Source of the DNA: a virus
Strand: one strand, 5' to 3'
DNA: 46,567 bases
Virus record (IMG/VR): IMGVR_UViG_3300042321_001593
Span: 1 to 46,567 of that record
Positions 1 through 46,567 of the stretch are shown piece after piece. How positions within the stretch are numbered: position 1 is the first letter of the stretch; each line of letters starts with the position of its first letter. The position numbers were made by a program, and so were the translations under genes. The notes under the pieces are model-generated. The model made no database searches and had not been told where the DNA came from. It saw nothing but the letters and a program-made list of their open reading frames with translations.

Positions 1-127
1 GACAAAGCCAAACTCGAACTCGAACTGGTGCGGACGAGCGACAGCGTGTGGACGCTCAACGGGCGCGCGAAGCGGGGCAGCACCGCGCCCGCATTGCAGG
101 TCCGCGAGTCGCGGAATCAGTCCCGCC
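1..127. repeat. Terminal direct repeat (copy 1), circular-contig overlap
   Basis: Bases 1-127 are identical to 46441-46567. The reading frame of the tail-tip gene is continuous across the join (46441 minus 45940 is 501, a multiple of three). The simplest reading is that a circular or circularly permuted molecule was assembled with a fixed-length overlap; 127 is a common largest assembly k-mer. A physical terminal repeat of that length is less likely. Confidence 0.95.
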
Positions 128-2991
128 TCGCGCTCGGCGTGGACGACCAGCAACTCGCGACGGTGGTCGTGCCGCTTGGCGACGCGGATCCGGCGACGGG
201 CGACCGTGCGACGCTGGCAACTGCGCGCTGGTCGGTCGCGTCGATCGTGTCAGGCTGGGTGCAGCTGCGCGACCCTGCCAGCAGCGCCGCCACGCCGATC
301 CTCGTCGACACGCAATGGCAGGGCGCCTTCGTGGTCGACCGGTTCGGCTTCGCGCAGTCAATCCTGAACGCGCGCGTGAGTGACGGCGCCGTGCAGCTGG
401 CGAGCACGGCCGGCCTCTCGGTCGGCTCGCGGGTGTGGATCGCGGCCGATGCCGCTGGGACGCCGCTGGTTGAGGTGTACGACGCCAGCTCGACCGGGGC
501 GCGTCGTCGGTCGGTGCCGCTGCCGCTGGCTACGCTGCGCGGGGAAGCGAACGACCTGCGAAACGGGCGCTTTCAGGACGGGCTGAGTCAGTGGACGGGC
601 GCCAACCCGACGACGCCGCCGGCGTTCGCCGAGATCACGCGACTCGAACTCGGGCTGACGCGCAGCGGGCAAGCAAACGGGGCGCGCGCCGCGGCAACAG
701 GAACCGGCACGCCGTTCGCGATCAAGGGACTGCCGGCGAACAGCTTCGTGCGCCAGTGGGCAGAAATCAAAGTCGGCGGGGCGACGTTGCCGGTCACGGC
801 CGACGCGATCCCCGACACGAGCGGCGCGTTCACGCTCAGCGTTGGCGGCGGCGGGCTTCCGGGCAGTTACGCGGACAACACGCCGTTCTCGTTGGTGCGC
901 AGCGACACGCGCACGCTCACGCTCGACGGCGACCAGTCTCCGCTCTCATGGCGCCTGCAGTTCCGCGACAGTAATACCGACGGGGTACTCCAAGGGCTGA
1001 CCGGCACGCTGGTCTCTGGGGCCTACAGCGGCGCCTTTAACGGCACCGCGTATGTCGACGCTCCGCTCCAGGCGGGGCGCGTGCGACTGACCACGGGCGA
1101 CCTCACCAACTTCTATGGCTCGCTGGCGTGGGCGTCGTACCTGACGGATGTGTACACGATCACCGGCGTAGCCCTGTCGTATACGGTGGGCGACAGCAGC
1201 GGGACGTTTACGATCACCAGCTCCCCGACGGCGTTGGTCGTTGGCACGCGCGTACGGTACTTCGGGCAAGACGGACGGTTCCAACTGCTCCGCGTGACGG
1301 CGATAGGCGGCGTGTACTCGTTCACTACAGAGTTCGGAACGCCAGCCGTGGCCCCAAGCGGGAGCGCGGTGTTTCAGGGCTGCAACCTGCTGCTGGCTGA
1401 CGGCTCGACGTGGGCCACCACGTTCCCGCGTGAAACGCGCACCGTGTTCTGCAATGGCGCCGTGAGTGCCGGCGCGACCTCGCTGCCGTGCAAGGCGCAA
1501 ACGAACCTGCTCACGCGCAACTGGACCGCGACCGACACCATCAGCATGACGCGCGATGTGTCCGGGACGCTCGCGGTCACCGGCATCACGAGCACCACGG
1601 GCTTTGATGATGACGGCACGCCGGTGATCGGAATGCAGGCCGTGGTCACGTACAACGCCGCGACGAGCACGATGGACGACCTGACCGGCGGCGGGGTGGA
1701 TTGGTCGCTTGGCGATGTGTACTTCGACCTCGGGACCGTCGGGCTGTGGCGTCTCGCCAGCATCGGCGGCGGGAGTGCGACGCTTGAGAACCCGGCGCTG
1801 TGGATCACCGCCACGCCGTTTACAACGCCGCAAACCGCGTCGGCCTCGTGGGTCAAAACCGATACCTACACGCTCTCTGGCACGGCAAGCTGGGGCGCCA
1901 ACGGCCGCGTGACGCTCACGCTGGCGAGCGCCATTCCGTCGGGGCGCAGCTACGCGCGCGGCCTCTCCGTCGGGTCCAACTGGGTAAGCGGCTCGCTCCG
2001 GTTGCACGCGGCGCGGTCAGGAGGAAACACCACCGTTGAACTGTTCGGGCACGATGGGTTTCTCCCGACCTCCGACCCGTCAGCCTCGCTGCGCGGCGCC
2101 CTGTACCGCATCACCGCGAGCGGCAGCACGGTCCCGATCCCCGGGAACACGCTGTACGCCGCCAGCACGGCGCAAGCCGACGGCAGCGGCAACGCAAGCG
2201 TGACGCTTACCGCGGCCAACGCGAACGCCATCGCCAACAACGAAGCGGTGACCATCGTGACGCCGGAGCTCTTGCGGCCGTCCGATGACCGCCTCGGCAG
2301 CGTCGTGCGGATGACCAGCGCCGTTGGCGGCAGCAACGTGCCGACCGCCTCGACGCCGGGACTGACGCCGAATGCCGGCGTCCCGATTCCGGTCCCCGCG
2401 GGCACGACGGTGCCCGTGACGGTCTTCGCGACCTTCGCGCTTTCGCAGGGCGTCTACGCGCTCGGGCAGCAGCCGGCGATGGCGCTGGTCGACGGCGGGG
2501 GGGCGATCCTCGCGACCGCGCGCCTTGCCACCGGCAGCGCCACCGTTGCGCAGACGCCGACGTTCGCGCGGCTCATCCTGACGCACGTGCTGACGGTGTC
2601 GACGACGGTCAGTGTGCGCCTGTTCGGCGGGTCGAGTGACCGTACGCTCTGGACCATCGCCCTCGATGCCATGCTCTGCGTCACCGACCGCGACGACGTC
2701 CCGTTCGTGGTCGGCTCATGGGCCAACGCGCTCGCGATTCGCGGCGCCGAAGAGCTCGCGGCGCGCCGTGATCCGGCCGTTGCCGTGCAGCTCGATCTCG
2801 CGACGCTCCGCCGCTGGTCCGATGCGCCAGCCGGGGCGCCGGTGGTGATCGGCCAAACCGTGACCCTGCCCGCGCTCGGCCTCACCCGCCGCGTGCTTTC
2901 GATTGACCGCGACGTCACCGACCCGACCCGGGTGCGCGTCGAGATCGGCGTCCCGGCCGATGACCTTTCCACGCAAGTAGGTGCCTCGTGA
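1..2991 (+). CDS. Large tail-tip/baseplate-hub-like protein, 3' part (1163 aa when joined to 45940)
   Basis: This is the downstream part of one gene that starts at ATG 45940 and continues through position 1; joined across the circle it is 3492 nt, 1163 residues. It overlaps the tape measure stop by four bases (ATGA), the usual place for tail-tip genes. The N-terminal 200 residues look like a compact baseplate domain. The middle is Thr/Ser/Gly-rich beta-strand sequence typical of virion surface domains. The last 60 residues contain a segment (LPALGLTRRVLSIDRDVTDP) resembling the C-terminal end of phage tail endopeptidase/hub proteins, where a site for a metric beta-domain precedes 'RVxSIDxDxxDPxRVxVEIG'. 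Role as hub or tail-associated protein is inference from position, size and this C-terminal pattern; no catalytic motif was seen. Confidence 0.7.
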   Translation, partial: DKAKLELELVRTSDSVWTLNGRAKRGSTAPALQVRESRNQSRLALGVDDQQLATVVVPLGDADPATGDRATLATARWSVASIVSGWVQLRDPASSAATPILVDTQWQGAFVVDRFGFAQSILNARVSDGAVQLASTAGLSVGSRVWIAADAAGTPLVEVYDASSTGARRRSVPLPLATLRGEANDLRNGRFQDGLSQWTGANPTTPPAFAEITRLELGLTRSGQANGARAAATGTGTPFAIKGLPANSFVRQWAEIKVGGATLPVTADAIPDTSGAFTLSVGGGGLPGSYADNTPFSLVRSDTRTLTLDGDQSPLSWRLQFRDSNTDGVLQGLTGTLVSGAYSGAFNGTAYVDAPLQAGRVRLTTGDLTNFYGSLAWASYLTDVYTITGVALSYTVGDSSGTFTITSSPTALVVGTRVRYFGQDGRFQLLRVTAIGGVYSFTTEFGTPAVAPSGSAVFQGCNLLLADGSTWATTFPRETRTVFCNGAVSAGATSLPCKAQTNLLTRNWTATDTISMTRDVSGTLAVTGITSTTGFDDDGTPVIGMQAVVTYNAATSTMDDLTGGGVDWSLGDVYFDLGTVGLWRLASIGGGSATLENPALWITATPFTTPQTASASWVKTDTYTLSGTASWGANGRVTLTLASAIPSGRSYARGLSVGSNWVSGSLRLHAARSGGNTTVELFGHDGFLPTSDPSASLRGALYRITASGSTVPIPGNTLYAASTAQADGSGNASVTLTAANANAIANNEAVTIVTPELLRPSDDRLGSVVRMTSAVGGSNVPTASTPGLTPNAGVPIPVPAGTTVPVTVFATFALSQGVYALGQQPAMALVDGGGAILATARLATGSATVAQTPTFARLILTHVLTVSTTVSVRLFGGSSDRTLWTIALDAMLCVTDRDDVPFVVGSWANALAIRGAEELAARRDPAVAVQLDLATLRRWSDAPAGAPVVIGQTVTLPALGLTRRVLSIDRDVTDPTRVRVEIGVPADDLSTQVGAS

Positions 2992-3767
2992 GCGTCTGGA
3001 TCGACAACCGCCCCGTGACCAGTATCGCGGGCGCCCGCCCCGTGCGGCTCAGTGGCTTCCTCACGGCGCCGCGGGGGCAGCGCAGCACCTCGGGGGTGCC
3101 GGGGCGCTTGGCACCCGTGGTGGGCGGCGTGCAGGCGCCAGAGCCCCGACGCGCCACGCTGACGCTGCGGATCCCGCTCGCGACGATCGCCGATCGACCG
3201 GCCGCCATCGCCACGGTGGAAGCGGCGCTCGCGGGCGCGATCCGCTCCATTCGCACGGCCGACCGCCCTGGCGTGCACACGCGCTGCGTCGCCGACGCCA
3301 TCGTGTGGAGCGAGCAACCCAACGCGCCCGGGCTGACGATTCCCTCGCTGCTCTGTGACGTTGTGTGGCTGGCGATCGATGGCGGTACCGAGGACTGGCC
3401 GGCGGATCCGCCGATTGTGCTCGGGACGACGCGCACGCCGATCGCGCTCGGGTCGATTCCGTCGGGCGGCTGGCTGTTCGCCTGGGGCACGACGTCGCCG
3501 CTGACGATCACCTACACGCCCGCGAACGGGACCGGTGTGACGACGTGCGTTATCACGCAGACGCTCGCGACCGGCGAGCATCTCGCGGGCGACCTCGACA
3601 CGGGCGACATCTGGCTCGTGACGGCGTCGGCGCGTACCCGCGTCTCGACCGTCGTCGGCGAGCTGCCCGTGCTCGACCCCGCCGACGCGCTCGGCACCGT
3701 GAACCCGACGCTGCAGCTCTCTACCGGCACGGGACTGCTCGTGCCTTCGACGAGGTACCGGCTCTGA
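2988..3767 (+). CDS. Dit-like distal tail protein candidate (259 aa)
   Basis: Starts at GTG 2988, overlapping the previous stop by four bases. The first 110 residues contain an alternating strand pattern (ATLTLRIPLATIADRPAAI) like the beta-sandwich that builds the ring of distal tail proteins; the rest (WLFAWGTTSPLTITYTPANG onward) looks like a second, galectin-like beta domain. No catalytic motif, signal peptide or membrane segment. Length and location among the tail-tip genes fit Dit. Here it follows, rather than precedes, the very large tip protein, which is the reverse of the common TMP-Dit-Tal order, so the assignment is an inference. Confidence 0.5.
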   Translation: MSVWIDNRPVTSIAGARPVRLSGFLTAPRGQRSTSGVPGRLAPVVGGVQAPEPRRATLTLRIPLATIADRPAAIATVEAALAGAIRSIRTADRPGVHTRCVADAIVWSEQPNAPGLTIPSLLCDVVWLAIDGGTEDWPADPPIVLGTTRTPIALGSIPSGGWLFAWGTTSPLTITYTPANGTGVTTCVITQTLATGEHLAGDLDTGDIWLVTASARTRVSTVVGELPVLDPADALGTVNPTLQLSTGTGLLVPSTRYRL

Positions 3768-4513
3768 TGCGTGAATCGACGAAGGATCTCGCCCCGCGCT
3801 CGCGGTGCCTTGAGGCGCTCGACTTCCGCGACGGCGTCGTGGTTGAGCCGACCTCAGGGCTGTTCGTGGCGCGCTCGGGGCATCGGCTGAGCTGGTCGCG
3901 CGGCGCCAGCACGCTCGCTGGCGTGAACGCGGTCGGCGGCACGTATACCGCCCCCGCGACGCTCCCCGCGTACGAAAGCGCGAACAGCCAGCTCGGGGTG
4001 AACCTCGGGGTCAACGACATCCTGCGCGGCAATGCGGCGGTCGGCTGGCTGCCGCAAGAGCTCTCGGGGGAACTGCTCTTCGTCGAACGGGGGGCGCGCG
4101 TCGGCACGGCGGGCGACACGCTGTTCGCCATCGCGGGCGACGATCCCACGACCGGCGTGCGGCTGTTCATCGACACGACCGGCACGGCGTCGGGCTTCTA
4201 CCGGATCACGTACCACAACGGGACGACGTCCGTCACGGCGACGCTGGCGGCAGGCCAGCCAACGGCCGGCCAGCTCGTGCGGTTGCGCTGGCTGTGGAGC
4301 GCCTCGGGGCTTACGCTGCGGCAGTCGATCAACGGCGGCGCGTTCACGAGTGCCACCAGTTCAGCACTCGCGCTGCCAGCGGCATGGGCGACCGGCGCAC
4401 GGACGCGCATTGGCCGTCGCGGCACAACGCAGAACCCTGCCCCGCTGACGCTGCTCTCGTACCTGCTCGCTCCTGGCACGCTCACCGACACGCAATTCGA
4501 CGAGGCGTACTGA
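3767..4513 (+). CDS. Lectin/LamG-like tail protein (248 aa)
   Basis: ATG 3767 overlaps the upstream stop by one base. The N-terminal 50 residues (FRDGVVVEPTSG) have no clear match. Residues about 90-248 show the strand succession of a concanavalin/LamG-like jelly roll: 'GELLFVERGA', 'TLFAIAGDD', 'GVRLFIDTTGTASGFYRITY', 'QLVRLRWLWSASGLTLRQSI' and a final 'LLSYLLAPGTLTDTQFDEAY', the last being the typical 'location of the item in the data' ending of such domains in phage virions. Likely binds host surface glycans or stabilises the tail tip. Family membership inferred from pattern only. Confidence 0.6.
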   Translation: MRESTKDLAPRSRCLEALDFRDGVVVEPTSGLFVARSGHRLSWSRGASTLAGVNAVGGTYTAPATLPAYESANSQLGVNLGVNDILRGNAAVGWLPQELSGELLFVERGARVGTAGDTLFAIAGDDPTTGVRLFIDTTGTASGFYRITYHNGTTSVTATLAAGQPTAGQLVRLRWLWSASGLTLRQSINGGAFTSATSSALALPAAWATGARTRIGRRGTTQNPAPLTLLSYLLAPGTLTDTQFDEAY

Positions 4514-4842
4514 TGCCGACCCAAGTGCTGCAGGGCGTGATTCGCGCCGAACCGCCGCGGGCGCCACTGTCTCGCCTTGACTTCCGGTGGCGACTGACGC
4601 TGGCCGAACAGGTCGCGCTCAAGCGCGCCGAGACCGAGCACCCCGACGCGAACGTACGGGCGCAGCTGGTGATCCTGCGCGAGTCGCTCGCCGAAGTGAC
4701 TGACGCGGCGGGCGTTGACGTGACCGATCCGCGCACGCAAGGCGGGGCGGCGGCGATTGTCGACGTGCTGGTCGGGGCGGGACTCGTGACCGCCGAGAAT
4801 GCGCCCGCGCGACTCGCCGCTCTGCTGATGCCACCGGCATGA
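4513..4842 (+). CDS. Small tail-associated protein with LSRxxFRxRL domain (109 aa)
   Basis: ATG 4513 overlaps the lectin-like gene stop by one base and ends four bases into the next gene. Residues 19-104 match, by eye, residues about 68-152 of the protein at 9331-9807: both have LSR-x2-FR-x-RL, then a helix-rich middle, then VDV-x2-P-x-T, a leucine-glycine turn and a C-terminal alanine-rich helix (AE-x2-A). In both places the gene follows directly after a tail-tip or fibre gene, so a fibre-assembly or chaperone-like accessory role is possible. No enzyme motif. Function not known. Confidence 0.75.
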   Translation: MPTQVLQGVIRAEPPRAPLSRLDFRWRLTLAEQVALKRAETEHPDANVRAQLVILRESLAEVTDAAGVDVTDPRTQGGAAAIVDVLVGAGLVTAENAPARLAALLMPPA

Positions 4843-5198
4843 TCTTCGCCACTGTCGCGCCCCTGCTGTACGATCCGATCAGCATCACGTTCCTCGACGG
4901 GCCGTTCGTGCGCGTCCTCACGCCGATCCGCTGGCGTGGTGCCTACCCCGACACGGTGCCGGAGGGCTTCGTCTCCGACGGCGGCAGCAAGCCGTCGCTG
5001 GCGTGGCCGCTCGTCGGCCATCCGCTCAGCAAGCGCGTCCTTATCTGCTACCTGCTGCACGATCTTGACCTGTCGCGCGGCATGGCGTGGGACGAAGCAA
5101 CCCGCCGACTCAATGCGCGATTGCGCGCGGTCGGCTGCCCCCATGCGCGGCGCGTCGCGATTGTCTCCGGTGTCACGCTGCGGGGCTGGCTGCGCTAA
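4839..5198 (+). CDS. DUF1353-like phage protein (119 aa)
   Basis: ATG 4839 overlaps the previous stop (ATGA). The pattern is that of DUF1353: an N-terminal hairpin, 'VPEGFVSDGGSKPSLAWPL' (family: GF-x-TDGAS-P), then 'LLHDLDLSRGMAW' (family: HDYLY) and a C-terminal helix. The family is common in tail or lysis regions of phages; its biochemical role is not established. Here it precedes the lysis cassette. Confidence 0.75.
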   Translation: MIFATVAPLLYDPISITFLDGPFVRVLTPIRWRGAYPDTVPEGFVSDGGSKPSLAWPLVGHPLSKRVLICYLLHDLDLSRGMAWDEATRRLNARLRAVGCPHARRVAIVSGVTLRGWLR

Positions 5199-5202
5199 TG
5201 GC

Positions 5203-5223
5203 CGGGGGCCATGACGGTCCCCG
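5203..5223 (+). terminator. GC-rich hairpin, same stem as 35966-35986
   Basis: CGGGGGCC, loop ATGAC, GGTCCCCG: eight pairs including one G-T pair. It sits just after the DUF1353 gene, before the lysis genes, in one of the few gaps in this operon. The stem sequence is identical to the hairpin at 35966. No run of T follows, so it may be a pause, an mRNA-processing or an RNA-stability element rather than a strong terminator. Confidence 0.5.
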
Positions 5224-5275
5224 ATCTCCCGGCAAGACTCTAGGACACGCGCGAGGCGTCGCGCATCGTGCGCCT

Positions 5276-5557
5276 ATGCCAGACATCGAGCTTTCCAGCA
5301 ATCGCCGACGCATCGTCCTCGACTGGACGCTCGCGCTCGCGGTGGTCGCGTGCATTATGGCGTTTGCCGATCTGCGAGCGACGGTCACCGCGCAGACGAA
5401 GGCGTTCGAGGCCGTCACGAAGCGCCTGGATGATATCGAAACGCGCGCCACGGCCGCGCCGGCGAATGCGGCGACGAAAGGCGACATCTCGCGCCTCGAA
5501 GGCCGGATCGATCAGCTCGTCTCTTTGATGCTCACCCAACGTCCAGCCGGGAGGTGA
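5276..5557 (+). CDS. Single-TM coiled-coil protein of the lysis region (93 aa)
   Basis: ATG 5276 chosen because the protein then begins with a short polar head, followed by one membrane segment (LDWTLALAVVACIMAFADL, residues about 14-32) and a heptad-rich tail (VTAQTKAFEAVTKRLDDIET and ISRLEGRIDQLVSLML). This topology, immediately before a holin-like gene and an endolysin, resembles an inner-membrane spanin or a holin regulator. No lipobox partner was recognised, so spanin is only one option. Confidence 0.65.
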   Translation: MPDIELSSNRRRIVLDWTLALAVVACIMAFADLRATVTAQTKAFEAVTKRLDDIETRATAAPANAATKGDISRLEGRIDQLVSLMLTQRPAGR

Positions 5558-5559
5558 TC

Positions 5560-5781
5560 GTGTCTCTGCGAGGAAACAAGACCTACGCCGTCGCCCTACT
5601 CACGATCCTCGTCGGCGCGCTGGCGCAGACCGACTGGGGCCAGTTCCTCGAAGACCCGAAAACCGGCATCGGATTACTGGTCGGCGGTGTGCTGATGGGC
5701 ATCATGCGTTACGTCACGCAGATCACGACGGTGAAGACGGCAGAACTTGCCGAGCCCCCGAAGACGGCCGAGGCGCCGTAA
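5560..5781 (+). CDS. Holin-like small membrane protein (73 aa)
   Basis: GTG 5560 is preferred over the in-frame GTG 5554 because GGGAGG (5549-5554) then lies at normal Shine-Dalgarno distance. Two hydrophobic stretches (YAVALLTILVGALAQ and GIGLLVGGVLMGIMRYVTQI) separated by an acidic turn (DWGQFLEDPKT) match small phage holins that end in a charged tail. It lies between the coiled-coil TM protein and the endolysin. Predicted to permeabilise the inner membrane at lysis. Confidence 0.7.
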   Translation: MSLRGNKTYAVALLTILVGALAQTDWGQFLEDPKTGIGLLVGGVLMGIMRYVTQITTVKTAELAEPPKTAEAP

Positions 5782-5782
5782 C

Positions 5783-6304
5783 GTGTCGGCCGAGTTGCTC
5801 CCCGCGCTCGCGCCGTGGGTGCCGGCGCGCACAGACGCGCGCGTGGCGGCCGTCGTGCGGCACGCCATTGCGCGCCTGGGGGTGTGCGAGATGCCGCTCG
5901 GCTCGAATCGCAGCGCCGTGATTGACGAGTGGGCGCGCGAAGCGGGCGCCGAGCTCGGGTCGTATTGGTGTGCCAACTTCGCGACGAAGGTGTGGCGCGC
6001 GGCGGGCCTCGCGACGGCTGGCAAGGGGAAAGATCCCTCGTGTGACCTGCTGATGCAGTGGGCACAGACCACGCAGCGGTGGAGCGCCACGCCGTCGCTC
6101 GGCGCGCTCGTGTTTTATGGGCCGACCGCGACCGACGCCACCCACGTCGCCATCGTCGTGCGCCTCTCGCCGGCGGTGCTGGTGGTCGGCGGCAACGAGC
6201 GGTGGGGCGCCGTGGCGTCGCGCAACGGCGTCGCCGTGCAGCTCCGCGCCGAAGCGCGGACCGACATCCTCGGGTACGCCGCCTGTCTCGCGGGGCCTCT
6301 GTGA
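5783..6304 (+). CDS. CHAP/NlpC-P60-like endolysin (173 aa)
   Basis: GTG 5783 starts one base after the holin-like stop. The protein has the Cys-His peptidase order: 'GSYWCANFATKVWRAAG' with the likely catalytic Cys, then 'LGALVFYGPTATDATHVAIV' with the likely His, then strands. This is the arrangement of CHAP amidase/endopeptidase domains that cut the peptide part of peptidoglycan. No signal peptide or separate wall-binding domain is visible, so export would depend on the adjacent holin. Confidence 0.8.
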   Translation: MSAELLPALAPWVPARTDARVAAVVRHAIARLGVCEMPLGSNRSAVIDEWAREAGAELGSYWCANFATKVWRAAGLATAGKGKDPSCDLLMQWAQTTQRWSATPSLGALVFYGPTATDATHVAIVVRLSPAVLVVGGNERWGAVASRNGVAVQLRAEARTDILGYAACLAGPL

Positions 6305-6396
6305 AGCGGCTCGCGCTCACCGTCGTGGCGCTGCTGGTCACCTTCGGCGCCGCCTATCTGGTGCGCCTGTACTTCGTCCTGAAGAACCTCCGCTGA
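6301..6396 (+). CDS. Tiny single-TM protein (31 aa)
   Basis: GTG 6301 overlaps the endolysin stop (GTGA) and its own stop overlaps the next ATG by one base, so it fits the tight coupling of the operon although short. It reads a basic start (MKRLALT), a membrane segment (VVALLVTFGAAYLVRLYFVL) and a short tail. It may be an antiholin or an accessory lysis peptide; that is inference from context. Confidence 0.6.
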   Translation: MKRLALTVVALLVTFGAAYLVRLYFVLKNLR

Positions 6397-6617
6397 TGGC
6401 GACCCTGTCGACCTTCTCTTCGCGCGAGACACTGACGCTCGACGCGGTGTTCCCCGGGTGGCGCGCGATGCTTGGGCGCGTCGTCTGGGGCGCCTATGAC
6501 GCGCTCGATCCCGAGATGCCCATCACGACGCTTCGGAAATGGGGGCTCTCGTTCACGGTGCGCGTGCGGCACACCCGACCGCTGCTCGTCGCGCTCGTCG
6601 GCGAGGCGGGCGCGTGA
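6396..6617 (+). CDS. Hypothetical protein (73 aa)
   Basis: ATG 6396 is coupled to both neighbours. The protein (MATLSTFSSRETLTLDAVFP to LLVALVGEAGA) has no recognisable motif and no clear membrane segment. It lies between the lysis genes and the secreted protein at 6614. Confidence 0.6.
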   Translation: MATLSTFSSRETLTLDAVFPGWRAMLGRVVWGAYDALDPEMPITTLRKWGLSFTVRVRHTRPLLVALVGEAGA

Positions 6618-7396
6618 GGCGGGCGTCGGTGGTGGCGATGGCGCTCGCGACGGGCGGCGCGCTGGTGGTCGCCACGACCAGCCGCACCACGCCGGGCATC
6701 ACGTTTTCAAACACGCTCACGAGGGCACGAGACGGGCGTGTCATCACAAGCACACTCGTGCCGAAAGCGTCATGGCGCGGCGGCCAGACGTGGACGATCA
6801 CGATCCGGCACGACGCCGCGCCGGTCGAGTCGCTGACGTTCCGCACGCCGGGGATGGCGAAGTACGCTTTTGCTGATTCCGTGTGGGCACCGTTTCCGCG
6901 CTGCGTGCCCTATCGCGTGACCGTCGTGCCCGACACGGCGCTCACCGCCACCGGCCGCGCGCTCGCGCGCCGGGACTCGCTCACGGCGTCTCGGTCGCTC
7001 TGTCGTCCTTTCACGCGCGCCGAGGCGGCGTTCGCCGACTCGTTCCCGGCGTCGGGCTGGCGGATCACGTGGTGCGGAGGGTGGGCGCGCCGGCTCTCGA
7101 TGGCGGCGCTCGACTCGCTGCTCATGGACCGACTGCGCGCCGCGCGCACCGCCGACGACAGCAGTCGGGCGAGCCGTGAGGTCCGCGCCGCGCGGGCACG
7201 GCCCGACTCGGTCCCGCTGCCGCCGGGCGCGTGGGGGCAGCGGGATACGCTCGTCGCGGAGGTCGGGTTCGTGTATCCGGTGGCGGTGCTCGGCAAGAAC
7301 CGATATACCGGCACCGTCCGTTCGATCGAGGACACGCCGCCCTGCGCGGCGGAGCGCGCGGCCTACGAAGCCTCGTCCGAGGGGCGCGCTCCGTGA
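6614..7396 (+). CDS. Secreted or membrane-anchored protein of unknown function (260 aa)
   Basis: GTG 6614 overlaps the previous stop by four bases. The N-terminus is basic then hydrophobic (MRRASVVAMALATGGALVVA), typical of a signal peptide or anchor. The rest is soluble with four cysteines spaced for possible disulfides (FPRCVPY, SLCRPF, WCGGW, PPCAAE). It immediately precedes the sigma-factor gene with a four-base overlap. A role in superinfection exclusion or in membrane signalling to the sigma factor are possibilities only; it does not resemble known anti-sigma factors. Confidence 0.65.
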   Translation: MRRASVVAMALATGGALVVATTSRTTPGITFSNTLTRARDGRVITSTLVPKASWRGGQTWTITIRHDAAPVESLTFRTPGMAKYAFADSVWAPFPRCVPYRVTVVPDTALTATGRALARRDSLTASRSLCRPFTRAEAAFADSFPASGWRITWCGGWARRLSMAALDSLLMDRLRAARTADDSSRASREVRAARARPDSVPLPPGAWGQRDTLVAEVGFVYPVAVLGKNRYTGTVRSIEDTPPCAAERAAYEASSEGRAP

Positions 7397-8085
7397 GCAT
7401 CGTCGCCTACCTCCCGCAGATGAAGGCCGCGAAGCAGACCAGCGAGTCGGACGCGCGGGCCTACTGGGCGACCGGCGCTTGGCACCGCCTCGCCCCGCTC
7501 GTGCAGGGCTGGGCCGCCCTCGGCGTTCCGCTGACGCTCGGCCTCTCCGGCGACGACGTGGACGACATCGTCGCGCACGTGCTGGTCCGCGCGTGGACGC
7601 AGCGCGAGGTCCCGTCGGCGCCGGCCGCGTGGTGCCGCACCGTCGCGCACCACCGTGCGCTCGACACGCTCAAGCGGCGCGAGACGGTGTCCCTGGACAA
7701 ACACGAGCCGACGGCCGCCGTGCGCGACGTGGAGGGCGAGCTCCACTACCGGACCGAGGTCGGCCGCCTGCGGGTCGCGCTCCGGCGGCTCGCGGATCCG
7801 ATCCGGCGCGTCGTCGTGCTGCACTGGCTGCACGGCCAGCCGCACCACCAGATCGCCGCGACACTCGGCATCACGGAGGGCGCGAGCAAGATGCGCGCGT
7901 CCCGTGGGCTGCGGATGCTGCGGCAAGTGTACGGCGACACGCCGTCGCCAGGCCTCACCGCGCGCGGGCTGCCACGCAAGCCAGCCGGCCGCCCGCCGCG
8001 CCCCCAGCCGTGGCACGCGCTCTGCCGACTCGCCGCACCACCGAACGAGCCCTCTTCCCCTCATCCCGTGCCGACCCATGTCTGA
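7393..8085 (+). CDS. ECF-like sigma-70 family factor (230 aa)
   Basis: GTG 7393 is coupled to the upstream gene. Region 2 is visible at residues about 54-95: 'DDVDDIVAHVLVRAWTQ' followed by 'AWCRTVAHHRALDTLKRR', the ECF pattern for core RNA polymerase and -10 contact. Region 4 is at about 123-176: 'LRRLADPIRRVVVLHWLHG' then helix-turn-helix 'HHQIAATLGITEGASKMRAS'. There is no region 1 or 3, as in ECF factors. The last 50 residues are a Pro/Arg-rich tail not usual for the family. It is placed within the lysis/fibre operon, so it could direct late transcription, or act on the host as a lysogenic trait. Confidence 0.85.
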   Translation: MSIVAYLPQMKAAKQTSESDARAYWATGAWHRLAPLVQGWAALGVPLTLGLSGDDVDDIVAHVLVRAWTQREVPSAPAAWCRTVAHHRALDTLKRRETVSLDKHEPTAAVRDVEGELHYRTEVGRLRVALRRLADPIRRVVVLHWLHGQPHHQIAATLGITEGASKMRASRGLRMLRQVYGDTPSPGLTARGLPRKPAGRPPRPQPWHALCRLAAPPNEPSSPHPVPTHV

Positions 8086-8287
8086 GACCACCACGACGCT
8101 CGCTGACCGTTTGCACGCGCTCACCGCGCGCCACGGCGGCCACTGGACCCGCCACAAGAGCCCGGCGGGTGACGTGATCCGCCTGCACCTCGACACCGGC
8201 GACGTGCTCGCCGGCGCTGGCCCCACGACCGCCGACGCCGTCGCGGCGCTGGAGGCGAAGGCCGCCACCCTCACCGCCGCGAGCTGA
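8078..8287 (+). CDS. Small hypothetical protein (69 aa)
   Basis: ATG 8078 lies eight bases before the sigma-factor stop, in another frame. The protein (MSETTTTLADRLHALTARHG to AVAALEAKAATLTAAS) has a short central hairpin (DVIRLHLDTGDVLAGAG) between two helices. No family recognised. Its overlap with the sigma gene makes translational coupling likely. Confidence 0.6.
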   Translation: MSETTTTLADRLHALTARHGGHWTRHKSPAGDVIRLHLDTGDVLAGAGPTTADAVAALEAKAATLTAAS

Positions 8288-8291
8288 CCTC

Positions 8292-8873
8292 ATGCGCATC
8301 CCCTACGCTCTCCGCAACCTGCGCCACCGGCTCCGCGGCCTGCCGCAGGAGGCCTATCGCGTCGCCCGGCTCAAGGTGGCCGCCGAGCTCTCGTTCGTGC
8401 ACTTCACGGCGTGCGAACGTGGCGCGGATGGCGCTGTGCTGCTTGACGCGCTCGGCATCCCGCTCGCCTTCAATCGGCGCATCGACTACGGCGTCGTGTC
8501 GCGGCGGGTCGTCACCACCGCCGGCGTGAACTGGCTCGCGACAGCGTTCACGAACACGGTGGAGGCCGAGTCGCTCAACTGGCACGACGTCGGCACGGGC
8601 ACGACGGCCGAAGCGATCGGGCAGACGGCGCTCGTGACGCCCTACGGCGGCAGCCGCGCAAGCGGCACGCAGTCGACGCCGGGCTCGACCAACATCTACC
8701 AGTCTCAAGCGACGATCACGTTTGCCGGCACGTTCGCGGTCACCGAGCACGGGCTGTTTACCGCGTCGACCGCCGGCACGCTGTGGGACCGATCCCTGTT
8801 CTCGGCGATCAACGTGGTGAGCGCGGACAGTCTCCAGGCCACGCACCAGACCACCTTCCCGTCGGGCGGATAA
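8292..8873 (+). CDS. Virion structural protein, conserved phage family (193 aa)
   Basis: ATG 8292 follows five bases after the previous stop. A conserved phage structural pattern is clear: 'VVTTAGVNWLATAFTN', then 'WHDVGTGTTAEAIGQTALVT', then 'YQSQATITFAGTFAVTEHGL' and 'WDRSLFSAINVVSADSLQAT'. Proteins with this series of segments are common among siphophage tail or fibre genes. The N-terminal 40 residues are basic. It probably forms part of the tail tip or decorates the virion. Function within the virion is not known. Confidence 0.75.
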   Translation: MRIPYALRNLRHRLRGLPQEAYRVARLKVAAELSFVHFTACERGADGAVLLDALGIPLAFNRRIDYGVVSRRVVTTAGVNWLATAFTNTVEAESLNWHDVGTGTTAEAIGQTALVTPYGGSRASGTQSTPGSTNIYQSQATITFAGTFAVTEHGLFTASTAGTLWDRSLFSAINVVSADSLQATHQTTFPSGG

Positions 8874-8902
8874 CCGATGCCCGTCCTTCACGGAGTAGAC
8901 AC

Positions 8903-9331
8903 ATGGCGGTAAGCAAGTGGATCGCGGGCAGTCTTTCGACGGTGCTTGCATCAGAACTCAACTCGCTCGCCAACGACGCGGGCGTCGTGAGCGCCGCGCA
9001 ACCGCAGACGGCGCTCGACACCTACGCCGACTTTGAGCTTGTCTGCACACATGGCACGGCCCCCGTCGCGGACAAAACGTGGGACCTGTACCTCGTGCGA
9101 CAGCTCGACGGCACGAACTACGAGGATGCGAGCGCGTCGAGACCGCCGGCGAATGGATTCGCGGGTTCGTTCGTGTTGGATGCGGTCACGAGCGTCCAGC
9201 GTAAGGTGCTCCCCGGCATCCTGCTCCCGCCGTTCGCCTTCAAGCTCTTGCTCGTGAACAAGTCGGGACAGGCCGCGGCTGCGAGCGCGAACACGCTCAA
9301 GATGGAAACCTACAATATGCAGGTCATCTGA
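8903..9331 (+). CDS. Virion structural protein (142 aa)
   Basis: ATG 8903 has GGAG (8892-8895) upstream. The protein begins 'MAVSKWIAGSLSTVLASELN' and ends in a beta-rich half ('VLPGILLPPFAFKLLLVNKS'), a combination found in short structural proteins next to tail-fibre genes. It ends with a one-base overlap into the next gene. Likely a beta-sandwich accessory of the fibre; inference from position and strand pattern. Confidence 0.7.
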   Translation: MAVSKWIAGSLSTVLASELNSLANDAGVVSAAQPQTALDTYADFELVCTHGTAPVADKTWDLYLVRQLDGTNYEDASASRPPANGFAGSFVLDAVTSVQRKVLPGILLPPFAFKLLLVNKSGQAAAASANTLKMETYNMQVI

Positions 9332-9807
9332 TGCTCTACGTCATCGTGGACGCCCTCACGGGGCGCCAGCAGCGTGTGAGTACGGACGCGCTGTCTGTCG
9401 CCAACGCGAACGAAGCGTTAGTGCAGGTTGCCGGACTCAATGCGGAGCCTTCGTCCGCAGAGAAGAAGTGGGACGCGGCCACGCGGACGTATGTCAACGT
9501 CCCGACGTACGCGGGCGGCACCTACGCGCGCACGAAGCTCTCCCGTCGCGAATTTCGCAAACGGCTCGGGTCTGCGTGTCGCGTGGCGATCAACGTGCGC
9601 CTGAACACGCCGGCCGAGAACGCCGGCGCCGCGCAGATCATCGCGCAGTTGCAGGACATGAAGGATGAGCTGCTGTCGGTGAACGCGGTCGATGTCGAGC
9701 ACCCGACAACCATCGCGGCGGTCAACGCGCTGATGGCGCTTGGTTATCTCTCCGCTGAACTCGGCGCTGCGGCGCTGGTCCCGGCCACTGTCCCGGAAGA
9801 AGCGTAA
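9331..9807 (+). CDS. Fibre-associated protein sharing a domain with 4513-4842 (158 aa)
   Basis: ATG 9331 overlaps the previous stop. Residues 1-60 form a short beta-rich start ('MLYVIVDALTGRQQRVSTDA', 'KKWDAATRTYVNVPTY'). Residues about 68-152 resemble the small protein at 4513: LSR-x2-FR-x-RL, a helical middle, VDV-x2-P-x-T, and a Gly-turn followed by an alanine-rich helix. A chaperone or fibre-attachment function is possible. No enzyme signature is present. Confidence 0.7.
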   Translation: MLYVIVDALTGRQQRVSTDALSVANANEALVQVAGLNAEPSSAEKKWDAATRTYVNVPTYAGGTYARTKLSRREFRKRLGSACRVAINVRLNTPAENAGAAQIIAQLQDMKDELLSVNAVDVEHPTTIAAVNALMALGYLSAELGAAALVPATVPEEA

Positions 9808-9808
9808 C

Positions 9809-9931
9809 GTGCCGACGACAGCCACCGCTGCGGTGCTGGGCGTAATGCTCGGTGGCTGGCTCGTCGTCCTCGGCGTGTGGATCGTGGCGATGGCGTGGGC
9901 TGTGGACGACACACCGAAGGAGCAGCGCTAA
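9809..9931 (+). CDS. Tiny single-TM protein (40 aa)
   Basis: GTG 9809 follows one base after the previous stop and its TAA overlaps the next ATG. It is a nearly pure membrane segment (AAVLGVMLGGWLVVLGVWIV) with a short charged tail (DDTPKEQR). In a fibre operon such peptides may be membrane morons or lysis accessories. Coupling to both neighbours is the main reason for calling it. Confidence 0.55.
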   Translation: MPTTATAAVLGVMLGGWLVVLGVWIVAMAWAVDDTPKEQR

Positions 9932-10539
9932 TGCCGGGAATCATCGTCGCGGCAAAAGTGTGGCGCTGGACGCCGTGGGAGCGGTTCGACTATGACGCGA
10001 TCACTTACAGCCCGTATATGCAAATCGGCGGCATTGCGCCGTCGTATCGCGGCTCGCGCCTTAACCCGTACACAGACGGCACGGCTCCCAACACCGCGCA
10101 AAACGGGCGTGTCTTAAAGGGCCAGCAGCACCCTGATTTTCAGCCTCCGTACCGCGACACCACCAACACGGGCGGGGCTGACGGGACGGAAGGTGCGTTC
10201 CGGTTGGTAGACGTAAACAACAACCTGCCAAACGAGTTTACGAAGTGGACGCAGGAGTGGTTAGCCTTTCGGCAAACTGGTCGAGGGCGGCGCTTTCTTG
10301 AATGGGAGTGGCCGCGCTTGGTCAAAGCCGATGGGATGTGGCTTTCAACGGCAAACGACTGCGAACAGTATCGCGGTCGTCGCCCGATCTCGTGGAACTT
10401 GGATGCGTTCCTCCCCGGCAAGGGGTGGCACCGCGTCTATTCAGCGCGCAACATCGCAGTACCCACCACGAACGTGACATGGTACGGGCCGTTTGAGTTT
10501 CGGCAGATCAAGCCCGTTGACGGCGTGAGGGGACCGTGA
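9931..10539 (+). CDS. Tail-fibre-region protein of unknown fold (202 aa)
   Basis: ATG 9931 is coupled to the TM peptide. The protein is rich in Trp, Tyr, Asn and Pro ('VWRWTPWERFDYDAITYSPY', 'FLPGKGWHRVYSARN'), unlike its alanine-rich neighbours, and its DNA uses A/T at wobble positions more often (for example ttagcctttcggcaaactgg near 10261). This suggests acquisition from another genome, as is usual for host-range genes. No catalytic motif recognised. Confidence 0.65.
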   Translation: MPGIIVAAKVWRWTPWERFDYDAITYSPYMQIGGIAPSYRGSRLNPYTDGTAPNTAQNGRVLKGQQHPDFQPPYRDTTNTGGADGTEGAFRLVDVNNNLPNEFTKWTQEWLAFRQTGRGRRFLEWEWPRLVKADGMWLSTANDCEQYRGRRPISWNLDAFLPGKGWHRVYSARNIAVPTTNVTWYGPFEFRQIKPVDGVRGP

Positions 10540-11564
10540 ACCGCCGACTATGGACGCCGACTCAACTGCCGCGCACCTCGAATGTGTGGTGGTGGGATGC
10601 CTCTTTTGCGCCGTCGCTCACCTTCGGTTCTGGTGCAGCCGTGACGGGATGGCGCGATCGCCTACGCGGAGCAGTACTGGCAACGGTAGGAACGGCTCCG
10701 GTCCTCGCGCACGACAGCCGTGGCGCTCGCATTGTGTTTGATGCGACGGGTGGCTTTGTGTCTGCAGCCTCCTCCGGTACGCTGACAGACTTGTATAGCA
10801 TGACGGTGTGGGCGGTTGCCACCCTTAGCACAAGCGTGGGATCGACATTCTACAACCGCTTAGTGTCGTACTTCGGAGTGACCGGAGGAACCGACTACGC
10901 TACGGATGCCAGCTATATCCCAGTCCTCCTTTACAATGTCGCGGACGCCTTGCGGTCGTTCCGTACAGGGGATCGGGCATTTGCGGCTCCTATCACTCGT
11001 GGCGTCCCGTTCCTCGCGTCAAGCCGATTGATCCAAGAGAGCCAGCAGACGTACGCCGTGTCAGTCAACGGGAAACGAGGAGCACCTGAGTCGCTGTCAA
11101 GCGCTGCCATGACAAGCGGAGGGCGGTTCGGTATTGGCACTCGCGGCGATGCGTTTGACAGTTTTGCAACGTCTGACCCATGGGTCGGTGACATTCGCGA
11201 AGTCATCATCTACTCGGGTCGCGTCACGCCGCAGCTAGAGCAACGCGTCGAGGGATACCTTGCCGCCAAGTGGAACATTGCGCTGGCCTCTGGTCACCCG
11301 TATGCCTTTGCGCCGCCGACTATCGGGCCGCGCATGAACGCGGCCGGCGTCGCTTTTCGGCGCCTCGTACCGAGCAGCACGACGAGTAACACCGGCTGGA
11401 CACCGAGCAGCGGTACCGCGCACGCCGCGCTCGCCGCCGACGATGCGCTCTACGTTCGCGCCCTCACCAACGGTGCCACGTTGCGCGTAGGGCTCGGACA
11501 AGGCGAAGAGCAAGCAGCGGGGTACCTCGCCACACCCAATCCACGCCTCCCTATCATTCGCTGA
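10536..11564 (+). CDS. Lectin-like tail fibre protein (342 aa)
   Basis: GTG 10536 overlaps the previous stop by four bases. 'NVWWWDASFAPSLTFGSGAA' and 'GWRDRLRG' open a concanavalin/LamG-like domain, and residues about 215-250 ('VGDIREVIIYSGRVTPQLEQ' then 'YLAAKWNIAL') are its standard closing helix and strand. The remaining 90 residues form a small separate domain, perhaps a trimerising or attachment tip. Likely binds a host surface polysaccharide. The 5' part shares the lower-GC codon use of the gene before it. Confidence 0.7.
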   Translation: MNRRLWTPTQLPRTSNVWWWDASFAPSLTFGSGAAVTGWRDRLRGAVLATVGTAPVLAHDSRGARIVFDATGGFVSAASSGTLTDLYSMTVWAVATLSTSVGSTFYNRLVSYFGVTGGTDYATDASYIPVLLYNVADALRSFRTGDRAFAAPITRGVPFLASSRLIQESQQTYAVSVNGKRGAPESLSSAAMTSGGRFGIGTRGDAFDSFATSDPWVGDIREVIIYSGRVTPQLEQRVEGYLAAKWNIALASGHPYAFAPPTIGPRMNAAGVAFRRLVPSSTTSNTGWTPSSGTAHAALAADDALYVRALTNGATLRVGLGQGEEQAAGYLATPNPRLPIIR

Positions 11565-11573
11565 GGTCTGCAT

Positions 11574-12014
11574 ATGAGCTACACAAACGTTCCGATCACG
11601 CCTGGAACCGGCGCGAACGTCGCAGCCGACAATATCGGCGGCAACTTGTTCCAGAGGATGAAGCCGGCCGTCGGCGTGGAAAACAGTGCGGTCGATGTGA
11701 GCGACGAAAACCCGATGCCGATGAAGGCGATCGGCGAGCTCATCGAAGCGATCGAAGCGCAGCGCATGGCACTGCAGGCGCTCGTGCGCACGATCGGGCA
11801 GAGCTATCCCGACGTGGCGGGCCGCCTGCGCGTGGTGGTCGACTCGATCTCGGCGTCGCTGACGCTGGCGACGATCACGACGGTCGGCACCGTCACGACG
11901 GTGAGCACGCTGACCAACCAAACGCAGATCGGCGGTCTCGCCGCGACTGAGCAGATCCCCTCGCTGATGCGTCTCGGCGCAGACAGCGCACGCCGCAACA
12001 TCTCCGTTACCTGA
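11574..12014 (+). CDS. Phage structural protein (146 aa)
   Basis: ATG 11574 follows a nine-base gap. The protein starts 'MSYTNVPITPGTGANVAADN' and has a helix in the middle (AIGELIEAIEAQRMALQALV) followed by a Thr/Val/Ser strand region ('TLATITTVGTVTTVSTLTNQ'). This is a familiar layout of small phage proteins located near fibre genes. Probably a virion component; the exact role is unknown. Confidence 0.65.
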   Translation: MSYTNVPITPGTGANVAADNIGGNLFQRMKPAVGVENSAVDVSDENPMPMKAIGELIEAIEAQRMALQALVRTIGQSYPDVAGRLRVVVDSISASLTLATITTVGTVTTVSTLTNQTQIGGLAATEQIPSLMRLGADSARRNISVT

Positions 12015-12021
12015 GACGATC

Positions 12022-13464
12022 ATGGCTACGACGAACGGCAATCGCAAAGTGCTCGACCTCAAGCGGTGGGAGTTCTGTACGCCCGCCCCAACAGCGACCG
12101 TCGCGGGGGCGTTCATTGCGTCGTCGCGGCACTATCGCCAACAGCAGCTCTACGTCGCCAGCGCGACGGTGCAGTACCTCTACAACGCGCTGGAAGATGC
12201 GTGGACGCAGATTCCGTCGGGCGCATTGGCGGGCACGTTCGCCGTGGGCGCGTGTGGCACGGCCACCTCGGTCGGCCCCTCGGGCACGGCGACGGCGGGC
12301 ACGACCTCGACCATCACCACGAACCTGACGCTGGCCCGCGATCTGCGCGGCTACAGCATCCACATCACGGGTGGACCGAACGCTGGCGCGACACTGGCGA
12401 TCTCGTCAAACACGGTCGGCACGAACGCGGTCATCACCGTCCCGGTACAGGCGTCGGCGTTCACCACCTCGACCACGTATCGACTCCTCACGCCGCGCTG
12501 GTACGTCCTCAACGCCATCACGGCGTCTGGCACGACGACGGCGAACGTGTTCAAGTATTATGACTTTGCGCTGAATACGTGGGCCGCAGCCGAAACGGGC
12601 GCGACGGACGGTGTCGCCCCGGCGGCGGTGATCGGCACCGACTCCAAGTTGATCTCGACGCCGTCGTGGTTGGGGAGCGGGTATGTCGCCTTCGCCACTG
12701 GCACGGCCACGGCGGGCGGCGCATCGACGCTCACGAACAGCGCGAAGACGTGGACGACGAACCAGTGGACGAACTATCAGGTCCGCATCGTCTCGGGCAC
12801 GGGCGCAGGGCAGATCCGCACGATTGCGAGCAACACTGGCACGGCGCTTACGACATCGACAGCGTGGGCGACGCAGCCCGATGCCACGAGCGTGTACAAC
12901 ATCGAAGGGAACGACGACTTCCTGTACTATCTGGGGTCGAACGCCGTGACGCTGTACCGCTACAGCATCTCGGCGGGCACATGGACGACGCTGTCGCCGA
13001 CCGCCGCCCGTGCCGCTGCCCCGGCCGTGGGGATGTCGGCCCATTGGGTCTGGGAAGCGACCGACGCCGCGTGGACAAACGAGTCGGCCATCCTGAACGG
13101 GCGGTACATCTACTCATTCCGTGGTGGCGCTGGCGGCCTTCTCGACCGCTACGACATCGCGCTCAACACGTGGGCCAGCGCGCTGACGTACGCCCCCGCG
13201 ACCGAAGTGTTCGGCACGGGCAGCAAGTACGTCTACCGCAACGACAGCATCTACGCGCAGAAGGACGCCACGGGGCGCTGGCTCCGCTACAACGTCGTCA
13301 CGAGCGAGCAGGACGGGTGGTCGACGATGACGTACACGCAAGGCGCGGCCATCGCGGGCGACACGGCGTTCGACGTGCATTATTCCGACGGGGCCACCGA
13401 GATCGATTACGTGTACATGGTCCTCAACACCAGCACCGTGATGCTGCGCGCGATGGTGATCTGA
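12022..13464 (+). CDS. Kelch-like tail fibre protein with duplicated module (480 aa)
   Basis: ATG 12022. Kelch-type signatures recur: 'KYYDFALNTWAAAE' near 179, 'YRYSISAGTWTTLS' near 312, 'DRYDIALNTWASAL' near 376 and 'LRYNVVTSEQDGW' near 421, suggesting part of a beta-propeller. A second module is duplicated at about residues 88-157 and 226-296: both start GTATAG, contain Y-x-I/V-x-I-x-G and AG-x4-I-x-SNT, and end near T-x-Y. Such duplicated modules occur in phage fibres. It likely contributes to host recognition. It ends two bases before a small helical gene. Confidence 0.65.
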   Translation: MATTNGNRKVLDLKRWEFCTPAPTATVAGAFIASSRHYRQQQLYVASATVQYLYNALEDAWTQIPSGALAGTFAVGACGTATSVGPSGTATAGTTSTITTNLTLARDLRGYSIHITGGPNAGATLAISSNTVGTNAVITVPVQASAFTTSTTYRLLTPRWYVLNAITASGTTTANVFKYYDFALNTWAAAETGATDGVAPAAVIGTDSKLISTPSWLGSGYVAFATGTATAGGASTLTNSAKTWTTNQWTNYQVRIVSGTGAGQIRTIASNTGTALTTSTAWATQPDATSVYNIEGNDDFLYYLGSNAVTLYRYSISAGTWTTLSPTAARAAAPAVGMSAHWVWEATDAAWTNESAILNGRYIYSFRGGAGGLLDRYDIALNTWASALTYAPATEVFGTGSKYVYRNDSIYAQKDATGRWLRYNVVTSEQDGWSTMTYTQGAAIAGDTAFDVHYSDGATEIDYVYMVLNTSTVMLRAMVI

Positions 13465-13466
13465 CC

Positions 13467-13634
13467 ATGACGATCTCGCAGCTGGTCGAAATGGCGCGAA
13501 AGCGGCTCGTCCACTTGACGCAGCTTCGCGCCGCCGCGGAATCCCTCGGCGATGTGACGGCCGAGGCGACATTCGCCGCAGAGATTGGCGACACCGAGCT
13601 CACGCTCGCCTCGCTGCTGACGCTGTTGCCGTAG
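13467..13634 (+). CDS. Small helical protein (55 aa)
   Basis: ATG 13467 follows a two-base gap after the kelch-like gene and ends one base before the next start. The protein is two short helices (MTISQLVEMARKRLVHLTQL and ATFAAEIGDTELTLASLLTL). Its position and tight spacing support it. Small helical proteins like this often sit beside fibre genes; function unknown. Confidence 0.6.
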   Translation: MTISQLVEMARKRLVHLTQLRAAAESLGDVTAEATFAAEIGDTELTLASLLTLLP

Positions 13635-13635
13635 C

Positions 13636-14802
13636 GTGTCGCTCCTTCTCCTGCTCACGCACACCGACGGGTTGCTCCTCTCGATCTGGCAGGGCTCGAC
13701 GATCGTCGCGCAACGCTGGGTTCGGACGGCGCAACTCACGGCCAGCGACCAGACGTTCACGTTTGCGCTGACGGCCGGCGAGCGGGCGCTGATTGCCGAC
13801 GTGGACGCGCTCACGCTGTCGGGCGCGTGGTGGGGGACGACGGCGGCCAGCAGCGCGGACTGGGACGCGGCTGCCCTTGAGGTCATCGGGTCGAGCGGGA
13901 ACGTCCTGAGCGCCACGCTTTCCGTCGTGGCGCGCAAGACGGCCACCGGCGGGGTGACGTACACCGTCACGCTGACCGCCGCCGTCAGCGGAGTGGGCGG
14001 GCTGGTGCGCCGCCTGTCGCGGAGTTTCGCGGGGAGCGCGACGCCGGCCGGCGCCATTGCACGGCAGACGTCACGGACGATCGCCGCGTCGAGCACGGCG
14101 ACCGGCGCGCTGACGGTCATCCGCACGTTCGTGAGGTCGCTCACCGCCTCGCTCGCCGCCGCCGGCGCGCTCACGCGGTCCCTCACGAAGCCGCTCGCCG
14201 GAAGCATGGCCGCAACGGGCGCGCTGACGCGTCGGCTCACCCGCGCGCTCGCCGGGAGCGTGACCGCCGTCGGCACGCTGTCGGAGCGACTCAGTCGGAC
14301 GCTGGCGGCGGCCGTGACGGCCGCGGGCGCGCTGACGGCCACGAAGGTGGCCCTCCGCTCGTTCGCGGCGTCGGCGACTGCCGCGGGCGCGCTCACGCGA
14401 GAGGTCGGCAAGCCGCTCGCCTCGGCGTCGGCCGCCGCCGGTGCGATCCTCAAGGCCTCGTCCCGCGTGCTCGCGGGCAGTCTCACCGCCGCCGGATCGC
14501 TCGCCGACCGGCTGGCGCGCACGTTCGCCGCGTCGGTCGCGCCGACGGGGACCGTGGGCCGACAGCTCCGGCGCGCGCTCGCGGCCAGCGTGTCGGCCGT
14601 GGCTGCGCTCGCCGCCGCCGTCGGGAGCGTCGGGCCGGGGCTGATCCAGGCGGCGCTCACATGGACGGCGCGGCTCTTGGGCGACGTCACCAGCGTCGCG
14701 CGCTACACCGGCGACACGACCTCCCAGCCGCGGCACACCAGCGACGTCACCCAGCAGACGCGGCACACCGCGGACATCACCTACCGGAGCAACGATGGCT
14801 GA
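13636..14802 (+). CDS. Repeat-built fibre-region protein, eleven 18-20 aa repeats (388 aa)
   Basis: GTG 13636. Residues 1-120 form a beta-rich head. Residues about 124-325 consist of eleven tandem repeats with consensus RxLxRxLAxSxTAxGAL; the Gly of each GAL/GTL/GSL-like turn falls at 139, 157, 177, 195, 213, 231, 251, 269, 287 and 305 (the eleventh unit has Ala at 323), so the period is 18 with two units of 20. Each unit has basic, small and hydrophobic residues at fixed places. Residues 349-388 are a second array of four 10-residue units, each with an acidic-x-T turn (GDVT, GDTT, SDVT, ADIT) and arginine. It may form a long rod or a solenoid in the fibre. Function unknown. Confidence 0.75.
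   Translation: MSLLLLLTHTDGLLLSIWQGSTIVAQRWVRTAQLTASDQTFTFALTAGERALIADVDALTLSGAWWGTTAASSADWDAAALEVIGSSGNVLSATLSVVARKTATGGVTYTVTLTAAVSGVGGLVRRLSRSFAGSATPAGAIARQTSRTIAASSTATGALTVIRTFVRSLTASLAAAGALTRSLTKPLAGSMAATGALTRRLTRALAGSVTAVGTLSERLSRTLAAAVTAAGALTATKVALRSFAASATAAGALTREVGKPLASASAAAGAILKASSRVLAGSLTAAGSLADRLARTFAASVAPTGTVGRQLRRALAASVSAVAALAAAVGSVGPGLIQAALTWTARLLGDVTSVARYTGDTTSQPRHTSDVTQQTRHTADITYRSNDG
14005..14610 (+). repeat. Coding tandem repeat, eleven units of 54-60 bp
   Basis: The DNA encoding residues 124-325 of the protein at 13636. Units are diverged at nucleotide level but hold the motif RxLxRxLAxSxTAxGAL. Two units of 60 bp contain a two-codon insertion in the same place. Length change by recombination between units would keep the frame. 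Confidence 0.8.
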
Positions 14803-15160
14803 CAATCTCGACGACGAGCTGTTCCCCCATAACGACGATACCATCGTTGTGCGGCCAGTCGTGTTTCGTGCGAACCCCTCCACTGGGGTCGAGGAGACGA
14901 TCCCGCTCACCGGCCGTACCGACGGCGTGGCGTTCCTCTCCACGACCGAGGACATCAGCACCGCCACCGCGCTCTCTGGGTGCTCGATCTCGCTCGTCGA
15001 GATCGGGAGCACCGGGGTGTACACTGGCGTGATGGAAGGCAGCAACAAGGCCACGGCCCTGACGGCGACGCCCGACAACACGATTGTGTACCGCCACTTC
15101 CAGTTCGGCAGCGACTACCGCCGGGTCGTGTCGGTGATCTTCCGCAAGCGGCGCGTCTGA
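14795..15160 (+). CDS. Hypothetical structural protein (121 aa)
   Basis: ATG 14795 overlaps the end of the repeat protein by eight bases and its stop overlaps the next start by one. The protein begins with an acidic stretch (MADNLDDELFPHNDDT) and continues with beta-strand sequence ('VEIGSTGVYTGVMEGS', 'TIVYRHFQFGSDYRRVVSVI'). It looks like a small virion adaptor or decoration protein. No family recognised. Confidence 0.6.
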   Translation: MADNLDDELFPHNDDTIVVRPVVFRANPSTGVEETIPLTGRTDGVAFLSTTEDISTATALSGCSISLVEIGSTGVYTGVMEGSNKATALTATPDNTIVYRHFQFGSDYRRVVSVIFRKRRV

Positions 15161-15450
15161 TGGACAGCCGCGAAGTGCTGCTCACCGGCGACCGGCTGAC
15201 GCTCACGGTCGACTGTCCCGCCCCGGTCACGCGCGGCAGCGTGGACGTGTGCCTCTCCACGACGCGTGGCGGGCCACCGGTACACCCGACGCTGGCGCGC
15301 GCGTTGCTCGTGACCGACGGGACGATTCCGGCGCTCTCGCTGTTCACGAAGGATGTGCGGGCGACGTTTCCGCGGGGCGCGCGGGTGTGGCTGGTGGTGC
15401 GGTATGGGGGGCAGCTGCTGGCGAGCGGCGAGGTACGGGTGGTGGTATGA
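15160..15450 (+). CDS. Hypothetical protein, last gene of the rightward tail operon (96 aa)
   Basis: ATG 15160 overlaps the previous stop. The protein is mostly predicted strands ('EVLLTGDRLTLTVDCPAP', 'RVWLVVRYGGQLLASGEVRV'), like a small beta-sandwich. It is the final gene before the transcription direction reverses. Function unknown. Confidence 0.6.
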   Translation: MDSREVLLTGDRLTLTVDCPAPVTRGSVDVCLSTTRGGPPVHPTLARALLVTDGTIPALSLFTKDVRATFPRGARVWLVVRYGGQLLASGEVRVVV

Positions 15451-15458
15451 TCTGCATG

Positions 15459-15520
15459 AAAATCCGCCCATTTTATGCACGGGCTATGAACGTGCATAGA
15501 TGACGCGGCGCTGACGCCGC
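15459..15520. terminator. Hairpin cluster between converging transcription units
   Basis: Three inverted repeats lie in the 149-base gap between the last rightward gene and the leftward genes: GCAT(g)AAAAT paired with ATTTTATGC (15459-15479), TATGCACG with CGTGCATA (15474-15481 and 15491-15498), and GCGGCG-CTGA-CGCCGC (15505-15520). The first two share bases and so are alternatives. The position fits a bidirectional terminator or an operator. No strong T run. Confidence 0.45.
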
Positions 15521-15535
15521 CCCGTACCCTGCGGC

Positions 15536-15619
15536 ATGATCTACGTCCTCTGCCGGGATGCGCGCCAGGCGTATGCGCTGGCGCGGGTGTGGGTGGCGAT
15601 TACGGCTCCACCGCCTTGA
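15536..15619 (+). pseudogene. Truncated start of a small phage gene (27 codons)
   Basis: ATG 15536 opens 'MIYVLCRDARQAYALARVWV', which resembles the beginning of small phage proteins with an M-(I/N)-x-V-x-RDxRQAxA-x-AR start. The frame then runs into the end of the leftward membrane-protein gene and stops at 15619. It therefore looks like the 5' stub of a gene whose remainder was replaced when the leftward pair was inserted. The match is by memory of the pattern only. Confidence 0.4.
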
Positions 15620-15872
15620 CCTGCCACCCTTTCGATCCGAGATGCTCGGCGTACTGGCGATTCGCGAACATCGGAATGATCAGGATGCCGAGCCAGTGCA
15701 AGACGCTCCCGGTAACGACGGCCAGCACGACCCAGAGCAGTCCGATGCCCCACATTCCTTTGTACAGGTACCAGAAGGCGCCGAAGAAGAAGCACGGCCA
15801 TGACCAGCCCTGGTAAATGTCGTTGGTGAGCCCCGTGTTGGGTTGCACCATTGTGCCGACTTTGACTCCCAT
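15600..15872 (-). CDS. Small membrane protein, leftward (90 aa)
   Basis: Start chosen at 15872 on the minus strand because AAGGAG lies eight bases upstream; the longer frame to 15926 has no ribosome site. The protein has hydrophobic segments (WSWPCFFFGAFWYLYKGMWG and LLWVVLAVVTGSVLHWLGIL) and a C-terminal soluble tail (YAEHLGSKGWQVKAVEP), the layout of small DUF2628-like membrane proteins. In a prophage it would be expressed independently of the lytic operon, as a moron. Possible superinfection or host-fitness trait. Confidence 0.7.
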   Translation of the reverse strand: MGVKVGTMVQPNTGLTNDIYQGWSWPCFFFGAFWYLYKGMWGIGLLWVVLAVVTGSVLHWLGILIIPMFANRQYAEHLGSKGWQVKAVEP

Positions 15873-15929
15873 TCCCTGCACTCCTTGCCGGATTTCCGAC
15901 GGTGATGAAGTGGTGGTGATGCGCAAAGC

Positions 15930-15970
15930 CGGTCTGCGAAGCTCAACCTAGAACCCGTGTTCGCAGACCG
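15930..15970 (-). other. 11-bp perfect inverted repeat between leftward genes
   Basis: CGGTCTGCGAA (15930-15940) and TTCGCAGACCG (15960-15970) pair perfectly around a 19-base loop holding the stop codon of the upstream leftward gene. It could be a terminator or processing hairpin that lowers expression of the second gene. No T run follows on the minus strand. Confidence 0.55.
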
Positions 15971-16244
15971 ACCGTTCTTCCGCACGCCAGTGCTGCGCGC
16001 CGGCCGTGTCCCTCGCAGAGATCATCGTCGCCACGACAACGCCCGCATAGAAGCACCCGCGCGACTTGTCCTTGATCGCCTTGGCGGTCTCGTAGTCGCC
16101 GATGGCCTTGGCGACGGCTGGAGGGATGGTTGACTTGGTGTCGATCGGCGACGTGCCCCAGAGATACAGTGCCGGGGCCGCAATGACGACCATCGCGAGC
16201 GCGATGCGCTTCTGTGTGTTGCTCTGCCAGCCCGGGTGTGCCAT
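15948..16244 (-). CDS. Small single-TM or secreted protein, leftward (98 aa)
   Basis: ATG at 16244 (minus strand) has AAGGAG nearby (16250-16255), better than the upstream in-frame ATG at 16271. It has a short polar start (MAHPGWQSNTQKR), a membrane segment (IALAMVVIAAPALYLWGTSP) and a soluble part with two cysteines (GCFY, VCEH). Together with 15600-15872 it forms a leftward pair that could be expressed from the prophage. No family recognised. Confidence 0.65.
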   Translation of the reverse strand: MAHPGWQSNTQKRIALAMVVIAAPALYLWGTSPIDTKSTIPPAVAKAIGDYETAKAIKDKSRGCFYAGVVVATMISARDTAGAQHWRAEERSVCEHGF

Positions 16245-16396
16245 TGCCTCTCCTTGCCGCCTCGCGGCCAAACGTGAAACACTACCACCGGCCGTCGGCC
16301 GCTGGCGTTCGCTCTGCGAGCTGGCAACCTCTGTCGCGTGTCAGAGCTTCGGAGTATGTTCGGGAACGGTTATTCGCCGCCCACTACTGAACTGCA
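16245..16396. promoter_or_regulatory. Divergent intergenic region
   Basis: This 152-base gap separates the leftward gene starting at 16244 from a possible rightward gene at 16397. It should hold the promoter for the leftward pair. A small inverted repeat GTTC-GG-GAAC lies at 16358-16367. I could not assign convincing -35 and -10 boxes. Confidence 0.35.
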
Positions 16397-16654
16397 ATGG
16401 AACCTTACGTCTACGACGTGCACGTCGAACTGCTGCACCCGGTGCGGGCGAAGCCTGGTGACCGGCTGATTGTCCGACCGGGTCACGAGCGGCCGATGGT
16501 GGTGGTGCGCCGCGTCGGAGATGGCTGGCGCGGTGTGCGTGTCGGCCCGCCCAACTACGGCGCGGTCATCGGCCTTTGCGACGACGGCGCCCTGACGCAG
16601 ATACATCCGCTGTACCTGCCGCTGTCGGCTGATCCGGCTGTTCGAGTAGGGTAA
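16397..16654 (+). CDS. Possible small protein, overlapping the repressor candidate (85 aa)
   Basis: ATG 16397 gives MEPYVYDVHVELLHPVRAKP through VRVG, a sequence with a sensible strand pattern (DRLIVRPGHERPMVVVRRVG). No good ribosome site is seen, and the last 89 bases overlap the opposite-strand gene 16566-16988. Either both are real and convergent, or this frame is chance. No family recognised. Confidence 0.4.
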   Translation: MEPYVYDVHVELLHPVRAKPGDRLIVRPGHERPMVVVRRVGDGWRGVRVGPPNYGAVIGLCDDGALTQIHPLYLPLSADPAVRVG

Positions 16655-16988
16655 CGTCGTCCGCCGCGACAACCGACTCGGCAACCACTGCGGACATCCT
16701 CAGGCGCTGAGCGACCCGCTCCAGCCGCTCTTGCCCTTGCCGGATCAGCCTGAGCGCCTGTTCAGCCTCTTCCGCTAAGTCCGGTTGGGTTACGCGCCCC
16801 CCGAGGGCATTCGCCAGCTCCTCGGCGAACCGGGGGGCTTTCGTGTGCCCTTCCGCAAACAGCCGGATCGCCTCATCCGACGGCTTGCCGCCCAACAGCC
16901 TCGACAAAGCCGGGTAGGCCCCCTCGCCGTGTTTTGCCTTGTAGGCAAGCAGGTCAGAACGGAGTGCAGAAAAGTCTGGGGTTGACAT
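16566..16988 (-). CDS. Candidate lysogeny repressor / DNA-binding protein, leftward (140 aa)
   Basis: ATG 16988 on the minus strand. The first 70 residues are helical ('LRSDLLAYKAKHGEGAYPAL', 'LLGGKPSDEAIRLFAEGH', 'APRFAEELANAL'), plausibly a helix-turn-helix domain. A coiled region (EEAEQALRLIRQGQERLERV) could mediate dimerisation, and the C-terminal end is basic (GRRRRKGR). It is the only leftward gene facing the rightward early operon, with a palindromic operator-like site directly in front, the classical arrangement of a phage repressor. Not a recognisable CI-type protein, so assignment rests on position. Confidence 0.55.
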   Translation of the reverse strand: MSTPDFSALRSDLLAYKAKHGEGAYPALSRLLGGKPSDEAIRLFAEGHTKAPRFAEELANALGGRVTQPDLAEEAEQALRLIRQGQERLERVAQRLRMSAVVAESVVAADDVTLLEQPDQPTAAGTADVSASGRRRRKGR

Positions 16989-16990
16989 TA

Positions 16991-17015
16991 CCAAGGTTTG
17001 GCGCCAATGTTTGGC
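16991..17015. promoter_or_regulatory. Tandem operator-like palindromes CCAA-N3-TTGG
   Basis: Two copies of a 12-base unit, CCAAGGTTTGGC (16991-17002) and CCAATGTTTGGC (17004-17015), lie 13 bases apart. Each contains CCAA-N3-TTGG, and together they also form the perfect palindrome TTGGCGCCAA (16998-17007). They lie in the 65-base gap between divergently transcribed genes. A TTGACA (16982-16987) overlaps the leftward start and could be the -35 box of the rightward early promoter, but no good -10 box follows. Confidence 0.6.
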
Positions 17016-17053
17016 TGTGGTTACGACACTACAACACACGAACCCCGAAGATC

Positions 17054-17266
17054 ATGCCCCGACCCGTCAAGCGCCAGCCTCGCCCGATCAGCCGCACGGT
17101 GCTGTCCGTCTCCATCCCGATCAAGCCGGATTGGGCCGATGCCAGCCGCGCCGCGGGAATGGTCGGTCAGTCGCTGTCTGCCTTCACCCGTGACGCCGTC
17201 GCCGAACGCGCCGCTCGGGTCTTTGCTGGCGAGGTGCCGTCCTCGCCGCTCAAGGCGACGGGCTGA
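17054..17266 (+). CDS. Ribbon-helix-helix-like small DNA-binding protein (70 aa)
   Basis: ATG 17054 is the first rightward early gene. A basic start (MPRPVKRQPRPISR) leads into a strand (TVLSVSIPIK) and two helices (DWADASRAAGMVG and SLSAFTRDAVAERAARVFAG), the order of CopG/Arc-type proteins. Located like cro, opposite the repressor candidate, it may bind the tandem operators. Short length (70 residues) fits the family. Confidence 0.6.
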   Translation: MPRPVKRQPRPISRTVLSVSIPIKPDWADASRAAGMVGQSLSAFTRDAVAERAARVFAGEVPSSPLKATG

Positions 17267-17384
17267 CCTGGTGGTGGTCGCGCCCTGCGACCGCTGGAGG
17301 ACCCTCTCGTGATTTCCATGTGAGGGAAACAGCGCGGCTGCGCTAACAGCCGCCACGGCAAAATGCCGGAGACCAGAGGAGACC
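17267..17384 (+). promoter_or_regulatory. Leader with hairpins upstream of 17385
   Basis: The 118-base gap has a perfect hairpin GCGGCTG-CGCTAA-CAGCCGC (17334-17353), a smaller CGGCA-aaa-TGCCG (17356-17368) and then ACCAGAGGA (17372-17380), which includes the Shine-Dalgarno site. A similar hairpin with CGCTAA in the loop and the same ACCAGAGGA occurs before 17716, suggesting a repeated control element. Confidence 0.5.
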
Positions 17385-17651
17385 ATGAGTGCCAAGCCCA
17401 AGGAGCCCGCCAAGGCGGCTCGCCTGATTCTCGCCGACGTAGCGCGCGAGACCCGTAGCACCCTCCGGCGGGGCCGTCTGCCGGTGGACCCGCAGTTGAC
17501 CGAGATCGCCTCGCGCCGTCGGGGGGTCGCAGCGGCGCGACAGCTCACGTTGCTCGCCGACGAGATGCTGGTGGCATACGGCCCTGACGCGGCCGCGCGT
17601 CGGTTCGCCGAGATGGGGGCCGCGTTCATCGCGGCCCGACGGATCGCCTAA
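17385..17651 (+). CDS. Early hypothetical protein (88 aa)
   Basis: ATG 17385 is preceded by a strong AGAGGAGA site. The protein is basic and helical ('AARLILADVARETRSTLRRG', 'EIASRRRGVAAARQLTLLAD', 'RRFAEMGAAFIAARR'), which suggests a nucleic-acid or host-protein binding role, but no family was recognised. It follows the Cro-like gene after a structured leader. Confidence 0.65.
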   Translation: MSAKPKEPAKAARLILADVARETRSTLRRGRLPVDPQLTEIASRRRGVAAARQLTLLADEMLVAYGPDAAARRFAEMGAAFIAARRIA

Positions 17652-17660
17652 CAAAAATGG

Positions 17661-17715
17661 GGCCGCGACCGCGCTAACGGCCCGACCCCGTGACCAGACA
17701 CCAGAGGAATGCCTG
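17661..17715 (+). promoter_or_regulatory. Second leader with the CGCTAA hairpin and ACCAGAGGA
   Basis: GGCCG (17661-17665) pairs with CGGCC (17678-17682) around a loop that ends in CGCTAA; the ACCAGAGGA of 17700-17708 follows. The same parts in the same order lie before 17385, with 28 rather than 31 bases between CGCTAA and ACCAGAGGA. May be a shared translational control element. Confidence 0.45.
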
Positions 17716-17910
17716 ATGCAAAACAACGTAACACCGCTTTCCAGCCCGCGCATCCTTGCCATGCGCGTGCGCAACACGATTCGCATCCCGACACCGACGC
17801 AGAGCATCGTCGTGCCGATCGCCGAGCTGCCGCTCTTCGTCGCGCTGTCGGCGGCGATCGCGGCTCGCCACCAGCGCGGCGCGCGTCTTCAGGGGGAGGT
17901 GACCGCATGA
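17716..17910 (+). CDS. Early hypothetical protein (64 aa)
   Basis: ATG 17716 with AGAGGA upstream. It overlaps the exonuclease gene by four bases (ATGA). The sequence (MQNNVTPLSSPRILAMRVRN to ARHQRGARLQGEVTA) has a hydrophobic middle (IVVPIAELPLFVALSAAIAA) that might be a membrane segment or core helix. Coupled to the recombination genes that follow. Function unknown. Confidence 0.6.
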   Translation: MQNNVTPLSSPRILAMRVRNTIRIPTPTQSIVVPIAELPLFVALSAAIAARHQRGARLQGEVTA

Positions 17911-18872
17911 CCGCCCTCGCTGCCGAGTACGGCTCGGCCGATTGGGTTGCCGACCGCGCGAACTACATCGGCGCGAGCGACGTGCCGATGCTGCTCGGCG
18001 TCAGCGAGTACGGCGGCCCGCTCGACCTCTATCAGACGAAGCGCGGCGAGAAGATCGTCGAGGTCACGCCGGCGATGGCGCGCGGGCACATCTACGAGCC
18101 CGCGATCTGCGCCGACTTCCTGCTCAACTTCCCCGAGTTTACCGCTGCGTCACGCGGCACGGTGATTCATCCGGCAGGCGACTTCCTGCGGGCGACGGTC
18201 GACCGCGTGATGACGGGACCGCACGGCGTCGGGATTCTCGAAGCGAAGAACGTCACGCCGCGATTCATGGCGCAGTACGGCGAGACCGGCAGCGACAATG
18301 CACCGTTGGACAAGATCGCGCAGGTCCAGACCCAAATGGAGGTGCTGGACCTGCCGTGGGCGTACATCGCCGTGAATTTCGGCTTTGAGCTGCGCTGGTA
18401 CTTCATCGAGCGCGACCGGGACGTCGGCGGCGCCATTGTGGAGCAAGCGTTCGAGTTCATGCGCGATCACGTGCTCGCCGGCATCCCGCCGGAGCCGTCG
18501 CCGGAGCACGACACCTACCAGGCGATTACGCGCCGGTTCGCCGGGCCGAGTGAGCAGACGCTGGACGCGGACGATGACGCCCGCGCGCTCATTGCCGAAT
18601 TCGCCGAGGTGAAGGCCGCGAAGAAGGCAGCGGAAGAGCGGGAAGAGGAACTCAAGGCGGCACTCGCGACGCGCATCGGGACGGCGTACGGGATCGATGC
18701 GGGGAAGGCGGGGCGAGTCATCTGGCCCGAGTCCGCTGGGAAAACCTCAGTCGACTACGCCGGTCTGGTTCGCGACCTCAAGGTGCCCGAGGACGTGCTG
18801 CAGCGATACACGCGGGTCGGTAACTCCTACCGCACCATGCGCTACTACCCACCGAAGAAGGGGGCGAAGTGA
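17907..18872 (+). CDS. YqaJ-family exonuclease (321 aa)
   Basis: ATG 17907 is coupled to the gene before it. Lambda-exo/YqaJ motifs are in order: IGASDVPMLLG with Ser24-Asp25, RGHIYEP with Glu64, ATVDRV with Asp99, and the ILEAKN core with Glu112 and Lys114 for metal binding and catalysis. Gln residues of the QVQTQME motif follow. A coiled-coil (AEVKAAKKAAEEREEELKAA) leads to a C-terminal tail. Such enzymes chew 5' ends of double-stranded DNA to give 3' tails for annealing; the next large gene is the likely annealing partner. Confidence 0.85.
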   Translation: MTALAAEYGSADWVADRANYIGASDVPMLLGVSEYGGPLDLYQTKRGEKIVEVTPAMARGHIYEPAICADFLLNFPEFTAASRGTVIHPAGDFLRATVDRVMTGPHGVGILEAKNVTPRFMAQYGETGSDNAPLDKIAQVQTQMEVLDLPWAYIAVNFGFELRWYFIERDRDVGGAIVEQAFEFMRDHVLAGIPPEPSPEHDTYQAITRRFAGPSEQTLDADDDARALIAEFAEVKAAKKAAEEREEELKAALATRIGTAYGIDAGKAGRVIWPESAGKTSVDYAGLVRDLKVPEDVLQRYTRVGNSYRTMRYYPPKKGAK

Positions 18873-19192
18873 CGACGTTCGCATTCCCGACCAGCGTCGT
18901 GACCGCCAGCGAAGCCGAGGCGATGGTCATGGGGCTGCTCACGTCGAAGGTAAACGAAACGCGCGACGCCATCGCTTGCACGGCGAACGGCATTCGGGCG
19001 ATCAACGCCCGATTCGAGCAGCTGACGGGCATGGCGCAGGCCGAAGCCGACAACGAATTCGCGAATCTCGACGCGCAGATCCAGCACCTGATGACGCTGC
19101 GCTACGCGCTGCAGAACCGCGTCGACGCGCATCTCTCACAGCAACGCATTGCCGCCGACGTGGCGGATCACATTCAGACGAAGGTGGCATGA
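18869..19192 (+). CDS. Early hypothetical protein between recombination genes (107 aa)
   Basis: GTG 18869 overlaps the exonuclease stop and its own stop overlaps the next ATG. The protein is mostly helical ('VTASEAEAMVMGLLTSKVNE', 'NARFEQLTGMAQAEADNEFA', 'IQHLMTLRYALQNRVDAHLS'). Its position between exonuclease and the annealing candidate suggests it helps them. No family recognised. Confidence 0.65.
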   Translation: MTTFAFPTSVVTASEAEAMVMGLLTSKVNETRDAIACTANGIRAINARFEQLTGMAQAEADNEFANLDAQIQHLMTLRYALQNRVDAHLSQQRIAADVADHIQTKVA

Positions 19193-20178
19193 CCATGGGT
19201 TCGCTCGCAATCGCAGGAGTCCCCGAAGACGAAGACAACCAGAGCAAGGCGCTCGCGCCCACGCCGGGCATGGCGCTCTCTGGGCAGGGCGAGACGGCGA
19301 GCACCGCCGCCGCCGTACAGGCGAAGACGCAGGTCGAGGCGCGGTACATGATGGCGATGCACAACCCGCGCAGCCTGATGCAGTTCCGCCGCAAGCTGCT
19401 CGACGCCTGCCAGCGCCCGCGTTTCGCGCAGACGTCGCGCTACGCGAAGCCCGTGGGCAAGGAGAAGATCGTGGGCTGGAGTATCCGCTTCGCCGAAGAG
19501 TGCGCCCGCGCGCTCGGCAACCTGCTCATTGAGTCGGCGGTGATCTACGACGATCCGCAGATTCGCTTGGTGCGCGTGATGGTCACCGACCTCGAAGCGA
19601 ACCTCACCTACCCGACCGATGTCACGGTCGCCAAGACGGTCGAGCGCAGCTTCCTCAAGGACGGGCAAAAGGCGATCCGGACTCGCGTGAACAGCGCTGG
19701 CCGTCCGGTGCACATCGTCGAGGCGACCGACGACGACATTCTGAACAAGCAGAACGCGCTGATCTCGAAGGCGATTCGGACGGCGGTGCTGCGTGTGGTG
19801 CCGGGCGACATCCTCGAAGAAGCCGAGGAAGAGGTGGCGCGCACGGTGCGCCGCGACGACGCGTCCGATCCGGCGGCGAAGGCCAAGCAGATCGCCGACG
19901 CCTTTTACGGCCATGGCGTGATGCCGGACCAGCTTGAGAAGGTGCTCGGCCATCCGCTCGCACAGGTCACGCCGGCCGAAGTCACGATGATGAGGACATG
20001 GATCACCGCCATCAAGGACGGCGAGGCGAGCTGGCGCGACATCGAGCAGGCGTTCTCGGCGGGACATGAGGACAAGCCCGCGAGCACGGGCACCAGCGCG
20101 CTCAAGGATCGGCTCGCGAAGAAGGCGGCGCCGGCGGCATCCAAAGCGGCTGAAGCTGAGACGGGCGAGGAAGGGTAA
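19189..20178 (+). CDS. Candidate single-strand annealing recombinase (329 aa)
   Basis: ATG 19189, coupled upstream; an ATG at 19195 is also possible. Core segments 'KKIVGWSIRFAEECARALGN'-like, 'VRVMVTDLEANLTYPTDVTV', 'AIRTRVNSAGRPVHIVEATD' and 'QNALISKAIRTAVLRVVPGD' resemble the beta-strand/helix layout of phage recombination proteins that work beside YqaJ-type exonucleases. It is not a typical RecT or Erf by eye, so the call relies on gene order. The C-terminal part is a long linker with Ala/Lys-rich helix. Confidence 0.55.
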   Translation: MTMGSLAIAGVPEDEDNQSKALAPTPGMALSGQGETASTAAAVQAKTQVEARYMMAMHNPRSLMQFRRKLLDACQRPRFAQTSRYAKPVGKEKIVGWSIRFAEECARALGNLLIESAVIYDDPQIRLVRVMVTDLEANLTYPTDVTVAKTVERSFLKDGQKAIRTRVNSAGRPVHIVEATDDDILNKQNALISKAIRTAVLRVVPGDILEEAEEEVARTVRRDDASDPAAKAKQIADAFYGHGVMPDQLEKVLGHPLAQVTPAEVTMMRTWITAIKDGEASWRDIEQAFSAGHEDKPASTGTSALKDRLAKKAAPAASKAAEAETGEEG

Positions 20179-20180
20179 CC

Positions 20181-20528
20181 GTGAGCGAATCCCGCGACCT
20201 GCAGCAGGTCATCACCGATTGGCTCGGTGACGCGGCCGTGCTGCGCCGACATGGGCAGCACGCGCTCGCGGAGCAGCTGGAAGCGTGCGCGCGGACGGTG
20301 CAGGCTTCGGCCGAGGAGTGGCTCACGCTGCTCACGGAAGCCGAAGCCGCGCTCTTCAGCGGCGAGACGGTGCGCTGGCTGCAGTCGCGGTTCCCTGCCT
20401 TTGAGCGCCGTGGTATGGCGGTGAAGCAAGGCAAGACGCGCCTGTATCGTCAGTGTGCCCTGCCCCGGCGCGCGGAGACGGCACGCGCCTACGACGCCGG
20501 CCGCGAAGCCGCCAGGAAGATCTCATGA
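20181..20528 (+). CDS. Excisionase-like protein (115 aa)
   Basis: GTG 20181. Residues about 46-95 contain 'EAEAALFSGETVRWLQSRFP' and 'KQGKTRLYRQCALPRR', which looks like the winged-helix of recombination directionality factors (EAA-x-SG-x(2)-TLR... then G-x-R-x-YR-x-x-DLPRR). It overlaps the integrase start by four bases, the standard place for xis. It probably controls prophage excision; could instead be a different integrase partner. Confidence 0.5.
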   Translation: MSESRDLQQVITDWLGDAAVLRRHGQHALAEQLEACARTVQASAEEWLTLLTEAEAALFSGETVRWLQSRFPAFERRGMAVKQGKTRLYRQCALPRRAETARAYDAGREAARKIS

Positions 20529-21865
20529 CGACGGCGAAGAAGCGGCGGGAGCTGTTCCGCGCCGGTCGGCATGGGGATATGGTGCGCGCGGTGCTCGACA
20601 CGAAGGAAGATCGGGCGATCGTGTACTACCGCGATGCGGACGGCGTCGAGCACAAGCGGAAGTTCGCCTCGACCAAGGAAGGGCGGGCCGAAGCCGTCGC
20701 GTTCGCGCAAGGCTGGCACAGTGAGCGCGAGCGTATGGTCCAGGAGCGCCAGCGCGCCGCACAGCCGGCGGCGATCACCGTGCGGCAGCTGTGGGACGCC
20801 TTCAAGACGGCCGAGTTCTCCGACGAGGTCGGGGAAGGGCTGCGCAAGGCGACGCAGATCTCGTACGCGCAGCACTTCAAGCGGTTCGAGCTCTTCGTCG
20901 GCAAGGACCGCGTCGCCGAGAGCGTCAAGGTGCCGGAGTTGGCGGCGATGCGGAAGGAAGAACGGGCGGCCGGTCGCGCGCTCAATCAGACGCGGCAGAC
21001 CATGAACGTCGTCCGCATCGTCTTCCGGTGGGGAATCGAGCACGAGCTGCTGACGCACTCCCCGCTCGCGGTGATGCGCTGGAAGACTCGCAAGGACGCG
21101 CAGAAGCCGCTCGCGCCGGATGAGTACCGGACGGCCGAGTTCGAGGCGCTTCTGGCGGCGATCGACAAGGGCGACACGCGCCAGTGGCGCGCATGGGTCT
21201 TCCTGATGCTGGTCGGGCACTACGGCCAGCGGGCGAACGCCGTGCTGCACCTCCGCTGGCGGGACATCGACACCGCGGCCGACACGATCACATGGCCGGC
21301 ACGCTACCAGAAGCAGGGCGTCGACCTCGTGCGCCCGCTGCTGTGGGAAGCGTGGTCGGCGCTCCTGGTCGCCAAGGCGCAGCGCGACCGCGTCTCGACC
21401 TTCCGGCGGCTGGCGCACCACCGGAACGCGCTGGCGTCCGCCGATCGGCTGGAGGAAGGCGACTGGGTGCTCTTCGCCGAGCGGGACAAGGCGAAGCCGA
21501 TGAGTTACCAGAGTATGCACTACCACCTAAAGCAGGCCGAGATCCGCGCCAAGGTGGAGCCCAAGCCCTACCGCAAGGCGCACGGGTTCCGGCGGATGGT
21601 GGTCGGCAACGTGATCGAAGCGACCGGCGACCGGATGCTCGGCCTGGAAGTCGTCGGCGACAAAGACCCGAAGGTGCTGGTGAGCTACGACCGACGCCTC
21701 AAGCAGCGCGTCGAGCAGGGGCTGGCGGCGGTGAGCACGACCGGCGGCAGCGTAGGCCCCGGATCAGAAGCGTCCCGAAAGCATCCCGACGCCCATGAAA
21801 CGGAAACGGCCCCCGTAGAGGCGGGAGCCGTAAGTACCGATATCACAGAGGGTTACAACGAATGA
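20525..21865 (+). CDS. int: Tyrosine integrase (446 aa)
   Basis: ATG 20525 (ATGA overlap with 20181-20528) is preferred over an in-frame start 72 bases upstream. The C-terminal catalytic domain is complete: Arg236 in GQRANAVLHLRWRD, His353 and Arg356 in KAHGFRR, and the nucleophile Tyr388 in LVSYDRR. An N-terminal arm-binding-like domain (residues 1-60) and a core-binding region (90-190) precede it. After Tyr388 there is a 58-residue low-complexity tail. It acts at the attP sites just downstream, integrating the phage into a host tRNA gene. Confidence 0.92.
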   Translation: MTTAKKRRELFRAGRHGDMVRAVLDTKEDRAIVYYRDADGVEHKRKFASTKEGRAEAVAFAQGWHSERERMVQERQRAAQPAAITVRQLWDAFKTAEFSDEVGEGLRKATQISYAQHFKRFELFVGKDRVAESVKVPELAAMRKEERAAGRALNQTRQTMNVVRIVFRWGIEHELLTHSPLAVMRWKTRKDAQKPLAPDEYRTAEFEALLAAIDKGDTRQWRAWVFLMLVGHYGQRANAVLHLRWRDIDTAADTITWPARYQKQGVDLVRPLLWEAWSALLVAKAQRDRVSTFRRLAHHRNALASADRLEEGDWVLFAERDKAKPMSYQSMHYHLKQAEIRAKVEPKPYRKAHGFRRMVVGNVIEATGDRMLGLEVVGDKDPKVLVSYDRRLKQRVEQGLAAVSTTGGSVGPGSEASRKHPDAHETETAPVEAGAVSTDITEGYNE

Positions 21866-22031
21866 TGAAAGAGCCACAGATCGGGATTGAACCGATGACC
21901 GCTTCACTTGGGGAAGCGGCGAGAAACACCCAAACCGCGACACAGCTACACCTTACGTCACGCGATCGCGTCGCGCAACGGTGCCCAAATGCCCCGAATC
22001 GGCCCCGAAACCCGTCCCGATTCCGTCCCGA
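21774..22031. other. attP region: tRNA 3'-end core flanked by phased arm repeats
   Basis: On the minus strand 21872-21913 looks like the 3' half of a tRNA: ATCGG-TTCAATC-CCGAT T-arm (21880-21896), a seven-base acceptor strand (21873-21879), a five-base variable loop and the start of an anticodon arm (21902-21913). A full tRNA is not present, as expected for attP. CCCGA repeats lie on both sides: 21774 and 21785 (11 apart) on the left, 21993, 22004, 22016, 22027 (11, 12, 11 apart) on the right, each set 80-90 bases from the core. They fit arm-type integrase sites. Confidence 0.75.
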
Positions 22032-22073
22032 CCGCGCCGCCCCTCTGACGCTGTCGTTCGGTGGGGTGGCCGC

Positions 22074-23345
22074 ATGAACCTACTCTCCCTGAAAGTCCGC
22101 AACTTCCTGCGGATCGAAGCCGCCGAAATCACGCCCGACGGGGCGGTGGTCGAGATCAGCGGCGCCAACGAAGCCGGCAAGTCCTCGCTGCTCCGGGCGT
22201 TCGTGTGCGCCCTGTCGGGCAAGGATTCGATCCCGGCCGATCCCGTGCGCCACGGCGCCGACGAGGCGCTGATCGAAGTCGACCTCGACGAGCTGCGGAT
22301 CAAGCTCGTGATCCGGCCGGATCGCTCGACTGTTTTGACCGTCACCAACGCCGACGGCTTCAAGGCGAGCTCGCCCCAGAAGCTGCTCGACGGCCTGTAC
22401 TCCAAGCTGATCGACCCGCTCGCGTTCGCCCGCCTGTCCCCGAAGCAGCAGCGGGACACGGTCGCCGAGATGGCCGGTCTCTCGCAGATGCTCGACGAGC
22501 TGGCCTGCGCGGATGCCGAGGACCGGGACGCCCGCCGCGACGTGAACCGCGACCTCAAGGCCGCGCTGGCGCGCCTCGAAGCCATGCCCGAAGTGGCGGC
22601 CGTGGAGCCGGTCGACGTGTCGGCGACGCTGGCGGAGCTCCGGGCGGCGCGGGAATTCAATGCGGAAGCGGCGGCACGGTACGAGCGCCGTTCGCGGATG
22701 CGCAGTGACGAAACGCTGCAGCGCGAGAAGGCGGCGCGCAACCGCGCCGAGGCGGAGAACCTGCTACGTGCGGCCGAGGCTCTGGAAGTCGACGCCGACC
22801 GCATCGAAGAAGAGGCCGAGGCCATTGTCGTCCCGTCCAAGAGGGACGTCACGCCGCTCGAACGCCTCCTCGAAGACGCCGAGACGATCAACGCGCAGCA
22901 CCGCGCGTGGGCGGAGCGTGTGGGCGCCGTTGCGTTGGTCCAGAAGCTCGACACCGAATCACAGGGATTCACCTCCGCCCTCCTCGCCCGCGAAGCCGAG
23001 CGCAAGGCCGTCATCGAAGCCGCCGACCTGCCCATTCCGGGCCTCGGGTTCGGCGACGACTGCCTCACGTACGACGGCGTCCGGTTCGACCAGGCATCGA
23101 CGGCTGTGACCACCCGCGTGTGCACCGCGATCGCGATGGCGATGAGCGCGAAGATCCGCGTGCTGCTGGTGAAGGACTGGTCGCTGCTGGATCAGAAGAA
23201 CCGGCAGATCGTGACCGAGATGGCGGAACAGCGTGGGTACTTGGTTCTCGCCGAGACGGTCGACGAGTCGGGCGAAGTCGGCGTCTACATCGAAGAGGGG
23301 CGCGTGGTCGCGGTGAATGGGCAGGCGGTGGAGGTGGCCGCATGA
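22074..23345 (+). CDS. AAA/SMC-like phage ATPase (423 aa)
   Basis: ATG 22074. Walker A is 'GANEAGKSS' near residues 30-38. A coiled-coil region spans about residues 130-290. The C-terminal half has the sequence 'IRVLLVKDWSLLDQKNRQIV', in the place of Walker B and D-loop, but Asp is followed by Trp, not Glu, so the normal catalytic acid is missing or elsewhere. The layout is of RecF/SbcC-like phage ATPases that are common near recombination or replication genes. It is the first gene after attP. Confidence 0.75.
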   Translation: MNLLSLKVRNFLRIEAAEITPDGAVVEISGANEAGKSSLLRAFVCALSGKDSIPADPVRHGADEALIEVDLDELRIKLVIRPDRSTVLTVTNADGFKASSPQKLLDGLYSKLIDPLAFARLSPKQQRDTVAEMAGLSQMLDELACADAEDRDARRDVNRDLKAALARLEAMPEVAAVEPVDVSATLAELRAAREFNAEAAARYERRSRMRSDETLQREKAARNRAEAENLLRAAEALEVDADRIEEEAEAIVVPSKRDVTPLERLLEDAETINAQHRAWAERVGAVALVQKLDTESQGFTSALLAREAERKAVIEAADLPIPGLGFGDDCLTYDGVRFDQASTAVTTRVCTAIAMAMSAKIRVLLVKDWSLLDQKNRQIVTEMAEQRGYLVLAETVDESGEVGVYIEEGRVVAVNGQAVEVAA

Positions 23346-23575
23346 TTACCGCCCACTTCCAGAACGTCGGCCGCAGCAAGAAGTCATGGTCCGCCACACT
23401 CAAGGCGAACCCGCTCGACGTGGACGCCATCGAAGCCGCCGTAGCTCGCGAAGCGAAGCGCAACGGAGGGCTGATGTCGCGGCAGATTGGCGCCTGCATG
23501 GACGGTGGAGACACCGGATTCATCAGCGCCGGATTTCACACCGTGGGTCGCTTCAAGATCGGAGGCAATCCATGA
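23342..23575 (+). CDS. Early hypothetical protein (77 aa)
   Basis: ATG 23342 overlaps the ATPase stop. The protein starts 'MITAHFQNVGRSKKSWSATL', and its second half ('RQIGACMDGGDTGFISAGFH') is glycine-rich with a short strand pattern. Function unknown; coupled to both neighbours. Confidence 0.65.
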   Translation: MITAHFQNVGRSKKSWSATLKANPLDVDAIEAAVAREAKRNGGLMSRQIGACMDGGDTGFISAGFHTVGRFKIGGNP

Positions 23576-23844
23576 CCCTTCACGCCCGACCAAAGGCCCT
23601 TACCCCCAACGCGGCCGGCTTCATCTGCCTCGATCGGAGGTCGTGTTACGCGCAGATTTTGCTGGCGCTGAGCGACAACGAGGCGCTGCCGACCAAGTTC
23701 GAGACCCTTGAAGCGCGCCTCGACTTTGCGACGCAGTCGATCCGCGACAGCCTCGGTACGCTCTGCCTGCACGGCTTCGTGCGGCGGGTGCGCGGGGCGC
23801 ACTACGTGCGGACGTGGGGACAGATCCCGGGGGTGGACCAGTGA
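23572..23844 (+). CDS. Winged-helix-like small protein (90 aa)
   Basis: ATG 23572, coupled. 'CYAQILLALSDNEALPTKFE' followed by 'FATQSIRDSLGTLCLHGFVR' and a basic wing ('RRVRGAHYVRTWG') suggest a winged helix. Small proteins of this kind often regulate early genes or assist replication. Family not identified. Confidence 0.55.
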   Translation: MTLHARPKALTPNAAGFICLDRRSCYAQILLALSDNEALPTKFETLEARLDFATQSIRDSLGTLCLHGFVRRVRGAHYVRTWGQIPGVDQ

Positions 23845-24044
23845 TCCACTTGAGCCCCGAAGGCTTCGCCACCACCCTCGCCGCCTTCGTGTTCATCGTG
23901 GCGTTCATGGCCGTCCATGCGCGACGCCAGCGCCGCAACGAAGCCCGCGCGCAGTACCAGCGCGGCGAACAGAACGCGCACGTCGCGCGCCTCAAGGCCG
24001 ACGTGCTTGAAACCATCAACTGTGATGCCCGGAGGTTCTCATGA
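23841..24044 (+). CDS. Small single-TM protein (67 aa)
   Basis: GTG 23841, coupled. One N-terminal membrane segment (GFATTLAAFVFIVAFMAVHA) is followed by a basic cytoplasmic helix (RRQRRNEARAQYQRGEQN). Unknown function in a run of small early genes. Confidence 0.6.
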   Translation: MIHLSPEGFATTLAAFVFIVAFMAVHARRQRRNEARAQYQRGEQNAHVARLKADVLETINCDARRFS

Positions 24045-24337
24045 TCCGCGACGACGTATTCGCCCTCGCCGTCATGGCCGTCGTGTTCCTGGCGTGCACG
24101 TTCGCCGAGGCGCTGACGAAGCCGGTGGCGACGTGGGAGGATGACGCCATCGACCGCCGCATGGCCGAGGCTCAAACGGACGACCACCTCTGTGATGCCT
24201 GCGGACGCGTGAGCGTCGTGCGCGAACTCGTCACAGAGGTCGTCCGCGACGCTGGTCGGGTACGCGAGCGCTCCGCCTTGTTGCTCTGCGCGCGGTGTGC
24301 GGATGCCGTGAAGGTGCCGCGTACGGGGGTCGCGTGA
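24041..24337 (+). CDS. TM plus zinc-ribbon-like protein (98 aa)
   Basis: ATG 24041, coupled. An N-terminal hydrophobic segment (FALAVMAVVFLACTFAEALT) is followed by a metal-site pattern: 'CDACG' and 'CARCAD', each a Cys-x2-Cys pair. This would place a zinc ribbon on the membrane. No family known. Confidence 0.6.
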   Translation: MIRDDVFALAVMAVVFLACTFAEALTKPVATWEDDAIDRRMAEAQTDDHLCDACGRVSVVRELVTEVVRDAGRVRERSALLLCARCADAVKVPRTGVA

Positions 24338-24753
24338 TGCACGACGCGTCCATTGCCCCGGACGACAACGCCATGAACGAAGCGAAGGCACCAGGCATCT
24401 GCACACCGCACGGCACCGTCCGCATCGCCATGGAGGCGATTCTTGTTGCCTACTTCCAGCAACAGGCCAGCGAAGTCTCTGCACTGCTTCGGGCGAAAGC
24501 GGCAGAAACCAAGATCGCCACCCTCACCCGCGAGCGGGACGCGCTCAAAACCCAACTCGCGGCGGCACGTGAATTGATGGCCGAGGCCGCAACGGACATT
24601 AAGTACATGGTGAACGCCGAGTACCACGGCCCCGACGACGTACATCCGGCGATGCGTGCCAAGTACACACGCGACATGGAAATCGTTAGCCGACTCACCG
24701 CCGCCCTTACACAGCGGGACGCCGCCACGACGGAACGGGAGGGCGGCGTATGA
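24337..24753 (+). CDS. Coiled-coil early protein (138 aa)
   Basis: ATG 24337 shares one base with the previous stop. The central 60 residues have heptad spacing ('LLRAKAAETKIATLTRERDA', 'LKTQLAAARELMAEAATDIK'). Function unknown; one of several coiled-coil early proteins. Confidence 0.6.
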   Translation: MHDASIAPDDNAMNEAKAPGICTPHGTVRIAMEAILVAYFQQQASEVSALLRAKAAETKIATLTRERDALKTQLAAARELMAEAATDIKYMVNAEYHGPDDVHPAMRAKYTRDMEIVSRLTAALTQRDAATTEREGGV

Positions 24754-25238
24754 GTGACGCGAAGGATGTGCATGACACGCTGAAGGCCATCGCGTTCATG
24801 GTGCAGTGGAGCCCTGCCGGAGTGCAGGTCATTACCACTGATGCGCTAAAAGACATCCTTGACCACATCGACACCCTCACCCAAGAGTGTGCCGACCGAG
24901 CGGCGTGCGAAGCCTCGTTGACGGAGTGGAACGAGCAGCTCACCCGCGAGCGGGACGAGGCGAGGGAAGAGCGAGAGAACGTGTCGTCGCAACTGTGGGA
25001 CTGCATGGGAGAAAGGGATGGGCTTCGCAATCGTCTTGCAACGTGCGAAACGGCGTTAGCGGTGGTGCTCCCTTACGTGCGTGTAATCCGCGAGCCGCGA
25101 ATGGTCGATTCTATAGGAGAGATTCACGGGGATCGTGATCGCGTGTACCTAAATGGTATGGCGTTGCGATACCAACAATATAGCGCCGCCGTTTTGGACT
25201 TGCTTCGTACCGCCGCCCTAACACCGGAGGACGTATGA
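24750..25238 (+). CDS. Coiled-coil early protein (162 aa)
   Basis: ATG 24750, coupled. The middle ('EWNEQLTRERDEAREERENV', 'QLWDCMGERDGLRNRLATCE') is coiled-coil; the ends are small globular segments. The LTRERDE portion recalls the gene before, suggesting recent relatedness or shared ancestry of the two. Wobble positions here include more A/T than average, as in the neighbours up to 25465. Confidence 0.6.
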   Translation: MSDAKDVHDTLKAIAFMVQWSPAGVQVITTDALKDILDHIDTLTQECADRAACEASLTEWNEQLTRERDEAREERENVSSQLWDCMGERDGLRNRLATCETALAVVLPYVRVIREPRMVDSIGEIHGDRDRVYLNGMALRYQQYSAAVLDLLRTAALTPEDV

Positions 25239-25465
25239 CGGCCCCAACCTACTGCACGACCTGCGAGCAGACAGTCCACCCAACGCACCCGCACTCGTGT
25301 TTCTCGGCGGCGACGCTGCGAGAGCACAAAGAAGCCGAGCAGAAGGTGATTGCGGCGGCGAAGGTGTTTCGCGATTCAGCGCATTTGTCGTCTGAGTGGT
25401 ATACAGCAGTCGACAGGCTTGATGACGCCGTCGAAGCCCTCCGTGCGGTGGAGGGGGAGGTATGA
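25235..25465 (+). CDS. Small zinc-finger-like protein (76 aa)
   Basis: ATG 25235, coupled. 'YCTTCEQTVHPTHPHSCF' holds a Cys-x2-Cys plus further His/Cys that could bind zinc, followed by a helical tail ('HKEAEQKVIAAAKVFRDSAH'). Function unknown. Confidence 0.6.
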   Translation: MTAPTYCTTCEQTVHPTHPHSCFSAATLREHKEAEQKVIAAAKVFRDSAHLSSEWYTAVDRLDDAVEALRAVEGEV

Positions 25466-25593
25466 CGCGACTCGAACGTTTCTTGTGTGGTCTCGCGATT
25501 GGGTTCGCCATTGCGGTGGTCGTACGACCGCTACTGAACGAGTGGACGCCCAGCATCGTGGCGTGGTGCCGTCGCCAGGGGTGGGGCGTATGA
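25462..25593 (+). CDS. Short single-TM protein (43 aa)
   Basis: ATG 25462 overlaps the previous stop and its own stop overlaps the next ATG. It reads MTRLERFLCGLAIGFAIAVV and ends VAWCRRQGWGV. One membrane segment. Too short for standard ORF thresholds, but the overlaps on both sides support it. Confidence 0.6.
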   Translation: MTRLERFLCGLAIGFAIAVVVRPLLNEWTPSIVAWCRRQGWGV

Positions 25594-25895
25594 AGAGTTT
25601 CTTGCCGATGCTGCTCGGCTGCCTGCCCGACGTGCACACGATCGAAAACAGCATCAACGCGTATCACGTCGCGTGTCTTCGCCTCGATTGGACCGGCGCC
25701 GACGTGGTCGAGAAGCAGACGCACGCCGTCAACACGATCCGCGCCCGCGCCTTTGCGCTCGCGCGTCGGCTTGACGTCATCCCCGAAGAACACGCACGGC
25801 AGGCGGCCGAGATCGGCACGCTGCGCCGCGAACTCAAAGAAGCGCGCGCGCAGATCGCCGCGCTCACTGACGCTCAGATGATGAGGCGACCATGA
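25590..25895 (+). CDS. Early helical protein (101 aa)
   Basis: ATG 25590, coupled. Sequence is helical throughout with a C-terminal coiled coil ('AAEIGTLRRELKEARAQIAA'). No family recognised. Confidence 0.6.
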   Translation: MKSFLPMLLGCLPDVHTIENSINAYHVACLRLDWTGADVVEKQTHAVNTIRARAFALARRLDVIPEEHARQAAEIGTLRRELKEARAQIAALTDAQMMRRP

Positions 25896-26194
25896 CACCA
25901 CGGTTGATGACGAATGCGAGGGCGACCGATCCCGAGACTTCACACGAAGCGGCGGCCCGCATTACCACGAAACTCTCACGGCTGCAGGCGCGCGTGCTGG
26001 TCGCCGTCGCTGCGTTCGGCGAGCACGGCGCGACGGCGCGCGAAGTCGAGACGCTCGACGCGTTTGCCGATTGTGGGCCGAGCACCGTACGGAAGCGCCT
26101 CAGCGAACTTGCCACGGCGGAGCAGCTACAGACCGCGGGCAAGCGCGACGGCATGACGGTCTATGTGGCGCCAGCGCAGGAGCAAGCCGCATGA
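25892..26194 (+). CDS. Winged-helix protein (100 aa)
   Basis: ATG 25892, coupled. The region 'TDPETSHEAAARITTKLSRL', 'VLVAVAAFGEHGATAREVET' and 'CGPSTVRKRLSELATAEQLQ' is a standard winged-helix with a recognition helix. The wing 'TAGKRDGMTVYV' follows. Such early phage proteins often modulate promoters; the target is unknown. Confidence 0.65.
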   Translation: MTPRLMTNARATDPETSHEAAARITTKLSRLQARVLVAVAAFGEHGATAREVETLDAFADCGPSTVRKRLSELATAEQLQTAGKRDGMTVYVAPAQEQAA

Positions 26195-26571
26195 GCGTCG
26201 TGAGTGACCGCAAGACGCGCCCACGGCGCCCGTATGGCTTGCTTCCGGTGGCGCTGTTGCACCTGTTGGATGAGCAGAGCCCACAAAGCACCACCGCACT
26301 GGCGCAACGCCTGCCTGACCATTCGGCCAGTCAGATCCGCATTGCGCTCGGGCGCATGGCGCGCGTGCGCACGGTGTCCCGCTGCGAGGGAGGCTGGCAG
26401 ATCGGCGCGTGCGCCACGGTCCCGCGGGTGCCGCGCGCCAAGCCACCGGAATGGACGCCGGTCCCCTGGATTCACCCCATCCGGCGTCGCCTGCTCGGGC
26501 TGCCCGTGGCAACGCGCCAGGACGACACGCCGATCGATTACGCGCATCCAATGCGGGAGATGACCGCGTGA
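26191..26571 (+). CDS. Winged-helix-like protein (126 aa)
   Basis: ATG 26191, coupled. 'LPVALLHLLDEQSPQSTTAL' and 'HSASQIRIALGRMARVRTVS' make a winged-helix with a wing 'SRCEGGWQIGA'. The C-terminus is Pro-rich. Two consecutive winged-helix genes suggest a duplicated regulatory pair. Confidence 0.6.
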   Translation: MSVVSDRKTRPRRPYGLLPVALLHLLDEQSPQSTTALAQRLPDHSASQIRIALGRMARVRTVSRCEGGWQIGACATVPRVPRAKPPEWTPVPWIHPIRRRLLGLPVATRQDDTPIDYAHPMREMTA

Positions 26572-26828
26572 AAAACAAACTGTCCGACCTGAACGACATC
26601 CTGTTTGCCCAGCTCGAGCGCCTGACCGACGAGTCCCTCTCCACCGATGCGCTGGCGCTAGAGATCAGCCGCACGACCTCGGTCGTTCAGGTCGCCGACC
26701 GCATCGTGGACACCGCCGCGCTGCAGCTGGAAGGCGCCAAGCTGATCGCCGCTCACGGTGGCGCGATGAGCAAGCAACTCCCCGCCACCATGGCGTCGTC
26801 GAGCGGCACGAAGGAGCTCACGTCATGA
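26568..26828 (+). CDS. Early hypothetical protein (86 aa)
   Basis: GTG 26568, coupled. Starts 'MKNKLSDLNDILFAQLERLT', then 'EISRTTSVVQVADRIVDTAA'. It is like small helical phage proteins that mark the region before HNH or replication genes. Function unknown. Confidence 0.65.
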   Translation: MKNKLSDLNDILFAQLERLTDESLSTDALALEISRTTSVVQVADRIVDTAALQLEGAKLIAAHGGAMSKQLPATMASSSGTKELTS

Positions 26829-27667
26829 GGCGGGCCGCGATTCGATACAGCGAAGACGAGCTGACGTTCGTCTTTACCAACCGCGACTTGCCCCGTGCAA
26901 CCCTTCGGTATGCATTTGCCGCCAATTTTGGCCGCGACGACGTGAGTGTCGCCCACATCAAAGCGCTCTGTACCCGTAAAGGCTGGACGACGGCACGCGA
27001 ACGCTTTACAGAGGATGGCGACGCGATACTCTGTAGGCTATTTGCCGATATGCCGACGGCGCAGGTTGCAGCGCTGCTCGGTCGTTCCGTCGCGTCGGTC
27101 ATCGGCCGAGCGCGGAAACTTGGATTGCGGAAGTCGCCGGAATACTTGGCGACGCCGGCCGCTGGGCGTTTGCAGCGCGGAAGTACGATCGGCGAGGCGA
27201 CGAGGTACCCGAAGGGTTCGCAACCGTTGAACAAGGGGGTCAAGCGGCCGGAAGGATGGTCGCCAGGGCGCATGAGCCACACGCAGTACAAGAAGGCGCA
27301 ATCGCCGCGCAACTGGCGTCCGATTGGAAGCGTGCGCGTCATCAAGGGCTACCAGTTCACCAAGATTGCCGACGAACGCATGGTGTCGTGGGTTCACAAT
27401 TGGCGGCAAACGCACATCGTGAAGTGGGAAGCCGTGAACGGGCCGATCCCGGAGGGGTTCGCGCTCAAGAGCCTCGACGGAAACCGGCTCAATACCGACG
27501 CGAGCAACTGGACGTGCGTGCCTCGTGGCGTCCTGCCACGGCTGAACGGCGGGCGCGGCAAGCGGCTGGGCTACGACGCCGCGCCCTCCGAACTCAAGCC
27601 AATCCTGCTCACGGCCGCGAAGCTCAGGCACGCCGTGACGCAGCGGCGCACGAAGGCGGCCGTATGA
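26825..27667 (+). CDS. HNH endonuclease with N-terminal HTH (280 aa)
   Basis: ATG 26825, coupled. Residues about 65-105 form an HTH ('ILCRLFADMPTAQVAALLGR'). The HNH core is 'RQTHIVKWEAVNGPIPEGFA' followed by 'SLDGNRLNTDASNWTCVPRG', a phage variant in which the second His of typical HNH is replaced by Ser/Lys. It may be a free-standing homing enzyme or a packaging/recombination nuclease. The variant is common in phage genomes by memory. Confidence 0.75.
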   Translation: MRRAAIRYSEDELTFVFTNRDLPRATLRYAFAANFGRDDVSVAHIKALCTRKGWTTARERFTEDGDAILCRLFADMPTAQVAALLGRSVASVIGRARKLGLRKSPEYLATPAAGRLQRGSTIGEATRYPKGSQPLNKGVKRPEGWSPGRMSHTQYKKAQSPRNWRPIGSVRVIKGYQFTKIADERMVSWVHNWRQTHIVKWEAVNGPIPEGFALKSLDGNRLNTDASNWTCVPRGVLPRLNGGRGKRLGYDAAPSELKPILLTAAKLRHAVTQRRTKAAV

Positions 27668-27876
27668 TCGCCACCCGGGCAGAGCTTGAGCGCGCCATTC
27701 GCGACGCGAAGGCGATCGCGGCACGACTTCCGTTTTCCACACCGAGCGCGAAAACCGAGCGGGAACAGATCGCCGGCGTGCTCGTCAATCTTGCCGACTT
27801 CGCGCAACGGTTTGCCGATCGCGCCGCGGCCGAACCGCGCCTCGGCGCTCAAGCGTTTCCGAAGGGGGACACATGA
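27664..27876 (+). CDS. Small early protein, possible paralogue of next gene (70 aa)
   Basis: ATG 27664, coupled. 'AKAIAARLPFSTPSAKTERE' then 'IAGVLVNLADFAQRFADRAA'. The next gene has the same two-helix order with 'TIGERADLANVLEELIDFAR', so the two may be a duplicated pair. Function unknown. Confidence 0.6.
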   Translation: MIATRAELERAIRDAKAIAARLPFSTPSAKTEREQIAGVLVNLADFAQRFADRAAAEPRLGAQAFPKGDT

Positions 27877-28073
27877 TCCACACCGAAGAACAACGCGACG
27901 CCGTGCTCCGGTTCGCCCGCCGGCACCGGGACCGACTGCGCGTGCCGACGCTTCCGCTCACCATCGGCGAGCGGGCCGACTTGGCGAACGTGCTGGAAGA
28001 GCTGATTGACTTCGCTCGCGGGATTCCCGTCGCGACCGCCGCCGTCAACCGCAACAGGGCGGGCGCCGTATGA
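27873..28073 (+). CDS. Small early protein, possible paralogue of previous gene (66 aa)
   Basis: ATG 27873, coupled. 'RFARRHRDRLRVPTLPLTIG' then 'DLANVLEELIDFARGIPVAT'. Shares the E-R-x2-(I/L)A-x-VL-x2-L-x-DFA core with 27664-27876. Function unknown. Confidence 0.6.
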   Translation: MIHTEEQRDAVLRFARRHRDRLRVPTLPLTIGERADLANVLEELIDFARGIPVATAAVNRNRAGAV

Positions 28074-29059
28074 ACTGGGTGCGCGTTGCTACCAAGATGA
28101 AAGGCGACCCGAGCATCGGCAAAATTGCCGCCGACTGTAAGGTGCGCGTCGAGCACGCCGTCGGCCTCGTGTGCTGCGTGCTGATGGAGTTTCCCGATCA
28201 CGCCCGCGACGGCGACACGGCGGCGATTCCCGACGTCGTGCTCGAACAGTGGGCGATGTGGTCGGGCAAGGCCGGCACGTTCGCCGCGGCGTTCCGCGCG
28301 CACCTCTGCGACAACACGGGGCTCGTGCGCGCATGGGATCGACACAACGGCAACGCGCTGCGGAAGGCCGAATCCGACATCGAACGGAAGCGCGCGGCGC
28401 GGGAACAGCGCGAAAACGGCGCCAAAACGGCGCGCGCCGAATCAGCGCCGTCCGCGCGCCAAAACACGGCACGGCGCCAAAACGGTCAGGTAGACGAGAC
28501 GAGACGAGACGTAACTACTACACCGGAGGCCGGTGTAGCAGTTAGCGCGCGGGACGCGGAACGCCCGCCGGTCGCCGATCATCCGGTCGCGTACCGCCAA
28601 CAACTCGACGACCTGCGCGCCGCCGGCCTGCCGCACGAACGGGCCGCCCTCGACGCCCTGCTCGCGCACCATCCGTCGCCCGACGTGCTCGTGCTCGAAC
28701 TGCACGCGACGGCCTCGGGGTTGCATGTCGTGCGTGGGGTGAACACCGGCCGCGCCGCCGACATTGCCGACGTGATGCGGGCGGTCGCCGAGATGGCGGC
28801 CAGCGCCAAGCCGTTCAGCGTCTCGCTGTTCCGCGGTTTCGCGCGCCGCGTGGCCGACCGACCACCCGAGCCGGCGAGCGCCGAAGAACGGGAGGCCGCA
28901 CGACTCGCCCGCGAAATTGCCGCTCGCCAGCCGGCCGTCGTCGTGGAAAAGCCACGCACGGACGAGGAGCGGGAGGCCCTGCGGGTGCAGCGCGAGGCCG
29001 CAATGGCGCAGTTCCGTGCCGAGTTCCAGCGGTACAACCCGCAGCCGGTGGCGGCATGA
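28070..29059 (+). CDS. Replication-initiator-like protein (329 aa)
   Basis: ATG 28070, coupled. The N-terminus 'MNWVRVATKMKGDPSIGKIA' and 'HAVGLVCCVLMEFPDHARDG' with a Trp-rich following segment is the pattern of phage replisome organisers that have a winged-helix N-terminal domain. A linker (residues 105-160) rich in Arg/Gln/Ala precedes a second helical domain ('HERAALDALLAHHPSPDVLV', 'DVMRAVAEMAASAKPFSVSL'). Likely recruits the host helicase to the origin; the origin itself was not located. Confidence 0.55.
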   Translation: MNWVRVATKMKGDPSIGKIAADCKVRVEHAVGLVCCVLMEFPDHARDGDTAAIPDVVLEQWAMWSGKAGTFAAAFRAHLCDNTGLVRAWDRHNGNALRKAESDIERKRAAREQRENGAKTARAESAPSARQNTARRQNGQVDETRRDVTTTPEAGVAVSARDAERPPVADHPVAYRQQLDDLRAAGLPHERAALDALLAHHPSPDVLVLELHATASGLHVVRGVNTGRAADIADVMRAVAEMAASAKPFSVSLFRGFARRVADRPPEPASAEEREAARLAREIAARQPAVVVEKPRTDEEREALRVQREAAMAQFRAEFQRYNPQPVAA

Positions 29060-29250
29060 ACACGATCTGCCTCACCAGCGGCAAGCAGCAGTTCGCCACC
29101 GCCAAGGCGGCCAAGGCGTCTCTGCTTTCCAAACACAATCGCCGGAAGCACGGCGGGCCGAAGTACACGTACCGATGCCCGGCGTGCGGAGCCGTGCACC
29201 TCACGCGCGTTGCCCCTGAACAGATCCGGCGATCGAGGAGATCGGCATGA
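29056..29250 (+). CDS. Small zinc-ribbon-like protein (64 aa)
   Basis: ATG 29056, coupled. 'YRCPACGAVHLTR' contains Cys-x2-Cys and a following His, with a basic preceding region ('KASLLSKHNRRKHGGPKYTY'). Likely nucleic-acid binding. Short early phage zinc proteins of this type are common. Confidence 0.65.
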   Translation: MNTICLTSGKQQFATAKAAKASLLSKHNRRKHGGPKYTYRCPACGAVHLTRVAPEQIRRSRRSA

Positions 29251-29657
29251 GCCCGCGCAAATTCGTGTACCGCCCGCAACAGCGCGGCGCCAAGCCCGCC
29301 GCGGAGCTCCCGATGGCAAAGGGCCGGAAGCGTTCCGCCGAGGAGCGCATGAATAAGGGCGAGACCCGCTACGCGCAGATCCTCACGGCGCGACAGGCGG
29401 CCGGTCTGGTCTCGGCGTGGTGGTACGAGGGGATGAGCTGGCGACTCGCCGATGAGACGCACTACCGGCCCGATTTCGTCGTGCTGTTGCCGGACGGGGC
29501 GCTTGAGCTGCACGAGGTCAAGGCGGCGAGCGGCGACAGCGACTTCGGGGCGACGCCCGAAGCGTGGGTCAAGCTCAAGGTCGTGGCCGAACACGCGCCG
29601 TTTCCGGTGGTCGTCGTCTGGCAGAAGGGTGGCGCGTGGCAGGAGCGGCGGGTATGA
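29247..29657 (+). CDS. DUF1064-type PD-(D/E)xK nuclease-like protein (136 aa)
   Basis: ATG 29247, coupled. It contains 'NKGETRYAQILTARQ', 'YRPDFVVLLPDGALELHEVK', giving the family order Glu, PD-x-V, E-x-K, where the PD...E-x-K set coordinates metal. The family resembles phage resolvases or recombination nucleases that process branched DNA. It lies right after the replication genes, consistent with such a role. Confidence 0.75.
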   Translation: MSPRKFVYRPQQRGAKPAAELPMAKGRKRSAEERMNKGETRYAQILTARQAAGLVSAWWYEGMSWRLADETHYRPDFVVLLPDGALELHEVKAASGDSDFGATPEAWVKLKVVAEHAPFPVVVVWQKGGAWQERRV

Positions 29658-30043
29658 CCCGCCCCATCACCCGCGTCATCCGCTTGCGCGTCATCCGGCA
29701 CCGGATCGCGTGCAAGTTCCTCTGGCGCTACCTGACCGATCACTACGACCTGACCGTGCCGCAGGTCATCAAGGTCCGGCCAACGGCGCTAGAGCTTGGC
29801 CTCAAGCCGCGCACCATGCGGAGAGCGCTGGCGTTGCTCGTCGAGCACCGGTATCTCGACGCCGTCGTACTGCCGACCGAGGGGACGCCAGGCGAGTATA
29901 TCGCTGGCCCCCGTGCCTACCGGCTGCCACCGGCGACCGTGCCTGTCCCGAAAACACGGCGGGGCCACAAGGGGCCGCTGCCGCACCCCGACCAGCTACC
30001 GCTTGGCATACAAACGCGCGAGGGTGTGGACTATGCCGCGTAA
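29654..30043 (+). CDS. Winged-helix-like protein (129 aa)
   Basis: ATG 29654, coupled. 'VRPTALELGLKPRTMRRALA' and 'LLVEHRYLDAVVLPTEGTPG' give helix-turn-helix plus wing. It ends with an 11-base overlap into the methyltransferase gene. May regulate late genes, since it is the last small protein before the packaging genes, but this is inference. Confidence 0.6.
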   Translation: MTRPITRVIRLRVIRHRIACKFLWRYLTDHYDLTVPQVIKVRPTALELGLKPRTMRRALALLVEHRYLDAVVLPTEGTPGEYIAGPRAYRLPPATVPVPKTRRGHKGPLPHPDQLPLGIQTREGVDYAA

Positions 30044-31250
30044 ACTGCCCGCCGCCAGCGATCCGTCGTTCACCGTGGCAACGGTGCCGATCGGGTCGGT
30101 GGTGCCTTATGTGCGAAATCCCCGCAAAAATACCGCCGCCATCGCCAAGGTCGCCGCATCGCTGCGCGAGTTCGGATGGCGCCAGCCGATCGTCGTCGAC
30201 GAGGCGCTCACTGTGATCGCGGGGCACACGCGCCTCGAAGCTGCGCGGTCGCTCGGGATGGCCGACGTTCCGGTTCACGTCGCAACCGGCATGAGCGCCG
30301 CGCAGATCAAGGCGTCCCGCATCGCCGACAATCGTGTCGCAGCCGAAGCCGAGTGGGATAACGACCTGCTCGCGATCGAGTTGATCGAGTTGAAAGACGA
30401 CGGCTGGGATCTGGCGCTGACCGGCTTCGACGCCGACGAGCTCACTGCGCTGCTCAACCCGCCGAGCGCGATCGTCGAGGATGCGGACCTCGATGCTGTG
30501 CCAGAAGCCCCGAAGGAGCCGATTACGAAGCTCGGGGACCGTATCACGCTCGGCCGGCATACGCTCATCTGCGGTGACAGCACCGACTCAGGCGCGTGGG
30601 ATGCGCTGCTGGCAGGGCGGCAGGCGGGCATGGTGTGGACCGATCCGCCGTATGGGGTGAGCTATGTCGGCAAGACGAAGGACGCCCTCACCATCGAGAA
30701 CGACTCCCTCGACGCCGATGGGCTGCGCGACTTCCTGCGCGCCGCGCTCTCGCTCGCGTGGGCGAACACCCGCGCTGGCGGTGCGTGGTATGTAGCGGCC
30801 CCGCCGGGGCCGCTATTCCTGCCGTTTGCCACGGTACTCTTCGATCTTGAAGTGTGGCGACAGACGCTCGTATGGGCAAAGGACTCGCTGGTGCTTGGGC
30901 GCTCCGATTACCACTATCGCCACGAGGCGATCTTCTACGGGTGGAAGGAGGGCGCCGCCCATACGTGGGAAACCGACCGCAAGCAAACGACAGTCCTTGA
31001 GTTCCCCAGGCCAAAGGCGAATCGCGAGCACCCGACGATGAAGCCGGTTGACTTGATCCGCTACTGCCTGACCAACAGCAGCACGGTCGCCGACCTCATC
31101 GTCGACCCGTTCGGCGGCTCGGGCTCCACGCTGCTCGCCGCCGAAGCGTGCGGTCGTTCGGCGGCGCTGATTGAACTGTCCCCGACGTACTGCGATGTGA
31201 TCGTCAAGCGATGGGAGAACGCCACCGGCCTGCAGGCGGTGCGCCCGTGA
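30033..31250 (+). CDS. ParB-like domain / DNA methyltransferase fusion (405 aa)
   Basis: ATG 30033. Residues about 16-110 form a ParB/Srx-like domain ('NTAAIAKVAASLREFGWRQP', 'VIAGHTRLEAARSLG', 'RIADNRVAAEAEWDND'). Residues 170-405 are an N6-adenine or N4-cytosine methyltransferase: catalytic DPPY at 204-207 and, later, SAM-binding 'DPFGGSGSTLLAAEACGRSA'. The catalytic motif comes before the SAM motif, the beta-type order. No restriction enzyme gene is visible, so it is an orphan enzyme that may protect phage DNA from host restriction. Confidence 0.88.
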   Translation: MPRKLPAASDPSFTVATVPIGSVVPYVRNPRKNTAAIAKVAASLREFGWRQPIVVDEALTVIAGHTRLEAARSLGMADVPVHVATGMSAAQIKASRIADNRVAAEAEWDNDLLAIELIELKDDGWDLALTGFDADELTALLNPPSAIVEDADLDAVPEAPKEPITKLGDRITLGRHTLICGDSTDSGAWDALLAGRQAGMVWTDPPYGVSYVGKTKDALTIENDSLDADGLRDFLRAALSLAWANTRAGGAWYVAAPPGPLFLPFATVLFDLEVWRQTLVWAKDSLVLGRSDYHYRHEAIFYGWKEGAAHTWETDRKQTTVLEFPRPKANREHPTMKPVDLIRYCLTNSSTVADLIVDPFGGSGSTLLAAEACGRSAALIELSPTYCDVIVKRWENATGLQAVRP

Positions 31251-31624
31251 CGCCTCGCGTCGTGAAGGAACGCCCAGGCCGGCAGAAGCCGCTCGATATG
31301 AAGGTGGTCGAGGGCATGGCGTCAGTCGGCGCGACGAACGTCGAGATTGCTGACTTCCTCGGCGTATCAGAAGCGCTGGTTCGGAAGCGTGGCGCGGTCA
31401 TACTCGCCAAGGCGCGCGCTTCGCTGCGGATGCGCTTGCGGCAGGCGCAGATCAAAACGGCGATGGCCGGGAACCCCGCTATGCAGATCTGGCTCGGCAA
31501 GCAGATGCTCGGGCAGGTCGAGAAGCACGAGGTGAGCGGCACGGAAGGCGGGCACCCGATCGAGCTTGGTCTCAAGGTGATCCACGAGGTGATCGACCCG
31601 ATGCCGACCGAGCAGCAGGGCTAG
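31247..31624 (+). CDS. terS: Terminase small subunit (125 aa)
   Basis: GTG 31247 is coupled to the methyltransferase. 'TNVEIADFLGVSEALVRKRG' is a helix-turn-helix for pac or cos recognition, and 'AMAGNPAMQIWLGKQMLGQV' is the usual oligomerisation helix of phage small terminases. It lies directly upstream of the large subunit with a one-base overlap. Length is typical. Confidence 0.85.
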   Translation: MTPRVVKERPGRQKPLDMKVVEGMASVGATNVEIADFLGVSEALVRKRGAVILAKARASLRMRLRQAQIKTAMAGNPAMQIWLGKQMLGQVEKHEVSGTEGGHPIELGLKVIHEVIDPMPTEQQG

Positions 31625-32883
31625 TGCTCACCTTCCGACGGAGAGTTCCGCGTTGGGCGCGCCCGCTGCAGCGCGCGATGCGCTACAAAGGCGCCAGCGG
31701 CGGCCGTGGCTCGGGCAAGTCGCATTTCTTCGCCGAGGAAGCGGTCGAGCGCATGGTCTGCGATCCGGCGCTGCGCGTCGTGTGCATCCGCGAGGTGCAG
31801 CGCTCGCTCAAGTTCTCGGCGAAGGCGCTGGTCGAGGCGAAGATCCGCGAACTCGGCGTCGCGTCACTGTTCCTGGTGCTCACGACCGAGATCCGGCGCC
31901 TCGGCGGCAGCGGCGTGATGATCTTCGAGGGGATGCAGGACCACACGTCCGACTCGATCAAGTCGCTTGAAGGGTTCGGGATCGCATGGGTCGAGGAAGC
32001 GCAGAGCATCTCGCAGCGCTCGCTCGACCTGCTGCTGCCGACGATCCGCGCGGAAGGGTCCGAGATCTGGTTCAGCTGGAACCCCTACAAGAAGACCGAC
32101 CCCGTCGACCAGCTGTTCGCGAAGGGGCTCGACGGCTCCATTCGCGTGCACACGACGTACCGCGACAACCCGTTCCTACCGTCGACGTTGCGCGACGAGG
32201 CGCGGCGGCTCAAGGAAGCCGACCCCGAGAAGTATGAGCACGTCTGGGGCGGCGCGTACGACCTCGGCGGCAAGGGCCGCGTGTATGCGAAGTTCGTCGA
32301 CAAGCCGTTCCCCGAGGGCAACGTCGACGCGTCAGTCTGCGACTTGGGCGGCGAGCTGCTCGTGGGGCAGGACTTTAACATCAATCCGATGGCGTCGATC
32401 CTCGCCGTTCGCGCGGTCGACGAGTGTCACGTGCTCGACGCGCTGCTCGTGTCGACGTCGAATACCGAAGAAGTCTGCCAAGAGATCAGCGAGCGATTCC
32501 CGCGGCGTCGCGTCGTGTTCTGCCCTGATCCGGCGGGCAACGCGCGGCACACGAACGCCAAGGCCGGGCAGACCGATTTCACGATCATCCGCTCGTTCGG
32601 ATTCGAGGTCCGCGCCCCGTCGGCGCATCCGCCCGTGGTCGACCGCGTCAACAACGTGAACATGATGCTGTTCGACGGGCATCGGCGCCGACTGCGGATT
32701 CACCCGAGGGCCTCGCACCTCATCGAATCGTTCGGCGGGCAGGTCTACAAGGCCGACACGAACATTCCCGACAAGTCGGGGGGCTACGACCACCCGAACG
32801 ACGCCGTCGGCTATCTGTGCTGGCAGGAGTTCAACCTGCTGCACGACACGCGCGCCTCTGTCTCCTCTTTCGCCATCGGTTGA
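31624..32883 (+). CDS. terL: Terminase large subunit (419 aa)
   Basis: GTG 31624 shares a base with the terS stop (TAG). Walker A is 'GGRGSGKS' near residues 26-33, Walker B is 'GIAWVEEAQSIS' near 120-131, with coupling and arginine segments in between ('LPTIRAEGSEIWFSWNPYKK'). The nuclease half begins near 'LLVGQDFNINPMASILAV' with the metal-binding Asp and ends with 'GGYDHPNDAVGYL'. This is the PBSX/ headful-type architecture. Packages DNA into the procapsid through the portal. Confidence 0.93.
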   Translation: MLTFRRRVPRWARPLQRAMRYKGASGGRGSGKSHFFAEEAVERMVCDPALRVVCIREVQRSLKFSAKALVEAKIRELGVASLFLVLTTEIRRLGGSGVMIFEGMQDHTSDSIKSLEGFGIAWVEEAQSISQRSLDLLLPTIRAEGSEIWFSWNPYKKTDPVDQLFAKGLDGSIRVHTTYRDNPFLPSTLRDEARRLKEADPEKYEHVWGGAYDLGGKGRVYAKFVDKPFPEGNVDASVCDLGGELLVGQDFNINPMASILAVRAVDECHVLDALLVSTSNTEEVCQEISERFPRRRVVFCPDPAGNARHTNAKAGQTDFTIIRSFGFEVRAPSAHPPVVDRVNNVNMMLFDGHRRRLRIHPRASHLIESFGGQVYKADTNIPDKSGGYDHPNDAVGYLCWQEFNLLHDTRASVSSFAIG

Positions 32884-32885
32884 CC

Positions 32886-34505
32886 ATGCCAGACACTCCC
32901 GTCCCAGTGATCCCCGGCAACGCGCCAGCCGCGGCCCGTCCCGACTTCAAGCGGCCGGAATACGTCGACTTGCAGCCCGCGCGGCGGCTGTCGCGCGCGA
33001 TGATGAGCGGCACGCGCGCTGTCCGTGCGCTCGGCACCGAGGCGCTGCCCAAGTGGCCCGCCGAAGAGCCCGCGTTCTATCGGCTGCGGGCCAAGATCGC
33101 GCAGGTCACGCGCTACACCGCCCGCACCGTCGAAGCCGTCGTCGGCATGGTGGTCGGGACGCCGCCGACGCTTGCCGATGGCACCGACGCGCGCATCGTC
33201 GCCGATGCCGAGGACATCGATCGGCGCGGGACGCACTTCGACGTGTTCGCGCGCGATCTCACGCAGGAGGCCATCGTCGGCGGGCTGGCGGGGATTCTGG
33301 TGGACGCGCCGCCGGTCCCCGAGGGCATCCGTCTCACGCTGGAGAACGAGCAGCGCATGGGGCTCCGGCCGTATTGGGTGCTCGTGACGGCGGAACAGCT
33401 CGTGTCCTGGGTGACCGAGTCGCCGGATTGGAGCCGGATCATGGCGGATTACGCGAGCGGGGCGCTTCGGGACGAGGATGTTGCGCGCCTCAGCACGCAG
33501 CAGATCGTGCGGCAGGTCGTGATCGCCGAGGTGACCAACGTGCGCGCGGGGGAGTTCGGCGTCGTGGCGCGGGATCGGTACCGCGTGCTCATGCTGACAG
33601 ATCAGGGCGTCCGCTTCCGCGTGTGGGAGCACGTGCCCGCGCTCGACGGGGCGGCCGAGCACTTCCGGCTGGTCAACGAGGGCGCGATGCTCGGCGCCGG
33701 CCGCCGTGAGCTGCCCGCCATCCCGCTCGCCCTCGCGTACCCGAAGCGGCCGGCGGCGCCGTTCGTGAGTGAACCGGCCTCGCTGGCGATTGCCGAGCTC
33801 AACCTCGACCATCACCAGATCACCACGGATCGCCGGTACCTCATCAAGCACACGCACTCGCCGACGCTGTACCTGTTCGGCGTGGATGCCGAGCGCGACG
33901 AGACCGGCCAAGAGAAGCCGATCCGCGTCGGCCCGAACAGCCTGATCCGCAGCCGCAACGCCGACGCGAAGATCGGGTATGCCGCGGCGTCGCCGGATGC
34001 GCTGGCCGCGTCGAAGGAAGAGCGGGACGAGATCGTCCGGCAGATCGCCGCCCTCGGAATGTCGTTCCTTGCCAAGGATCGGCAGAGCGGCGGGACGGAG
34101 ACCGCCAAGGGGCGCGGGCTGGATCTGGCGGCCGAGAACGCCACGCACGCCACGATTTCGCGCGGCGTGCAGGATGCGCTGGAACAGGCGCTCATGTTCC
34201 ACGGCCTCTACCGCGACTGCCCTGCCCCGTCGGTCGAGATGCACGCGGCCTACGCCGCCCCCGAGGTCGACCCGCAGATGGCGGGCGTGCTGTGGCAGGC
34301 GGTGATCGCCGACAAGCTCGACGTCGATACCTGGCTAGCGTTCCTGCGGACGGGCAAGGTGCCGGAGTCGTTCAATTACGCCGACTACGCGGCGGATCTG
34401 GCGGCGGCTGGGGCGGCGGATCGGGAGGCCGAGGACGAGGCCGCCCGGCAGCTTGCAGGGGAAGGCGGCGCCGACCCCGGTGACAATCTGGACCCGGCGG
34501 CCTAG
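32886..34505 (+). CDS. Portal protein, DUF4055-like (539 aa)
   Basis: ATG 32886. 'FYRLRAKIAQVTRYTARTVE' and 'VVGMVVGTPPTLADG' open a DUF4055-type portal, followed by 'RDLTQEAIVGGLAGILVDAP', 'PYWVLVTAEQLVSWVTES' and a C-terminal helical crown (residues 360-440). Neighbouring terminase and head genes confirm the role. Forms the dodecameric DNA entry ring of the capsid. Confidence 0.85.
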   Translation: MPDTPVPVIPGNAPAAARPDFKRPEYVDLQPARRLSRAMMSGTRAVRALGTEALPKWPAEEPAFYRLRAKIAQVTRYTARTVEAVVGMVVGTPPTLADGTDARIVADAEDIDRRGTHFDVFARDLTQEAIVGGLAGILVDAPPVPEGIRLTLENEQRMGLRPYWVLVTAEQLVSWVTESPDWSRIMADYASGALRDEDVARLSTQQIVRQVVIAEVTNVRAGEFGVVARDRYRVLMLTDQGVRFRVWEHVPALDGAAEHFRLVNEGAMLGAGRRELPAIPLALAYPKRPAAPFVSEPASLAIAELNLDHHQITTDRRYLIKHTHSPTLYLFGVDAERDETGQEKPIRVGPNSLIRSRNADAKIGYAAASPDALAASKEERDEIVRQIAALGMSFLAKDRQSGGTETAKGRGLDLAAENATHATISRGVQDALEQALMFHGLYRDCPAPSVEMHAAYAAPEVDPQMAGVLWQAVIADKLDVDTWLAFLRTGKVPESFNYADYAADLAAAGAADREAEDEAARQLAGEGGADPGDNLDPAA

Positions 34506-34514
34506 TATGTCCCT

Positions 34515-34703
34515 ATGCACCGCCCCGAAGACGTCCAACGGACGCACGCAGTCGAAACCCTCGGCGGCCTGGCGCGCGAGATGGCGCATCCGGTCGCGGT
34601 GTTCTATCGGGCGCTCCGGGACGAAGGGGTCGAGCGCGACGACGCACGGGCGCTCACGGGCGAGTTCATCGCGCACTTGCTGGGGCAGATTCCGAAGCCG
34701 TAG
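34515..34703 (+). CDS. Small helical protein (62 aa)
   Basis: ATG 34515 sits between portal and head-morphogenesis genes with short gaps. 'THAVETLGGLAREMAHPVAV' and 'RDDARALTGEFIAHLLGQIP' form two helices. Possibly an accessory of the portal; unknown. Confidence 0.6.
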   Translation: MHRPEDVQRTHAVETLGGLAREMAHPVAVFYRALRDEGVERDDARALTGEFIAHLLGQIPKP

Positions 34704-34715
34704 CGCGCAGGAAAC

Positions 34716-35723
34716 ATGACCCCTGCCGAACGCGACCAGGTCCGCCTGCAGGAACTCGCCGCGCAGCTCGAACCAACGCTCCGTGCGGCGTTCCTGCGGT
34801 TCCTCAACAGCCTCAGACCGGACCAGCTCCCGGGGCTCATTGCGCGGCTCGAAGCCGGCGACGTGGCGGCCGTGGTCGACCTGATCTTCGGGACGGCGGC
34901 GGTGACGTCAGCGACGGCGGCGCTCCGGTCGACGTTCGCCGAAACCATGTTGCGGCTCGTGCGCACCCGCGCCCGCGATCTGTCGGCGACGCTCCGGCTG
35001 ACGGTCGAAGCGCCGGTCTTCTCGCCGACGCTGATCCAAGCCGTGCGCCGCTGGGAAGACGATGCGTTTCGGCGGGTGCTTGAGGATACCCGCGCCGGGC
35101 TGCGCGAGACGATCGCGGCGGAACTCGCGCGCGGCATCGGACCGCGGCAGGTCGCCGTCGCCCTGAAGAGCGACGTGTCGCTCGCGGGGCTGACGGCGTA
35201 CGATGCCAAGATCGTGCAGAGCTTCCGCGCGGCGCTTGAGGAAGGGCGCGTCAAGGATGCCCTCGGCCGTGCGCTGCGGGATAAGCGGTTCGACAAGGCG
35301 CTCACCGGCAAGTCGCTCACGCCCGCGCAGATCGAGAAGATGGTCGCCGCGTATCGGCGCAAGCTGGTAGCCTTCCGCGCCGACACGTTCGCGCGCACGG
35401 CTGCCATACAGGCCGCCAACGAGGCGTCGTCCGAAAGCTGGCGCGCGGCCGTGGCGCAGGGCGCGATTCCGGCGGCCGAGGTGAAGCGGTACTGGATCGT
35501 CGCGCAGGACGAGCGGTTGTGCAAACTCTGTGAGCCGATCCCGCGAATGAACCCCGATGGCGTCGCGTTGGATGGGACGTTCATGACGCCGGTCGGGCCT
35601 CGCATGACGGCGCCCGTTCATCCGTCGTGCCGGTGCAGCGTATACCTGAGACGCGAACGCGCCGGCGTCATCCGCGCCCCCCAGCCGGGTACGACCCGGC
35701 TCATTCTTCCTCGAGCCTCATGA
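34716..35723 (+). CDS. Head morphogenesis protein, SPP1 gp7/Mu F-like (335 aa)
   Basis: ATG 34716. The C-terminal motif is characteristic: 'YWIVAQDERLCKLCEPIPRM' with Cys-x2-Cys, followed by 'PVHPSCRCSVYL'. The rest is helical. In SPP1 the family member is a minor head protein bound to the portal. The placement after the portal and before the scaffold agrees. Confidence 0.85.
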   Translation: MTPAERDQVRLQELAAQLEPTLRAAFLRFLNSLRPDQLPGLIARLEAGDVAAVVDLIFGTAAVTSATAALRSTFAETMLRLVRTRARDLSATLRLTVEAPVFSPTLIQAVRRWEDDAFRRVLEDTRAGLRETIAAELARGIGPRQVAVALKSDVSLAGLTAYDAKIVQSFRAALEEGRVKDALGRALRDKRFDKALTGKSLTPAQIEKMVAAYRRKLVAFRADTFARTAAIQAANEASSESWRAAVAQGAIPAAEVKRYWIVAQDERLCKLCEPIPRMNPDGVALDGTFMTPVGPRMTAPVHPSCRCSVYLRRERAGVIRAPQPGTTRLILPRAS

Positions 35724-35965
35724 CCATGACCGAGCACGCCTTCGATCCGATCCCTGACGAGCAGGCCGAGCCTGACGCGGCGGTTGCAGTCGCCCCCAAT
35801 GCCACCGTGACCGTCAAGCAGCTGCGCGACGCCATCAAGTCTGGGCGCTGGGCCGACGACGAGCCCACGACCGAACTCTGGCTCAACACGTCGTTCCTGC
35901 CGGCAGGACGCGAGGCGTCCGAACTGATCGTCGAGCTGACAGCGCACGGCATCGCGTGTCGCTGA
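35720..35965 (+). CDS. Small acidic head-region protein (81 aa)
   Basis: ATG 35720, coupled upstream. An acidic start (MTMTEHAFDPIPDEQAEPDA) leads to 'TVKQLRDAIKSGRWADDEPT' and a short helix. No family recognised. It is followed by a hairpin, marking the end of this part of the operon. Confidence 0.6.
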   Translation: MTMTEHAFDPIPDEQAEPDAAVAVAPNATVTVKQLRDAIKSGRWADDEPTTELWLNTSFLPAGREASELIVELTAHGIACR

Positions 35966-35986
35966 CGGGGGCCGCTGTGGTCCCCG
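35966..35986 (+). terminator. GC-rich hairpin, same stem as 5203-5223
   Basis: CGGGGGCC, loop GCTGT, GGTCCCCG: identical stem to 5203-5223. It lies right after the stop at 35965, before the scaffold gene. A second hairpin GCGCGT-gaaga-ACGCGC follows at 36011-36027. No T run, so it may act as a processing or pause site between expression levels. Confidence 0.5.
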
Positions 35987-36064
35987 CTCTGGCCTCAGTC
36001 GCATTGGTTCGCGCGTGAAGAACGCGCACTGTTCGGCATCACCATCAACCCCTGAGGGGACACG

Positions 36065-36790
36065 ATGTCGCTCAAGATGTTCGAGTCACGAGATGCGGTG
36101 CCGGACTCGCTGCGCGAATCCGCCATCGAGACGAAAGACGGCAAGTGGGCTGTCGCCGATGTCGAGGGCTTGAAGTCCTCGCAGACGCGGCTGCTCGACG
36201 AGAAGAAGAAGCTCCAGGACGAATACGAGAGCATGAAGCGCTCGCTTGGTGGCCTCTCGCCGGAGCAGATCGCGAAGTACCGCGAGGATATGCAGCGCCT
36301 CGAAGATGACGCCGCGCGCAAGGCCGGCGACTTTGACAAGCTGCTCGAAAAGCGCATCGGGGAGACCCGCGCCGACTACGAGAAGCGCCTCGGTGACGCG
36401 GAGCAGTACAAGACGAAGTATGTCGACCGCGAGATCGAGTTCGCGATTCGCGACGCGGCCATCAAGGCAGGGGTGCCGCAGGAAGACCTGCCGTACGTGG
36501 TGGACCTGCACAAGGGGCGCCGCGTGCGCTACGACGAGAAGTCGGGCAAGCCCGTCGTGTACGACAAGGACGGCGATCCGACCGGCCTGACGGTGGAGAA
36601 GTTCTACGCCGATGTGTTCAAGGCCGAAGCGCCGAAGTTCTACGGACCCACGGGCGGCAGCGGCGGCGGCGCGTCCACCGGTGGCGGCGGGCGCGTGCCC
36701 GCGGGACAGGTCGCCGCGACCGATCAGGCAGGGTTCCTCTCGAACCTCGACAAGATCGCAAAGGGGCAGATCAAGGTCGCCACGACCTAA
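36065..36790 (+). CDS. Scaffold protein (241 aa)
   Basis: ATG 36065. Highly charged coiled-coil region ('LKSSQTRLLDEKKKLQDEYE', 'LEKRIGETRADYEKRLGDAE') followed by a Gly/Ser-rich stretch (GGSGGGASTGGGG) and a basic C-terminus ('LDKIAKGQIKVATT'), the usual design of scaffold proteins. It lies directly before the coat protein. Needed to assemble the procapsid and then removed. Confidence 0.8.
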   Translation: MSLKMFESRDAVPDSLRESAIETKDGKWAVADVEGLKSSQTRLLDEKKKLQDEYESMKRSLGGLSPEQIAKYREDMQRLEDDAARKAGDFDKLLEKRIGETRADYEKRLGDAEQYKTKYVDREIEFAIRDAAIKAGVPQEDLPYVVDLHKGRRVRYDEKSGKPVVYDKDGDPTGLTVEKFYADVFKAEAPKFYGPTGGSGGGASTGGGGRVPAGQVAATDQAGFLSNLDKIAKGQIKVATT

Positions 36791-36959
36791 CGTGGCCGCG
36801 TCGCGCTGAGCGCGGCGGGTAGGACGACAGTGCTGTAGGGCAGCGTCGCGCTGGGCGCGTGCTGATTCGCTCTCCCTCGGGAGGGTGCGTCTGTGCGCGT
36901 GCAGCGCGACGGCATTCGGCCATCGCACACGCGCGAACTCGATACTGAGGACTCGCTCG
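36791..36959 (+). promoter_or_regulatory. 169-base leader of the coat gene
   Basis: The gap has several GC-rich inverted repeats, for example CCCT-CGGG-AGGG at 36877-36888, but no clear promoter boxes. Its length, the second longest in the rightward operon, suggests extra control of the abundant coat protein, maybe an internal promoter or an mRNA processing site. Confidence 0.4.
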
Positions 36960-38114
36960 ATGCCGAACCTATTTACCGATGTTGTCCCGATTCTCGTCGC
37001 ACAGGGCCTGCAGACCTTGCGCGCCGCGTGCGTCATGCCCCGCCTCGTCAACACGGATTACAGCAACACCCCCGCCAACCAGGGCGACGTGGTGAACCTG
37101 TACATCCCGTCCGCGCAGACCGTCACGGACGTTTCCGCGACGGCGGCGCCGTTTCAGGCGCCCGACGCGCAGCCCGTGCGCTCGCCCATCCCGCTCAACC
37201 GCTGGCGCCGGTCGGGGTTCTACCTGACCGACAAGGAGCAGGAAGAGATCGTCGGCGGCATCCAGTCCCGCCAGACGGCCGAAGCCGTGAAGGCGCTCGC
37301 GCAGGACATCAACGCGTTCATCTTCTCGCGGTACACCCGCGTCTTCGGCTTCGTCGGCACCGCCGGGACGACGCCGTTCGCGTCGGATGTCACGGGCGCC
37401 ACGAACGCCCGCGCTCAGCTCAACCGGCAGACGGTGCCGCTCGCGGATCGTCGTCTCGTGCTCGACGTGAACGCCGAAGCCAACGCGCTCGCGTTGCCGG
37501 CCTTCGCGCAGGCGCAGCAGATCGGCAGCGCCACGACGGTGATCGAAGGCACGCTCGGCCGCCGCTACGGCTTCGATGTGGCGATGGACCAGCAGGTCCC
37601 CACGCACGTCTCGACGGTGCTGACGGCGGGTGCCGCCACGGCGAACGGTGTGCAGGCCGTAAACGCCGGTTCCAGCGACGGCGGCCGGACGGGGACGGTG
37701 TCGATCGCCAAGGCGACCAACACCTCGCCGCTCGTCGCGGGCGACATCATCTCGTTCGCGGGCGACCCGAACACGTACGTCGTGACGGCCAACACGACGC
37801 TGATCGTGGGGAACACCACGGTCCCGATCGCGCCGGCCCTGCAGGTCGCCAAGGCTGGCGGCGAAGCGGTGACGCTCCGCGCCTCGCACGTCGTCAACCT
37901 CGCGTTCCACCGCGACGCCTTCGGCTTCGTCTCGCGCCCGCTGCAGACCAGCAGCCAGAACGTCGCCGAGATGATGAGCGTCGCCGACCCCGTCTCGGGT
38001 GTGGCGCTGCGCCTCGAAGTCGTGCGCCAGAACAAGCAGACCCTCTTCGACTTCGACGTGCTCTACGGCGCCGCGTGCGTCCGTCCGGAGCTCGCCGTCC
38101 GTCTCGCGGGCTGA
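36960..38114 (+). CDS. Major capsid protein, P22 gp5-like (384 aa)
   Basis: ATG 36960 chosen over an upstream in-frame start because the protein then opens 'MPNLFTDVVPILVAQGLQTL', as in P22-type coat proteins. The features 'NQGDVVNLYIPSAQTVTDVS', 'LNRWRRSGFYLTDKEQEEIV' and 'DINAFIFSRYTRVFGFVGTA' follow the family order. A typical insertion domain lies around residues 210-300. The protein forms the icosahedral shell. Confidence 0.85.
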   Translation: MPNLFTDVVPILVAQGLQTLRAACVMPRLVNTDYSNTPANQGDVVNLYIPSAQTVTDVSATAAPFQAPDAQPVRSPIPLNRWRRSGFYLTDKEQEEIVGGIQSRQTAEAVKALAQDINAFIFSRYTRVFGFVGTAGTTPFASDVTGATNARAQLNRQTVPLADRRLVLDVNAEANALALPAFAQAQQIGSATTVIEGTLGRRYGFDVAMDQQVPTHVSTVLTAGAATANGVQAVNAGSSDGGRTGTVSIAKATNTSPLVAGDIISFAGDPNTYVVTANTTLIVGNTTVPIAPALQVAKAGGEAVTLRASHVVNLAFHRDAFGFVSRPLQTSSQNVAEMMSVADPVSGVALRLEVVRQNKQTLFDFDVLYGAACVRPELAVRLAG

Positions 38115-38124
38115 CCCTGATCGT

Positions 38125-38150
38125 CGGGGCGCGTCATCCGGCGCGCCCCG
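38125..38150 (+). terminator. Hairpin after the major capsid gene
   Basis: CGGGGCGCG (38125-38133) pairs perfectly with CGCGCCCCG (38142-38150), loop TCATCCGG; CTGTCCTCTCTCTC follows. A likely intrinsic or partial terminator separating the coat gene from the neck genes. Confidence 0.65.
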
Positions 38151-38174
38151 CTGTCCTCTCTCTCCGAGCCGCTC

Positions 38175-38342
38175 ATGTCTGACTTTACCCCTGCCCTCGT
38201 CACGCCGCAGCCGGCGCCCGCGACGCTCAAGATCGCCAGCGACGACACCGAGGCGGGCTTCATCATCATCAACGCGTCGGACTTCAATGCCGCGACGATG
38301 ACCGAGTACGTCGCCGAGCCCGCCAAGGCGAAGGCGAGGTAA
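38175..38342 (+). CDS. Short head-region protein (55 aa)
   Basis: ATG 38175, between the coat protein hairpin and the neck gene at 38346. It starts 'MSDFTPALVTPQPAPATLKI' and ends 'TEYVAEPAKAKAR'. Sequence has a beta-rich middle (SDDTEAGFIIINASDFNAAT). Below common size cut-offs, but the spacing fits. Small proteins after coat genes are often head decoration or structural. Confidence 0.6.
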   Translation: MSDFTPALVTPQPAPATLKIASDDTEAGFIIINASDFNAATMTEYVAEPAKAKAR

Positions 38343-38345
38343 CTC

Positions 38346-38843
38346 ATGCCGCTCACGCTGATCCCCGAGACCGGCGCCGGCCTCGCGAACGCCAACACGT
38401 TTGCGACGCGGGCGCAGGTCACGACGGCGCTCGAAGCGTCGCCGTTCGGGGACGCGTGGGCGGGCGTGGACGTCATCAAGCAGGACCAGTGTATTGCCGA
38501 AGCGTCGGCGGTGCTCACGCGCCTCAACTGGCTCGGGACGCGCACCATCGACGGACAGGCGCTGGCGTGGCCGCGCGCGTGGATGGAAACGCCCGACGGC
38601 TACGCGATCGCGTCGAATGTCATCCCGGCGTTCGTGCTCGATGCCACGGCACGGCTCGCGTTCTGGCTCTCGCAGCTCGGCGCGACGCCGTACAACGGCA
38701 ACGGGCTGAAGCCGGGAACGGAACTCGCGCTCCCTGGCGGCTTGCGTCTCACCCCCGACGGCGGCTTCACGATCCCGGCCGATGTCTTGGCGATCGTGCG
38801 GCCGTACCTGCAGCCCAACGGCCGCGTGGAGTGGGGCTCGTGA
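38346..38843 (+). CDS. DnaT-like head-tail connector (165 aa)
   Basis: ATG 38346, three bases after the previous stop. 'LIPETGAGLANANTFATRAQ' at the start, 'QDQCIAEASAVLTRLNWLGT' and 'QALAWPRAWMETPDGYAI' are the typical pattern of the phage family misnamed DnaT-like, known to work at the head-tail connector. It is the first neck gene. Confidence 0.75.
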   Translation: MPLTLIPETGAGLANANTFATRAQVTTALEASPFGDAWAGVDVIKQDQCIAEASAVLTRLNWLGTRTIDGQALAWPRAWMETPDGYAIASNVIPAFVLDATARLAFWLSQLGATPYNGNGLKPGTELALPGGLRLTPDGGFTIPADVLAIVRPYLQPNGRVEWGS

Positions 38844-39205
38844 GTCTTGATCTCGCGGCCATCACACAGAACGCCCTCGGCGCCGCCTCGAAGGCCGGCG
38901 TTACCGCGTCCTGCGTCATCACCCGCCCTGCCCCGCCGCCCAATCCACTCACCGGGACGCAGAGTGGCAGCGCGACGACGCAGACGGTCCGCGCCGTCCC
39001 GACCGATGCGCGTCGCCTGTTGCGGGCCAGTGACGCGGCGTGGGCGCAGTCTCGCGTCTCGCTGTTCGTCGCGTTTAACGATGTGACCTTCACGCCGCAG
39101 GTTGGCGATACGGCCACGTTCAACGGGGCGACGATGCGCGTGACCGTGGTCGATACGTACGCACCGGCGGGGGCGCCGATCGCGTTCCTGTTGGGGCTCG
39201 GCTGA
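38840..39205 (+). CDS. Neck/head-closure protein candidate (121 aa)
   Basis: GTG 38840, coupled. Predicted strands ('VTASCVITRPAPPPNPLTGT', 'VSLFVAFNDVTFTPQVGDTA') like the compact beta proteins that close the head. Identified by gene order between the connector and the HK97 gp10-like gene. Confidence 0.6.
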   Translation: MSLDLAAITQNALGAASKAGVTASCVITRPAPPPNPLTGTQSGSATTQTVRAVPTDARRLLRASDAAWAQSRVSLFVAFNDVTFTPQVGDTATFNGATMRVTVVDTYAPAGAPIAFLLGLG

Positions 39206-39693
39206 TGGCCGACGCCCTTTGGAGCTTTCAGGCGGAGCTGCGCGTCTTCGGGCGTGCGGATGTCTCCGGGCGGGCCACCATCGCCCTGCAGGAAGCCGCG
39301 CAGACCACGGCGGAAGCGGTCGTGATTGGCAACGCGTTCGGACCAGGCACGCCGCTGGACACGGGCTTTTTGCGCGCGTCGTTTCGCGTCGCCAAGACCT
39401 CGCCGAACGATGGCCCGAGCGTGCGGCCGCCGACGCCGGGACGCAAGGACGGCGATCCGGCGATCTACCCGAACACGGTCGACACGGCCGCCGCGGCCGC
39501 GGCCCAACTCGGTGACCGTGTCTATGTCACGACAATGGCCGAGTATGCCACGTACCTTGAGGCAGGCGGCATGACGCGCCGCAACGGTCCGCCGGAGAAT
39601 GTCGGCACCCCGACGCCGTTCGTGGCGCCGGTCGAAGCGCGCTGGCCGCAGATCCTCGACGACGCGGCCCGCCGCGCAGGCTACGGCACGTAA
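39205..39693 (+). CDS. HK97 gp10-like neck protein (162 aa)
   Basis: ATG 39205, one-base overlap. 'QAELRVFGRADVSGRATIAL' and 'GTPLDTGFLRASFRVAKTSP' fit the gp10 family ('DTG-x-LR' is characteristic), and 'YVTTMAEYATYLEAGGMTRR' matches the second conserved segment. Works at the head-tail joint. Confidence 0.75.
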   Translation: MADALWSFQAELRVFGRADVSGRATIALQEAAQTTAEAVVIGNAFGPGTPLDTGFLRASFRVAKTSPNDGPSVRPPTPGRKDGDPAIYPNTVDTAAAAAAQLGDRVYVTTMAEYATYLEAGGMTRRNGPPENVGTPTPFVAPVEARWPQILDDAARRAGYGT

Positions 39694-40106
39694 TGCCGAC
39701 CAACTGGGGCGACGCGCTGCTGCAGGCGCTGCGGACGCGGCTCGTCACGGTGAGCGGCTTGCCGACCGAACGCCGCTGGCAGAACACGAGCGGCACGCCG
39801 TCGCCGACCGCGCCCTTCGTCGAAGACGCCTTCGTCACCATTGACAGCGAGCCGATGGAGTGCGGCCCCACGGCGCGAATGCGGACGAATGTCACGTACC
39901 GCGTGAGCATCCGCGTCCCCATCGGCACCGACGCGCACAGCGCGAGCAGTGTGGGGGCGGCCGTCGTGTCGGCCTTTGAGGGCTCCACGCTCACCGTCGA
40001 CGGCGAGCCGTGCGAGCTCGAAAGCGCGCGCATGGGGCCGTCGATCACCGAACCGCAGTGGCTGCACATGCCGGTCTATCTCTCTCTCACGTTCGACCAC
40101 GCGTAA
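39693..40106 (+). CDS. Tail terminator, DUF4128-like (137 aa)
   Basis: ATG 39693, one-base overlap. Beta-rich, with 'AFVTIDSEPMECGPTARMRT' and 'MHMPVYLSLTFDHA'-like ending. Position between gp10-like and tail tube genes is that of the tail terminator, which stops tube growth at the head end. Confidence 0.65.
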   Translation: MPTNWGDALLQALRTRLVTVSGLPTERRWQNTSGTPSPTAPFVEDAFVTIDSEPMECGPTARMRTNVTYRVSIRVPIGTDAHSASSVGAAVVSAFEGSTLTVDGEPCELESARMGPSITEPQWLHMPVYLSLTFDHA

Positions 40107-40118
40107 CCGAGGACTCTC

Positions 40119-41057
40119 ATGCCATTGAACGCCACCGCACGCGGCTACCGCGTCGCGTACCTCAAGGAAGTCACGCAGGGCACCACGCCCGCCACGGCCC
40201 CGACGCTGCTCCGCACCACGGGCGGCGGCATGAAGATCGCGGCCAGCACGGTCGAATCCGAAGAGGTGCAGCTCGTTGAAGTGCCCGACGTGATTCGCAC
40301 GAACGTCGACGGCACGGGCTCGATCAACTTCGAGTACAGCTACGGCGGCATTCACCCGCTGCTCGAAGCGCTGTTCGGCGGCGCCTGGACAACAAACGTC
40401 CTGCGCGTCGGCACGACGCCGTCGTTCTTCACCATCGAAGATCAGTTCACCGACGTCTCGCGATTCCTGAACTCGAAGGGCTGCCTGATCGAAAGCATCT
40501 CGATCACGCTCGCGCAGGGTCAGAAAATCACCGGCACGATCAACTACCGCGCGCTGACGCCGCCGACGGCGATGGCGAGCGCGACGGTGTTCGGCGCCGC
40601 GCCCAACGCCGCGCCTACGAACCCGATCATGTCGCCGGTTGGCTCGGTGCGGCTCATTCAAGAAGGCGGCGCGCTGGACCTCGGCCCTGCGGGCATCGGC
40701 ACGGTCGGCTTCACGATCAACATGAGCCGCCCGGGCATCGCGCAGCCGCAGCTGGGGAGCACGGCGCTGTCTGGCCTCGACATGGGCACGTTCGTCTGCA
40801 CGGGCTCGGTCTCGCTGTATATGCCCGCCGGTGCGTCGGCCATCATGGACAAGTACCTGAGCGATACGGCGACCTCGCTGGCGCTCACGCTCGGCGGCGC
40901 CTCGACGCTCCGCGATGCGTACCTGTTCTCGAACGTCAAGTTCACCGACGGCGGCCCGACGGAAATGAGCCGCAACAGCGTCGCGAACCTGAACCTGAAC
41001 TGGCAGGCGCTCGTGTCGTCGCCCAACACGACGGCGCAGATCACGCGCACCCCGTAA
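40119..41057 (+). CDS. Major tail tube protein (312 aa)
   Basis: ATG 40119, with GGA upstream. 'RGYRVAYLKEVTQGTTPATA', 'VIRTNVDGTGSINFEYSYGG' and 'SISITLAQGQKITGTINYRA' are characteristic of the long tail-tube family with duplicated tube domains. It is followed by a hairpin terminator and by the chaperone genes. The protein stacks as rings to form the tail tube. Confidence 0.85.
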   Translation: MPLNATARGYRVAYLKEVTQGTTPATAPTLLRTTGGGMKIAASTVESEEVQLVEVPDVIRTNVDGTGSINFEYSYGGIHPLLEALFGGAWTTNVLRVGTTPSFFTIEDQFTDVSRFLNSKGCLIESISITLAQGQKITGTINYRALTPPTAMASATVFGAAPNAAPTNPIMSPVGSVRLIQEGGALDLGPAGIGTVGFTINMSRPGIAQPQLGSTALSGLDMGTFVCTGSVSLYMPAGASAIMDKYLSDTATSLALTLGGASTLRDAYLFSNVKFTDGGPTEMSRNSVANLNLNWQALVSSPNTTAQITRTP

Positions 41058-41065
41058 ACCTCTCG

Positions 41066-41103
41066 CGGGGGCGGCGATGGTCGCCCCCGCTCCTCTTTCT
41101 CCC
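41066..41103 (+). terminator. Strong hairpin plus T-rich tail after the tail tube gene
   Basis: GCGGGGGCG (41066-41074) pairs perfectly with CGCCCCCGC (41083-41091), loop GCGATGGT; TCCTCTTTCTCCC follows. The best intrinsic-terminator candidate in the window, separating the abundant tube protein from the less abundant chaperone and tape measure. Confidence 0.7.
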
Positions 41104-41124
41104 GCGCGATGCGCGAGGCTGTGT

Positions 41125-41631
41125 ATGGCGAAGATTGGCACGCTCAAGCTCAAGACGAAGGCCGATGCCGGCGCGACGATGGTTGTCCGCGATCCGTTCG
41201 GCGAGACGGGCGAGGACGGCGAGTCCCCGGCGCTGCTGGCGGCCGACGGCACGCCCGCAACGCTTACCCTGCTCGGCGCGGACAGCGACACGGCGCGCAC
41301 GCTGGATTTCCGGCGCGCGGCGGCGGCGCAGAACCGCCTCTATGCGACCATGAACAGCAAGGCGAAGAAGGGCGCCGTCGTCACCGCCGAAGACGTGGCC
41401 GATCAGGCGGCGCACGATCTTGAGCGGTTGGTCACGCTCACCGTGGGCTGGCACGGCTTCGAGGATGAGGCGGGCGAGCCGCTGCCGTTCACGGCGGACG
41501 CGATCCGCGATCTCTACGCCGAGAACCCGTTCATCCGCGAGCAGGCGCTGGTGTTCGTGAGTGACCGTGCCCGTTTTTTCGCCCCGTCCTCGACGCCTTC
41601 CGCGCCTTCGTCGAGCACCATTTCCGGCTGA
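41125..41631 (+). CDS. Tail assembly chaperone, gpG-like (168 aa)
   Basis: ATG 41125 chosen over 41077 because it leaves the hairpin terminator outside the gene and begins 'MAKIGTLKLKTKADAGATMV', as in many tail chaperones. It is helical in its second half. A -1 frameshift within it (see 41574) leads to a longer product. Binds the tape measure during tail assembly. Confidence 0.75.
   Translation: MAKIGTLKLKTKADAGATMVVRDPFGETGEDGESPALLAADGTPATLTLLGADSDTARTLDFRRAAAAQNRLYATMNSKAKKGAVVTAEDVADQAAHDLERLVTLTVGWHGFEDEAGEPLPFTADAIRDLYAENPFIREQALVFVSDRARFFAPSSTPSAPSSSTISG
41574..41580 (+). promoter_or_regulatory. Programmed -1 frameshift slippery site T_TTT_TTC
   Basis: In the gpG frame the codons are CGT TTT TTC, so the heptamer T-TTT-TTC (41574-41580) is a classic X-XXY-YYZ slippery sequence. 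After slipping one base back the reading continues CGC CCC GTC and stays open to 41990. Seventeen codons before the gpG stop. It is the standard siphovirus G/GT arrangement. Confidence 0.9.
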
Positions 41632-41990
41632 GCAGCCCCGCCGGCGAGGACCAGACGCACCGCGAGCAGTTGGCGGGGATGGCGCTGGCGGAACCGGCGA
41701 TGCTCGACGTGTTGCTCGACGATCTGGTCGGCCCCCCGTTGCCGCCGGTCGCGGCGCGGGCGTGGGACGTGTTCGGCCACGTCAGCGGTACGCGGTCGAG
41801 TGGGATGGGCGGGATCGGCGCGATCACCTACACCGAACTGCTGGCTTTTCAGACGTTGACCGGCACGACGCTGACCCCGCTCGACGTGGCGCTCGTGCGG
41901 GAAGCTGACCAGGCGTTTCTCAGTTTCGCGCTCACGCGCATGAAGTCGGCCGGTGATCGGCCCGAAGACACAGACGATCCGGGGGAGTAA
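41580..41990 (+). CDS. GT extension reached by -1 frameshift (136 codons)
   Basis: Open in the -1 frame from the slippery site to the TAA at 41988-41990, overlapping the tape measure ATG by one base. The shifted product would be about 288 residues (152 from gpG and 136 here). The extension, 'RPVLDAFRAFVEHHFRLSSP', 'LAEPAMLDVLLDDLVGPPLP', 'LTPLDVALVREADQAFLSFA', looks like the T domain that contacts the tape measure. An independent start at ATG 41670 is possible but has no good ribosome site. Confidence 0.85.
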   Translation, partial: RPVLDAFRAFVEHHFRLSSPAGEDQTHREQLAGMALAEPAMLDVLLDDLVGPPLPPVAARAWDVFGHVSGTRSSGMGGIGAITYTELLAFQTLTGTTLTPLDVALVREADQAFLSFALTRMKSAGDRPEDTDDPGE

Positions 41991-44900
41991 TGGCGCGCGT
42001 CGCACGGCTAGGGGTGGTGATCGATTCGTCGGGCGCGAAGAAAGGCGCGCAGGAAACGAATACCGCGCTGAATTCCATCGATCAGACCGCGAAGCGTGCC
42101 GTCGAATCCCTCAAGAAGGCCGCCGCCACGCTAGGGGTCGCGTTCGCCATCAAGGGCATTCAGCAGGCCGTCGACCAGTACACGTTGCTCGACGCGCGCC
42201 TCAGGCAGGTGACCGGCAGCGGGGCCGCGTTCGCCCGGGTGCAGCAGGAGCTGTTCACGATCGCGCAGAGCTCGCGCGCCAGCTACGCCGCGACGATCGA
42301 CCTCTACACCCGCCTCGCGCGCTCGTCAGATCAGCTGGGCATCTCGCAGACGCAGCTGGTGTCGGTGACGGAAGCGGTCAGCAACGCCGTGCGGCTGTCG
42401 AATGCGTCGACCGGCGCCGCCGAGGCGGGCCTCATGCAGCTGGGGCAGGCGTTCGCCTCGGGCACCCTGCGTGGCGACGAACTGCGCTCGATCATGGAGC
42501 AGCTGCCTGCCGTCGCGAAGGCGATCGCCGACGGGCTCGGGGTCCCGATCGGCCGCCTCCGCGAGATGGGCGAAGCGGGCGAGCTCTCCGGGCGCAAGGT
42601 CGCGCTCGCCCTCGACCAGCAGCGCGAGAAGCTCGCCCTGTTGGCAGGCGAGATCCCCACCACGATCGGGCAGGCGCTTACGCAGCTGAACAACGCGTTC
42701 GGCATGGTTGTCGCGGGGAGCGACGAGGCGAAGAGCGCGACGGCAGGCATTGCGGGCGCGCTCGGCGAAGCGGCGCGGTTCATGGTCGAGTACAAGGACG
42801 CCGTCGTTGCCGTGTCGGTCGCCCTCGGCGCTGGCGGTCTCGCGCTGGCGGCCGCCAAGGCGGGCACGGCGCTGGCCGCAACGTCTGGCGGCGCGGTGAT
42901 TACCGCGCTGCTGTCGCAGGTGACCGCCGTGACGTCGCTCTCGGCGGCGTACGCGTTCCTGCAACTGGCGGCAGGCGCGGCATGGACAGCGATTACCGGC
43001 CCGATTGGCCTTGCGATCGCGGGCATGACCGCCGTCGCCGCCGCCGTGTACTTCTGGCGCACGCGGCAGAAGGAGACCACCGAAGCCGTCAAGGAGACGA
43101 CGAAGTCCGCGGCGGATCTGTACGCGGCCGCGAAGAAGCTCGCTGAAGTGAACTGGGCACCGCCGGAAATGCTCACGCAGCTCCAGAACTTGGGCTTCGA
43201 ACTGCGCGCCGCGCAGACCGGCGGCAAGCAGGTGGTCGACGTCTATCGCGAAGCGTCGAAGGCGTGGAAGGACACGAGCGACAAGGCGCGCACGTTCGGG
43301 CAGGCGCTGGCCGAGGGCGACGCGAAGGCCAAGACGTTGCTCGCCACGACAACCGCGCAGGTGCAGCTGTCGGCACAGGTCGAGAGCACGCTTGACCGAC
43401 AGACCAAGGCGCAGCAGGCGGCGGCGAAGGCGACGGAAGACCGCGCCACGATCGAACGCGAGTATCAGGGGCAGTGGGTACAGCTCGGGATCGAACTCGC
43501 GGAACGCGCGGCGGCAGCGGAGCGGCAGCACGCGGAGGCAATACGGGAGTCCGCGAAGATCCTCGGCGAGATGCTCACGAAGCGTGCGGTCAGCAACGCG
43601 CAACTTCAAGCACAGGTCTCGGCGCTGCTGACCAGCCGTCGGGCCTACGACGACCTCACCGACTCGCAGGAGCGGCTGGCCGCCATGAACGCCGCATTGG
43701 CCGAAGCCCAGCAGAAGGGTGTCCTCGTTGGCCCGGCGATGCTCTTGATGATCGGGTCGCAGGTCGCGGAAACGCAGCGGCTGCTGAAGCTGAAGCAAGC
43801 GCTGCTTGAGCTCGACGGGAAATCGCCGTTCTCGATCCCGACCGAGGAGACGAAAGAGTGGGGCGCCTCCTTGGCGACCGTCGCGAACACGGCGCGGGAC
43901 ATTGCGCAGGTCTTCGGCAACGTCGGGACCGAGATCACGAAGGCCGTGCAGCTGGCCTCGCAGCTCGCGGCGAGCATCAGCGCTGCGAACAGGGCCGCCG
44001 CCGCCGCGAATGCGGCGAAGGGCAAGCCTGGCGAAGCTGCGGCGAAGGCGGCAAGCGGCGCCGCGAGCTTGGGCGTCGTCGCCGGTATCGCGTCGGTCGC
44101 GGTGGCGTTTGTGAGTGTGGCAAACACCATGATGAAGGCGCAACGCGAGGACGCGGCCGCGAAGAACGCGGCGAACCGCGCCTTTGCGCAGTCGGTCTCA
44201 GACTTCGCCGAGTCGTTGGCCGCGTCAGGGATGAGCGACCCCCAACGCCAGATCGCGTCAGGGCAGGCTGGGATTCAGGCGCTGGTCGATGCCGCGCTGA
44301 AAGCGACCGGGGCGCGCTACAGCGGCATTGTCCCTGGGATGCCGGCCTCGGCGGACAATCTTTCGTCGCTCAAAAGCTCGATCGACTTCACGATCGCGAG
44401 CGGGACGGCAGGGAAAGCGGCGGGTGCACTGCGGGAATTCTCGGATGCGCTCGCCGCGATCATTGTGCAGGCGAAGGCGTCTGAAGCCGCGATCGCCGCA
44501 CAGCAGGCCGCCCGCCTTGCCGCCGCGACCGAAGACCTTGAGGTCCGCCGGCTGACGGCCTTGGGTATGACCGACGAAGCCGCCGCGCGAAAGCTGGCGC
44601 TCGACCAGCAGCGCGAGATCGCCGCCGCCGAGAAGGAGTTCGGCAAGGACTCGCCGTATCTGGCGAGCTTGCGCGACGTGCAAGCTGCCGAGCGGGCCGC
44701 GGCGGAGGCCGCCCGCGCGCGGGTCGAAGCGCAGAAAGCGGCTGACCGCGTCGCGTTCGGCCTCGACCTGACGCAGCGCCGGCAGACGCTGAACGGTGAC
44801 AGCCGGGGCGCGTTCATCACGGGGCAGACGATCGCGAACAACAGCGCGCTGGCGCAGGCGCAGCAGCTGGTCGAGGCGGGCGTCATCACGGCCGCCATGT

Positions 44901-45943
44901 TCGAGGAGCTCAAGACGCTGCTCGGCGACGAGTTCGCCCAGGCGTTGCGGGACTTCGACGAGGCGGCACGCCAGGCGAAGCAGGCGGTGCAGGATGATCT
45001 CGCGGTTCGGGCCTTGGTGGCGCAGGGGCGCGGCACCGAAGCCGAGCAAGCCCGGATTGAGATCGCCAACCGCAAGGAACTTGAGGGCGTCACCGACGAA
45101 GGGCTGCGGGCGCAGATTCTGTACGTGCAAGGGCTGGAAGCCGTCGCCCGCGCGACCGAGGCCGCTGCCGAAGCCGAGCGGATCCGCGCCGAGCAGAACG
45201 CGAGCATCGACCAGCGCATGATCGATGCGCTGCGCATCCTCGACCCGGAGCGCGCGAAGGAACTCGAAGCCAGACAGACCGAGATCGACCGCGCCCGCGA
45301 GATCGCCAACGCTGCTGACGACGCCACGCGCGCCCGTCTGCGGGAGCTGTACGCCATGCAGGACGCCGCCAAGGCGGCGATTGCGCTCGCCGAGGCCATG
45401 GACGCACAGCGCAAGAAGGCCGAAGAGCTGGCGGACTTCACGCGCTCGATCGGCTCGCAGTACCTGCGCGCCACGGGTAAGAGCTTCGACGCCGACGTGG
45501 CCGACCTCAACGACTGGCGCACGACGCAGCTCAAGCAGGCGGCGAGCGTCGGTGCTGGCGCGGACGTCATCGCGCAGATCAACGCGATCTACGACGCGCG
45601 GTACAGCAAGCTGATTGCGGACCAGATGCAGGCCGACGCGCCGGCGCCCGTGACGGCACCCGCGTCACTCGGCGGCAGCACGGCGGTCGATCCGTCCATC
45701 ACCCTTGGCGAAGACACGATCGCGACGCGCTCGGCCCGTTCGATCACCGAGGCCACGGCGCTGCAGCTGGTGGACTACGCCGCGTCACAGACCGCCCTAC
45801 TCCGGCGCCTCGTGCAGCTGGCGGAAGGCGGCAGCGGGCCGACGGGCGAATCACTGCGCGCGCCGTCGCTCGACCTGGTCGACCGGCAGCTTGGCGCCCG
45901 GGCCAACACGGCGTCGCTCCTGCTGGCCGGGAGCGTGCGATGA
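41990..45943 (+). CDS. Tape measure protein (1317 aa)
   Basis: ATG 41990 overlaps the chaperone extension stop. Residues about 60-205 are a tape-measure core ('LDARLRQVTGSGAAFARVQQ', 'LTRLARSSDQLG'-like segments, 'DELRSIMEQLPAVAKAIADG', 'GRLREMGEAGELSG'). Hydrophobic segments near residues 270-350 ('VAVSVALGAGGLALAAAKAG', 'TGPIGLAIAGMTAVAAAVYF') and near 690-715 are as expected for a protein that enters the host membrane. Very long Ala/Arg/Glu helices fill the remainder. If ~0.15 nm per residue holds, the tail would be near 200 nm. Confidence 0.92.
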   Translation: MARVARLGVVIDSSGAKKGAQETNTALNSIDQTAKRAVESLKKAAATLGVAFAIKGIQQAVDQYTLLDARLRQVTGSGAAFARVQQELFTIAQSSRASYAATIDLYTRLARSSDQLGISQTQLVSVTEAVSNAVRLSNASTGAAEAGLMQLGQAFASGTLRGDELRSIMEQLPAVAKAIADGLGVPIGRLREMGEAGELSGRKVALALDQQREKLALLAGEIPTTIGQALTQLNNAFGMVVAGSDEAKSATAGIAGALGEAARFMVEYKDAVVAVSVALGAGGLALAAAKAGTALAATSGGAVITALLSQVTAVTSLSAAYAFLQLAAGAAWTAITGPIGLAIAGMTAVAAAVYFWRTRQKETTEAVKETTKSAADLYAAAKKLAEVNWAPPEMLTQLQNLGFELRAAQTGGKQVVDVYREASKAWKDTSDKARTFGQALAEGDAKAKTLLATTTAQVQLSAQVESTLDRQTKAQQAAAKATEDRATIEREYQGQWVQLGIELAERAAAAERQHAEAIRESAKILGEMLTKRAVSNAQLQAQVSALLTSRRAYDDLTDSQERLAAMNAALAEAQQKGVLVGPAMLLMIGSQVAETQRLLKLKQALLELDGKSPFSIPTEETKEWGASLATVANTARDIAQVFGNVGTEITKAVQLASQLAASISAANRAAAAANAAKGKPGEAAAKAASGAASLGVVAGIASVAVAFVSVANTMMKAQREDAAAKNAANRAFAQSVSDFAESLAASGMSDPQRQIASGQAGIQALVDAALKATGARYSGIVPGMPASADNLSSLKSSIDFTIASGTAGKAAGALREFSDALAAIIVQAKASEAAIAAQQAARLAAATEDLEVRRLTALGMTDEAAARKLALDQQREIAAAEKEFGKDSPYLASLRDVQAAERAAAEAARARVEAQKAADRVAFGLDLTQRRQTLNGDSRGAFITGQTIANNSALAQAQQLVEAGVITAAMFEELKTLLGDEFAQALRDFDEAARQAKQAVQDDLAVRALVAQGRGTEAEQARIEIANRKELEGVTDEGLRAQILYVQGLEAVARATEAAAEAERIRAEQNASIDQRMIDALRILDPERAKELEARQTEIDRAREIANAADDATRARLRELYAMQDAAKAAIALAEAMDAQRKKAEELADFTRSIGSQYLRATGKSFDADVADLNDWRTTQLKQAASVGAGADVIAQINAIYDARYSKLIADQMQADAPAPVTAPASLGGSTAVDPSITLGEDTIATRSARSITEATALQLVDYAASQTALLRRLVQLAEGGSGPTGESLRAPSLDLVDRQLGARANTASLLLAGSVR

Positions 45944-46567
45944 GCGCGGTCGGCGTCCTCTACACCGACTATACCGCCTCGGGCGGCCAACGCCTCGGCA
46001 CGCTGCTGATCGAAGGCGGGACCGAACGCACGCGCCTTGACGGCAACGAAACAACCGACCTCGTCGTCGGGCGCAAGCGATGGACCGACCTCGGCGGCGA
46101 TGTCCGCATGGTGGTCCGGCTGACGTGGCCCGACGGCACCATCACCGAACGGCGCATCGCGAAGGTGTCGACGACGGACACGGCCCCGACGACGCAGCTT
46201 GAACTGGTGCCCGTGTTCGCCGACCTCGGGACCGGCGGCCCCATCGTGCGCGTCGTGGCGGGCAAGGTGGCGACGCGGGTTGCGGGCGAACTGCCGGTCT
46301 CGGTGGCGCTCAGCACCTACGTGACGCCGCATTCGGCCGCGACGCGCATCGGGCTCGTGGTCGGCACCATCGAAAAGGACGTCGTCGTGCAGTTTGACCT
46401 CGACGCGCCGACGCCGGCCGCGCTTATTCTCGACGCGTTCGACAAAGCCAAACTCGAACTCGAACTGGTGCGGACGAGCGACAGCGTGTGGACGCTCAAC
46501 GGGCGCGCGAAGCGGGGCAGCACCGCGCCCGCATTGCAGGTCCGCGAGTCGCGGAATCAGTCCCGCC
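45940..46567 (+). CDS. Large tail-tip protein, 5' part (continues at position 1)
   Basis: ATG 45940 (ATGA overlap with the tape measure stop) opens 'MSAVGVLYTDYTASGGQRLG'. The frame is continuous into position 1 (46441 is the first base of codon 168), so this and 1-2991 are one gene of 1163 residues. The N-terminal part has a strand-rich beginning ('LLIEGGTERTRLDGNETTDL', 'MVVRLTWPDGTITERRIAKV') like a baseplate-hub attachment domain. Confidence 0.85.
   Translation, partial: MSAVGVLYTDYTASGGQRLGTLLIEGGTERTRLDGNETTDLVVGRKRWTDLGGDVRMVVRLTWPDGTITERRIAKVSTTDTAPTTQLELVPVFADLGTGGPIVRVVAGKVATRVAGELPVSVALSTYVTPHSAATRIGLVVGTIEKDVVVQFDLDAPTPAALILDAFDKAKLELELVRTSDSVWTLNGRAKRGSTAPALQVRESRNQSR
46441..46567. 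repeat. Terminal direct repeat (copy 2)
   Basis: Identical to 1-127. It shows that the sequence is a circle cut open, so the biological genome should be counted as 46,440 bp. Confidence 0.95.

Follow-up and report, generated by a model that had tools for sequence, protein, structure and literature searches.

A phage tandem-repeat gene interpreted as an allele at a hypervariable site that follows a conserved Kelch-like gene

What a phage does with a 388-residue protein that carries two tandem arrays of different period, and why its gene stands where it does, are the questions raised by one locus in the window, by which we mean the whole 46,567-nucleotide stretch analysed here (IMG/VR record IMGVR_UViG_3300042321_001593). 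The two ends of the window (1-127 and 46441-46567) are an identical 127-base repeat. The assembly is therefore circular and complete, with a tailed-phage genome of about 46.4 kb, and the ORF at 28-2991 probably begins upstream of the start chosen for the record. Tail-tip-type genes run from position 28, an endolysin gene lies at 5747, TerL at 31624, the major capsid protein (MCP) at 36885 and the tape measure at 41990-45943; the repeat gene lies near the end of the late region. It begins with GTG (Table 1) and is overlapped by a longer minus-strand ORF (13407-14690) that was ruled out as the real gene by synteny and N-terminal homology, since the N-terminus encoded by the plus frame has homologues in syntenic genes of loci L008 and L103, and since this frame starts right after the stop of the 55-aa gene and overlaps the next gene by 8 bases. 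An identical copy of the gene occurs in a second IMG/VR record (L002).

Table 1 Features of the repeat gene and its neighbours in the window.
Feature	Position	Strand	Basis or comparison
146-aa gene, usual companion of the Kelch-like gene	11574..12014	+	DNA homology island, amino-acid identity
Conserved Kelch-like gene, 480 aa, marks the cassette	12022..13464	+	474 viral-contig relatives; Kelch_4 below cut-off
Conserved 55-aa gene directly upstream of the slot	13467..13634	+	After the Kelch-like gene in 195/239 loci
Variable-slot gene, 388-aa repeat protein	13636..14802	+	ORF, autocorrelation, syntenic slot in ~240 loci
N-terminal segment, MxLLLLL start and small domain (QGST.. ..TFALTxxE..)	13636..13893	+	Homology to L008 and L103; predicted partly beta
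Array, eleven 18-20 aa units RxLxRxLAxSxTAxGAL	14005..14610	+	Lag-18 z 10.2, column counts
Array, four 10-aa units (ARYTGDTTSQ type)	14668..14787	+	Lag-10 z 9.2; decapeptide tails in L037, L072, L103, L131
121-aa gene next to the slot, closing the divergent island	14795..15160	+	32% to L008, 48% to the UKL202c phage
96-aa gene, right border where backbone identity resumes	15160..15450	+	90% to the UKL202c phage

The sequence-only reading had described eleven units of 18-20 residues followed by four decapeptides, and both arrays stand far above chance. The first, at residues 124-325, consists of exactly 11 head-to-tail units (nine of 18 and two of 20 residues) with the consensus T-R-R-L-S-R-x-L-A-[AG]-S-x-T-A-A-G-A-L, in which position 6 is R/K in 11/11 units, position 9 A in 10/11, position 11 S in 9/11 and position 16 G in 10/11; its lag-18 autocorrelation is 1.28 (z = 10.2), whereas no lag in 1,000 shuffles exceeded 0.53. 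The decapeptides (residues 345-384, n = 4) likewise exceed 1,000 shuffles at lag 10 (z = 9.2). Units of the 18-mer array are only ~62-74% alike in DNA, which argues that the array is old and not a recent product of slippage. The same reading knew of no named domain with this consensus, and the protein indeed had no match in Pfam, PHROGs or PDB sequences; neither a tail-fibre nor a receptor-binding domain was recognised in it. The protein gave no tblastn match in 50,697 phage records, and the only direct homologue of its 18-mer array was in the one identical contig. The solenoid, coiled rod or segmented shape thought likely from the regular period is not established: AlphaFold places helices over the 18-mer array at a pLDDT of ~40, which we set aside as a fold, and the hydrophobic moment of the units peaks at both 80 and 100 degrees, with Arg positions dominating, and does not discriminate between helix and strand.

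A separate N-terminal domain (residues 1 to ~86), passed over in the sequence-only reading together with the conserved genes upstream, is 39% identical to that of L008 (E = 2e-15) and 33% identical to that of L103, and it recurs with other arrays in L008, L103 and, by inspection, L173. AlphaFold predicts strands at residues 12-30 and 59-66 (pLDDT 54-77), and no relatives of the domain were found in the PDB.

The neighbouring genes define the position of the repeat gene across many phages. Relatives of the Kelch-like protein number 474 among viral contigs and 19 among genome contigs, the latter including many freshwater cyanobacterial metagenome-assembled genome (MAG) contigs; the match of the protein to Kelch_4 (E = 0.0012, 19.2 bits) falls below the Pfam cut-off of 21.6 in a test for a Kelch beta-propeller, and no PDB relatives were found. 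We inspected ~240 loci behind this gene (239 for the count of the small gene that follows): a gene of 53-55 aa comes next in 195 of the 239, the slot gene then follows, and the region behind the pair is hypervariable. At the slot, 138 of 193 loci have an MxLLxLL start, compared with 25 of 3,000 random positions. A mechanical cut yields ~74 clusters of slot proteins, a count that includes some mis-chosen ORFs; in a safer subset with a strict LL start and a length of at least 100 aa there are at least 44 alleles, 38 of these 44 clusters having significant repeats of unrelated sequence and mostly of period 20-24 aa, among which the period of 18 in the window is unusual. Decapeptide tails with a significant period of 10 occur in L037, L072, L103 and L131. 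The commonest alleles, only 53-55 aa long (28 and 21 loci), have no long array, and repeats are thus not essential to the slot; the most frequent of them, seen in L101 and 27 further loci, is a 53-aa protein whose short repeats are of the VWLKVSGVWK type. The slot proteins of L058 and L061, whose loci are ~98% identical except that L058 carries an additional ~0.77-kb segment, end in an acidic DDEEVLLLL. A comparison of repeat number among related phages, proposed in the sequence-only reading, proved to be misdirected: relatives mostly differ in the kind of repeat and not only in its number, which rules out repeat slippage as the main source of variation. Smith-Waterman z-scores between the arrays of different alleles were carried by shared periodicity and composition, and we do not take them as homology.

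Breaks inside the gene show how alleles are exchanged. Three sets of loci (L027/L034, L031/L032/L040 and L041) have near-identical first 108 residues of the slot protein and, after residue 108, three unrelated arrays with three different ends. At the DNA level, L032 and L034 are 98% identical from 2.7 kb upstream, through the Kelch-like gene, to slot codon 108, and have nothing in common past that codon or beyond 2.7 kb upstream. Both allele types recur in independent metagenomes with the same junctions, which rules out chimeric assembly as their source. The converse arrangement is seen between L031 and L039, whose arrays differ while the decapeptide tail and downstream DNA are 96% identical. 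Diversification by a diversity-generating retroelement was ruled out, as no reverse transcriptase (PF00078) is present in the window whereas positive controls matched.

As a rival view, the array could be a passive low-complexity spacer or shield that plays no part in binding and sets distance or masks the particle, its sequence drifting because almost any repeat would work. Arrays of unrelated sequence and length in one slot, versions of 53-55 aa with no long array, and compositions rich in Ala, Gly, Ser and Thr are all consistent with this, but we consider it rather improbable because the arrays show order in their strict periods and conserved positions, because one sister allele (L060, with 21-aa repeats) is predicted as a well-defined all-beta structure with two strands per repeat (pLDDT 77), although neither the PDB nor viral structures gave a significant match to it, and because drift alone does not explain the wholesale exchange of arrays.

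The cassette also crosses phage backbones. By capsid, the nearest relative of the window is a 48.6-kb phage contig in a Gemmatimonas sp. UKL202c MAG (MCP 97%, TerL 92%, portal 92%), another near relative being the record of L173 (MCP 87%). The window and the UKL202c phage are 82-97% identical in MCP, portal, TerL and the first two tail-tip genes, fall to 44-60% or no match from 6539 to 15160 (146-aa gene 44%, Kelch-like gene 60%, gene at 14795 48%) and return to 90% at 15160, so that a conserved syntenic backbone is broken by a divergent structural block, as in a host-recognition island. In the slot, the two phages carry different arrays, and BLAST aligns nothing except a weak N-terminal match. 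The block that differs from the UKL202c phage also holds a late-region ORF (7231-8085) matching a PHROG sigma-factor profile (1.9e-10); right after the island, on the minus strand at 15600-15926, lies a gene for a small protein with hydrophobic segments (GWSWPCFFFGAFWYLYKGMWGIG), which we take to resemble a DUF2628-type membrane protein. By contrast with the divergence from its capsid relative, the Kelch-like gene of the window is 90-92% identical to those of L017 and L037, and the 146-aa gene product is 82-87% identical in L017, L037 and L008. DNA homology to L017, L037, L064 and L081 is confined to ~1.6-2 kb around the Kelch-like gene, starting ~1.6-1.9 kb upstream of its stop. A search of 30 Kelch-bearing records found no window MCP and only weak TerL matches, in 4 of the 30; several of these records are fragments, in which single absences mean little. 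The high identity of the Kelch-like gene in L017 and L037, whose records gave no match to the window capsid gene, and the isolated DNA islands argue that the cassette moves between phage backbones. An analogous replacement is seen in cultured phages, Pam2 differing from PA-SR01 by a 5-kb block that lies between flanks of 97% and 85% identity and in Pam2 consists of the Kelch-like gene, a 54-aa gene and an MLLLLL repeat protein gene. The slot thus has a fixed position, a common MxLLxLL start, unrelated arrays and breaks within the gene, and it is transferred across phages with different capsids.

A Gemmatimonadota host is tentatively suggested by the Gemmatimonas MAG that holds the capsid relative, and further carriers of the cassette were found in cyanobacterial and other bins; contigs may be misassigned to bins in either case. 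L103 and L104 lie on two contigs in one Gemmatimonas sp. UKL202c MAG and belong to phages related to the window (MCP 97% for the contig of L103), which is a possible host link for an uncharacterised group of gemmatimonad phages.

On balance, we favour a mobile structural cassette with one hypervariable slot, of which the repeat gene of the window would be an allele. In this interpretation, the cassette combines a conserved base (the 146-aa, Kelch-like and 55-aa genes) with an interchangeable protein made of an anchor, a tandem-repeat array and an end module. The slot protein is most likely an interchangeable, surface-exposed fibre or adhesin module of the virion that diversifies by recombination, and the window repeat protein, one of many versions carried at this position in viruses of freshwater bacteria, probably contributes a variable element to the virus surface, altered by swaps of whole arrays. 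An exposed fibre or adhesin is favoured by slot alleles with tail-fibre domains, the collagen tail fibre behind the Kelch-like gene of phage S-CRM01, the late-gene context and the pattern of diversification. Specifically, the glycine-rich tail-fibre domain Gly_rich_2 occurs in L079 (1.1e-6) and, below the Pfam cut-off, in L043, and both alleles match PHROG tail families. The fibre assignment of the sequence-only reading is accordingly plausible on these domains in two alleles, the S-CRM01 fibre and the late structural region, while presence in the virion is a matter of inference; no proteomics for slot proteins, including those of Pam2, PA-SR01 and MinM1, was found in open text. In the mechanism that we propose, docking on the virion beside the Kelch-like protein would fall to the leucine-rich segment at the N-terminus, alone or together with a beta-sandwich or FN3-like domain, and the conserved N-terminal tag is likely to be this docking segment. 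The repeat array would form a long spacer or an adhesive shaft whose length can be tuned, and the C-terminus, whether decapeptides or an acidic helical end, would be exposed or bind the next protein; a swap of the whole array could alter host binding or allow the virion to escape host resistance.

Where on the virion such a protein would sit is less secure, because several phages have the cassette close to genes for the capsid or connector, which makes placement on the tail uncertain. A decoration fibre of the head or neck, such as a whisker or capsid spike, would put the cassette on the capsid or connector and provide weak general attachment to surfaces or mucilage. In MinM1, the Kelch-like, 55-aa and MLLLLL genes have DUF2190/capsid genes on one side and connector-type genes on the other; L026 has an HK97 capsid gene 1.7 kb downstream, L064 has one near the cassette, and a relative of the LamG-type neighbour in KBS-S-2A stands between the major head protein and head closure genes. 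We nonetheless regard this placement as unlikely, though the most serious alternative on offer, because the cassette of the window is far from the capsid genes, behind tail-tip, holin and endolysin genes, because it lies among tail genes in S-CRM01 and Pam2, and because some slot alleles have tail-fibre domains. Very improbable, by our estimate, is a late-expressed protein outside the virion that acts on the host surface, for example against superinfection, from a gene that merely stands beside structural genes; the silence of proteomics fits it as well as any reading, and the many leucines at the N-terminus might be taken to mark a segment associated with a membrane, but the gene is tightly linked to and overlaps structural-type genes, some alleles are recognisable tail-fibre domains and, by inspection, the MxLLLLL start has no signal-peptide-like charge pattern.

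Returning to the interchangeable virion module, its general kind, the hypervariable host-recognition island, is already known from marine phages, including the host recognition cluster of pelagimyophages (PMC7029224) and the hypervariable region of Polarivirus skadi (PMC10504331). There, as here, a non-syntenic structural or adhesin block lies between conserved structural genes, and in those phages it is tied to host recognition. Unlike those islands, variation here is focused on a single slot that follows a conserved pair of genes (Kelch-like and 55-aa), this pair is common to phages with different capsids, and it is mostly the kind of tandem repeat that varies. The cultured cyanophages Pam2 (Pam2_68) and MinM1 share the order of a Kelch-like gene, a 54-55 aa gene and an MLLLLL protein, but Pam2 has SLFSNSNSFY-type repeats and MinM1 decapeptides only, and Kelch identity is low (28-35%) for Pam2, MinM1 and S-CRM01. 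Glycine-rich (PF21722) and collagen (PF01391) tail-fibre proteins fill the same slot in some relatives, whereas the window protein matches neither. Repeats of 18-19 aa in phage structural genes, as in the window, also occur in L003 (KALADSV repeats), where the gene adjoins a BppU-like gene, and in Synechococcus phage BUCT-ZZ01 (L006, 3795-5618), whose baseplate wedge protein carries FTKxRSDTQGLSDD-type repeats as an array at its C-terminus; this likeness to the window repeats need not mean homology. L003 and L004 had been candidate homologues of the array (tblastn, 3e-6 against candidates), but an HMM of the window units gave them no support and matched neither L003 nor any other allele.

No description of a fixed Kelch-like and 55-aa base with a tagged slot for interchangeable arrays was found in the papers searched, all of them open full texts. 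Changes in phage host range are usually ascribed to point changes or to the exchange of tail-tip domains. In the present case, many unrelated repeat proteins, in phages that otherwise have no kinship, appear to share a constant N-terminal tag and a fixed docking site. We tentatively extend this to a broader proposal, to which we give somewhat less than an even chance: that the 146-aa, Kelch-like and 55-aa genes form a horizontally moving virion docking unit that accepts almost any MxLLxLL-tagged repeat protein, so that phages with unrelated capsids and tails would share both a plug-in site and a pool of arrays swapped by recombination within the gene. If the products are on the virion, the combination of a Kelch-like gene, a 55-aa gene and an MxLLxLL start would be a searchable adapter rule for surface proteins hidden among the hypothetical genes of freshwater phages, and cultured cyanophages would allow a direct test of how the type and length of the repeats bear on attachment.
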